Part shown: positions 1 to 30,896 of the stretch, in pieces | How positions within the stretch are numbered: position 1 is the first letter of the stretch | How the letters are laid out: the number at the start of each line of letters is the position of its first letter | Source: a virus | DNA: 30,896 nt | Direction: 5' to 3' (one strand) | IMG/VR virus record: IMGVR_UViG_3300042563_002192 | Span: 1 to 30,896 of that record | Made by a program: the position numbers and the translations under genes | The notes under the pieces: generated by a model | Told to the model about the DNA's origin: nothing | The model's database searches: none | What the model saw: only the letters and a program-made list of their open reading frames with translations

Positions 1-341
1 GGGCATCCGTCGTCGGCAATGGCATCCGGGCTTGCCCCGTATCGCCCGCAGTCGGATAGGAAAAACCCGCAGTCTCGCGCATTGAGTCCATGCCGGAAGT
101 TGAGCCATGACAACGCCTGTTTCTCTAGGTAGTTACCGCGCTCGGTGTCGGGGCTGCCCTTGAAGTCTGCCAACCACCCGCAAGCGGCGGCGATGAGTTC
201 TGCGGCGTAACTATCCGACGCCTTGGAATACTCGCCTTTTGCTGGCGTGACGATCCGGCCAAACTCGCTGGCGGTTGGTCGCCCCTTTCGGTATCCCCAC
301 CATTCCGGTGAGCCTTGCACGCATTGGATTTCGCGGCTCAT
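1..341 (-). CDS. YqaJ/lambda-Exo-like recombination exonuclease, 3' part cut off by window edge
   Basis: I translated this by hand from the ATG at 341; about 113 codons are open to base 1. The protein begins MSREIQCVQGSPEWWGYRKG. The GSPEWWxxRxGRxTASEFGRI block is typical of the YqaJ viral recombinase fold, as are ERGNYLEKQALSWL and the acidic GASPDAI site. The family digests one strand of duplex DNA 5'-3' to leave 3' tails for an annealing protein. The start overlaps the stop of the ERF gene by 4 nt (ATGA), which supports both the start and a functional pair. The C-terminal catalytic residues lie outside the window. Family assignment is fairly sure; exact activity is inferred. Confidence 0.8.
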   Translation of the reverse strand, partial: MSREIQCVQGSPEWWGYRKGRPTASEFGRIVTPAKGEYSKASDSYAAELIAAACGWLADFKGSPDTERGNYLEKQALSWLNFRHGLNARDCGFFLSDCGRYGASPDAIADDGC

Positions 342-1024
342 GGCAGTTTGTCCTTTAGGGTTTTGATGACCTTGCGGAAGGCGTCGGCAGGGATGTCGGC
401 CAGCGTCTCGACTTGGAGCCATTGCAGCATTTTATCCTTCGTGTCGGTCGCGGGGATTTGTGCAAGCAAGCCCTCAATTTCGGCAATCTGAGCGGCGGTG
501 ATGTTCGGTGTTCCGGCAGATCCCCCGTTGTCGTCATGGTCGGAAACGATTAGGTTGAGCGCGGCGGTTAGAGCGTAGCGTTTCGCGTAGCTGATTGCGC
601 TGCCCATCTTTTGCGTGTCGTTGGCCCGCATCGCGGAATCCACGGGAACGGTCACAGATCGGTTGAACGCCCCGCCGTCCTTGTGCATCACATGGCAGAC
701 GGCGGTTAGCTTCCCCGGTTCCGGTGTCTGGGTGTCGAATGAAACGGAAAGACCGTTAGACGCTAGGGATTCACGGATTGCCAGCATTATGTCATCAAGG
801 CTAGCAAATTGTCCGCGGTCTGATTTTCGGCCCTTGAAGGTTGATGGCGCGGTTGATTGGAAGCTGGCGAGCGCGGATGCAAGCGCCTTGTCTGCCTGCT
901 TTGCCTCCCATCGCTCCTGAAGCTGCATGAGCTTCTCCAGCTTGTCAGTATCAACGGTTGAGAGGTCGGCTCCTAGTAGGAGGGACATGGGCGCGGCTTG
1001 TGGCGTGGATAGTTCGGTGTTCAT
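338..1024 (-). CDS. ERF-family single-strand annealing recombinase
   Basis: 228 aa. The segment from about residue 55 to 165 reads as the ERF superfamily. It carries the FKGRKSDRGQFASLDDIM region, then NGLSVSF, and the hallmark MGSAISYAKRYALTAALNL block followed by an acidic DHDDNG end. ERF proteins form rings on ssDNA and anneal complementary strands in phage recombination and concatemer formation. The C-terminal 50 residues form a separate helical tail. The adjoining downstream gene encodes a YqaJ-like exonuclease, the usual partner. The start codon overlaps the stop of the 61-aa membrane protein by 4 nt. The leader CTGACAAACCA has no Shine-Dalgarno sequence. Confidence 0.9.
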   Translation of the reverse strand: MNTELSTPQAAPMSLLLGADLSTVDTDKLEKLMQLQERWEAKQADKALASALASFQSTAPSTFKGRKSDRGQFASLDDIMLAIRESLASNGLSVSFDTQTPEPGKLTAVCHVMHKDGGAFNRSVTVPVDSAMRANDTQKMGSAISYAKRYALTAALNLIVSDHDDNGGSAGTPNITAAQIAEIEGLLAQIPATDTKDKMLQWLQVETLADIPADAFRKVIKTLKDKLP

Positions 1025-1206
1025 TGGTTTGTCAGGTATTTCCCCGGCTTAACCGCATGGGGTTTCGCGGTCGGGTAAACGCGGTGCGCGTGCCCGAAAG
1101 ATTGGTTAACGTCGGCGGTTATTGCCGCCTTGTATCGCCGCCATTCGTGGAAGGCGATTTGAGCTAGGAGGATGGCAAAGCCTAGGATGAGGGTGGCGAG
1201 GATCAT
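1021..1206 (-). CDS. small single-pass membrane protein
   Basis: 61 aa. The N-terminus MILATLILGFAILLAQIAF is one clear hydrophobic helix, followed by a basic, His/Arg/Lys-rich tail. That suggests an N-out or signal-anchor protein with a cytoplasmic or DNA-facing tail. No family is recognised. It lies between a Cys-rich protein gene and the ERF gene and overlaps the ERF start by 4 nt, so it is co-translated with the recombination genes. The leader ends AGACCA before ATG, like other genes of this operon. Confidence 0.65.
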   Translation of the reverse strand: MILATLILGFAILLAQIAFHEWRRYKAAITADVNQSFGHAHRVYPTAKPHAVKPGKYLTNQ

Positions 1207-1223
1207 TGGTCTAAGTCGGTGAA

Positions 1224-1424
1224 TTATGACCCGAACGGCTTACCCGCTGGTTTGCAATCCGCGCAGCAGTCGGTGGCGAAATCGCCGTTGACTTCCAGCA
1301 CAGCATCTTGCGCGTCCTCCAGTTCGCCGCGCGCGGGGTCGCATAGCTTCTCACCTTGTAGCTCCCACGTCTTGCCGCAGAAACGGCAGCAGAAGTGAAA
1401 GGTGGGAGTGATAGTCATCTTCAT
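1224..1424 (-). CDS. small Cys-rich zinc-ribbon-like protein
   Basis: 66 aa. CCRFCGKTW near residue 12 and CCADC near residue 54 give two Cys pairs about 40 residues apart, the layout of a zinc ribbon. The middle is acidic. Such small ribbons are common in phage early operons and often bind nucleic acid or host proteins; no specific function can be assigned. Its start overlaps the stop of the preceding gene by 4 nt. Confidence 0.65.
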   Translation of the reverse strand: MKMTITPTFHFCCRFCGKTWELQGEKLCDPARGELEDAQDAVLEVNGDFATDCCADCKPAGKPFGS

Positions 1425-1732
1425 GGCTGGCGTTTAGGCAGGGGCTTGGACCATATCGAAAGCCCCTTCGATAGCTGGACAAGGACAACGGGGCGCGGGT
1501 GGAAGGTCCTGAGCGCGTCGTAAAGCATGACATGCTGGAATTGCGGGTAATGTGTTGTGAGTTGCTCATATCCTTGAGCAACCGCTTCACTCCTGCGTAG
1601 TCGCGGCACCTTGGCGATATACGCGGCAGCGTCGGGCATGCGTTCGATTGCAGACTTAGCGAGTCCTTCGATAGTGGATGCGCGGGACATGGCGCGGGCG
1701 ACAAGCTGGGAGGCTGTTAGGGTGTGTGTCAT
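1421..1732 (-). CDS. hypothetical helical protein
   Basis: 103 aa, no recognised family. It is largely alpha-helical and basic, with an Ala-rich N-terminal half and a Pro/Arg/Lys-rich C-terminus (SKPLPKRQP). It overlaps both neighbours by 4 nt (ATGA at 1421-1424 and 1729-1732), which supports the reading frame against longer shadow frames on the same strand. It is part of the small-gene early operon ahead of the ERF/exonuclease pair. Confidence 0.6.
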   Translation of the reverse strand: MTHTLTASQLVARAMSRASTIEGLAKSAIERMPDAAAYIAKVPRLRRSEAVAQGYEQLTTHYPQFQHVMLYDALRTFHPRPVVLVQLSKGLSIWSKPLPKRQP

Positions 1733-1923
1733 TTCTCGTGGGATGGGTCGGTTGATTCGTGAGTGACGCCGTTAGCGCGTAGGATCTCAATTCCGCTGGC
1801 GATTCCGTGAGCGCATTCGCGGCAGATGTATTGTTGCTGGCCGTCAACGGTCGTCATAACGGTCGTGATAAACTGGATTTGATCGAACGGCTCCTTGCAT
1901 ATGGGGCATTGGTGGGTGGTCAT
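1729..1923 (-). CDS. small zinc-ribbon protein
   Basis: 64 aa. CPIC at residues 6-9 and CREC at about residues 34-37 form a four-Cys zinc site separated by a beta-rich stretch. The C-terminal half (ASGIEILRANGVTHES) looks helical. It resembles the treble-clef or ribbon proteins seen in phage early regions; DNA or host-factor binding is possible but unproven. ATGA overlaps at both ends place it in a translationally coupled chain. Confidence 0.65.
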   Translation of the reverse strand: MTTHQCPICKEPFDQIQFITTVMTTVDGQQQYICRECAHGIASGIEILRANGVTHESTDPSHEK

Positions 1924-2279
1924 ACGGCTTCGATGTGGAAGAGTTCGCGTGAGAAAATCCTTGTCGGCATAAATTTTGCGGCGGGATTAAACCAAAACAC
2001 CGTTCGATCGTTTGCCTTTAATGGATTTGGGCCAAACTCGCCCCGTCCCACCCACTCCGTTTTGCCCTTGGGCAACGGCGGGAGATGCGGCAGCATGTGT
2101 CCCGGTATCGGCAAAATGCGCTGAGTCGGGTCATCCGGCTCATTGGCAAGCATGGAGTCGAGGCGGGCGGTTAGGGCGTCAACCTGCGCTTGTAGCGCGT
2201 CAATGCGGGCGTTTGTTTCGGCGTGTTCGGGCGTCATTTGGTCAGGGCGTTGAGGTTGGCCGGGGGTTGGGTTATGCAT
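1920..2279 (-). CDS. coiled-coil hypothetical protein
   Basis: About 119 aa from the ATG at 2279 (MHNPTPGQPQRPDQMTPEH). A longer version from a GTG at 2330 is possible, but it would overlap the upstream gene by 59 nt, so the ATG is preferred. Residues 24-45 form a short coiled coil (ARIDALQAQVDALTARLDSM). The C-terminal half contains TEWVGRGEFGPNP and a basic Phe-rich end. No family is recognised. The 3' end overlaps the zinc-ribbon gene by 4 nt. Confidence 0.55.
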   Translation of the reverse strand: MHNPTPGQPQRPDQMTPEHAETNARIDALQAQVDALTARLDSMLANEPDDPTQRILPIPGHMLPHLPPLPKGKTEWVGRGEFGPNPLKANDRTVFWFNPAAKFMPTRIFSRELFHIEAV

Positions 2280-2442
2280 CGCAATCGGCGGCGCGGCGAA
2301 CTGACCAGCGTTTGCGCTTCGCGTATTCACGAGCCGCTTTTGCGGTCGGAAATTCGTTTGATGGGATTGAGGCGCCTTTGAAGCTGCCGAGTGTCCACTC
2401 GTTGTCGATGCGGAAAAGAATGACGGTGATGTTGTTTTTCAT
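2272..2442 (-). CDS. small basic protein, 56 aa
   Basis: I found this by translating the stretch after the CAT at 2440-2442. It begins MKNNITVILFRIDNEWTLGS and ends RRAADCDA. It has a beta-like N-terminal half and a basic C-terminal helix (AAREYAKRKRWSVRR). Its leader repeats, base for base over 17 nt, the leader of the upstream 70-aa gene (ACCAACCGACCAAACCA directly before the start). That is the main reason to accept it over a longer overlapping frame on the same strand. The function is unknown. Confidence 0.6.
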   Translation of the reverse strand: MKNNITVILFRIDNEWTLGSFKGASIPSNEFPTAKAAREYAKRKRWSVRRAADCDA

Positions 2443-2455
2443 TGGTTTGGTCGGT

Positions 2456-2500
2456 TGGTGAAGGTTGGCCGGGGGGGTGAACCCGGCTTGGGGTGGGGAA
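2456..2500 (-). other. intercistronic hairpin
   Basis: Between the 70-aa and 56-aa genes, the minus strand can form GCCGGG / CCCGGC with a C-rich loop. No U-tract follows, so this is not a terminator. It may be an mRNA stability or processing element. Confidence 0.35.
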
Positions 2501-2501
2501 A

Positions 2502-2714
2502 TTAGTCGTTAGCAAAAATACGGATGATGTCTTCGGCGCTATCAACGTAGGAAACCGTGCGTCCGTAGCAAGCCGCGCGACCACCGTCGATATTGATTTC
2601 CCATCCACCCCAAGCCTTTTTCACTTTGACGTTTTTGAAGTGGGTTTCGGCAAGGATGCGCTTAGCGAAGTGGCGGGCTTGTGTGGCGGTCAGTTTGTCG
2701 TCGGTGGTTGTCAT
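2502..2714 (-). CDS. hypothetical protein, first gene of the leftward early operon
   Basis: 70 aa, MTTTDDKLTATQARHFAKRI onward. A helical, basic first half is followed by WGGWEINIDGGRAACYGRT, which looks like a small beta sheet. No family is recognised. It is the first gene downstream of the leftward promoter facing the repressor gene. Its leader of about 40 nt ends in ACCAACCGACCAAACCAA and has no Shine-Dalgarno sequence. In this position it may be a Cro-, antirepressor- or host-takeover-type product, but the sequence does not show which. Confidence 0.6.
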   Translation of the reverse strand: MTTTDDKLTATQARHFAKRILAETHFKNVKVKKAWGGWEINIDGGRAACYGRTVSYVDSAEDIIRIFAND

Positions 2715-2758
2715 TTGGTTTGGTCGGTTGGTATTGCAGCGCGTCGGCTGATGTGAGG

Positions 2759-2786
2759 AAGATACAAAACCCGCCCCGTGTTGCAA
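2759..2786 (-). promoter_or_regulatory. leftward early promoter
   Basis: On the minus strand, an A-tract is followed by CTTGCAA. The -35 TTGCAA (2781-2786), a 16-nt spacer and TATCTT (2759-2764) form the promoter. The same A-tract plus TTGCAA plus 16-nt spacing recurs at 24.43 and 25.97 kb. The spacer contains GGGGCGGGT, mirrored in the facing promoter. Confidence 0.55.
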
Positions 2787-2873
2787 GTTTTTTTTGCATT
2801 ATTCTCACGGGAAAGCGCAATGCCTTGTTTTTCAACGGGTTGTAACGTGCAAGAATTTGTTGCGGGGGCGGGT
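2769..2873. promoter_or_regulatory. candidate operator pair in divergent promoters
   Basis: The 9-nt block ACCCGCCCC at 2769-2777 is perfectly inverted as GGGGCGGGT at 2865-2873. One copy lies in the spacer of each of the two facing promoters, which makes it a natural candidate for the binding site of the repressor encoded at 2894. This is inference from position and symmetry. Confidence 0.4.
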
Positions 2874-2887
2874 CGGGATGGTAGAAT
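2860..2887 (+). promoter_or_regulatory. rightward repressor promoter, leaderless
   Basis: TTGCGG (2860-2865), a 16-nt spacer and TAGAAT (2882-2887). Only 6 nt separate the -10 box from the ATG at 2894, so the predicted first transcribed base is the A of the start codon, as for lambda cI from PRM. Confidence 0.6.
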
Positions 2888-2893
2888 TGCAGC

Positions 2894-3094
2894 ATGACGC
2901 AAGCGCAAATCAAGAAACTCGCTGAAAAGTGGCTGAAAGCATCGCCTCCTACGGGTTGGGGGCGTCGGACTAAAAGCCTGCTGGCGGAAAGGTCCGGCGT
3001 TTCAGTGCCTGAAATCTCCCGCCTGTTAGGCGACAAGGGCAAGCCATCGGCGCGGACGCTGGCGGCGGTTGAGGCGTTTTTGACGAGCTTCTAA
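2894..3094 (+). CDS. Cro/CI-like HTH repressor
   Basis: 66 aa. Residues about 26-62 form an XRE-type helix-turn-helix: SLLAERSGVSVPEISRLLGD, then a GKPSARTLAAVEAFL helix. It is a bare DNA-binding domain with no C-terminal oligomerisation or cleavage domain, so it is nearer to Cro-size proteins than to full CI. It is the only regulator on the plus strand, faces the leftward early promoter, and shares with it the inverted GGGGCGGGT block. The start is fixed by the -10 box, which leaves no room for a leader. Its likely role is control of the lysis/lysogeny or early switch. Confidence 0.8.
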   Translation: MTQAQIKKLAEKWLKASPPTGWGRRTKSLLAERSGVSVPEISRLLGDKGKPSARTLAAVEAFLTSF

Positions 3095-3100
3095 CAAACT

Positions 3101-3171
3101 TTCTCACCACGGGGTTAACGGGCTTCATGCCCGGTGGCAAGTGTCCCGACTTGCCCGCCCTGTGGTGGGGA
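3101..3171 (+). ncRNA. three-way-junction structured RNA (or cruciform) element
   Basis: Three nested helices fit perfectly. P1 pairs 3105-3114 (CACCACGGGG) with 3158-3167 (CCCTGTGGTG) and can extend to 14 pairs with G-U. P2 pairs CGGGC (3119-3123) with GCCCG (3129-3133) around a 5-nt loop. P3 pairs GGCAAGT (3136-3142) with ACTTGCC (3149-3155) around GTCCCG. Junction strands are TTAA, GT and CG. It starts just after the repressor stop and ends 15 nt before the next ATG. No U-tract follows, so it is not a simple terminator. It is a candidate cis-regulatory RNA in the leader of the 3186 gene; a DNA cruciform is the alternative. No known riboswitch or ribozyme core was recognised. Confidence 0.6.
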
Positions 3172-3185
3172 TTCCATTCAAAGCC

Positions 3186-3512
3186 ATGACCAAACCGCAA
3201 CGCATAGCCGCATGGGAAGCGAAGATCGAGCCGATTGTTGCGGCGTTTCAGCGGCTCCGCGATGCCACCGACAACGCGCACGCTGCCGGAACGCTTGACC
3301 TTAACGGGGCGCTTTTTCAAGCAACGTGGGGATCGTTTGAGACGATGCTAAAGGTGCTAGACGCTGGCGGCTGGATATGCTGGTTCCTTTATGACAACGA
3401 ATGCGGCAAGCGCGGCTTTGAGGCTACGCCTTGCGATGGCAAGAAGGGCAGGAAGGTCCGCACGCCTCACCAGCTTGCGCGGTTGATTGTTGAGTGGGAG
3501 GATGGGCAATGA
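3186..3512 (+). CDS. hypothetical protein, rightward cassette
   Basis: 108 aa from the ATG at 3186 (MTKPQRIAAWEAKIEPIVAA). An in-frame GTG at 3141 lies inside the structured element and would add implausible residues, so the ATG is chosen. The N-terminal 60 residues are helical; the second half has AGGWICWFLYDNECGKRG and a basic KKGRKVRTPHQLARLI segment ending in an acidic tail. No family is recognised. Its stop overlaps the next gene by 4 nt, so the two are coupled. Confidence 0.65.
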   Translation: MTKPQRIAAWEAKIEPIVAAFQRLRDATDNAHAAGTLDLNGALFQATWGSFETMLKVLDAGGWICWFLYDNECGKRGFEATPCDGKKGRKVRTPHQLARLIVEWEDGQ

Positions 3513-3736
3513 GCGATCCAACACCAAGCCGCTACCGTTGGACATGGAAGGGTGTCACGTTTGATTTTTACCGCCTATGTCGCATCCTAGGCATTAACGG
3601 CGGGCCGCAAGAACATGCGCTGAAAAAGATCATTCGCGCCGGAAAGTCGATCAAGCCAATCACTCAGGACATTGATGAGGCGATTGACTCGCTTCGACGC
3701 TGGAAGGAAATGATTGAGGAGGACGCGCAGGACTAG
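3509..3736 (+). CDS. hypothetical protein, rightward cassette
   Basis: 75 aa (MSDPTPSRYRWTWKGVTFDF). It starts at an ATGA overlap with the preceding gene. It combines an aromatic N-terminal part, a basic middle (ALKKIIRAGKSIKP) and an acidic C-terminal helix. The segment from residue 20 to 60 could be a small helical DNA- or protein-binding domain, but no family is recognised. Its 3' end runs into the convergent minus-strand gene at 3660-3881. Confidence 0.6.
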   Translation: MSDPTPSRYRWTWKGVTFDFYRLCRILGINGGPQEHALKKIIRAGKSIKPITQDIDEAIDSLRRWKEMIEEDAQD

Positions 3737-3881
3737 GCCGCCCGCCGTAGATCAAATCGACGGCTTCCCTGCGCCAATCTTCCGGCATTAGGTGGTCAAT
3801 CATCGCTTTGTCGATAAGCACGCGAAACCGCTCTTCACGGCAGGCGCAGGCGAAGTGGCAGGTGGTGCATTGCTTTGTCAT
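3660..3881 (-). CDS. small Cys-rich protein at end of the leftward late transcript
   Basis: 73 aa. CTTCHFACACREERF at residues 5-19 has four Cys with a His, a possible metal site. A helical stretch follows (VLIDKAMIDHLMPEDWRREA). The last 20 residues are antisense to the rightward 75-aa gene (77-nt tail-to-tail overlap) and are low-complexity, so the functional part is probably the first 50. It is the last leftward gene before the convergent cassette. Confidence 0.5.
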   Translation of the reverse strand: MTKQCTTCHFACACREERFRVLIDKAMIDHLMPEDWRREAVDLIYGGRPSPARPPQSFPSSVEASQSPHQCPE

Positions 3882-3904
3882 GCGTTATCGAGACTTATTG
3901 GAGG

Positions 3905-4132
3905 TCATAAAATACTGTTCGTCGGGGAAAATTCCTTGAGGCGTTCGGCGCATTGCCTGCCAACTTCGCGGTCCAATGCGTCTAGGTATCGTGTCAGCGA
4001 TTTTTCCACCATGGAGCTTATCGAACATCCGGCCACGCCGCGCACGGCTTCCGCCCTCTCGATGAGTTGCGGCGGTAGTGTCAGCGCAATGTCCTTGCGG
4101 TGCGCGTTAGGGTTGATTCGTGGTCTTGGCAT
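3905..4132 (-). CDS. ribbon-helix-helix-like small DNA-binding protein
   Basis: 75 aa from MPRPRINPNAHRKDIALTLP. A basic N-terminal arm and a beta-strand-like DIALTLP precede two helices (PQLIERAEAVRGV and ISSMVEKSLTRYLDALDREV), the layout of Arc/MetJ-type or plasmid-partner RHH regulators. It follows the 87-aa gene with a 26-nt overlap. It may be a regulator of late or lysogeny genes; the target is unknown. Confidence 0.6.
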   Translation of the reverse strand: MPRPRINPNAHRKDIALTLPPQLIERAEAVRGVAGCSISSMVEKSLTRYLDALDREVGRQCAERLKEFSPTNSIL

Positions 4133-4370
4133 CGTTCCAGATTTCAGATTCTTTAAGTCCGAAGCGGCGTAGCACGGTTTTCCAGTATGCTCCACCGAGT
4201 CGGCGGTTTTCATCGCACAGCTTCCACATGTCCTTTTGCAGTCTCACCCGCTGGGATCGTTCCATTTTAGCAATAAACCTGTCGGCACTCCCGCAACGAC
4301 GAACAGGTCGCTGCATGAAACGCCGAGAAGCGTCCTTGTCAAGTTCGAGAGTCTTGGGGTCGGCGTCCAT
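4107..4370 (-). CDS. basic hypothetical protein
   Basis: 87 aa, rich in Arg and Lys (RRFMQRPVRRCGSADRFI; RSQRVRLQKDMWKLCDENRR). The C-terminal part (GAYWKTVLRRFGLKESEIW) looks like a helix-turn-helix-type end. No family is recognised. It starts 11 nt after the stop of the YkuD-like gene. Confidence 0.55.
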   Translation of the reverse strand: MDADPKTLELDKDASRRFMQRPVRRCGSADRFIAKMERSQRVRLQKDMWKLCDENRRLGGAYWKTVLRRFGLKESEIWNDAKTTNQP

Positions 4371-4381
4371 GAGCTAGGCGT

Positions 4382-4954
4382 TCACAACCACCCCTCCGGT
4401 AAGATGCACATGCTGAAATTAACCACCCCAAGCCGGGACATTTCCGAGTCGATCAGTGCGTAGTAAGCATCCCACTGCCTAGGCGGAACGGTCAGGCAAC
4501 CTTCCGAGCTTGTCCCGTTGATCCCGCCTCGGTGGTTATTGTTCGCCACGCCGTCACGCTTTGAACGGCCTTTCTCGCCGTCACGCTTAACGGGTAAAGC
4601 CTCGCCCATTGTTGCGGGTCTGAATGCGGGATGGCCGCTTTTCTTGCCTCGCTTGTGGTATCCGCGCCGATAGGGGTAAATACCCGGCAGGACGGTGGAG
4701 ATGCCAGTTTTATAAAGGCTGGGGTCGGAGTTGAAGTTGAAGCTGGTAAACGTGCGGTCAGTGACGATGAAAGCAGCATCGTCGTAGAATCCCCGGTCAT
4801 TGCCGGGTTTGCCGAATGTTAGGGAGTAGTATCCGGGGGCGACAACTACGGTAACGGGCGCGATTTCCTTGCCCTGATCGCGGTGCCATTTCCGCATGGC
4901 AGACATGACTTTTTCGCGCGGGGCTTGCGGGCGGTTTGGTGGTATGATTGACAT
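4382..4954 (-). CDS. YkuD/DUF5675-like peptidoglycan-active enzyme, endolysin candidate
   Basis: 190 aa. The key block is NNHRGGINGTSSEGCLTVPP near residues 138-157: a conserved His, then SxGC, followed by an aromatic/helical segment. This is the His...Ser-x-Gly-Cys arrangement of L,D-transpeptidase-like (YkuD, DUF5675) cysteine enzymes. The His-Cys spacing is shorter than in classical YkuD proteins. No signal peptide is present. It lies downstream of the holin-like and lipoprotein genes, so a cell-wall role in lysis fits. A virion-associated or structural role is possible. Confidence 0.5.
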   Translation of the reverse strand: MSIIPPNRPQAPREKVMSAMRKWHRDQGKEIAPVTVVVAPGYYSLTFGKPGNDRGFYDDAAFIVTDRTFTSFNFNSDPSLYKTGISTVLPGIYPYRRGYHKRGKKSGHPAFRPATMGEALPVKRDGEKGRSKRDGVANNNHRGGINGTSSEGCLTVPPRQWDAYYALIDSEMSRLGVVNFSMCILPEGWL

Positions 4955-5001
4955 GGCGGTTTGATTTGGGGTGTGTTATGGACGCTTATTGGCTGTCATA
5001 A

Positions 5002-5331
5002 TTAACTGTTCGGCGGAAGAAGATAATCGCGGGCGGAGCTTCCCATGAATTTCCAATCTTCGTAGGTGTCGCAGCCGTCAATGTATCGCTCTTCGATGGC
5101 CTCGATAACGGCAAGCGCCTTCCGATATTCGGCGGCGATGATGCGAGCGGCGGCGAGATTCACGTCTTCCACTCCATCGCAGTGAGCGCACATCGGACTC
5201 GCCACATTGATCCAGTCTTGCGGGCGTTCAGCGCCTCGGCACGGGCCGAAGTCCACCAGTGCGAGCGCAGCGTCCAACGCCGAACAAGGCGGCGCATTCG
5301 ACCCGGTGAAGCTCTCCAGTTGCTTATTCAT
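5002..5331 (-). CDS. hypothetical protein
   Basis: 109 aa. MNKQLESFTGSNAPPCSALD is followed by a mixed segment with MCAHCDG (CxxC) and a helical part (AAARIIAAEYRKALAVIEAI). No family is recognised. It is one of the few genes here with a plausible Shine-Dalgarno sequence: AAAGGAA ends about 7 nt before the ATG, which decides this start over the upstream in-frame Met. Confidence 0.6.
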   Translation of the reverse strand: MNKQLESFTGSNAPPCSALDAALALVDFGPCRGAERPQDWINVASPMCAHCDGVEDVNLAAARIIAAEYRKALAVIEAIEERYIDGCDTYEDWKFMGSSARDYLLPPNS

Positions 5332-5441
5332 TGGCGTTTCCTTTCTCTTCGGGCGCATAGCCTATTGCGTTCGGGTTAGTCACTCCGACCCGCCTAGTGA
5401 TAAAGAAGCGAGGCTTTCCCCTTCGGCGGGCCGGAATGAAG
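5332..5441 (-). other. 110-nt intergenic gap
   Basis: It contains an inverted CCCGCC / GGCGGG pair separated by about 34 nt and the Shine-Dalgarno sequence of the next gene. I see no convincing promoter or intrinsic terminator. Confidence 0.4.
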
Positions 5442-5597
5442 TTATTTGGCGTCGATGATTTCGATGATTCGGATTGCACTCGGCACGTCAATCGTGGCGT
5501 CCTTTGACCCGTCCGCGTTGATGCGGACAGCGCAGGCGTTGAGGATCGGCGCGATGAGGCACAGGGCGGCGATGTGGATTAGGCGGGGTGGTTTCAT
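5442..5597 (-). CDS. small lipoprotein, Rz1/o-spanin-like candidate
   Basis: 51 aa, read by hand. MKPPRLIHIAALCLIAPILN is a short basic start and hydrophobic core, ending in a lipobox-like ILNAC with the acceptor Cys at residue 22. The mature part is only 30 residues. It overlaps the coiled-coil gene by 4 nt. Size, lipobox and position in the lysis region suggest an outer-membrane spanin subunit. The mature part lacks the Pro-rich sequence typical of Rz1, so other small phage lipoproteins remain possible. Confidence 0.55.
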   Translation of the reverse strand: MKPPRLIHIAALCLIAPILNACAVRINADGSKDATIDVPSAIRIIEIIDAK

Positions 5598-6028
5598 GGT
5601 GTTGTTGGTGGAGATTTTTGCGCGGGGCTTGATCCCCTCCCTTCTAGGGCGGCGAGGGATGATTCTGCGTTTTTATAAGCATCGTCGGACGGCTCGATTC
5701 GGAATCTCAGGCAATCGAACATGAGTCCCCGCAATGCCACCGCCAGCGCGTCCCGCTGATCAATTACCTCATCTTTCTCGCAACGCAATGTAGTGATGAG
5801 GTCTTGACTGTATTTTACAAACCTCCGCGAATCCGTGATTTCCCGCGTCAACCGCTCGGCTTCTTCGTAATGATCGCGGTATTTCGAGCGCAACTCGGCA
5901 AGCTCGCGTTCAAGCTGGCGGGCGAATCCAGCCGATACGGTTGGATATGGCGGGAAATGACCGCATTCGGAAACAGGGATGAATTCCTGAGCATCCGTCC
6001 TCGGCGTCGGCGTGTGTGCTGCGTTCAT
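5594..6028 (-). CDS. coiled-coil protein of the TPxTDA/LERE family
   Basis: 144 aa from the ATG at 6028 (MNAAHTPTPRTDAQEFIPVS). The N-terminal PTPRTDA signature, then VSAGFARQLERELAELRSKY and a long coiled coil to about residue 110, recur in two other proteins here: residues 20-50 of the 25317-25679 product and the tail of the 24426-24722 product. No membrane helix is present. The function is unknown. It sits between the cupin and lipoprotein genes; the weak TTGCAA promoter signal lies just upstream. Confidence 0.6.
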   Translation of the reverse strand: MNAAHTPTPRTDAQEFIPVSECGHFPPYPTVSAGFARQLERELAELRSKYRDHYEEAERLTREITDSRRFVKYSQDLITTLRCEKDEVIDQRDALAVALRGLMFDCLRFRIEPSDDAYKNAESSLAALEGRGSSPAQKSPPTTP

Positions 6029-6037
6029 TGTTCGCAA

Positions 6038-6101
6038 CCCCTACCGCTTAGGAGATCACCTTGCAAGGAATTTTTTCACAAATCACCCAAAAACCTTGCA
6101 A
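6038..6101 (-). promoter_or_regulatory. possible promoter with duplicated TTGCAA
   Basis: Two CTTGCAA boxes (6061-6066 and 6096-6101), one within the palindrome CCTTGCAAGG and preceded on the minus strand by an A-tract, resemble the promoter family at 2.78, 24.43 and 25.97 kb. The -10 at the expected distance (TAGGGG) is poor. Confidence 0.3.
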
Positions 6102-6523
6102 ACCACGGCGGATTCCTCGCACGCCCACTTGCAAACCGTCTCGCCACCGCCCGGCCCGTATTGCGCGGAATGAAGCTCGCCCGCCTTGCTTTCGTGGATG
6201 TCCCCCGGCCTCAAAACCTTTGTTGACCCGTTGTGGGTGAGTAGCAATCGGCCTTTAGTTTGGCGCAACGTCTCGGGGTATTCGTGGAAATGCTCGCCCA
6301 TGGACGCCGCGCCTAGTGATCGAAACTTCACGGCTTGAAATCCGTCCTCGCACGGCACGCGGCACCATTCCACCGGGGATAACGATGGGTTAGCCAAGGG
6401 GAATGACTCCCAATCGCCACCCGGCAATGCCAGCGAAACCGTGCCTGCTTTTGGCGCTAGCGCCAGGAATGCCCCGCTGATCGCATCATCTAACCGCTCA
6501 ATCGCTGGGGGGTAGTCAATCAT
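6083..6523 (-). CDS. cupin-domain protein
   Basis: 146 aa. Residues 70-130 form a cupin. EHFHEYPETLRQTKG fits the metal-binding motif HxH-x3-E-x6-G exactly, and VLRPGDIHESKAGELH provides the second motif with a His. Cupins bind a metal and either catalyse or bind small molecules or sugars. The N-terminal 65 residues are unrecognised. Its start overlaps the coiled-coil membrane protein gene by 8 nt. A cupin between lysis and tail genes is unusual; ligand and role are unknown. Confidence 0.65.
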   Translation of the reverse strand: MIDYPPAIERLDDAISGAFLALAPKAGTVSLALPGGDWESFPLANPSLSPVEWCRVPCEDGFQAVKFRSLGAASMGEHFHEYPETLRQTKGRLLLTHNGSTKVLRPGDIHESKAGELHSAQYGPGGGETVCKWACEESAVVCKVFG

Positions 6524-6800
6524 GGCCGACAATGGTTTTGATTTCTTCGATTTTCGATAGCATATCACGCTTCCATTGCGCATCGCCAGATGAGGCGGCG
6601 GAAATGGTAGCAATCGCGGAAACGGCCTTGTCGGTGATTTCATTGATCCGGGCATCTTTCTTTTCGATGGTCGCGCCAAGCTCTTGATGGAGTTGCTTGA
6701 TTTGATCTTGCAGCGTTTTAATCCACCAAATCATCACACCCAAAGCCCCGGCGCTTCCGGTGATGACCTTAACCCATATATCAACGCTTGTCTCGTTCAT
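6516..6800 (-). CDS. membrane-anchored coiled-coil protein (holin- or i-spanin-like)
   Basis: 94 aa. Residues about 8-27 are a hydrophobic helix (WVKVITGSAGALGVMIWWI), followed by a coiled coil (LQDQIKQLHQELGATIEKKD) to the end. One N-terminal membrane segment with a helical tail fits phage small membrane proteins, such as an inner-membrane spanin or a one-TM holin. It overlaps the two-helix holin candidate by 4 nt and a lipoprotein gene lies downstream, so a spanin role is reasonable but unproven. Confidence 0.6.
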   Translation of the reverse strand: MNETSVDIWVKVITGSAGALGVMIWWIKTLQDQIKQLHQELGATIEKKDARINEITDKAVSAIATISAASSGDAQWKRDMLSKIEEIKTIVGHD

Positions 6801-6958
6801 TGCTTATCACGCGCAAAGTAGCCAAAGCCCATCATGCCCAGACCCGCCAGAAACGCGTCGAGGGAAAATACGGTTTTCGGGTCGTTGTCAAAGTGGTCGT
6901 TGAGTTCACCCGCAATGAGAGCGAGTCCCGCGAAGAATCCTGTTAGTGTGGTTTTCAT
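6797..6958 (-). CDS. small two-helix membrane protein, holin candidate
   Basis: 53 aa, read by hand. MKTTLTGFFAGLALIAGELN is a first hydrophobic segment, a short polar turn (DHFDNDPKT) follows, then VFSLDAFLAGLGMMGFGYF is a second, and it ends ARDKQ. A helix-turn-helix hairpin of about 50 residues matches small class II-type holins. It has ATGA overlaps with both neighbours and directly precedes a membrane coiled-coil gene, as expected in a lysis cassette. Confidence 0.6.
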   Translation of the reverse strand: MKTTLTGFFAGLALIAGELNDHFDNDPKTVFSLDAFLAGLGMMGFGYFARDKQ

Positions 6959-7227
6959 GGTAATGATTCGGTTTCTGTCAGAGTGCCATCCGCCAGCAAA
7001 GCGGCGAGAGCCGGGGCGATTTGGGGAAGTGTTGAATGCTCATCCGCAAGGGCGATGTAGCAGTTGCCGTCCGCGTCAGTGATGGCGCTTTCGATGGGCG
7101 GCATGCACGTTTCCGTTGTGGCGACTGTCGGGTTTTCCGGGTCGCTGAAATATGGGTAGCCGAACGCCGCGTCGATTTGAGCGCGAATCGCTTCATAAGC
7201 CTGCGGAGATGTGCGAAAAATTCTCAT
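6955..7227 (-). CDS. hypothetical protein downstream of the tail lectin
   Basis: 90 aa. The N-terminal half is helical (SPQAYEAIRAQIDAAFGYPY), the second half beta-rich with an acidic DADGNCYIALADEHS and a C-terminal Ala/Leu helix. No family is recognised. It is joined by 4-nt overlaps to the LamG-type gene before it and the holin candidate after it. A tail-fibre assembly or structural accessory role is a guess from position. Confidence 0.55.
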   Translation of the reverse strand: MRIFRTSPQAYEAIRAQIDAAFGYPYFSDPENPTVATTETCMPPIESAITDADGNCYIALADEHSTLPQIAPALAALLADGTLTETESLP

Positions 7228-7991
7228 GGTGTGCCGTATTTAACTTTGAGGTAATTTCTCACTTGGTTTTGTTCCGTGGAGTTGAGGATGCGCCCATAGA
7301 CCACAAACTCTGCCATCTCGAAATTGAGGAAAGCTGTCGGAGATGCTGGATTGTTTGCGCCCAGCACCAATCCGGTTGATCCTGAAGGCGTGACCGACTG
7401 CACCTGACTCAACCGACTGACTCCATTTAGTCGGAACCCAATTTCCGTTGTCGAGTGATCCGAAGTGACGACGCCCCAAGTATTTGCTGTCAACGCAATG
7501 GACGTTACCGGAAGATTTGAACTGTTCCGATTGATGCGGCCTGTCCTGTTGAACTCGCCAATCCGCGAACCGGACCCCCGCGTATCAAAGTAGTATCGCA
7601 AATCGGTATCGGTGATAAGTCTCACCACTTTGAAAATCGTCGCCGGATAATCGAACACCGACCCGATTTTTGTTAGGCAATCATCCGTGCCGTCGAAAGT
7701 GATGCACCGGCCACCGCTTGGACCCGCGCTGGTGGAAAGCAATGGGCGTGAGCCGGAAGTGGTTTGGGCGAGAATATGGGCGTTTGCGGATTTATCAACC
7801 CAACGTGCCACGGCTTCACCGTTCGCGGCAGGAACAAATCCGCTGCCTGTATCGCGCAGGACGGTGCTTGCGTCCATCGCGTCTAACCAAACAGCAAGAT
7901 TGGCGATTGATGAAGGCGTGAAAGACGGCGCGGGCGAGGTGCCGCGAGTTGTCGAGCGCGTGGTTCCGCGAGTTGTTAAGCGGGTTGTCAT
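7224..7991 (-). CDS. LamG/concanavalin-like tail lectin
   Basis: 255 aa. After a Thr/Arg-rich repetitive start (MTTRLTTRGTTRSTTRGTSP), residues 28-255 match the LamG-like jelly-roll common in phage fibres and environmental surface proteins. It has IANLAVWLDAMDASTV, CITFDGTDDCL, strands around GVVTSDHSTTEIGF, and a closing VVYGRILNSTEQNQVRNYL before a YGTP end. Such domains bind carbohydrate or protein. As the last large tail gene, it is a candidate receptor-binding protein. The Thr-Arg repeat may be a flexible linker to the virion. Confidence 0.7.
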   Translation of the reverse strand: MTTRLTTRGTTRSTTRGTSPAPSFTPSSIANLAVWLDAMDASTVLRDTGSGFVPAANGEAVARWVDKSANAHILAQTTSGSRPLLSTSAGPSGGRCITFDGTDDCLTKIGSVFDYPATIFKVVRLITDTDLRYYFDTRGSGSRIGEFNRTGRINRNSSNLPVTSIALTANTWGVVTSDHSTTEIGFRLNGVSRLSQVQSVTPSGSTGLVLGANNPASPTAFLNFEMAEFVVYGRILNSTEQNQVRNYLKVKYGTP

Positions 7992-8959
7992 TCGGGAAGC
8001 TCGGTGACGATGGCGGTGATGCTTGGCGTGGTTGATCCGGCGACGTTTAGATTGATCGTCGAGAGCATGCCCGCGTTTGTTCCGATGAGTTGCCCAGCGG
8101 CGGTAAATGAAATTGCGTTGTCGCCTGAGAAGTCAACGAACGTGCCTGCCGTGCCTCCCGTGAATGCGGATTCAGCAAGCGGCTCAATCAGCCCCGCGCC
8201 ATCGTATGCGGCTTTCAAAGCCGCTGAGAAGTGAGGCGTGACGATTGCGGAGGTGTTGAGCAAAGCGACAAGTTCGGCGCTTGTGGTGGTGATTGCGGCG
8301 TTTTCTCCACCCCCGGCAAGATTGGTTTCCGCAAGCGCGGTGACGATCCCGCTGCCGTTGTCGCCGGATTTCAACTCGGCTTCCATGAGCGCGGCAAACG
8401 GCGCGTAAGCGTTGAGGGCGGCGATGAGTTGGCTGGCGGTGGTGGAAATCGCGTCGGCAGCACGGGCAAGCGTGACGCTGAATTTGAGGTTGTCGCTTGT
8501 GGTGACAGAAAGCGCCTGCGTGGTTCCGCTTCCGGCGAGTAGCTCGATTGAGTATCCGTTGCCGATTGTTCCGGCTGTGTCGGCGGTGATCGTGATGTCG
8601 TTGTTCGTCCCAGTCATTGCCGTGGTGACGGCGGCGGCATCGCCCGCATCGCATGCTGGCGTTACCACGAAATCCAGCCCGGTTTGCGTGATTGCAAGAG
8701 CTTGATTTGATGCGGCGGCGGAAACGGCGAACGTGTAGCCATTCCCGGCGGTTCCGGGGTTCTTGGCGGTGAGGGTGAAAGCCCCGGTTTCCGTGTCGTC
8801 ATCCACGACTTCGGTAGCGGCGACGGGTCCGGCGGTGGCGTATTGAGCCTTGATGGTTCCGCTGCCGAACGTGCCGGAAACGGCAACGCTAAACTCGCGC
8901 CCGAATCCGATCGAGTTGATTGGAAAGTTACCGTTTCCGGTGATGGTTAGATTGGTCAT
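7988..8959 (-). CDS. repetitive tail fibre-like protein
   Basis: 323 aa, Ala/Thr/Gly-rich with internal repeats. PGTAGNGYTFAVSAAASNQA and AGTIGNGYSIELLAGSGTTQ are two copies of one unit. QLIAALNAYAPFAALMEAEL and ELVALLNTSAIVTPHFSAAL are copies of another, each followed by an ALAET- or LAESAF-type stretch. The beta-rich repeats suggest a trimeric fibre or baseplate-associated surface protein. Overlaps of 4 nt with both neighbours place it in the tail operon. Its partner is probably the preceding 299-aa protein, which has similar composition. Confidence 0.6.
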   Translation of the reverse strand: MTNLTITGNGNFPINSIGFGREFSVAVSGTFGSGTIKAQYATAGPVAATEVVDDDTETGAFTLTAKNPGTAGNGYTFAVSAAASNQALAITQTGLDFVVTPACDAGDAAAVTTAMTGTNNDITITADTAGTIGNGYSIELLAGSGTTQALSVTTSDNLKFSVTLARAADAISTTASQLIAALNAYAPFAALMEAELKSGDNGSGIVTALAETNLAGGGENAAITTTSAELVALLNTSAIVTPHFSAALKAAYDGAGLIEPLAESAFTGGTAGTFVDFSGDNAISFTAAGQLIGTNAGMLSTINLNVAGSTTPSITAIVTELPE

Positions 8960-9852
8960 AAGTTTGAGAGGATGACGGTGATTTTAATGTCGGATGTTCC
9001 GTCGATTGATTCGATTGATAGGTTTTCCGATCCAGAAATTGCATTTGATCCGGATGACGCGCCCGCTGCAATCATCATGTATTTTTTGCCAGCTGCAATT
9101 TGATAGCTTTCAAAACTGTCGTGATCCATTGACTCATTGTCGATATTCACCGCGCCCTCCAAGACCTCAAAAAGCACAGCGGAAAACGCGGACGCTTCTG
9201 GAATTGGATCGCCCCAAACGTCTTCATCCCCATCCAAAATGAAAGCTCCAGAAGTTGCGACGCCTACGGTGGTGTTGGCGCTAGTTGCCGCCGTAGTCAC
9301 TCCGGTGCATGTCCCGTTGTCCAATGATATATTGATGGTTGCGTCGTTGCCAGCGTAAATGTTTACGCCGTTGACGGTTTGCAATGGGGTGCGCGTTCCA
9401 ATGATTGCGGTGGTTTCTCCGGTGATCGGAAGGTAATCGGCTATATTGGCGTTTGCGTTCATTGCCGAACGAACCTTGCCAGCCCAAACCGCCGCCGTGT
9501 CCCCTGATGTAACTGGGACCGCAAGGGTGATTGGAGTGCTTGGGATTGTTGACCCGCTGACAACAACGGCAAGATTGCCGCTTGCTGTTATTGTTCCGGC
9601 TGCTGTTGCTGTTTCAACCTGAGCCACCCCAGCCGTCCACGCATCGCTTCCCGTGGTTGAGTTGGTTAGTAGGTTTAGATTCGCGGTTGATTCTTCGGTG
9701 ATGATCATTCGCACGGAATAGGCGGCGTCAGCGTCAGGGAATGCGATTTGTTGCGCCGATACGCCAATTTGAACATCATTCGTGACGTTTGTGGCGGTTG
9801 GCGAGGCGTTAGCTCGCAAGCCTAGGAAAGCCGACACGGAATTGAGATTCAT
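8956..9852 (-). CDS. tail protein, Ala/Thr/Ser-rich
   Basis: About 298 aa from the ATG at 9852, which directly follows an in-frame GTG. It is beta-rich and of low hydrophobicity. The central part (TSGDTAAVWAGKVRSAMNAN, then ITGETTAIIGTRTPL) resembles repeat units of the following fibre-like gene. The C-terminal part (YMMIAAGASSGSNAI) may be a separate beta domain. It is likely a fibre or tail-tip component. Its start follows TTGACACC by exactly 11 nt, a leader shared with several late genes. Confidence 0.55.
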   Translation of the reverse strand: MNLNSVSAFLGLRANASPTATNVTNDVQIGVSAQQIAFPDADAAYSVRMIITEESTANLNLLTNSTTGSDAWTAGVAQVETATAAGTITASGNLAVVVSGSTIPSTPITLAVPVTSGDTAAVWAGKVRSAMNANANIADYLPITGETTAIIGTRTPLQTVNGVNIYAGNDATINISLDNGTCTGVTTAATSANTTVGVATSGAFILDGDEDVWGDPIPEASAFSAVLFEVLEGAVNIDNESMDHDSFESYQIAAGKKYMMIAAGASSGSNAISGSENLSIESIDGTSDIKITVILSNL

Positions 9853-9874
9853 CACTTTTGGGCGGTGTCAAAAA

Positions 9875-9964
9875 TCAGGATACCGGAGTCAGATTTGAGA
9901 CATATTCGATGATCGTTCCGGCTGCGTCCAACCCGTAAATTACCTGTGCGGAAGAAACTGGCAT
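9875..9964 (-). CDS. possible 29-aa ORF
   Basis: MPVSSAQVIYGLDAAGTIIE, then YVSNLTPVS. It fills the only gap in the tail operon (9856-9994). There is no Shine-Dalgarno sequence and no homology that I recognise, but similar very short proteins occur beside phage tail genes. Confidence 0.3.
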   Translation of the reverse strand: MPVSSAQVIYGLDAAGTIIEYVSNLTPVS

Positions 9965-9994
9965 GCCGTGTCGATTGGTTTGTGGTGGCGGATG

Positions 9995-10681
9995 TCAAGC
10001 GGGGTTTTCCGGCGGATCTGGGAAATTGATTCCGTAAGGGTAAGCCACGATCGGCAGGAAGATGTCACTTCTGAGCCTTTGCTTTATGGTCGCGGCTCCG
10101 TCTCCGTCAACCGCTACGGTTCCGACATGGACGAACGCCAAGTCGTCATTCCAGTCTGGCTGGTCGTCTGGATCTGGAAAATCATCAGTGACGAATATCG
10201 AAACCGCGCCAAGCAACGGCTCGGAACTCATGCCGTCATAATCGTCGCCCCCGAATCCTTCAAACGATTCAGTTGGAAATCTTTCGATTTGAACCCATAC
10301 GCCGTACGTCGTCGAAATCGAAAGAACGGAATGCCCGATTGTCCCGCTTGGGTTGTATGGGTCATTGATGAGGTAAGTCGGAGTCGCCGCGTCGAATCTT
10401 GATTCAAGTGAAATCATTGTCGGCTGTAGGTTGTTAAGCCGCATTGCCGTGACTGCCCCGTAATACGTCTTGAGCCTGATTTCCGACTCTTCTTTAACAA
10501 CTTGTAATTTCCACGGGTGAACATATCCACCGCGCGATCCGCCCGCGCCGGAAACAATAATCTTCCGATCCCTCAATGCCGCCAATGCCTTTCTAACCTC
10601 AATCGAAAGCCTGCCAATGCCAGCGGGCGAACGCTGAATAGCCGGAAGTGGTATCGGGTTTATTCCATGTCGTGCTTTCAT
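9995..10681 (-). CDS. tail-tip region protein, unknown
   Basis: 228 aa from the ATG at 10681, whose A overlaps the TAA of the preceding gene (TAATG), favouring it over an upstream Met. The basic N-terminal region is followed by IIVSGAGGSRGGYVHPWKLQ and beta-rich segments. An acidic DDFPDPDDQPDWNDDLAF and a Pro-rich end (GINFPDPPENPA) are consistent with a structural or adsorption-complex protein. No family is recognised. Confidence 0.6.
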   Translation of the reverse strand: MKARHGINPIPLPAIQRSPAGIGRLSIEVRKALAALRDRKIIVSGAGGSRGGYVHPWKLQVVKEESEIRLKTYYGAVTAMRLNNLQPTMISLESRFDAATPTYLINDPYNPSGTIGHSVLSISTTYGVWVQIERFPTESFEGFGGDDYDGMSSEPLLGAVSIFVTDDFPDPDDQPDWNDDLAFVHVGTVAVDGDGAATIKQRLRSDIFLPIVAYPYGINFPDPPENPA

Positions 10682-11526
10682 TATTGGTAAAGGAATGTAT
10701 TGAAACCCTCGCGTTCGGAAAGAGTCCACTCTAGGCTCGTCTGTTTAAGGTCGCCGCGTTGCTCTTGTCCCGCGCCTGTCAGCATCCAGTTGCGTGAACC
10801 GCTAGGCGTTGGAGGCCCTCCGCGTGGTGATGAAATCTTGCCTAGCTTGTTGAGCTGCGCGGATGTCACGCCATCGCTTCCTTGCGTGGTTTCAGTCCAT
10901 GTAATCGTTGGAGACAAAAAAGTTATTTCGCCAGCAGCGATTAGCTTTGCAAATTCAATGGCGTCTCCCGTCAATGTAATGGGACCTTCTGCGTCTTCTA
11001 GCGGAACAAATGAAATCCCCCAAGAAAAGCCTTCTACCAATTCATAATTTCCCACCTGGGTCCAGTCATATTTAGCCTTCACGTTGCCTTCAATCAATTC
11101 CCCAAGTGCGAACTTTTGTGAAGATTCCAAATCTTGCCATTTGGGGTGCTCGGAAAGCGGCTTTTCGGAAAGCCTGCCCTCCAGCCTGTAAACCGGGGGC
11201 GCATCGTCGCTGATTCCGTCGCCGTCGCCGTATTGAGCCGTGGCACTGCCAGAAAACTCAACCGATACCACAAGGTATCCGCCCTCTTGGAAGTCTAGCG
11301 TTTTGCTGGCAACAGTTAGGTAACTCCATTGAGCGCCGATGTTAGGGTCGATCGTGGCGATGCTGTTTCCCCGTGCAAACTTGTTGCGCACCGTTGAATT
11401 GTTCCAAGATTGAGCAAGCAGCGTGTAGCTGTGGCTTGCGGTTACTCCCCCATTTTCGGATTGCTTCGGCTGGAATCCGGGCGCGGGGTAAATCTCGTTT
11501 ATTCTGAGTCCGTGTTGCGTGGCCAT
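10681..11526 (-). CDS. tail-tip region protein following the tape measure
   Basis: 281 aa. A beta-rich protein (GGYLVVSVEFSGSATAQYGD) with an acidic loop GDGDGISDDAPP and a C-terminal hydrophilic part. It directly follows the tape measure with a 1-nt overlap (TAATG). That is where lambda carries M, L and related tail-tip genes, so a distal-tail role is likely. The sequence itself does not identify a family. Confidence 0.6.
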   Translation of the reverse strand: MATQHGLRINEIYPAPGFQPKQSENGGVTASHSYTLLAQSWNNSTVRNKFARGNSIATIDPNIGAQWSYLTVASKTLDFQEGGYLVVSVEFSGSATAQYGDGDGISDDAPPVYRLEGRLSEKPLSEHPKWQDLESSQKFALGELIEGNVKAKYDWTQVGNYELVEGFSWGISFVPLEDAEGPITLTGDAIEFAKLIAAGEITFLSPTITWTETTQGSDGVTSAQLNKLGKISSPRGGPPTPSGSRNWMLTGAGQEQRGDLKQTSLEWTLSEREGFNTFLYQ

Positions 11527-12794
11527 TAATTCGGGAAGGGTTGATCGACTGCGTTTGCGATGCGTTCAAGGACTTGTAACATTTTACCTATTTCGCTCCC
11601 TTGGTATCCGGGTGAATCGGAACGGTATCCCTCGTTAAATAGGCGTTGAGCGGTTGGTGATACGCCAACAGGCTCGGAAATCCTGTTGGCAGCATCGCGG
11701 ATGGACGCGACAACATCACCGATGACGCTTTCGATGTAATCATTCCTGCCAGCTCGTGTGGCTTCGGATGCTTTTGGGGAATCCTTAAACATTTCCAGCT
11801 TTCGCAATGGATTAATGTTTTCCATCCCTTCCGCGATTTGCTCGCCAATGCTTACCCATCCGATTTTGATTGCCGCTCCCATTCCGGCGAATATCGCATC
11901 ACCAACCGCAACACCAATCCTGACCATTCCCTCATACTGGCCATTAAATGAGTCTTTTATAGCATCGGAAACAACGCCCCCCATTCTTCCGGCTCTTGAT
12001 TCAAGGTCAGGAAATACGCTTTCCAATAAATCCGGCAGTTTAGCAAATGATTCCGCAAACGGCCCCGCAAATTCTTCAATGAGTTGATTGAATGACTGCC
12101 CAATTTTTTCAGAAGCTGAAGCCGAAGCAGCGGCGGTTCCGCCTACTTGCGTTTCAATGGCTTTCAAGATCATTTTCTGAGCATCAAGCATGCGATTGCT
12201 TTCGACCATCGCCGCGATTTTCTTTTTCTCCTCAACTGTGAAAGTGATTCCCGACCTAGTAAGAGAATTGATCCCCTTCACTGGATCATTTAGCGCCTTT
12301 CCTAGCTGCACAGCGTTTTGCTCAGCAGACCCAAACCCAGCGGCGGCCATATCAACAGCGGCCATGGTTGCGCGATCGAAAGCCCCTCCCATCTGTCCCG
12401 CCGTTTTTGCAAGCTCTTTGAAGGTCATCAGTTTTGCCTGCGTCATCGCGACCGTGTCGGCTCCGGTGGCTCTTTCTTGTTGGTCAGCAAAATTGCTTAA
12501 CCGCTTCGCTACCTCGTCGGCCTCATCACCAAAAATCCCCATTTGCTTTGTGACGTTAATCAGCCGCTTGTCATCTTTTTCAGCAGACTCTCCGATTTTC
12601 ACCAATTTCATATATCCGGCAGCGGCGGCGGCAGCGGCGGCGGTTATGGCGGCGGCGGCAACCGCTGAGCCTTTTGCTACACCGACAAAAGCCCCCGCCA
12701 TGCCGGAAACCGTTGTTTTGGTTTGCCGCTCAATTCCCTTCATCGTCTTCTCAAAATGAGAAGCGTCCCCTCGGATTTTAACGGTCAGGCTCAT
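11526..12794 (-). CDS. tape measure protein (lambda H-like, short)
   Basis: 422 aa. An N-terminal helical region contains the Ala-rich membrane-like stretch VAAAAITAAAAAAAAGYMKL. The conserved tail-length region follows, including KRLSNFADQQERATGADTVA and AKTAGQMGGAFDRATMAAVD, then GITFTVEEKKKIAAM. The C-terminus binds tip proteins in this family. At about 0.15 nm per residue the tail would be near 60 nm, short for a siphophage. It begins by a 4-nt overlap with the stop of the frameshifted GT frame, as in lambda. The leader carries TTGACACC 14 nt before the start. Confidence 0.85.
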   Translation of the reverse strand: MSLTVKIRGDASHFEKTMKGIERQTKTTVSGMAGAFVGVAKGSAVAAAAITAAAAAAAAGYMKLVKIGESAEKDDKRLINVTKQMGIFGDEADEVAKRLSNFADQQERATGADTVAMTQAKLMTFKELAKTAGQMGGAFDRATMAAVDMAAAGFGSAEQNAVQLGKALNDPVKGINSLTRSGITFTVEEKKKIAAMVESNRMLDAQKMILKAIETQVGGTAAASASASEKIGQSFNQLIEEFAGPFAESFAKLPDLLESVFPDLESRAGRMGGVVSDAIKDSFNGQYEGMVRIGVAVGDAIFAGMGAAIKIGWVSIGEQIAEGMENINPLRKLEMFKDSPKASEATRAGRNDYIESVIGDVVASIRDAANRISEPVGVSPTAQRLFNEGYRSDSPGYQGSEIGKMLQVLERIANAVDQPFPN

Positions 12795-13374
12795 TCTAAA
12801 TTGGCGGCGGTGTCAAGAATCGCCCGCATGCGGTCGGCAAGCGATGGTGCGTCTTTGTCGTGGATATGATGGCGGCGGAAAACCTTCACGCCACGCCTAA
12901 CAAGAATGGCGTGGACAAGCTGCGCGGATTGGTCGATTGGTAAGTTCATAATTTCATCCCGGCTCCATCCGTATTCGCTTGCGATAAGGTCAACCTCCCC
13001 GGCTATTTCGTCGGCTGGGTCGCCTCCGAATCCTCGGGCTTTCCCGGCGATTCGGGGATTTCGATTGAGGCGGCTGCGCGGCGGTCAAGGACTCGGCCAA
13101 GATAAGCATTAATCGCGGCGAAGTCGTCTTCTGACAAATCCAAGGCGCGGGAGTCACACTCAATCACGGCGTTGTCACTGCGTAGAATTGCCAACGCTTC
13201 GCGGCTTTCCATGCCGGAAATAAGGACATAAGCGCCGATGCTTGTTAAATCGCCCGCCCCCTCTTGGCTGAGAACGTATTGTGAAATGATGTTTGCAACC
13301 CGCCCGCTAAATGGACGCATGGGAACGCCTTCGATGATCGGCGGCTCGTCGGTGAATGCTTCGTTCTGGTTCAT
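12791..13374 (-). CDS. tail assembly chaperone GT fusion made by -1 ribosomal frameshift
   Basis: The G frame runs from 13374; at GGGAAAG (minus strand, 13045-13039), positioned as G GGA AAG in the zero frame, a -1 slip enters a second open frame. This continues ARGFGGDPADEIAGEVDLIA, then SEYGWSRDEIMNLPIDQSAQ and LVHAILVRRGVKVFRRHHIH, and stops at 12791. The product would be about 194 aa. GGGAAAG is the heptamer used by lambda G-T. The extension has protein-like composition and ends in ATGA with the tape measure start. GT and G chaperone the tape measure during tail assembly. The exact frame was read by hand. Confidence 0.8.
13003..13374 (-). CDS. tail assembly chaperone G-like protein (unshifted product)
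   Basis: 123 aa from the ATG at 13374, which overlaps the stop of the 232-aa gene by 4 nt. It contains MRPFSGRVANIISQYVLSQE, then GDLTSIGAYVLISGMESREA, a helical tail-chaperone-like fold. The last 20 residues (SPGKPEDSEATQPTK) are a flexible tail that is replaced when ribosomes shift into the T frame. Its position just before the tape measure and the slippery heptamer identify it as the G analogue. Confidence 0.75.
   Translation of the reverse strand: MNQNEAFTDEPPIIEGVPMRPFSGRVANIISQYVLSQEGAGDLTSIGAYVLISGMESREALAILRSDNAVIECDSRALDLSEDDFAAINAYLGRVLDRRAAASIEIPESPGKPEDSEATQPTK
13039..13045 (-). promoter_or_regulatory. slippery heptamer GGGAAAG
   Basis: It is read on the minus strand as G GGA AAG in the G frame, matching the X XXY YYZ rule for -1 simultaneous slippage. 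It lies 12 codons before the zero-frame stop, and the -1 frame stays open to the tape measure start. Confidence 0.8.
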
Positions 13375-14069
13375 TTGCGGTATAGGAGTTGGTCTAGTTG
13401 GTTGATTTCGTTTTTGTCGGCGTTGGCTGGAATGACCGCGGTTCGCCCGCGATGCTTCACCGCTGCCATGCGGTTGCCGGTTGCTTTGATGGCGTCCACC
13501 ATCAGGCGGTGATTCGTGAAAGCGCACCAAAGATGGGCGATAAGGGATTCCGGCATGCGCCTTTCGAGTTCTTGATTCGGCAGATTCCAAAGCGCAAAAT
13601 CAGGCGCTGCGGTTTGGTCGAAGCGGAAAAAATAGGCGTCTCCTTTCTTGGCGATGCCGATAATTGGATGGCCTAACTGCTCCATGCTGGCGGCCATTTC
13701 CGTGCAATTCGTTTCGATGAATGGACGGTTTGCCGGGAAGCATTTGATCGTCCCTTCCTTGATCGACTTGGCAATCTCGCCCTTGCGCACAAACGCGGCT
13801 TTGATCCTTACAATGGGCGCGTTGGGATTGGTGGCAGCGTATTCCTGAGAATCCCACGCCCGCAAGAGGTCTTTCGTGGATTCGCCCTTTGCGCTGTATT
13901 CGCCCAGGTGCCAAGTGATGAGTGATCCCTTGATTCCATCCCCGACGATGCTCGTTAGGCTCTTGGCCTTGTCGAGAGAGACATCGCACGCCACAAGAGC
14001 GGCGGCGGCGCGGGTGTTCGTGGTTGCATCACCATGGCTGGTGATGGATGTGTATCTGGTTTGCTGCAT
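13371..14069 (-). CDS. unknown tail-operon protein between V- and G-like genes
   Basis: 232 aa, an extra gene relative to lambda. SKGSLITWHLGEYSA-like and ANRPFIETNCTEMAASMEQL segments, a strand-rich centre (GIAKKGDAYFFRFDQTAAPD) and a helical C-terminus are seen. No family is recognised. Its stop overlaps the G-like start by 4 nt, so it belongs to the tail morphogenesis block. It could be a second tail-tube, assembly or regulatory protein. Confidence 0.55.
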   Translation of the reverse strand: MQQTRYTSITSHGDATTNTRAAAALVACDVSLDKAKSLTSIVGDGIKGSLITWHLGEYSAKGESTKDLLRAWDSQEYAATNPNAPIVRIKAAFVRKGEIAKSIKEGTIKCFPANRPFIETNCTEMAASMEQLGHPIIGIAKKGDAYFFRFDQTAAPDFALWNLPNQELERRMPESLIAHLWCAFTNHRLMVDAIKATGNRMAAVKHRGRTAVIPANADKNEINQLDQLLYRK

Positions 14070-14075
14070 GTTCCG

Positions 14076-14450
14076 TTAGGCTAAGATCGTCGGGCTGTAT
14101 TTCCAGTTAAGAGCAAGGCGGCGATAGTCGGCAGAAGTGCTAGAACGCGTGATGTCGCGGACGATGGTTGTTCCGCCAGTAACCGCGCCGATGAGGTGAT
14201 CCGCTGGCGTGGTGGCGAGTGTCAATGCGCTGGCAAGAGTGCCTGAAAATGCGGAAGATGCTGGCAACCATCCATCAAGTGATCCTTCGATGCGCTCGTT
14301 AAAGTAGGTTTCGCCAATGTCATCACCTGTGATGTTTTTGCAGGTGGCGGAATCCTGCGAGTAGGCATCGCTCGTTGATTCCAGCAAAAATCCGGTTTGT
14401 TGGGCGGCGATTCCGAAAACGCCTGCGGAGGTTCCAAAGGAGGTAGCCAT
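14076..14450 (-). CDS. major tail protein candidate (lambda V position)
   Basis: 124 aa, Ser/Thr/Ala-rich. MATSFGTSAGVFGIAAQQTG, then GETYFNERIEGSLDGWLPAS, and a beta-rich end (RLALNWKYSPTILA). It lies immediately after the U-like terminator gene, where lambda has V. Size and beta character fit a small tail-tube protein. The leader holds TTTGACACG 13 nt before the ATG. Confidence 0.6.
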   Translation of the reverse strand: MATSFGTSAGVFGIAAQQTGFLLESTSDAYSQDSATCKNITGDDIGETYFNERIEGSLDGWLPASSAFSGTLASALTLATTPADHLIGAVTGGTTIVRDITRSSTSADYRRLALNWKYSPTILA

Positions 14451-14467
14451 TTGCTATTTACAGCGTG

Positions 14468-14872
14468 TCAAACCCGCACGACCCATGACTCAGCCGTAAA
14501 GGTGGTTTCCATCACCGACCCATCCCATTCCGTAGTTGCTCCGTGGTAGTCCCAAAAGTCCATGCGGATTCCCTCATCAAGTAACGCCTTGATTTCGCTA
14601 GGGTCGTTTAACGCAGTTTCGATGCGGTCAACCCATTCATCCACGTTGGCCTCTGCTTCATCTCCGGCATGGCATCGCAAAGTGATTTCGACTTGGCACT
14701 TTTGCACGCCTTGAAGGGCTACGCTGTGGCGTTCTGCCCCGGCGATTCCAACGGCGATCAATGGCAGCTCTATTTTCTCGCGCTGGGTGGCGTCGGAAAT
14801 CGTGATTTCATCGCTTGGCTTGACGATTTCAAGATGGGCGATGATGGCTTTTTTGAGGCGGTTCGTTGTCAT
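14468..14872 (-). CDS. tail terminator-like protein (lambda U position)
   Basis: 134 aa. An N-terminal helix (MTTNRLKKAIIAHLEI), alternating strands (CQVEITLRCHAGDEAEA) and a helical DEWVDRIETALNDPSE fit the alpha/beta fold of minor tail U or tail-completion proteins. These cap the tail tube and join it to the head. It begins in a 4-nt overlap with the Z-like gene. Confidence 0.6.
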   Translation of the reverse strand: MTTNRLKKAIIAHLEIVKPSDEITISDATQREKIELPLIAVGIAGAERHSVALQGVQKCQVEITLRCHAGDEAEANVDEWVDRIETALNDPSEIKALLDEGIRMDFWDYHGATTEWDGSVMETTFTAESWVVRV

Positions 14873-15510
14873 TTTTCGATGATCCTTTTCATTTTCCCAA
14901 TCATGGCGCGGTATCCGATGGCAATCCCGCTTTTGATCTCATCGCCAGACATGGCATTTTGGATGTAGTCAAGATGGTTTGTGATTGTGATGGTCGTGTT
15001 AAGCCCTTGCCCGGTTTTGCTCATTGATCCGTTTTTGAGAAACTTGCGGAAAAATGCCGGGATGCGGATGGCTGAAAAACACTTCACCGCGCAATGAAGC
15101 CAAGCGCCCTTTGCGGTTCCGGCAACGGCAGCTTTCTTTTTTGCCTGCGCGGTCCTATCGGCAATGCTGATGGGTTTTTGCTGATATTGGCCGGTGGTTT
15201 GAAGGTTTTTCGACACTTGCCCGCGCCTTCCCCTCCGTGATTCGTGCGCTGCGCTTGCGGTTCCGGCGTCGCCCATGACGTTTGCGTTTTTCACCGCTCG
15301 GTTTGCCTGTTTCTCAATCGAAAGCATGTATTTTTTCATCTTCCCGACTGACAATCCCCAAGGCTGAACCTTGCCCGCCAGCCCTTTTGCGACATGCGCC
15401 CCAAGTTCCATGATAGCCTTTTCGCCATCGCTGTTTTTCTTGGCGACGTATCGGGAAATCTCCGCGTCAAGCAGCCGCTTCGACGCCGGGTCTATCTTCA
15501 ATTCAATCAT
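14869..15510 (-). CDS. minor tail/neck protein (lambda Z / HK97 gp10-like position)
   Basis: 213 aa from MIELKIDPASKRLLDAEISR; the ATG overlaps the previous stop by 4 nt, which decides against the longer upstream frame. It is basic and helical in the first half, with an Arg/Lys-rich central loop (ESRRGRRGQVSKNLQTTGQ). The C-terminal part has NTTITITNHLDYIQNAMSGD, the typical ending of gp10-like neck proteins. It sits between FII-like and U-like genes. Confidence 0.6.
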   Translation of the reverse strand: MIELKIDPASKRLLDAEISRYVAKKNSDGEKAIMELGAHVAKGLAGKVQPWGLSVGKMKKYMLSIEKQANRAVKNANVMGDAGTASAAHESRRGRRGQVSKNLQTTGQYQQKPISIADRTAQAKKKAAVAGTAKGAWLHCAVKCFSAIRIPAFFRKFLKNGSMSKTGQGLNTTITITNHLDYIQNAMSGDEIKSGIAIGYRAMIGKMKRIIEK

Positions 15511-15824
15511 CGCGCTTCGTTCGTTGCCGCCAGCGCGAAATGCACGGCGATATTTCCCACGGTAACGTCGGCAATGCGGTAGTTGCGCCCGGAAATGACG
15601 CACCGCTTTTCTAGGAGTGAATAAGGGCTGGAAACGTCGCCGGGTTGCGCTGTCACCGTCGCTTGAATGTCACCTTCCAAGCCTCCCAATGCTCCCTCCT
15701 GCCCCTCACGCGCATCATTGAACACAACCGCGAATGATTGCCCCGCGCATGTCATGGTGACGGTGCCAAACGTCGTGTCTAGCTCGTCATTGCCGCCTAA
15801 AAGGAAATCGTCTAAAGCCCCCAT
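15507..15824 (-). CDS. head-tail joining protein (lambda FII position)
   Basis: 105 aa. MGALDDFLLGGNDELDTTFG is followed by a beta-rich body with RCVISGRNYRIADVTVGN, which fits the small barrel-like FII/ATL joiners that bind the head vertex. An intrinsic terminator lies just upstream, so its expression depends on read-through or coupling. The leader TTGACCCC is 11 nt before the ATG. Confidence 0.55.
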   Translation of the reverse strand: MGALDDFLLGGNDELDTTFGTVTMTCAGQSFAVVFNDAREGQEGALGGLEGDIQATVTAQPGDVSSPYSLLEKRCVISGRNYRIADVTVGNIAVHFALAATNEAR

Positions 15825-15841
15825 GCAATACGGGCGGGGTC

Positions 15842-15877
15842 AAAAACAAAACCGCCGCCCGGTTTCCCAGACGGCGG
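15842..15877 (-). terminator. intrinsic terminator with GNRA loop inside the head operon
   Basis: On the minus strand, an 11-bp stem CCGCCGTCTGG / CCGGGCGGCGG (two G-U pairs) closes a GAAA tetraloop and is followed by TTTTGTTTTTG. It lies between the 121-aa gene and the FII-like gene, so it should reduce tail-gene expression relative to capsid. Confidence 0.8.
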
Positions 15878-15905
15878 CTTCGCCAATGAATACGACGCAA
15901 GAAAG

Positions 15906-16271
15906 TTAGACGATGATCCCAAGTTCGGCAAGTTTTTCCTTGGCCTCCTTCACTTCGGCCTTCCGCCCGTCGCCAGCGGCGAGGGCTTTGAGGGCTTCGA
16001 TGTCGGGAGCGTCCGCTTCGCCCGATTGCTCGGGTTCGTCGGCTGGCTCGGTTGGCGCTTCCGGTTCCGGGGCTGGCGCGGCTGGGGATTCCCGGCCCTC
16101 TTTGAAGGTTTTGCGCTTTGACCTGCCAACGGCAGATTCAAAGACCTCCAAAACGTCAAACCCATCGCCGTCAGACAGTTTGAACTTGCTGCGGATGGTT
16201 CGCGGGTCGCCCTCTTCGATGAGTTGGCGTTTCCCGTTTTTGGTTCCGATATATAGTGCGACTTGTGCCAT
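15906..16271 (-). CDS. FI-like accessory protein after the capsid gene
   Basis: 121 aa in three parts: a small N-terminal domain (residues 1-55), an acidic Pro/Ala/Glu linker (AAPAPEPEAPTEPADEPEQS) and a C-terminal helix (KAEVKEAKEKLAELGIIV). Lambda FI, at the same map place, also has two domains joined by a linker and helps DNA packaging. A decoration role is the alternative. No sequence family was recognised with certainty. Confidence 0.5.
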   Translation of the reverse strand: MAQVALYIGTKNGKRQLIEEGDPRTIRSKFKLSDGDGFDVLEVFESAVGRSKRKTFKEGRESPAAPAPEPEAPTEPADEPEQSGEADAPDIEALKALAAGDGRKAEVKEAKEKLAELGIIV

Positions 16272-16285
16272 GATGGTTCTGGTTA

Positions 16286-16311
16286 GGGCGGCGGATGTTT
16301 CGCCGCCGCCC
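16286..16311 (-). other. strong hairpin downstream of the capsid gene
   Basis: GGGCGGCGG / CCGCCGCCC, a perfect 9-bp stem with an 8-nt loop, lies between the capsid stop and the next start. No U-tract follows, so it is more likely an mRNA-end stabiliser or processing site than a terminator. Confidence 0.5.
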
Positions 16312-16319
16312 GGTTAGAG

Positions 16320-17222
16320 TTAGGCGGAGACGAGGCGCTTGAGTCCAGCGGCGATACCAACGGTTTTCCCGTAGATGGCCTCCATGACCATCCGGCGGGT
16401 TCCGCTGTTTTCGTCATACCAGTCTCGCAAGCCAAGGGTGATCCCGCCTTCACCGACGATAGGCTCGGCGCGGGTGTATTTGTGGCCGGATTGCGGGGCG
16501 TTGTAGCGGAAGGCGGCGAGGATTGCGGCGGGGTCGCAAGCGAATCCAACGAGGTTTTCCGAGTTGGCGGGGATGATGTTCGACTTGATGACCCGGAAAC
16601 CGTGGAGCATCGGGACATCGCCGGACATGATGGCGTTGTAGCCGTAACCGGAAGTGTCCTTGATTGCACCGGATTTGCGAAGGGCGGCGATGTAGCCGTT
16701 AGACAGCATCAGCACGCGGTTTTCTTCGGGGATGTCGGCGTCATCGCAAGCCTTGGCGATGTCAGCGACATCGTCCTCGTCGAACGTTGAAGCGGCTCCG
16801 GTAAAGGCGGCGGCTCCGTAGTTGGTGTTCGTAACAAGCCCCAGAATGTCCTGCATGATGGACTTGGCGAGGGCATTGCCCTTGCGGAATCCGAAAAGCT
16901 CGATAGAGATGCCGGAAGCGCGGGCGACCTCAACATCGTCTAGGCTCCACGAAACGTATTTCGGCGTCCCAAGTTCGATGTCAACCTTGTCAGCGTCACA
17001 ATCTTGGATGGTGTAAGCACCACCAATGGATTTGGTCTGCACCGCGTCGATTGCGGTAGCGTCACGAATCACTTTGATGGTGTCGCCGGGACGGGCTGCG
17101 TCTGCGGAGAAGGAAGTGCTGAGCGCGGCAAGCGGCGCGATAACCGAGGTATACCCCCGGATGAAGTTGCGGGCAATGATTTCGTCATTTACCCCGTTGG
17201 ATGCGAAGTCGGCGTTGGCCAT
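16320..17222 (-). CDS. major capsid protein
   Basis: 300 aa, HK97-fold type judged by position and composition. NFIRGYTSVIAPLAALSTSF is followed by a P22-gp5-like region (GDTIKVIRDATAIDAV and the E-loop-like SIGGAYTIQDCDADK), and DTSGYGYNAIMSGDVPMLHG and GLRDWYDENSGTRRMV near the end. It directly follows the protease-scaffold gene. The leader is CTAACTAACTACTACC before ATG with no Shine-Dalgarno sequence, notable for what should be the most highly expressed gene. Confidence 0.8.
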   Translation of the reverse strand: MANADFASNGVNDEIIARNFIRGYTSVIAPLAALSTSFSADAARPGDTIKVIRDATAIDAVQTKSIGGAYTIQDCDADKVDIELGTPKYVSWSLDDVEVARASGISIELFGFRKGNALAKSIMQDILGLVTNTNYGAAAFTGAASTFDEDDVADIAKACDDADIPEENRVLMLSNGYIAALRKSGAIKDTSGYGYNAIMSGDVPMLHGFRVIKSNIIPANSENLVGFACDPAAILAAFRYNAPQSGHKYTRAEPIVGEGGITLGLRDWYDENSGTRRMVMEAIYGKTVGIAAGLKRLVSA

Positions 17223-17260
17223 GGTAGTAGTTAGTTAGGAGTGGAGTTTGTGGTGATTGG

Positions 17261-18313
17261 TTATTTTCCGGCGCGGATTGCTTCCTCATTCTCATTCCAG
17301 AATTTGGAGGCGGCGACGGGATCGGCGGATTGAAGTTCGCGGTATTGCTCGAAAAGCGTTTTGCCGTTATTGTCGATTTTCGCTTCGGCGGTAGCTACGG
17401 GCGCGGGATGCCCGGTTGCCGCAAGCTGGCGGGAGGCTTCGATGCTGATTTTCTCGGCGGTCAAAGTTGCCTTTTCGGTTAGGTCGGCAATGGCCAAATC
17501 CTTTTCCGCGAGCTTGGCGGTGAAGTCGTCAATCTTGACAGTTAGATCGGTGATCTTCAAATCCTTTGCGGCGATTTCGCCAGCGAGGTTTTGAAGCTCG
17601 TCAATCTTCGCTTGCGCGGTGGCGAGGGATTCGCGGAGGGTCGCGTTTTCTGCAACCTCGGCCTCTAGCTTTTCAGCTTCGACGTTGCCCGGAAAGAGTT
17701 TGGCTAGAATGCTCATCGCTTTTGCGGGCGTGTCAAATTTCACAATCGAATCCGCGAAACCGCGCTCAACCGCTTCCTTCGCTCCCATCCATGTTTCCGC
17801 TTTCATAAGCTCCCGCATCTCCTCGGGCTTGGCCTTGGTTCGCTTGGCATAAATGGCGGCGATTTCCTCACTGATTTCTTCCAGATTCTTCGCGGCTCGG
17901 GCGTGATCGGCGGCGTTTCCGGCAACGACTTGCGCGGCTTCGTGAATCATAATCCGCCCGCCTTCGACGATCTTCACCTCATCCGCCGCCATAAGAATCA
18001 CGCTGCCCATGGATGCGGCTAGGGTGTTGACGGTGGCGACAACTTTGACGCCACGGGAACGCATGCCCATCAAAGCGTTGTAGATTCGGTAGCCATCAAG
18101 AACGCTGCCACCCGGCGAATTGATCTCAATTTCCAGCGTCTCCAGCGCGTCATCTGCGGACGCCGTGAAGCCTCCAACGGTCATGTTTTCGGCAACGGCC
18201 TTATTGCCATAACTGCGCTCAATGTCGCCAATCAAATCATCGGCAGACCATGGGGTGACGGCATCGTTTAGGCGCACTTTCGCGGCTCGGTTTTCAATCG
18301 TTAGAAGTTTCAT
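17261..18313 (-). CDS. ClpP-type prohead protease fused to scaffold-like tail
   Basis: 350 aa. Residues about 20-195 are a ClpP/S49-like peptidase: EIEINSPGGSVLDGYRIYNA, the nucleophile Ser101 in LAASMGS, His124 in IMIHEA, and a likely acidic partner near Asp188. Residues 205-300 form a long coiled coil (NATLRESLATAQAKIDELQN and following) that would act as internal scaffold, as Nu3 does within lambda C. The C-terminus (FEQYRELQSADPVAASKFWN) may contact the capsid protein. It overlaps the portal end by 20 nt. It matures the prohead. Confidence 0.85.
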   Translation of the reverse strand: MKLLTIENRAAKVRLNDAVTPWSADDLIGDIERSYGNKAVAENMTVGGFTASADDALETLEIEINSPGGSVLDGYRIYNALMGMRSRGVKVVATVNTLAASMGSVILMAADEVKIVEGGRIMIHEAAQVVAGNAADHARAAKNLEEISEEIAAIYAKRTKAKPEEMRELMKAETWMGAKEAVERGFADSIVKFDTPAKAMSILAKLFPGNVEAEKLEAEVAENATLRESLATAQAKIDELQNLAGEIAAKDLKITDLTVKIDDFTAKLAEKDLAIADLTEKATLTAEKISIEASRQLAATGHPAPVATAEAKIDNNGKTLFEQYRELQSADPVAASKFWNENEEAIRAGK

Positions 18314-19757
18314 CGTTTGAAGTAGTTTCGGTGGTTTGCTGCTCGTTTGGCGTGAACATCACAAGCTCACGCGGGTTGATTTCGACGCCGTATTTGTCTT
18401 TCATTTCTTGAATCAGGATCATGCGTTGCGCGGCTTCCTCCGCTTTGGCGCGCATTACGTCTTTGTATTCGCGCCCCATTGCGGCGGTGATGTCGCTGCC
18501 GCTCTTGAATCCCATCTTGTAGGATTCGACTAGCTCCTTCATCACCCGCCCGTCGTCAATGGTGAGCTTCGCGGGTTTGGAGAATCCCCATCGCCACCAA
18601 TCGGCAGATGATCGAAGTTCTTGGCGTTTTTGTTGAACGGCAACGGCGTAGGAAATGAGACGTTTGGCAGCGTATTCAAGAATGTCCTGCCTGTCCTCAA
18701 CGGCGCGTTGAGCTTTGCCAAGGTCAGACCTTTCGGCGGTTCCTTGCCCCGTTGCTTTCCATGACATCGAGTAAGGCCAGTTAATTCCGGCAAGCGCGGA
18801 ACGAATGATCCGATCTTGGAAATTCTCCCACACTTCGCCGGGGCGGTCGCTCTTAAGCGTTTCAATTTTTCCGCCGCTGTTAGCCCGAAAATACCGAATG
18901 CTTCCACCGTCGAGCTTTTCGATGGTCATGCCCTTTCCGGTTGCCACGTCACCGATCAAATCGTTAGACGGATCATCCAGATCAGGCCCGCCGTTTTCGT
19001 TGTATTCGATGATGCCGATACTCGAAAGCATCATCTGCGCCATGCGTTCCCATTCGTGGGATTGCGCCATGTCGCGGAGGTCGTTGAGGGCATGGGTGAA
19101 AGCTGGCAACCCGCGCCCCTGCTCCTGCCACTGCGGGTCGTAAAGATGGATCATGTTCGCCGCTTGAATCCACTCTTTGCCCTTTCCGTCGTCATCGACT
19201 AGGCGATACCACAGCGGCGCTCCTTGTGGGTTGTAGACGACTCCATCACGCAACACGCCGCCCTTGGTTTTGCCTTCCGTCTCATCCGATCCGGTGGCGA
19301 TTTGATGCGCTGGAATGTGTTGGTAACGAGGGTATCCGTCGTCTGTTTTTGTTAGAAGAATAAATGCCTCTCCGTCTCGATCAATAGCGACGGATGCGAG
19401 GAAAAGCGAAGTAACAAAATCATTCATTCCGCCGCGAACGTCACCGATTCCATACCACTGGTTCACAAGCCAATCCTTTGCTTGCGCGCCAAACTCGGTA
19501 TCCGATCCAAGGAAATCCGGCTGCCACGCCCTGCCAACGGAATACATGGCCTTCTGGTCAATCGCGCCCCGTGCGACTCCGATGTTGATATACATGCGGC
19601 GACTTGCCGAAAGCAGCGTTTTTCGATCATAACTCGGGATGAGCTTGTCGATGTTCCGCAGTTGGACGGGCTCCCACGGGCGGCTTCCATTATACCGCTC
19701 GGCAGACCTCGCCGCCTTGTATTGGTAAGGACTTCCGAACTCGTTTAGAATCGCCAT
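18294..19757 (-). CDS. portal protein (lambda gpB family)
   Basis: 487 aa from the ATG at 19757; the in-frame TTG before it is disfavoured. Typical portal features are RRMYINIGVARGAIDQKAMY, AKDWLVNQWYGIGD, then WIQAANMIHLYDPQWQEQGR and ALNDLRDMAQSHEWERMAQM. The C-terminus holds a helical, acidic tail. The dodecameric portal is the DNA channel and the docking site for terminase and neck. It follows the W-like gene and precedes the protease, as in lambda. The leader carries TTGACACC 11 nt before the ATG. Confidence 0.9.
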   Translation of the reverse strand: MAILNEFGSPYQYKAARSAERYNGSRPWEPVQLRNIDKLIPSYDRKTLLSASRRMYINIGVARGAIDQKAMYSVGRAWQPDFLGSDTEFGAQAKDWLVNQWYGIGDVRGGMNDFVTSLFLASVAIDRDGEAFILLTKTDDGYPRYQHIPAHQIATGSDETEGKTKGGVLRDGVVYNPQGAPLWYRLVDDDGKGKEWIQAANMIHLYDPQWQEQGRGLPAFTHALNDLRDMAQSHEWERMAQMMLSSIGIIEYNENGGPDLDDPSNDLIGDVATGKGMTIEKLDGGSIRYFRANSGGKIETLKSDRPGEVWENFQDRIIRSALAGINWPYSMSWKATGQGTAERSDLGKAQRAVEDRQDILEYAAKRLISYAVAVQQKRQELRSSADWWRWGFSKPAKLTIDDGRVMKELVESYKMGFKSGSDITAAMGREYKDVMRAKAEEAAQRMILIQEMKDKYGVEINPRELVMFTPNEQQTTETTSNDETSND

Positions 19758-19772
19758 CAACCTTGGCGGGTG

Positions 19773-20054
19773 TCAAAAGTAAGCGCGTGATCGAGCGCCG
19801 GGGAAGAATCCGGCAACAAGGGCGCTTTTCGCGTAATCCAGCACCTCGATGCGTTCCATTGGGTTCTGAACGATCATCTTTTGCATTTGCACGCCGTTCT
19901 TGCTGCCGCTCATAATGGCGTCGAGCTTGCCGCTGGCGCTGAATCCATCTTCAACCGCCGCATCAAACCATGTGGTTATTTGCGCTGTCCGCTCGGCATC
20001 TCCAAACGCCCACTTGAAGAGCATTCGCGCCTGATCCCGTTTATTCGCCGCCAT
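19773..20054 (-). CDS. head completion protein (lambda W position)
   Basis: 93 aa, helical. MAANKRDQARMLFKWAFGDA is followed by TTWFDAAVEDGFSASGK and QKMIVQNPMERIEVLDYAKS. It sits between terminase large subunit and portal, where lambda has W (68 aa), a head-completion protein needed before tail joining. The size is somewhat larger than W. Similarity is positional, so the assignment is tentative. Its start follows TTGACACC by 11 nt. Confidence 0.55.
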   Translation of the reverse strand: MAANKRDQARMLFKWAFGDAERTAQITTWFDAAVEDGFSASGKLDAIMSGSKNGVQMQKMIVQNPMERIEVLDYAKSALVAGFFPGARSRAYF

Positions 20055-20076
20055 GCTTTGTGGCGGGTGTCAAAGG

Positions 20077-21816
20077 TCACTTGACCTCATCCATGCTCAC
20101 CAACACCTTGCAGATGCAGGCGGCAACTACCTGCATGTCCTCGCAGTCCCAAAGGTGGTTTGGTCTTCCAGTCTTGGCTGGAACCCATCGCCAAACGCCA
20201 GGTGAGATTTCCCGCTTCTGCTCGGATTGCATGTGTGCGTGATAGTTTTTGCTGGCGTCGGTCGGCACGCCAAACGTTCCGCTTGCCATGAGCGCGGATA
20301 GCTTGTCCTTGGCGAGAAGGTTGGAAAATCGGATAAACTTATATGCCAAGCCTGACGACGTTTGCGCGTTGGTGTAGTCGGAGAACAGGCGGCGGAATTT
20401 CTTTTCTCCAACCACTTTCATATATCCATCCCGCGCATCCTCGCCCCTGAGCATGTTCCATCGGTTAGTGTCTCCCGGTTTTGCTGCCGCGAAGCATTGC
20501 TTGGCAACTTCCTCCGGCTTATAACCGCAGTCGATGAAAACAAAGCGGTTTTCGATCCCATATCGTTCTTGCAGATAGCGGATGTTTTCCCACGTTTCCA
20601 GCCTGCCTTCCCACAATAGGCGGGAATCGCCGCCGACCTTCCATGCGCGAATCGCAACCCAAAAGTGGCCTTGTTGAACGTCCGCTGTCAGGAATCGGAA
20701 ATCCTCCATTTCCCACTTAGCCCCCTCGTGGTATTCCTTTTTCTGATAGGGGTCGCCGGATAGCGTTAGCGTCGGCGTGTCGGTTGGCTTCTTCCAGAAT
20801 TGCGCGAACCGCTGACAGATGATGTTTTCCAGCTTCTCCAGTTGCCCGCTCTTTTTGTCTTCGTTGGCGATGAGCCACTCCTTTACCATGTCGCACCACG
20901 AATAGCGCCAAACGGTCATAAATGATGCCCGCAATGTCATGCGTCCGGGGATGAACTTCCCACCATCCCACACAGGCTTGCACTTCGCCCATTGGCGGCG
21001 GTTGTATTCGGTGTCTTGGAATTGCTCGCCGCAATGCGGGCATTTCAAGCGCACGGTTTCGTAAATCGCCACCCAATCAAGTTCTTCGTTGGCGTCGATG
21101 ATCTTCTCAAACTGGTAGTTGTTCCAATCGAACACGCTGCCCATTTTGCACTTCGGGCATTCGTGTTCTAAGTCGTGCCACTTCCCAGCTTTGGCGTGAT
21201 TGTGCCATTGCCCGTCCTCATCACCGCCTTGGGAAAGCATCAGGTTCTTGCGGTTCCAGCGCCCGTGATGGCGTTTTAGCAGGTAGTCGATCATCCCATC
21301 ATCCCATCGCCAGACCTCATCCCCGACGGTGTAAACCATGGATTTTTCTTGAAGCGCGGTCTTGTTGGCAGGCCCGGCAAAGAAGTTCATGTGCCGGAAA
21401 ATCACCTGATCTTTTTTCCAGTTACTCCGCTCGGCTCCGGTTGGAATGTGGAGCTTGGTTAGGGGGCTTGTCTGCCAGACTTTCCGCATCCGGCTTTCCA
21501 TCCAATCCTGCACTGTGTCCCCGGTTTGCCCGACCACCATCATGTCGCCATGATCGACGGCAACGGCGCGGACGCCTAGTCCTTCGATGATCGCCGTCTT
21601 CCCGAATCCAACGCAGGCAACCACGGCGATCTCCTTGACCTCCGGGTCTTCCAGCCAATCCCAGATGATAGCGTGCGCGGGAACGGCGTCGAGCGAGTAT
21701 CTCGCGCCCTCGGGCGAGTTGGGGAGATAAACATGCTCACACACCCAATCACGCCACGGCTCCTCAGGGGGCGGCTTAACGCCTCGGCAGAATCCGGCGA
21801 TGAGGGGGGATGTCAT
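20077..21816 (-). CDS. terminase large subunit (lambda gpA family)
   Basis: 579 aa from the ATG at 21816, which overlaps the small-subunit stop by 4 nt. The N-terminal ATPase has a Walker A-like VACVGFGKT (about 67-74) and a Walker B VYTVGDE (about 161-168). Two CxxC pairs (HECPKCKMG and LKCPHCGEQF) are a feature of the GpA family. The C-terminal nuclease begins near VFIDCGYKPEEVAKQCF. It packages DNA into the prohead and cuts at cos or pac. The GpA class suggests cos-type ends, but cos was not located. Confidence 0.92.
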   Translation of the reverse strand: MTSPLIAGFCRGVKPPPEEPWRDWVCEHVYLPNSPEGARYSLDAVPAHAIIWDWLEDPEVKEIAVVACVGFGKTAIIEGLGVRAVAVDHGDMMVVGQTGDTVQDWMESRMRKVWQTSPLTKLHIPTGAERSNWKKDQVIFRHMNFFAGPANKTALQEKSMVYTVGDEVWRWDDGMIDYLLKRHHGRWNRKNLMLSQGGDEDGQWHNHAKAGKWHDLEHECPKCKMGSVFDWNNYQFEKIIDANEELDWVAIYETVRLKCPHCGEQFQDTEYNRRQWAKCKPVWDGGKFIPGRMTLRASFMTVWRYSWCDMVKEWLIANEDKKSGQLEKLENIICQRFAQFWKKPTDTPTLTLSGDPYQKKEYHEGAKWEMEDFRFLTADVQQGHFWVAIRAWKVGGDSRLLWEGRLETWENIRYLQERYGIENRFVFIDCGYKPEEVAKQCFAAAKPGDTNRWNMLRGEDARDGYMKVVGEKKFRRLFSDYTNAQTSSGLAYKFIRFSNLLAKDKLSALMASGTFGVPTDASKNYHAHMQSEQKREISPGVWRWVPAKTGRPNHLWDCEDMQVVAACICKVLVSMDEVK

Positions 21817-22316
21817 TCGACGGGAACGGTGATGCGTGACTCGTATTGTGAAAGCTCCGTTCGCTTGTCGCGGGCGTATCGGGCGACGATCTTCTTGATT
21901 TCCCCGGCGGTTCTCCCGGCGCACAATGGCGCGAGGTCATCCGGCATGCGGGAAAAGATGCTGGCGACGGCGATTCCCATTTGCACGCCGTCCTTGTCCA
22001 TTTCGTGAGACGGGACAAACTCGCCGCGCTGGACGGATAGCTTGTGCTCGATCATGTCGGCCTCGCCTTTCAGCTTGCGGAGTTTGGCTGCTTTTTCGTC
22101 TTCGTTGGCGTCTCGGGTTTCGTGGACGCGGGCGGCTCTTTCTCGAACCGCTGCTTCATCGTCGAGGTTAATCCCCTCTTCCTTTTCCCACCGCCACAAG
22201 GTCGGCACGCTTACCCCTACCCGCTGGGCTAGTTCCTTGCGGGTGATGTCGCCTTTCGGTTGCCCGCCTTGTTTGAGCTTGGCGGGTTTGTCGGATGGTT
22301 TTTGCTTGGCGCTCAT
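21813..22316 (-). CDS. terminase small subunit (Nu1-like)
   Basis: 167 aa. A basic N-terminus with a helix-turn-helix (ITRKELAQRVGVSVPTLWRW, about residues 24-43) is the DNA-recognising domain of Nu1-type proteins. A coiled central helix (EDEKAAKLRKLKGEADMIEH) follows, and the C-terminal region would bind the large subunit. The upstream 190 nt hold phased TTGCA repeats that may be its binding site. It is the first gene of the late operon. Confidence 0.8.
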   Translation of the reverse strand: MSAKQKPSDKPAKLKQGGQPKGDITRKELAQRVGVSVPTLWRWEKEEGINLDDEAAVRERAARVHETRDANEDEKAAKLRKLKGEADMIEHKLSVQRGEFVPSHEMDKDGVQMGIAVASIFSRMPDDLAPLCAGRTAGEIKKIVARYARDKRTELSQYESRITVPVE

Positions 22317-22503
22317 GGCTTGTTGCAATCCGTTTGCGTTAATGGGCTGAAAAAAGTTGTCGCAGGATTTTATCGGGGTGAGGCGCAACCGCGCTAGGCC
22401 CTAAACGCAAAAAGATTGCTTATGCGGGTAGGTTGCAATTGCAAGTTAGTTGCATTAGCGCAGCCTTTATTGCAATTCAGTTGCATTTGCACACCGTTTG
22501 CAT
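22317..22503 (-). promoter_or_regulatory. late-operon leader region, possible weak promoter
   Basis: Apart from the TTGCA repeats, this gap holds TTGCAA (22439-22444), a 16-nt spacer and TAAGCA (22417-22422), a poor -10. There is also a TAAAAT near 22370 without a good -35. One of these may start the late transcript; the sequence does not decide it. Confidence 0.3.
22433..22502. repeat. seven helically phased TTGCA repeats before the terminase gene
   Basis: TTGCA starts at 22433, 22439, 22450, 22470, 22481, 22487 and 22498; most intervals are 11 or 20 nt, close to one or two helical turns. The first two form the palindrome TTGCAATTGCAA. A site just upstream of the small terminase subunit suggests cosB/pac or a late operator. 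Confidence 0.6.
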
Positions 22504-23016
22504 TCATGCCTCCCCCTCTCCGTCGAGCTTCCGCCATAGGTCAACCAATGGCCTGAGTTGATCCGCGACCGCCTCACGCTCCTCTTGCGCCCATTGATCA
22601 AGCGGCCTCTCCCGTTGCAGTTGGTCGAAGTATCCGCGTGTGCTGCCGATCCACCCGATCCACTTAGGCTGTGCGAACCCCGTGCTTGGCTTGGCTGCCA
22701 TCGCGTTCACCTCGATGATCTCCAGTTGAATCATCGCCCTGTGATCCAGCTTGTGTTCGATCCGATTGCTGTGTGTGTGGAAAAGGCTTAGGTAAGCCTT
22801 AGCCCGTTCGTGCGTTAGGTGCGGCACGTTGTCTCGCAACCATGCCAGCAACTTACCCGGCCCCGCGTCGATCTGGTCGAGGTATTGCCCGCATTGGATA
22901 GCCGCCTCCATCGCCTTTCCAGCGGCGTCCTTGGCGGTTGTGGCGTGTGATTCCGCGATTTGGTGAAGTCTCTCCACCTCGCCCGCGATTGCTGTTTTCA
23001 GTTCTTGGTTGATCAT
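22504..23016 (-). CDS. DUF3102-like protein
   Basis: 170 aa. Residues 1-90 have the AAIQCGQYLDQIDAGPGKLL, then LTHERAKAYLSLFHTHSN pattern of DUF3102-type helical proteins found in phages and plasmids. The second half is Trp-rich (WIGWIGSTRGYFDQLQRERP) and ends in an acidic tail. The function of the family is unknown; DNA-binding or regulatory roles have been suggested. A promoter with TTGACC and TAAAAT lies 46 nt upstream of its start. Confidence 0.55.
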   Translation of the reverse strand: MINQELKTAIAGEVERLHQIAESHATTAKDAAGKAMEAAIQCGQYLDQIDAGPGKLLAWLRDNVPHLTHERAKAYLSLFHTHSNRIEHKLDHRAMIQLEIIEVNAMAAKPSTGFAQPKWIGWIGSTRGYFDQLQRERPLDQWAQEEREAVADQLRPLVDLWRKLDGEGEA

Positions 23017-23061
23017 GGCTTTGTCTGGTTGATCGTCGTCTTGCTTGATACTCCGGTTCTC

Positions 23062-23092
23062 ATTTTAGCGGTTGGCGTATCCGTTAGGTCAA
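23062..23092 (-). promoter_or_regulatory. promoter with TTGACCTAAC element, 19-nt spacer
   Basis: TTGACC (23087-23092), a 19-nt spacer and TAAAAT (23062-23067) on the minus strand. TTGACCTAAC and the TAAAATG box, at identical distance, recur at 23632-23662. The long spacer is unusual for sigma-70. Confidence 0.45.
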
Positions 23093-23094
23093 GC

Positions 23095-23490
23095 CTATTT
23101 TTCAAGGCTTTGATTCTTAGATTGTTGCTCATTGATCTTGCCGTTCCTCGCGTTCTTCGCCGTCTCAACCGCATCCTCGGATTTCATGTATCCGCTTGGC
23201 GGCAGGCTGCAATCCTCGCAGAATTGGCGGGCTTTGTAGCTGAGCAGGGCGCGGGAACATCCCAGCTTTGCGGCGATGTCAGCCATTGACCTGCCCGCAC
23301 AAAATGAAGCGCCAACCGCGAAAGCAACGCCCCATTTGTCGGGATTGTCGGGCTGGCGTTCTAGGGCGGCTGAAATCAGTGGAATGAAGCGCCGCATCAT
23401 TTCCCGAAAAGCGGCTGGCATTGTGCGCGAAAACTCCGCTAGCGTCATGTCGGCAACCTGATCCTCTAGGTCAGACCAATCTTGTGTCAT
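23095..23490 (-). CDS. small HTH regulator
   Basis: 131 aa. The helix-turn-helix is MADIAAKLGCSRALLSYKAR (about residues 69-88). Before it lies a helical region (MPAAFREMMRRFIPLISAAL), after it a Lys/Asn/Gln-rich tail. The fold resembles small phage regulators or sigma-like HTH proteins. Its leader holds an intrinsic terminator and a 12-bp palindrome TTGCAATTGCAA 4 nt before the ATG, so expression looks tightly controlled. Confidence 0.6.
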   Translation of the reverse strand: MTQDWSDLEDQVADMTLAEFSRTMPAAFREMMRRFIPLISAALERQPDNPDKWGVAFAVGASFCAGRSMADIAAKLGCSRALLSYKARQFCEDCSLPPSGYMKSEDAVETAKNARNGKINEQQSKNQSLEK

Positions 23491-23494
23491 GCCC

Positions 23495-23506
23495 TTGCAA
23501 TTGCAA
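23495..23506. promoter_or_regulatory. palindrome TTGCAATTGCAA at the start of the HTH gene
   Basis: A perfect 12-bp palindrome ending 5 nt before the start codon. The same 12-mer occurs at 22433-22444 upstream of the terminase gene, so it may be an operator shared by the HTH gene and the late operon. Confidence 0.45.
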
Positions 23507-23531
23507 ATTGGTTGCGGTTTGTCAAGCGGGG

Positions 23532-23564
23532 AAAGAAAAACCCCGCAAGCCTAAGCCTGCGAGG
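23532..23564 (-). terminator. intrinsic terminator in leader of the HTH gene
   Basis: A 10-bp stem CCTCGCAGGC / GCTTGCGGGG (two G-U pairs) with loop TTAG, followed directly by TTTTTCTTT. The 3' arm can instead pair with CCCCGC (23526-23531), which would disrupt the terminator. Confidence 0.7.
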
Positions 23565-23631
23565 TTGAAAGAGTCGATCGGTTTGGCTGCGGTTTTTGGC
23601 GGTTCTGCGTCGTGCTGGCTTCTACGCCTCC

Positions 23632-23662
23632 ATTTTAGCCGCCTCGCCCCGTGTTAGGTCAA
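23632..23662 (-). promoter_or_regulatory. promoter with TTGACCTAAC element, upstream of leader terminator
   Basis: TTGACC (23657-23662), a 19-nt spacer and TAAAAT (23632-23637). The start would be near 23625, giving a leader of about 94 nt that ends in the terminator at 23532. The HTH gene starts 42 nt further on. Confidence 0.45.
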
Positions 23663-23686
23663 GACTATTCGGTAAGGCGTTGACGG

Positions 23687-23995
23687 TCAAAAGGGGATTC
23701 CCGAATCGTCATTGTCAAAATCCTCCCTGTGCTTCGGCTGTGCCGCTGGCTTGGTCGCTGGTGCCTGCCGCGTCTCAAGCCATTTCCCATTTCCACAATA
23801 CGGGGCTTTTTCGCCTGCTTGTCGGCGTTCCTTGCCTAAGTCCTGCTTGGCGCTGGCAATGTTCCCGTATTGGTCTGGCTCGTCGTTTACGAAAACGTCG
23901 AGGTCACAATAGGTGCCTTTTTCGCCCTTGTAAAAGACGGTTTTGTCCAGCTTGGTAACGTCGATGCGGAGTTTGAGAATGCGGTAGTTGCTCAT
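23687..23995 (-). CDS. small SSB-like protein
   Basis: 102 aa from MSNYRILKLRIDVTKLDKTV. The N-terminal beta-rich half (FYKGEKGTYCDLDVFVNDEP) could be an OB-like fold. The end HREDFDNDDSGIPF has the acidic, Gly-Ile-Pro-Phe tail of ssDNA-binding proteins that recruits partners in replication and repair. The length is short for a canonical SSB. Position in the early DNA-metabolism block supports the role. The leader ends AAACCAACACC before ATG. Confidence 0.6.
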   Translation of the reverse strand: MSNYRILKLRIDVTKLDKTVFYKGEKGTYCDLDVFVNDEPDQYGNIASAKQDLGKERRQAGEKAPYCGNGKWLETRQAPATKPAAQPKHREDFDNDDSGIPF

Positions 23996-24014
23996 GGTGT
24001 TGGTTTCGTTTGTT

Positions 24015-24386
24015 TTAGGCTGAAAAGTTCTTGGTTTTCGATTTCTCGCGGGCTTCATCGAAATCATACCCCGAATTGATCAGCACCACCATGCGGGCAG
24101 CGCGGTCATCATCCAAGGCCATGCTTCCGGTCGAACCGTCATCTTTAGTCCAGACGAGACGAAAATAACGCTCCCCGATTTCGCAGACCTCATAAAGGCC
24201 ATTGGTCAGGTGGAAGGTGTCAATGCGGGTCGCTTTTTCGCGGCGAAGCCATTCGCGGCCCGTTCCGTAGTCAATTTCATCAGCCGTGAGGAACTCGCGG
24301 CCATCAGCGGTGATTTTAGCTACCCATGTTTTTCCTGCTGCTTTTCCGCTGTATCCCTTGGTTTTTTCGATGTGGATCGTTTTCAT
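24015..24386 (-). CDS. hypothetical protein, early region
   Basis: 123 aa. It alternates strands and charged turns (VAKITADGREFLTADEID; YRLVWTKDDGSTG-like), ending in a helix (YDFDEAREKSKTKNFSA). No family is recognised. It lies between the Cys-containing gene and the SSB-like gene and has its own promoter, TTGCAA-16-TAAAAT. Confidence 0.6.
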   Translation of the reverse strand: MKTIHIEKTKGYSGKAAGKTWVAKITADGREFLTADEIDYGTGREWLRREKATRIDTFHLTNGLYEVCEIGERYFRLVWTKDDGSTGSMALDDDRAARMVVLINSGYDFDEAREKSKTKNFSA

Positions 24387-24409
24387 TGGTCGGTGTTGGT
24401 TGCGCGCTC

Positions 24410-24437
24410 ATTTTACCCACCCCACCTACCCTTGCAA
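24410..24437 (-). promoter_or_regulatory. early promoter, A-tract TTGCAA
   Basis: On the minus strand, AAAAAAACC precedes TTGCAA (24432-24437). A 16-nt spacer and TAAAAT (24410-24415) follow. The predicted leader of about 17 nt runs to the ATG at 24386 and contains CAACCAACACCGACCA. Confidence 0.65.
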
Positions 24438-24722
24438 GGTTTTTTTGCATTGTTTTTCAGGTGGTGAATTTTTCAGAATTTCCCGAGCTTCGGCCTTTTC
24501 CCGCCATTGGCTGCGCTCGCGTTCAAGTTGTTTCGCGTGGCCCATCATGGCCACATACGAATCCGGCCAGCCTTTTTCCCACAGCTTTTGGCGGAGAGCT
24601 TCGGTTTCCGGAGCGTCTGAATGCGAAGGACCATTCATGGCGGTCAGCATCATTCGGCAATACGGGCATTTGTCGTGTCCGTATCCTTGCATCTCGGCGT
24701 GGTCGTAAGGGCATGATTTCAT
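24426..24722 (-). CDS. zinc-ribbon coiled-coil small protein
   Basis: 98 aa. CPYDHAEMQGYGHDKCPYC (residues 4-22) is a Cys/His zinc site. The second half (MMGHAKQLERERSQWREKAE) is the same LERE coiled coil found in the products at 25317-25679 and 5594-6028. Its 3' end overlaps the promoter of the next gene. It starts in a 4-nt overlap with the upstream gene. The function is unknown. Confidence 0.6.
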   Translation of the reverse strand: MKSCPYDHAEMQGYGHDKCPYCRMMLTAMNGPSHSDAPETEALRQKLWEKGWPDSYVAMMGHAKQLERERSQWREKAEAREILKNSPPEKQCKKTLQG

Positions 24723-25282
24723 GGGGATTTGACGATGTTCGGCAGAGAGTTGGAGCGGGCGTGATCGAGAGATTTCAAGACAGCGGAACTCATCCAGACT
24801 TCCTGAACGGCGGATTCTTCAAGCTCCCCCATTTCATCCATGGAAAATGCCGTTACGTCTTGCCTGTGGACACAGACAAGCGCGACCCATTGTTCCACTT
24901 CTTCGGGGCATAGTTGGATTGTCACGGCGTTACCGTCCACCCATCCGTCAATCGCCACCGCGACGGCTTTTTCCAGCACCAGCGCGGGGCGGATTCGCCC
25001 GTCCTCAATCTCACGGGTGCTGTCTTCATGTCCATAATGGCGGGCGATGCTGATTGCCCGGTTGTCCCATTCCCTCATGCGGAGGGCTTCGTCACGTTCT
25101 TCGCGTAGGTTCACGCACTCTTCCTTGCAGCGTGCTAGGTCGCGTTGCAGCGTGTGGATTGCGGCCTTGGCAGCTTCCCGCTCGTAAGGATCAGAAGCCG
25201 AACAAGACGCTCCTAAACAACCCTCTCCAGTCTCTTGTTTGGCTACGGGTTTCGGCTTCGATGGTTGGTTTTCACTTTGCAT
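24719..25282 (-). CDS. hypothetical coiled-coil protein
   Basis: 187 aa from MQSENQPSKPKPVAKQETGE; the longer upstream frame overlaps the preceding gene. A central coiled coil (AAIHTLQRDLARCKEECVNL, then REERDEALRMRE) is followed by a compact domain with VAIDGWVDGNAVTIQLCPEE, VEQWVALVCVHRQ and a helical C-terminus. The leader is ACCACTAACCACGATAAAACT. No family is recognised. Confidence 0.55.
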   Translation of the reverse strand: MQSENQPSKPKPVAKQETGEGCLGASCSASDPYEREAAKAAIHTLQRDLARCKEECVNLREERDEALRMREWDNRAISIARHYGHEDSTREIEDGRIRPALVLEKAVAVAIDGWVDGNAVTIQLCPEEVEQWVALVCVHRQDVTAFSMDEMGELEESAVQEVWMSSAVLKSLDHARSNSLPNIVKSP

Positions 25283-25316
25283 AGTTTTATCGTGGTTAGT
25301 GGTGAGGGTGCCAGAG

Positions 25317-25679
25317 CTAGGCGTTCTCGGAAGAAATGGCGGCGATTTCGCACATGAGTTTTTCCACATGTTCTTTTCCAGAATATAGCCACGAGGTTTG
25401 CAGCGCGCTGACAGACAGTTGATGGACGGCATCCAATGCTCCCTTGTGGCGGGCGTGGAGTTCCACCGCTTTCTTCCGCCATTCGTCGCGCTCGCGTTCC
25501 AGTGTGCGAGTTAGTTCGACCATCCTCCAGTATGCGGAGGCTGGGCATGTCTCATCGTCTTCCAAGTGGTGAAGATCGGCGGCGAGCATCGCATCCGTCT
25601 CCGGCGTCAATGAAGACGGGGAACAAGTCGGCGCATCCGACCCGGCCAAGCCGTCAGTTTGTTTTGGGTTATCACTCAT
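25317..25679 (-). CDS. TPETDA/LERE coiled-coil protein
   Basis: 120 aa. SLTPETDAMLAADLHHLEDD is followed by a helix VELTRTLERERDEWRKKAVE. The TPxTDA...LERExxE arrangement repeats that of the product at 5594-6028 and the tail of 24426-24722. The function is unknown; such proteins are frequent and variable in related phages. The leader CCAACCTACACCGAAACC has no Shine-Dalgarno sequence. Confidence 0.55.
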   Translation of the reverse strand: MSDNPKQTDGLAGSDAPTCSPSSLTPETDAMLAADLHHLEDDETCPASAYWRMVELTRTLERERDEWRKKAVELHARHKGALDAVHQLSVSALQTSWLYSGKEHVEKLMCEIAAISSENA

Positions 25680-25741
25680 TTTTTGGTTTCGGTGTAGGTT
25701 GGCCCTTGCCGGTCGGTTGGACTTGTTTCGTTCGGCATAGA

Positions 25742-25766
25742 ATTGGAGCGGGGGATCGAACCCCGG
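25742..25766 (-). other. tRNA T-arm-like sequence, possible attP core
   Basis: On the minus strand, CGGGG-TTCGATC-CCCCG is a perfect 5-bp stem with the 7-nt loop of a tRNA T-arm, followed by CTCCAAT, which could be an acceptor 3' strand. It lies in the 94-nt gap between two genes. Temperate phages often carry a 3' tRNA fragment as attP. No 5' acceptor, D-arm or proper anticodon arm is present, so this is not a tRNA gene. No integrase is in the window. Confidence 0.3.
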
Positions 25767-25773
25767 CGGGAGG

Positions 25774-25938
25774 TTAGGCAGTTGCCAGAATGAACTGTGC
25801 GATTTTAGCGGGTGTTCTTAGGTATCCGCCGTATTTGATGCCATCTTCGATTTGGGCGTCTGTGAAATTGAAACCTCCTTTGGTGAGGCGTGCTTGGATT
25901 TTTTTGATGAGGGCGAGGTGTTGGTTGGTGTCGGACAT
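25774..25938 (-). CDS. small protein from a leaderless mRNA
   Basis: 54 aa: MSDTNQHLALIKKIQARLTK, then GGFNFTDAQIEDGIKYGGYL and a short end (RTPAKIAQFILATA). The ATG at 25938 is decided by the promoter: the -10 TATTGT ends 6 nt before it, so the predicted first base is the A of ATG. The longer in-frame version lacks a plausible start. No family is recognised. Confidence 0.6.
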   Translation of the reverse strand: MSDTNQHLALIKKIQARLTKGGFNFTDAQIEDGIKYGGYLRTPAKIAQFILATA

Positions 25939-25944
25939 GCGCGA

Positions 25945-25972
25945 ACAATACGGATTACTCCCCCCATTGCAA
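25945..25972 (-). promoter_or_regulatory. early promoter, A-tract TTGCAA, leaderless
   Basis: The minus strand carries AAAAAAAAC then TTGCAA (25967-25972), a 16-nt spacer and TATTGT (25945-25950). It matches the promoter at 24.43 kb in A-tract, -35 box and spacing. Confidence 0.6.
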
Positions 25973-25999
25973 GTTTTTTTTTCATTTCCTCGGTTGCAT

Positions 26000-26332
26000 C
26001 TATCCCGGCGCGTCATCGCTGGAATTGCGGGCGTTGGGTTTTCTTTTCTTTGGGTGGAGTCTCAATTTGATGGCACCGGGCGTGCGGTTCATCACCATCC
26101 CGATCTCGGCAGGCGCGAAACCAGCCCATGAAAGTTTTTTGGTGATTTCGTTCCTTTCGTCGGGGTAAACGCTCCGGTGCGTTGATCTGATTGCCTGCGG
26201 GTCAATTTCCGATGATGCGCAAATCCGCAAAAACTCGCGCTCGCATCGGCTTTTAGGCGGCGTCGGAACGTGTTCAAGCCTGCGTTTTAGCTCGGTAAGC
26301 AACTCCTCGGTTGTGGCGGTTTCTAGGCTCAT
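26000..26332 (-). CDS. HTH-containing small protein
   Basis: 110 aa from MSLETATTEELLTELKRRLE. The segment KKLSWAGFAPAEIGMVMNRT (about residues 66-85) plus PGAIKLRLHPKKRK is HTH-like with a basic end, comparable to sigma-4 or DnaA-type DNA-contact helices. It lies directly after the 126-aa gene and after the replication genes. Confidence 0.55.
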   Translation of the reverse strand: MSLETATTEELLTELKRRLEHVPTPPKSRCEREFLRICASSEIDPQAIRSTHRSVYPDERNEITKKLSWAGFAPAEIGMVMNRTPGAIKLRLHPKKRKPNARNSSDDAPG

Positions 26333-26339
26333 GATCTGG

Positions 26340-26720
26340 TTATTTCCTCGGCTGAATCCATCCGGGCGCGTCCTCGTCATCCTCGCGCAATTCTCGCGGC
26401 TCGGCTTGGCTTTTGGCTGCCTCTCCCACATCCGGCATTGTCGCCCCGTGTGCGCGATTCTGGGTGGGCAATTTGGCCTCTAGCGCCCGAATGACAAGCG
26501 TGTGGATTTCATCCGGTGCAATTTTCGCGGGAGCAGCTAACCGGGCGAGGGTGTTCCATATGCCAATCGGCACGGATGCGCCACGTTCCCGCCATCGTTC
26601 CCGGCATTGATCCGGGTTGCCTCGTTTCAGTTCCGCCACGAATCCGGGAAGTTCATCGGGCGAGTATTTCGCCAGCACTTGCGCGGCGATTAGGAGGGCT
26701 AGGGCGCGGGGTTCTTTCAT
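26340..26720 (-). CDS. hypothetical protein after the loader gene
   Basis: 126 aa. The N-terminal 80 residues are helical (ALALLIAAQVLAKYSPDELP; LKRGNPDQCRERWRERGASV). The C-terminus is acidic and basic, low-complexity (EPRELREDDEDAPGW). No family is recognised. It overlaps the loader stop by 4 nt, so it may assist replication. Confidence 0.55.
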   Translation of the reverse strand: MKEPRALALLIAAQVLAKYSPDELPGFVAELKRGNPDQCRERWRERGASVPIGIWNTLARLAAPAKIAPDEIHTLVIRALEAKLPTQNRAHGATMPDVGEAAKSQAEPRELREDDEDAPGWIQPRK

Positions 26721-27358
26721 GGTCTTCCCCTGTGCGATGTTCCGGTGATTTCGATAATCCCGCCAGTCTCACGCATCCGGTCCGCGATTGACTCACCAAG
26801 CGAGGCAACCAGCGCATCCGGCTTTGCGTTGGCAATAATGATCGTGGGAATCATCGCGGCGTAGCGGCGGTCAATTACGTGGTTGAGGATTCGATCCTCC
26901 CATGGCGTCCCCCCGCGCTCCTGTGCCTCGTCAATCACCAGCATGGGCGCGTCAACCAAAGCCTTCACAACCCGCTTCTCGGAATCGCCCTTGGCGTCCA
27001 TCGCCGCCCTCGCGTCGAGAAAAACCCCCATGGCCGTGACGTAGAGGGCAAGCGGTTGGTGATCCTTGGCCGCTTCTGCCGCGTGCTGAGTCTTTCCGGT
27101 GCCGCGGTTCCCGATGAGGCAACAAATCCCGCCGGCGGCGATAATGGTGCAAATCCGGGCGTGCGTGGTTTCCCACTCGCCAGCGGGACGGTCAAATGCG
27201 CGGATGTAGCGTTTTTCCCATCCGTTCGCGCGGGATAGCGGCTTGCGTTCTTCCGTAGGGCGGAACGGCTCCCTTACGGCGATTTGCGGAGTCGGTAGCG
27301 AGGCGATGCGTTGCAGCGCGGCGGTGATATGTTCGGCGGTGTCGATTGGTTCGCTCAT
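26717..27358 (-). CDS. DnaC/IstB-like helicase loader (lambda P analogue)
   Basis: 213 aa AAA+ protein. The Walker A motif is LIGNRGTGKTQHAAEA (P-loop GNRGTGKT at 83-90) and Walker B is MLVIDEAQER (Asp143-Glu144). A sensor-like IIIANAKPDALVASLGESIA and the arginine-rich IADRMRETGG end follow, the usual DnaC/IstB pattern. The preceding gene is a winged-helix initiator with iterons, so this is likely the loader that brings host helicase to the phage origin. It overlaps both neighbours by 4 nt. Confidence 0.8.
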   Translation of the reverse strand: MSEPIDTAEHITAALQRIASLPTPQIAVREPFRPTEERKPLSRANGWEKRYIRAFDRPAGEWETTHARICTIIAAGGICCLIGNRGTGKTQHAAEAAKDHQPLALYVTAMGVFLDARAAMDAKGDSEKRVVKALVDAPMLVIDEAQERGGTPWEDRILNHVIDRRYAAMIPTIIIANAKPDALVASLGESIADRMRETGGIIEITGTSHRGRP

Positions 27359-28089
27359 GGCTTGGATTGTGGTTTGTCGAATCGTGAGGTGTCGAAGTCT
27401 GCGAGGTTGAAAGGGCGCTCGGGGTATTCGTTGGCTTTCTTGGCTTCGCGGTGGTCGGCTGAGCGCTCGCTTTGCTTGGCCTCAAAAATCCCCGTCCAGC
27501 CGTGCATTATGGAATTGTTGATTGCGGCGATTGCGCGGGCTTCCCCAATCTTGGCGAATTGGGAAAAGCTCTTTCGGACTGATAGCGGCGTGATCTTTTT
27601 GCGAATCTCCTTTCGGTGGTCGATCCAGTCTTGCCACGCTTGGCGAAACTCATCGGACTCAAACGGAAGGGTGATTGCGTCAATAGATTGGGTTCCCTTA
27701 TTGGTATCCCTTATTGGTATCCCTTCGTGGGTATCCATTTGGGTAGACCCTTGGGTATCGGATTGGGTAGACCCCCCGGTATCCATTTGGGTAGGGTATT
27801 GGATTGGGTAGGGTATTGGATTGGGTAGGGTTTTGCCGTTCATTTTTGGAATCAAAACACTCGTTTGCCCCGCTCTTTTTTGCACCTCAATCCACCCCAT
27901 GCGCTCCAATTCCGCCACGGCTTTCCTTGCGGATTTAATGTTGATGCGGCAAGTCTCTGAAATGGTTTTCGCCGCTGCCCAGCAATTCCCTTCCCCGGCC
28001 CGTCGGCAAATATGAGCCAGCACTCGGAACGCCACGGGGGAAAGCCCAGCTTCGTCAATGGATGAGTGGATGAACATTGGGGATGGCAT
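27355..28089 (-). CDS. winged-helix replication initiator (lambda O-like)
   Basis: 244 aa. The N-terminal winged helix (FRVLAHICRRAGEGNCWAAA, about 21-40, then TCRINIKSARKAVAELERMG) is followed by a repetitive linker (residues 89-135, PIPYPIQYPTQMDTGGSTQ) encoded by the iterons. The C-terminal domain contains KKITPLSVRKSFSQFAKIGE. As with lambda O, the origin-like repeats lie inside the gene. The gene stands behind an attenuator-type leader: the terminator U-tract ends 10 nt before this ATG. Confidence 0.75.
   Translation of the reverse strand: MPSPMFIHSSIDEAGLSPVAFRVLAHICRRAGEGNCWAAAKTISETCRINIKSARKAVAELERMGWIEVQKRAGQTSVLIPKMNGKTLPNPIPYPIQYPTQMDTGGSTQSDTQGSTQMDTHEGIPIRDTNKGTQSIDAITLPFESDEFRQAWQDWIDHRKEIRKKITPLSVRKSFSQFAKIGEARAIAAINNSIMHGWTGIFEAKQSERSADHREAKKANEYPERPFNLADFDTSRFDKPQSKP
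27698..27829 (-). repeat. iterons inside the initiator gene, candidate replication origin
   Basis: Five 17-bp copies of YCTACCCAAWSSRATAC lie at 27813-27829, 27796-27812, 27779-27795, 27755-27771 and 27731-27747, spaced 17, 17, 24 and 24 bp. Two 13-bp GGGATACCAATAA copies follow (27711-27723 and 27698-27710). Lambda has iterons in gene O in the same way. Confidence 0.65.
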
Positions 28090-28098
28090 TGCAGGGTT

Positions 28099-28170
28099 AA
28101 AAAGGATCGCCCCTGAACGCGCTCAAGTCTGACCGATCCCAACGGGACCGCATGAGCACGCACAGGGGCG
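28099..28170 (-). terminator. leader terminator before the initiator gene
   Basis: The 5' arm CGCCCCTG (28163-28170) and 3' arm CAGGGGCG (28108-28115) form an 8-bp stem, then ATCC and TTTTT (28099-28103). The 47-nt loop contains another hairpin, GGTCCC / GGGATC, and the segment TCGGTCAGA (28128-28136). Confidence 0.65.
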
Positions 28171-28227
28171 CATTGATGGATGATGGTAAAAGCATTTCGG
28201 TCAGATCGAAAGCATCGCAACCGCGAC
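28099..28227 (-). ncRNA. attenuator-type leader RNA 2 (about 129 nt)
   Basis: From the predicted start (~28227) to the U-tract. A 5' hairpin (TTTCG / CGAAA) exposes TCTGACCGA (28197-28205), a perfect 9-nt complement of TCGGTCAGA inside the terminator loop (28128-28136). The pairing crosses the terminator stem, so the two are probably alternatives. The architecture repeats that of leader RNA 1. Confidence 0.6.
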
Positions 28228-28233
28228 GCAGGA

Positions 28234-28261
28234 ATAGTAGCTCAAAGGCGGGACAAGGCAA
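28234..28261 (-). promoter_or_regulatory. promoter of leader RNA 2
   Basis: TTGCCT (28256-28261), a 16-nt spacer and TACTAT (28234-28239). The block GTCCCGCCTTTGAGCTAC is shared with leader RNA 1's promoter (15 of 16 core bases identical). Confidence 0.65.
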
Positions 28262-28276
28262 CTATTTCGTCGGAAA

Positions 28277-28537
28277 TCATGGGCTCAATTCCTCCAATTT
28301 TTGAAGCGCCGATTCAAGGCTTGGCCTAGTCCAGCCAAGTGATCCCCATTGCGCGTTCGATGGCGGGTATTCTGCGGGTGGGATTTGATTCCCGGCAATC
28401 GTCATCCCGTTGTGGGATTGCACGTAGAAAACCTCGCAAGACCCGTGGCGTGACTCGCGGGCGATGGCGATATTGTCGCGGCGGTGAATCACTTCAAACG
28501 AGTAGCCGTTCTTTTGGTAGTGAGTGAGTTTGTTCAT
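28277..28537 (-). CDS. hypothetical protein downstream of attenuator 1
   Basis: 86 aa from MNKLTHYQKNGYSFEVIHRR; the ATG lies 8 nt after the terminator U-tract. It is beta-rich (DNIAIARESRHGSCEVFYVQ; GMTIAGNQIPPAEYPPS) with a C-terminal helix. No family is recognised. The gene is short and stands alone between two leader-RNA modules, so it may be the main target of attenuator 1. Confidence 0.6.
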   Translation of the reverse strand: MNKLTHYQKNGYSFEVIHRRDNIAIARESRHGSCEVFYVQSHNGMTIAGNQIPPAEYPPSNAQWGSLGWTRPSLESALQKLEELSP

Positions 28538-28544
28538 GGGTATC

Positions 28545-28619
28545 AAAAAACCCCCAGTCCTTCCCCGACTTGTTGGAACCCCATGAATGAAAATGGGCAA
28601 GTAGGAGGAGGACTGGAGG
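28545..28619 (-). terminator. leader terminator before the 86-aa gene
   Basis: An 11-bp stem, CCTCCAGTCCT (28609-28619) with AGGACTGGGGG (28551-28561), including one G-U pair, runs directly into TTTTTT (28545-28550). The 47-nt loop carries further pairs ACTTG / CAAGT and CCCAT / ATGGG. Confidence 0.8.
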
Positions 28620-28677
28620 CTGTTTGTTTGGTTTTCATTCGGATGCGTTGTCTGCGGGTTCCAATCCGTGCTCAGAC
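28545..28677 (-). ncRNA. attenuator-type leader RNA 1 (about 133 nt)
   Basis: Two 5' segments are complementary to the terminator loop. TTGGAACCC (28656-28664) pairs with GGGTTCCAA (28573-28581), and GAATGAAAA (28632-28640) with TTTTCATTC (28585-28593). The two duplexes nest, giving an 18-bp antiterminator-like helix that would compete with the terminator. The 5' region also folds as GTCTG / CAGAC. This resembles attenuators and the P4 CI and P1 c4 RNAs. Confidence 0.65.
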
Positions 28678-28683
28678 GCGGTT

Positions 28684-28711
28684 ATTGTAGCTTAAAGGCG
28701 GGACGGGTCAA
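28684..28711 (-). promoter_or_regulatory. promoter of leader RNA 1
   Basis: TTGACC (28706-28711), a 16-nt spacer and TACAAT (28684-28689). Together with the promoter at 28234-28261, 23 of 28 bases are identical, including the spacer. It lies just after the methyltransferase stop. Confidence 0.7.
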
Positions 28712-28726
28712 GGGGTGGGGTGACAA

Positions 28727-29704
28727 TCAGTCGAGTCCAGCAAGCAGCGGCACCTCTTCCATGAGTCGGCCCTTTGCGGCTTCTTCGCAGTTGCGGACGG
28801 CTTGGCGGAAGTATGCTTCTTTTAGTTCAATCCCGATTGCCTTGCGCCCGTTGAGAATCGCGCCGTAAGCCTCGCTGCCAACGCCAAGGAACGGCGTCAA
28901 CACCACCTCGCCGGGGTTGCTCCAAAGGACGCATGCCCGCTCGATGACGTCGAGTTGGAGCGGGTGACAATGTTTCTCATCGTCATGCTCGGTTGCGCAT
29001 CGGTAAGGGAGGGTGTGGTCAATGCGGATGTCATCCCAAAAGGCGTCGGCGTATCGCCGCCAGATCCAATGTGAAAAGCGGTTTTTCTTCTGGTCGCCCT
29101 CCATGCCTTTTAGGTGGTGAAGCTCGGCTGGCATTTGCTCCTCTCCAGCATATCGGTGAAGCCCGGTCGGGTGAGCAACTGGCACTTGATTCTCCCCGCT
29201 TCGACGAAAGATAAGCAACTGATCCGCGTTTGCCATGCTGCAACGGGTCGAGTCCTCGCAGCATTGTTTGTGCGCCAAACTTTTCATCATTGTCCGGTTG
29301 CGGACGGTCAGCGGCTCTTTCCATATGAAATAACGGTGGGTAAACCTCCATCCGTTGCGCTCATGGGCGCGGATGATGTCGCCGGGGAAATCAACAAGTG
29401 AATCGCATCCGCTGTTTCCGGTCGGGATGTCCATGCAATGCACGGCAGACATGCGCCCCGGTTTGGTCAGGCGGTGAAGCTCTTGAATGCAGAACTCGTA
29501 ATGCTCGAAAAACTCGTCACGGTCGATGCAATTACTCATATCACGCTCGTCACTGGAATACTGATAAAGTCCAGCAAACGGGGGAGAGTAAACCGAAAGG
29601 TCAACGCATTCATCCGGCAGGGTTTTCATCACTTCAACGCAATCACCGTTGTAGATGGCGTATTGATCTTCGATTACTTGGTCAATGTATGTTTCTTGGC
29701 TCAT
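28727..29704 (-). CDS. orphan DNA methyltransferase (beta class, N4/N6)
   Basis: 325 aa. The catalytic motif IV is DLSVYSPPFAGLY (SPPF at 40-43). The SAM-binding motif I is TPFLGVGSEAYGAI near residue 273, with NGRKAIGIELKEAYFRQA behind it; motif IV before motif I defines the beta order. The TPF replaces the usual DPF. No restriction nuclease gene adjoins it, so it probably protects phage DNA or regulates replication or packaging. The leader CTCCAAACAACCAAACCA has no Shine-Dalgarno sequence. Confidence 0.85.
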   Translation of the reverse strand: MSQETYIDQVIEDQYAIYNGDCVEVMKTLPDECVDLSVYSPPFAGLYQYSSDERDMSNCIDRDEFFEHYEFCIQELHRLTKPGRMSAVHCMDIPTGNSGCDSLVDFPGDIIRAHERNGWRFTHRYFIWKEPLTVRNRTMMKSLAHKQCCEDSTRCSMANADQLLIFRRSGENQVPVAHPTGLHRYAGEEQMPAELHHLKGMEGDQKKNRFSHWIWRRYADAFWDDIRIDHTLPYRCATEHDDEKHCHPLQLDVIERACVLWSNPGEVVLTPFLGVGSEAYGAILNGRKAIGIELKEAYFRQAVRNCEEAAKGRLMEEVPLLAGLD

Positions 29705-29723
29705 TGGTTTGGTTGTTTGGAGA

Positions 29724-30896
29724 TTAAATGAAAGATGGCATTTTGGGTTTCACATGGCGAATCACCCGCTCCTCAATAATGGCGCGGTGCATATTAGCTA
29801 CAAGCTCGGCAAACATTTCATCGGCTTGCGCTGCTTTTCTGCCCATGTTTTCTTTCACGCGCAATTCGCCTTCACTGGCGATGATGTCAACGGTTACGGG
29901 TCTTTTCTGGCCGAATCGGTAGCACCTTCGCACTCCCTGATAGTATTGCTCATAACTGTGTGTTGCAAACGTGACAACGTGGTTGCAGTGCTGCCAATTA
30001 AGCCCCCATGCGCCGATTTTCGGCTTAACGATAAGGACTCGATGTGATCCGTTAGCGAATCCCTCGTAAGCTGCTTCCTTTTGGTCGTCGGTGTGTCTGC
30101 CCGCAACTTGGATTGATCCCGGAATCATGCTTTCCAGCAAGTCCCCTTCCGTGTTGTAATGACACCAAATGACGGCGGGCTGGTCGTGATTCACAAGGTT
30201 CGCGGCGGCTTCACATCGCTCTTTTAGCGTTCGCCTCCGCTCATCACGCTCCTCCGCAAGCCCAAATGCTGGCATAGTGAAAAGCATTCCCTCCGGTGGT
30301 TTCTCTGGCGCAAAAACATGCTCCCGCTCGATAAGCCCGGGCAGGTCATATCCTTCATCAGAAAATCCAAGATCGGAGGGACTGCGGCAAGCTCGTGACC
30401 ATGATGCAACCCACCGCCAAAAATGTTCGTGTGCGTGACCTTTCAAGCGCCATCCGTTGATTACCTGAGATACCCGGAATGACAGTTTGCCGAAATGATT
30501 CGCTTGTTTTTCCAGTCGTTCAATTTTCTTGGCGTATGCGTCTTGGCCTTTTTGATCCATCTGCTTGAAAAACATTTTCAGCATTTCCGAGTGATTCAAT
30601 TCCCCCAATGCCTCGGATGATGTTCCAAGCTCGGTGAAATCGTTTGGCGCGGCGGTGGCAGTCCACAAGCTGCGGAACGCCATCTTGTTTGTAAAGCGGG
30701 TGACAGCTTTCTGAGTTGCTCCCTTAACGTGCTTCAAAATTGAAGATTCATCACAACAAACCCCCGCATAATCGGAGGGGTCGAACAAGTGAAGTTTCTC
30801 GTAGTTGGTGACTGTGATCGGCGCGGTGACCCTGCCATCCAATGACCTTGCGGCTTCCATGCCAAACCTTGCGGCCTCGGCTACGGTTTGCGCTCC
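29724..30896 (-). CDS. SNF2-family DEAD-like helicase, N-terminus beyond window
   Basis: About 390 aa visible, open to the right edge. ICCDESSILKH-like motif II (CCDESSILK), motif III TATAAPN, and the C-terminal RecA-like domain are present. The latter has VIWCHYNTEGDLL, RVLIVKPKIGAWGLNWQ and the arginine-finger motif QGVRRCYRFGQKRPV. These are hallmarks of SNF2 ATPases, which translocate on duplex DNA. The Walker A motif lies outside the window. In phages such proteins are found in replication and anti-defence regions; the exact role is unknown. Confidence 0.85.
   Translation of the reverse strand, partial: GAQTVAEAARFGMEAARSLDGRVTAPITVTNYEKLHLFDPSDYAGVCCDESSILKHVKGATQKAVTRFTNKMAFRSLWTATAAPNDFTELGTSSEALGELNHSEMLKMFFKQMDQKGQDAYAKKIERLEKQANHFGKLSFRVSQVINGWRLKGHAHEHFWRWVASWSRACRSPSDLGFSDEGYDLPGLIEREHVFAPEKPPEGMLFTMPAFGLAEERDERRRTLKERCEAAANLVNHDQPAVIWCHYNTEGDLLESMIPGSIQVAGRHTDDQKEAAYEGFANGSHRVLIVKPKIGAWGLNWQHCNHVVTFATHSYEQYYQGVRRCYRFGQKRPVTVDIIASEGELRVKENMGRKAAQADEMFAELVANMHRAIIEERVIRHVKPKMPSFI

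What the first reader, a model, noticed from the sequence alone, without database searches (positions are those of the whole stretch)
3101..3171. Clean three-way-junction RNA/DNA structure between two rightward genes
Seen: 10-14 bp P1, 5-bp P2 and 7-bp P3, all but a G-U or two perfectly paired, in 71 nt. Such regularity is improbable by chance and no U-tract is present. It could be a riboswitch-like leader of the 3186 gene, a processing or stability element, a regulatory RNA, or a DNA cruciform bound by a protein. I know no family with this layout and loops.
Basis: partly seen in the sequence, partly recalled or inferred. Interest (0 to 1): 0.75.

Follow-up and report, generated by a model that had tools for sequence, protein, structure and literature searches.

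The report
Conserved RNA fold after phage repressor gene
A 71-letter RNA fold with three arms sits just behind a small DNA-binding control gene in a group of phages and is kept when the next gene is swapped; it is real and unclassified, but it is most likely a message-end or insulating structure and not a sensor of the following gene.

Summary
Window 3101-3171 (+) folds as RNA into a closed three-way junction: P1 15 pairs, P2 5, P3 7+1; -45.5 kcal/mol, z -5.4, none of 200 shuffles as good. It is the most stable 71-nt stretch of the phage contig on either strand. No Rfam family matches. Three relatives carry it almost letter for letter (67 of 71 window positions invariant, plus one inserted base) with the same fold. 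It travels with a 66-aa HTH gene and its divergent control region as one block (about 2707-3174). Flanking genes differ: in one relative the 3186 gene is missing and another gene follows directly, so a riboswitch of that gene is unlikely. A fourth, more distant relative (L022) shows neither HTH gene nor fold. G-U pairs favour the + strand RNA, but there is no compensatory double change, so the structural proof is incomplete. I favour a cis-acting RNA at the 3' end of the HTH message (decay barrier or insulator before convergent genes). The boldest open reading is an RNA-polymerase-acting element like HK022 put, which it resembles in size and position but not in fold.

The parts
3101..3171 (+). 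three-way-junction RNA element (P1 3101-3115/3157-3171; P2 3119-3123/3129-3133; P3 3134-3142/3149-3156)
2894..3094 (+). 66-aa helix-turn-helix protein; weak HTH_3 match (22.6 bits, cut-off 23)
2715..2893 (.). divergent control region between the leftward early genes and the HTH gene
2782..2798 (.). candidate operator TGCAA-N7-TTGCA, site kept in 3 of 3 relatives
2848..2864 (.). candidate operator TGCAA-N7-TTGCG (CGCAA-N7-TTGCG in two relatives, which makes the palindrome better)
3186..3512 (+). gene downstream of the fold, 108 aa, no family; kept in L002 and L003, absent in L004
3509..3736 (+). 75-aa gene (phrog_2452-like, function unknown); in L004 its homologue follows the fold directly

Best explanation
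It is a cis-acting RNA structure in the rightward transcript of a phage control module (divergent promoter region with paired operators, HTH gene, three-way junction). The nascent RNA folds 6 nt after the HTH stop codon. The very stable closed stem most likely defines or protects the 3' end of the HTH message, as a barrier to 3'-to-5' decay or a processing/termination-linked structure without a U-tract. That would separate HTH expression from the exchangeable one or two genes behind it and limit read-through into the leftward genes that converge on it. Shown: fold, conservation, linkage to the HTH gene, independence from the next gene. Inferred: that it is transcribed with the HTH gene, and the barrier or insulator action.
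For: Position directly after the HTH stop in 4 of 4 phages. It belongs to the HTH block: 4 of 15 records match the fold model at about 100 bits and these are the 4 with the HTH protein; of the 11 others none shows the HTH protein and none a strong fold match (one weak, 17.2 bits, E 0.063, G009). The downstream gene can be missing (L004). The rightward genes are a short island before leftward genes. In L022, at about the same slot, there is instead a hairpin with a T-run, i.e. a terminator-like element. Other strong intergenic hairpins in this phage lie at 5380, 15817 and 28108, two of them with T-runs. 4 of 71 positions vary among four phages, against 27 of 179 in the control region (p 0.054) and 17 of 66 third codon positions of the HTH gene (p 0.0016); the inner 60 nt, a cut chosen after seeing the data, 1 of 60. 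Shine-Dalgarno-like motifs precede only 4 of 33 starts examined, so masking a ribosome site is an unlikely job.
Against: No transcript data. No U-tract, so not a standard terminator. All four substitutions keep a pair and none is compensatory; the chance of four transitions at paired sites all keeping pairs is about 0.11, and the shuffle control gives no covariation support. Only four related, recombining phages: near-identity may partly reflect recent transfer. Against the HTH gene as a whole the fold is not significantly more conserved (4/71 vs 21/201, p 0.34). A plain barrier would not need conserved loops.
Confidence: 0.42

Rival explanations
1. A nascent-RNA element that acts on RNA polymerase, like HK022 put RNA: made early in the rightward transcript, it binds the transcribing polymerase and changes pausing or termination downstream.
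For: Size (71 nt vs about 70 nt) and place: putR lies about 270 nt downstream of the PR start (PMC9378689, passages); here the fold begins 253 nt after the start of the second operator and 207 nt after the HTH start. It is indifferent to the next gene and kept almost letter for letter. That nutR/putR sit just behind the 66-aa cro gene in lambdoid phages is recalled, not tested.
Against: put RNA is two stem-loops, no three-way junction. The rightward unit is only one or two genes before convergent genes, so there is little to antiterminate. No second copy for the leftward transcript: model R1 finds only a 14.1-bit chance-level match at 4475-4535 (-).
Confidence: 0.15
2. A leader (riboswitch or protein-binding site) that controls the gene behind it.
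For: The fold ends 14 nt before the ATG at 3186 in the window; the HTH protein or another phage protein could bind it.
Against: The next gene is different in L004 while the fold is identical. No riboswitch family in Rfam matches. Shine-Dalgarno use looks rare.
Confidence: 0.15
3. A trans-acting small RNA, processed from or started within the end of the HTH gene.
For: Compact, stable, sequence conserved, follows directly on a coding end as 3'-UTR-derived sRNAs do (concept as in PMC7398697, seen in a search listing only).
Against: No sigma-70-like promoter found in 2700-3800 (host promoter type unknown); no terminator tail; no target known.
Confidence: 0.1
4. A DNA-level boundary element: a hairpin or cruciform where Erf-type annealing recombination joins swapped gene cassettes.
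For: Homology to L004 breaks 3 nt after the fold. All 3 intergenic strong hairpins in the comparable 24 kb coincide with a homology break (circular-shift p 0.002); at 15838-15845 the break recurs in all three relatives. The phage has an Erf-like annealing protein.
Against: Breaks are frequent at gene borders anyway: 6 of 14 hairpin-free intergenic gaps have one, and breakpoints were listed by hand. RNA on the + strand folds better than on the - strand.
Confidence: 0.1

Closest known systems
HK022 putL/putR RNA (RNA-mediated antitermination)
   Same: about 70 nt, early transcript, a few hundred nt after a divergent control region, independent of the next gene (passages)
   Different: two stem-loops with a triplex, not a three-way junction; acts over long distances on polymerase there, action not shown here
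Intrinsic (Rho-independent) terminators
   Same: G+C-rich stable hairpin at a gene end before convergent genes
   Different: no U-run after the stem; three-way junction; not called by the terminator scan
Processed 3' ends of Rho-dependent transcripts
   Same: 3' ends trimmed by 3'-to-5' exonucleases (PMC7815308 passages); a stable stem at a gene end would fit as a stop (recalled)
   Different: no 3' end has been mapped here; no Rho site tested
phi29 pRNA three-way junction
   Same: three-way junction RNA of a phage (recalled)
   Different: this phage has large and small terminase subunits; no Rfam match

Membership tests
Any Rfam 15 family | score at or above gathering threshold | tested here: not met
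   0 matches in the window; best E 0.28 in 2980-3300 at the permissive threshold, an off-target miRNA model
Intrinsic terminator | G+C-rich stem at a gene end | tested here: met
Intrinsic terminator | U-run directly after the stem | tested here: not met
   GGGGA-UUCCAUUC at the end of the stem; not called
put RNA | two tandem stem-loops | tested here: not met
   three-way junction closed by a 15-pair stem; definition
put RNA | early transcript, soon after the promoter | tested here: inconclusive
   207 nt after the HTH start; promoter not mapped
put RNA | suppresses pausing and termination by binding RNA polymerase | not testable with these tools
   needs transcription assays
Riboswitch / leader of the 3186 gene | stays with the gene it controls | tested here: not met
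   L004 keeps the fold without the gene
Structured RNA family | compensatory base changes | tested here: inconclusive
   0 pairs with changes on both sides, but only 3 distinct rows with few changes
Structured RNA family | copies outside this phage group | tested here: not met
   exact patterns find only the same 3 contigs in viral contigs; 3 Lactiplantibacillus hits of a loose pattern do not fold alike; none by blastn in phages or plasmids

The most novel reading that the evidence does not exclude
A new class of phage RNA that acts on the transcribing polymerase, a three-way-junction counterpart of put RNA in the slot behind a Cro-like gene, exchanged between phages together with its HTH gene and operators as one regulatory cassette.
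Probability: 0.1. Interest if true: 0.75.

Novelty: new member of a known kind. Interest (0 to 1): 0.33.

Why it matters
It gives an unclassified, very stable phage RNA element that is tied to a repressor-type gene and not to the gene it precedes, so a regulatory cassette (operators, HTH gene, RNA) can be tested as a unit. If it acts on polymerase, it would be a rare case of RNA-only control of transcription in phages.

Tried and rejected
Rfam at gathering and permissive thresholds: nothing. Blastn of the element or its neighbourhood in phage and plasmid records: nothing. Loop-only pattern with free stems: first written one base wrong (0 hits, so uninformative), repeated correctly: only the 3 known contigs. 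Genome pattern scan: 3 Lactiplantibacillus loci whose stretches fold differently, taken as chance. HTH alignment search: the same 3 contigs. A second copy in the window or in more distant Erf relatives: none above chance. Hidden coding: no forward frame stays open in a shared way across the fold in all four phages; one reverse frame is open through it in all four but with different ends, so coding is unlikely, not excluded. Structure models of the two neighbour proteins were of modest confidence (pLDDT 68.0 and 64.5) and not searched further. Host: not found; protein hits in phages and plasmids are distant.

Results that weaken my reading: the covariation control is null; whole-fold conservation is not significant against the HTH coding sequence as a whole (4/71 vs 21/201, p 0.34). 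In the breakpoint test I copied HSP ends by hand, dropped ends at piece edges and short HSPs of low identity (around 9247-9803 and 9473-9657), and used 3174 in place of 3211 for L004, so its p value is indicative only. The 60-nt core was chosen after seeing where changes lie.

Full report
What is there. The window is a 30,896-base virus record with large and small terminase subunits, portal, head protease, major head protein, tape measure, Erf-like annealing protein, O-like initiator and DnaC-like loader, i.e. a tailed phage. Almost all likely genes run leftward; 2894-3736 is a short rightward island: a 66-aa HTH protein (weak HTH_3), a 108-aa protein without family, and a 75-aa protein related to phrog_2452. 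Between the first two lies the reported element.

Observation. 3101-3171 folds into a closed three-way junction, -45.5 kcal/mol, z -5.36, 0 of 200 shuffles as stable. Among all 71-nt stretches of both strands (step 5) it is the lowest, and it persists in a 414-nt transcript context. The + strand folds better than the - strand both as RNA (-45.5 against -33.3) and as single-stranded DNA (-22.2 against -18.6). RNA and DNA values use different parameters and are not comparable with each other; the strand difference comes from the G-U/G-T pairs.

Relatives. Three viral contigs hold a near-identical HTH protein (94-98%). In 3 of 3 the fold follows directly after its stop; they fold to -46.0, -44.4 and -45.5. 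L004 is identical over 71 nt; L002 differs at 2; L003 at 3, plus one inserted base. Over four phages 4 of 71 positions vary, against 27 of 179 in the control region, 21 of 201 in the HTH gene and 17 of 66 of its third positions. Fisher p values: 0.054, 0.34 and 0.0016. All four changes are transitions that keep a pair (with the inserted base of L003 placed as; in the alignment one L003 cell is unpaired), but that has a chance of about 0.11, and no pair changed on both sides. So the sequence is clearly conserved; structure-specific selection is plausible but unproven.

Block structure. The shared stretch runs from about 2707 to 3174. To its left, 2272-2705, which holds gene 2502-2714, is not matched in the relatives by blastn; to its right, L002 and L003 keep a 79-80% identical 3186 protein, and the 3509 gene has no match behind it, while L004 has lost 3186 and carries the 3509 homologue directly behind the fold. 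Terminases of L002 and L003 are only 30-31% identical to the window's, L004's 86%, although most matched pieces of the early region are about 84-98% identical as DNA: these phages are strong mosaics. Of 15 records tested with the model R1, 4 match at 99-103 bits, one weakly (17.2 bits) and 10 not at all; the 11 non-carriers also show no HTH protein at E 0.1 (several are short fragments, so absence is weak evidence). L022 is informative: it keeps the Erf gene (76%) and the leader at 2707-2730, but by R1 and A2 it has neither HTH gene nor fold, and on the rightward strand of the corresponding slot has a hairpin with a T-run.

Control region. Two sites YGCAA-N7-TTGCR at 2782 and 2848 lie in or at the edge of the divergent region; both are kept in 3 of 3 relatives, one with a change that improves the palindrome; a third copy is at 24433. 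They are good candidates for operators of the HTH protein; binding was not tested.

How it works. The fold goes with the HTH gene and its control region, not with the next gene, and lies at the 3' end of the HTH coding region in front of exchangeable genes and then convergent ones. My preferred reading is a cis RNA that sets the 3' end or stability of the HTH message and insulates what follows (0.42). Rivals are a put-like polymerase-acting RNA (0.15), a leader of the next gene (0.15), a small RNA (0.10) and a DNA boundary element (0.10). For the last, homology breaks coincide with all 3 strong intergenic hairpins in the first 24 kb, but also with 6 of 14 hairpin-free gaps.

Comparison with the known. 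No Rfam family matches. Papers: for put RNA I read passages of PMC9378689: two put RNAs of about 70 nt, two stem-loops, putR about 270 nt behind the PR start. For processed 3' ends, passages of PMC7815308. Literature searches (listings only, apart from these two papers) showed no description of this element; this covers only the open library and those terms.

Verdict. A real, conserved, unclassified RNA structure of a phage control cassette; an ordinary kind of thing with one interesting alternative. Interest 0.33.

Noticed in passing
window 2782-2798, 2848-2864, 24433-24449: Repeated palindrome YGCAA-N7-TTGCR, two copies at the divergent control region (kept in 3 of 3 relatives), one far away at 24433: probable operators of the HTH protein.
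   Followed up: partly
window leftward strand near 24223, 20073, 19776, 12816, 9871: TTGACACC, in four of five cases TTGACACC(C)GCC, shortly before start codons of leftward genes; could be a promoter or a translation-start motif.
   Followed up: no
whole window: Only 4 of 33 start sites examined have a Shine-Dalgarno-like motif; several leaders read ACCAAACCAATG-like.
   Followed up: no
window 5380-5439, 15817-15884, 28108-28170: Other strong intergenic hairpins (leftward strand), some with T-runs; homology breaks with the relatives fall at the first two, and at 15838-15845 in all three.
   Followed up: partly
window vs L002/L003/L004: Strong mosaicism: early region mostly 84-98% identical where matched, while the terminase is 30-31% identical in two relatives and 86% in the third.
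   Followed up: partly
L022 1270-1915 (leftward strand of the locus): About 600 nt with little coding, including a terminator-like hairpin, in the slot where the window has the HTH gene and the fold.
   Followed up: partly
L023 8041-8116, L025 5886-5961: A similar long hairpin with a T-run and differing arms, shared by two distant Erf relatives; not related to the fold studied.
   Followed up: no

Follow-up and report, generated by a model that had tools for sequence, protein, structure and literature searches.

A putative family of kissing-terminator leader RNAs ahead of replication and other early genes in uncultured phages

In the isrK-orf45-anrP locus of Gifsy-1, transcription from a single phage promoter either terminates, giving a short RNA, or reads through to give an mRNA; the small ORF located downstream of isrK (orf45) and the gene after it are coupled in translation, and RNA pairing decides translation, IsrK being a trans activator of its own read-through mRNA (PMC4825925). 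In phages P4 (CI RNA, seqA/seqC) and P1/P7 (c4 RNA), short complementary blocks lie within the regulated transcript of a replication or early operon, and a block covers a translation start. The ribosome-dependent attenuators of the trp and his type carry a leader ORF ahead of an intrinsic terminator. In repY-repZ of the IncI-alpha plasmid ColIb-P9, a pseudoknot activates translation of the replication initiator, which is controlled by an antisense RNA transcribed from the other DNA strand.

Two leaders found on the minus strand of an uncultured phage, together with their homologues in related phages, would bring together three devices that usually occur separately. One is an intrinsic terminator, another a pseudoknot between loop and bulge, and the third a leader ORF running through the terminator up to a replication gene. 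As in the IsrK system, a short terminated RNA and its read-through product, with a small ORF next to the gene, are predicted here, in this case from sequence; unlike orf45, the leader ORF starts before the terminator and crosses it, and the pairing is a kiss between a hairpin loop and a bulge. The leaders resemble those of P4 CI and c4 in carrying short complementary blocks within the transcript of replication or early genes, one of which covers a translation start in three members, but the target blocks are upstream and the complementary blocks lie inside the terminator itself; unlike in P4 CI and c4, nothing in the sequences points to processing of an antisense RNA. A leader ORF coupled to a replication initiator and a pseudoknot between a hairpin loop and a distal segment are also features of repY-repZ, the primary papers on which are listed in PMC10724649; here, pairing of the loop with a distal downstream segment was found by covariation, and the pseudoknot, unlike that of repY-repZ, includes the terminator hairpin. 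A simple scan, which is a weak test, gave no opposite-strand promoter-like site in the leader region. Finally, the leader ORF precedes an intrinsic terminator in trp and his attenuators, whereas here it spans the whole terminator, with no regulatory codon run and no antiterminator overlapping the stem.

The DNA analysed (hereafter the window) is the whole public virus record IMGVR_UViG_3300042563_002192, of 30,896 bases, which probably represents part of a phage genome and encodes a terminase, a capsid protein, a DnaC-like loader, an O-like initiator and a helicase. The relatives of its terminase, found in 25 of the 388 Verrucomicrobiota genomes (the sole phylum searched in that way), point to a host that probably belongs to this phylum. 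Most genes of the phage (minus-strand genes) lack a Shine-Dalgarno sequence and their starts follow unstructured A/C-rich stretches.

Leader 1 (minus strand) is preceded by a promoter, TTGACC-16-TACAAT (28684..28711, with the -35 at 28711-28706 and the -10 at 28689-28684), that has the top score among only five sigma-70-like sites in the region 20-30.9 kb. Its 19-base core, GTCCCGCCTTTRAGCTACWAT, recurs exactly once, ahead of leader 2 (0 expected by chance). A transcript starting where this promoter suggests would give a terminated RNA of 133 nt (28545..28677). The 5' hairpin of this RNA, P2, reads CGG-AUUGGAAC-CCG (28655..28668) and carries block a (UUGGAACCC); its terminator hairpin, P3 (28551..28619), is directly followed by U6 (28550-28545). 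Block a (TTGGAACCC, 28664-28656) is perfectly complementary over 9 nt to a' (GGGTTCCAA, 28581-28573), and block b (GAATGAAAA, 28640-28632) to b' (TTTTCATTC, 28593-28585), the two pairings being nested; within P3, b' (UUUUCAUUC) lies in the apical loop and a' (GGGUUCCAA) in a 3' bulge. An earlier sequence-only reading had described the promoter, the 133-nt RNA, the terminator with its U6, the ATG at 28537 and the two nested 9-nt complements to the terminator loop, and all of these are present. In dinucleotide shuffles of the 5' part of the leader, a 9-bp match arises with the a' region in 0.18% of cases and with the apical-loop region in 0.84%, and both together in 0 of 5,000. The 86-aa gene that follows (28280..28537) is an orphan, the single relative found being a diverged one (52% identity) in the related phage G006.

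Leader 2 (28261-28097, minus strand) lies ahead of the O-like replication initiator (27355..28089; phrog_678, E 5.8e-25). Its promoter, TTGCCT-16-TACTAT (28234..28261), shares the core with that of leader 1. The P2 hairpin UUUCG-AUCUGAC-CGAAA (28195..28211) carries block a (UCUGACCGA, 28205-28197), whose 9-bp complement a' (UCGGUCAGA, 28136-28128), reached in 0.16% of shuffles, is located at the 3' bulge of P3 (28108..28170); the latter is followed by AUCC then U5, as would befit a weak terminator. The sequences of the two leaders are unlike, and what they have in common is their anatomy: the loop of P2 is complementary to a bulge in the 3' arm of P3. In its upstream part (28677 region), leader 1 also pairs with the bulge region of leader 2 (28136-28128) at -11.6 kcal/mol, almost as well as in its own cognate pair, which possibly reflects cross-talk or chance.

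At least nine distinct leaders of this kind were found, two in the window and seven in related uncultured phages. Leaders 1 and 2 recur in only one other record, L003 (IMGVR_UViG_3300042463_000788), without a single difference over 760 bases, so that this copy is of no use for covariation. In G006 (IMGVR_UViG_3300042564_001565), whose terminase is 72% identical, an HNH-nuclease gene is preceded by a diverged leader 2 (L028:15554-15684). A covariance model built on these two leaders, with the kiss left out, retrieved a leader upstream of an HNH gene in G002 (IMGVR_UViG_3300012347_000406; E 6e-4), in which the kiss UGAGACC/GGUCUCA is present. In the same way, a model of leader 1 and G002 deprived of the kiss retrieved a leader preceding an O-like replication gene in G411 (IMGVR_UViG_3300032309_000989; E 1.9e-5), with the kiss GUUGAAAGC/GCUUUCAAC. 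When the anatomy was searched for in 1.39 Mb of relatives' DNA (134 loci), all the above leaders came up again, as did four more (L022/L024, L043/L044/L053, G423 and G430), G423 and G430 being homologous by sequence (nhmmer E ~1e-9). The kiss between P2 loop and bulge occurred in 15 of the 44 strong hairpins lying before TTTT and a nearby gene start (nine distinct leaders) and in 4 of 318 hairpins elsewhere; the reversed-sequence control gave 6 kiss matches in total, one of them with a gene start. Since five of the nine members (G411, the L043 and L022 groups, G423 and G430) were recognised by means of a descriptor in which the kiss is obligatory (G411 being found without it as well), the unbiased support is that of leader 2, G006, G002 and G411 together with the control rates.

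The sequence-only reading had assigned to leader 1 the control of the 86-aa gene; this is incomplete, as leader 2 precedes the replication initiator and the homologous leaders precede HNH-nuclease, replication and other early genes. The 86-aa gene was also considered as a conserved target and rejected, its G006 homologue having no detected leader upstream. As regards the conserved aptamer nucleotides that a metabolite riboswitch would have, sequence conservation among the only nine members is confined to GCGTC, AATG and AACAGCCTYC within one subclade. Apart from the genuine copies, pattern scans with the motifs of leaders 1 and 2 gave nothing but coding sequence or coincidental matches, and an R1 match in a Verrucomicrobiota genome (L125) is due to chance, its P3 region being unmatched. 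No similar leader DNA was found in isolate phages, nor any member in stretches of up to 20 kb of distant Verrucomicrobiota prophages (terminase ~30% identity). Searches of the window and the seven homologous loci against Rfam 15, at gathering and permissive thresholds, gave nothing relevant, the only gathering-score matches elsewhere in them being one tRNA and one abiF RNA. The family, absent from Rfam, is a candidate control element not catalogued before, and the hosts of its phages belong to a group that has received little study.

In all nine leaders, the loop of the 5' hairpin P2 pairs over 6-9 bp with the 3' bulge of P3. The letters of the kiss change in every leader and complementarity is kept; the loop/bulge code is specific to each leader, even within one phage, whose two leaders have unlike codes. 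Covariation in homologous phages, on which the sequence-only reading had made its own proposal depend, was found. In the alignment of leader 2 with G006, 28 of 28 pairs are kept and 10 are changed on both sides, including four of the six kiss pairs; 0 of 500 shuffles reach this level, and a slide of one column leaves less than 50% paired. Between G423 and G430, all 29 pairs are kept and five are changed on both sides. Cognate loop-bulge pairings have a mean of -10.6 kcal/mol versus -6.1 kcal/mol for permuted partners, and 0 of 200,000 permutations are as good. A second pairing, between the linker and the apical loop of P3, exists in leader 1 and G002 (GAAUGAA/UUCAUUC) and in G411 (UGAUGAA/UUCAUCA, two doubly changed pairs); this b/b' pairing is absent from leader 2 (apical loop GUU) and from G006 (apical loop CUU). 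As leader 1 and G002 share the apical loop and read it in different frames, it is kept as RNA. Owing to this covariation, the structure predicted from the sequences (P2, P3, the kiss and a position just before a gene start) is near certain, and the earlier proposal, in which the leader RNA is structured and terminated and its complementary blocks have a function, is supported.

The position of P3 between promoter and gene, where it ends 11-24 nt before the start codon, is that of an intrinsic terminator. The hairpin is accompanied by U5-U7 at or adjoining the base of the stem in leader 1, G002, G411, L043, G423 and G430, and the U tracts are weaker in leader 2, G006 and L022. In leader 2 and G006, a 4-nt gap precedes a short U tract, and termination may be weak there. 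From these sequences, we strongly infer that most P3 hairpins are intrinsic terminators. The segment a' sits in the 3' bulge and its edge, above 15-20 bp of P3, and leaves the basal stem untouched in all nine leaders; it is mostly unpaired in P3 (mean unpaired probability 0.71-1.0). The linker between a and P3 is 24-42 nt long, unstructured and mostly A-rich. With at least 24 nt, it could span a helix of about 20 bp and, because the partner of the loop lies in a bulge outside the stem, the kiss and the terminator could coexist as a pseudoknot.

In five of the nine leaders, including both leaders of the window, an AATG in the linker opens an ORF of 29-42 codons across P3, the stop of which is located 0-7 nt before the next start or overlaps it. 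That of leader 1 (28543..28638, 31 codons, MKTKQTASSPPPTCPFSFMGFQQVGEGLGVF) crosses the terminator and stops 5 nt before the next ATG; its start codon is held by block b (GAAUGAAAA, 28632..28640), the partner of the P3 apical loop, a point missed by the sequence-only reading and seen likewise in G002 and G411 only. That of leader 2 (28097..28195, 32 codons, MLLPSSINAPLCVLMRSRWDRSDLSAFRGDPF) stops 7 nt before the ATG of the initiator (28089), and that of G002 (MNTIQTASKSLASRVFIPRVSLARGLGVF) is recognisably similar to the leader ORF of leader 1. The linker itself resembles the gene starts of this phage, which are unstructured, A/C-rich and mostly without a Shine-Dalgarno sequence. As 14% of the upstream ATGs in these genomes have such a stop/start spacing, the five stops out of five that lie at the next start are suggestive of coupling rather than proof. 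The ORF is missing from the leaders of L043, L022, G423 and G430; it is therefore a feature of one subgroup and, being absent in four of the nine members, cannot be a universal route of unlocking.

With moderate confidence, these elements can be regarded as kissing-terminator leaders, in which a pseudoknot-locked terminator keeps early genes off unless it is read through, probably via translation of the leader ORF. The following model could be drawn. Transcription would start just ahead of P2, continue into the linker and produce the strong hairpin P3 last; the P2 loop, inserted in the 3' bulge of P3, would hold the linker against the P3 stem, forming a pseudoknot. The default state would be off, the majority of transcripts ending at P3, which would also mask the start region of the gene. 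A ribosome starting the leader ORF before closure of the lock would melt P3 and allow the polymerase, then translation, to proceed into the gene. Once closed, the lock would silence the leader ORF; in leader 1, G002 and G411, the apical loop of P3 would in addition pair with the start-codon region. The steps that we infer here are the efficiency of termination, the lowering of read-through by the lock and the use of leader-ORF translation as the unlocking signal. Such leaders would offer a testable case as to whether intrinsic termination is tuned by tertiary contacts, and one of a control of phage replication by RNA only, without a repressor protein.

The same pairing might instead operate in trans, a possibility to which we give a minor weight. 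The accumulated short RNA would bind, through its P3 bulge and loop, the P2 loop and the start-codon region of new leader transcripts, whether these come from the same phage or from a sister that superinfects. The leader ORF would be blocked and transcription made to terminate; this would provide immunity or a copy-dependent brake, as for P4 CI and P1 c4, or have the opposite sign, as for IsrK. The loop/bulge codes are indeed leader-specific, with two unlike leaders in one phage, b holds the start codon of the leader ORF in leader 1, G002 and G411, the leaders sit before replication or early genes, and precedents exist (PMC4825925; PMC12197685). Moreover, the 9-mers of the blocks occur nowhere else in the window and their sole 9-nt complements there are the leaders, so that the only target within the window is the leader itself. 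However, intramolecular pairing should beat intermolecular pairing, and the kiss has not diverged clearly faster than the P3 stem, as neutral compensated drift predicts. It is unlikely that these are orthogonal RNA codes in the full sense, by which a terminated RNA would recognise only its sister transcripts via the kisses of loop with bulge and start-codon region, silence the leader ORF and end transcription. If true, lock-and-key immunity or copy-number codes would control replication in this phage group, with two per genome here.

The sequence-only reading had spoken of an antiterminator, and a classical cis attenuator would have a/a' (and b/b') form first and permit read-through, any block of this pairing leading to termination. 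The 106-nt prefix of leader 1 does fold with all 18 pairs (-21.5 kcal/mol), and the pairing partner emerges just ahead of the 3' arm of the terminator, which it could delay. This alternative is nevertheless improbable. An antiterminator must share a strand with the terminator, and an alternative helix sharing a strand of the stem was found in none of the nine leaders: a' is in an open bulge in all of them, overlaps none of the 15-20 basal pairs and does not compete for a strand. In addition, leader 2 and G006 are devoid of b/b'. Folding of 28677-28545, which had been proposed as a check, gave the expected terminator (-47.8 kcal/mol), but the 18-bp alternative appeared in the prefix only; as the full-length RNA prefers the terminator by about 26 kcal/mol, the alternative modelled in this way would be transient at most. 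Last, a small RNA that is stable and serves as a structural element or a decoy, for example multimerising through kisses like the phi29 packaging RNA or binding a protein, and whose read-through is incidental, is very improbable: the compact 5' hairpin, terminator and pseudoknot would fit a stable RNA, and the kiss code of packaging RNAs also varies between phages, but the element is always 11-24 nt ahead of a gene start, is present as two different copies in one phage and, in five members, has a leader ORF linked to the gene that follows.

Other features of these genomes deserve mention. A TTGACAC(C)CGCC-like motif recurs about 20 nt upstream of several gene starts, both in the window (start codons 11526, 9855, 19760 and 14450, minus strand) and in G006 (L028:15150 and 15524). 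It possibly represents a class of phage promoters with very short leaders, and the promoters of the leaders bear a variant of it. The region 25922-30896 of the window is 99% identical to L003, including the 760 identical bases of the leader region, versus about 92% for the remainder, which suggests a replication module exchanged recently. In some relatives (L011:552-788, also L010, L012 and L014), an additional 215 bases or so, which look like a small ORF, separate the genes of the small and large terminase subunits. Finally, the abiF RNA mentioned above (RF03085, 43 bits) lies in G002 (L114:18556-18592) and may be the marker of a phage-carried abortive-infection gene.
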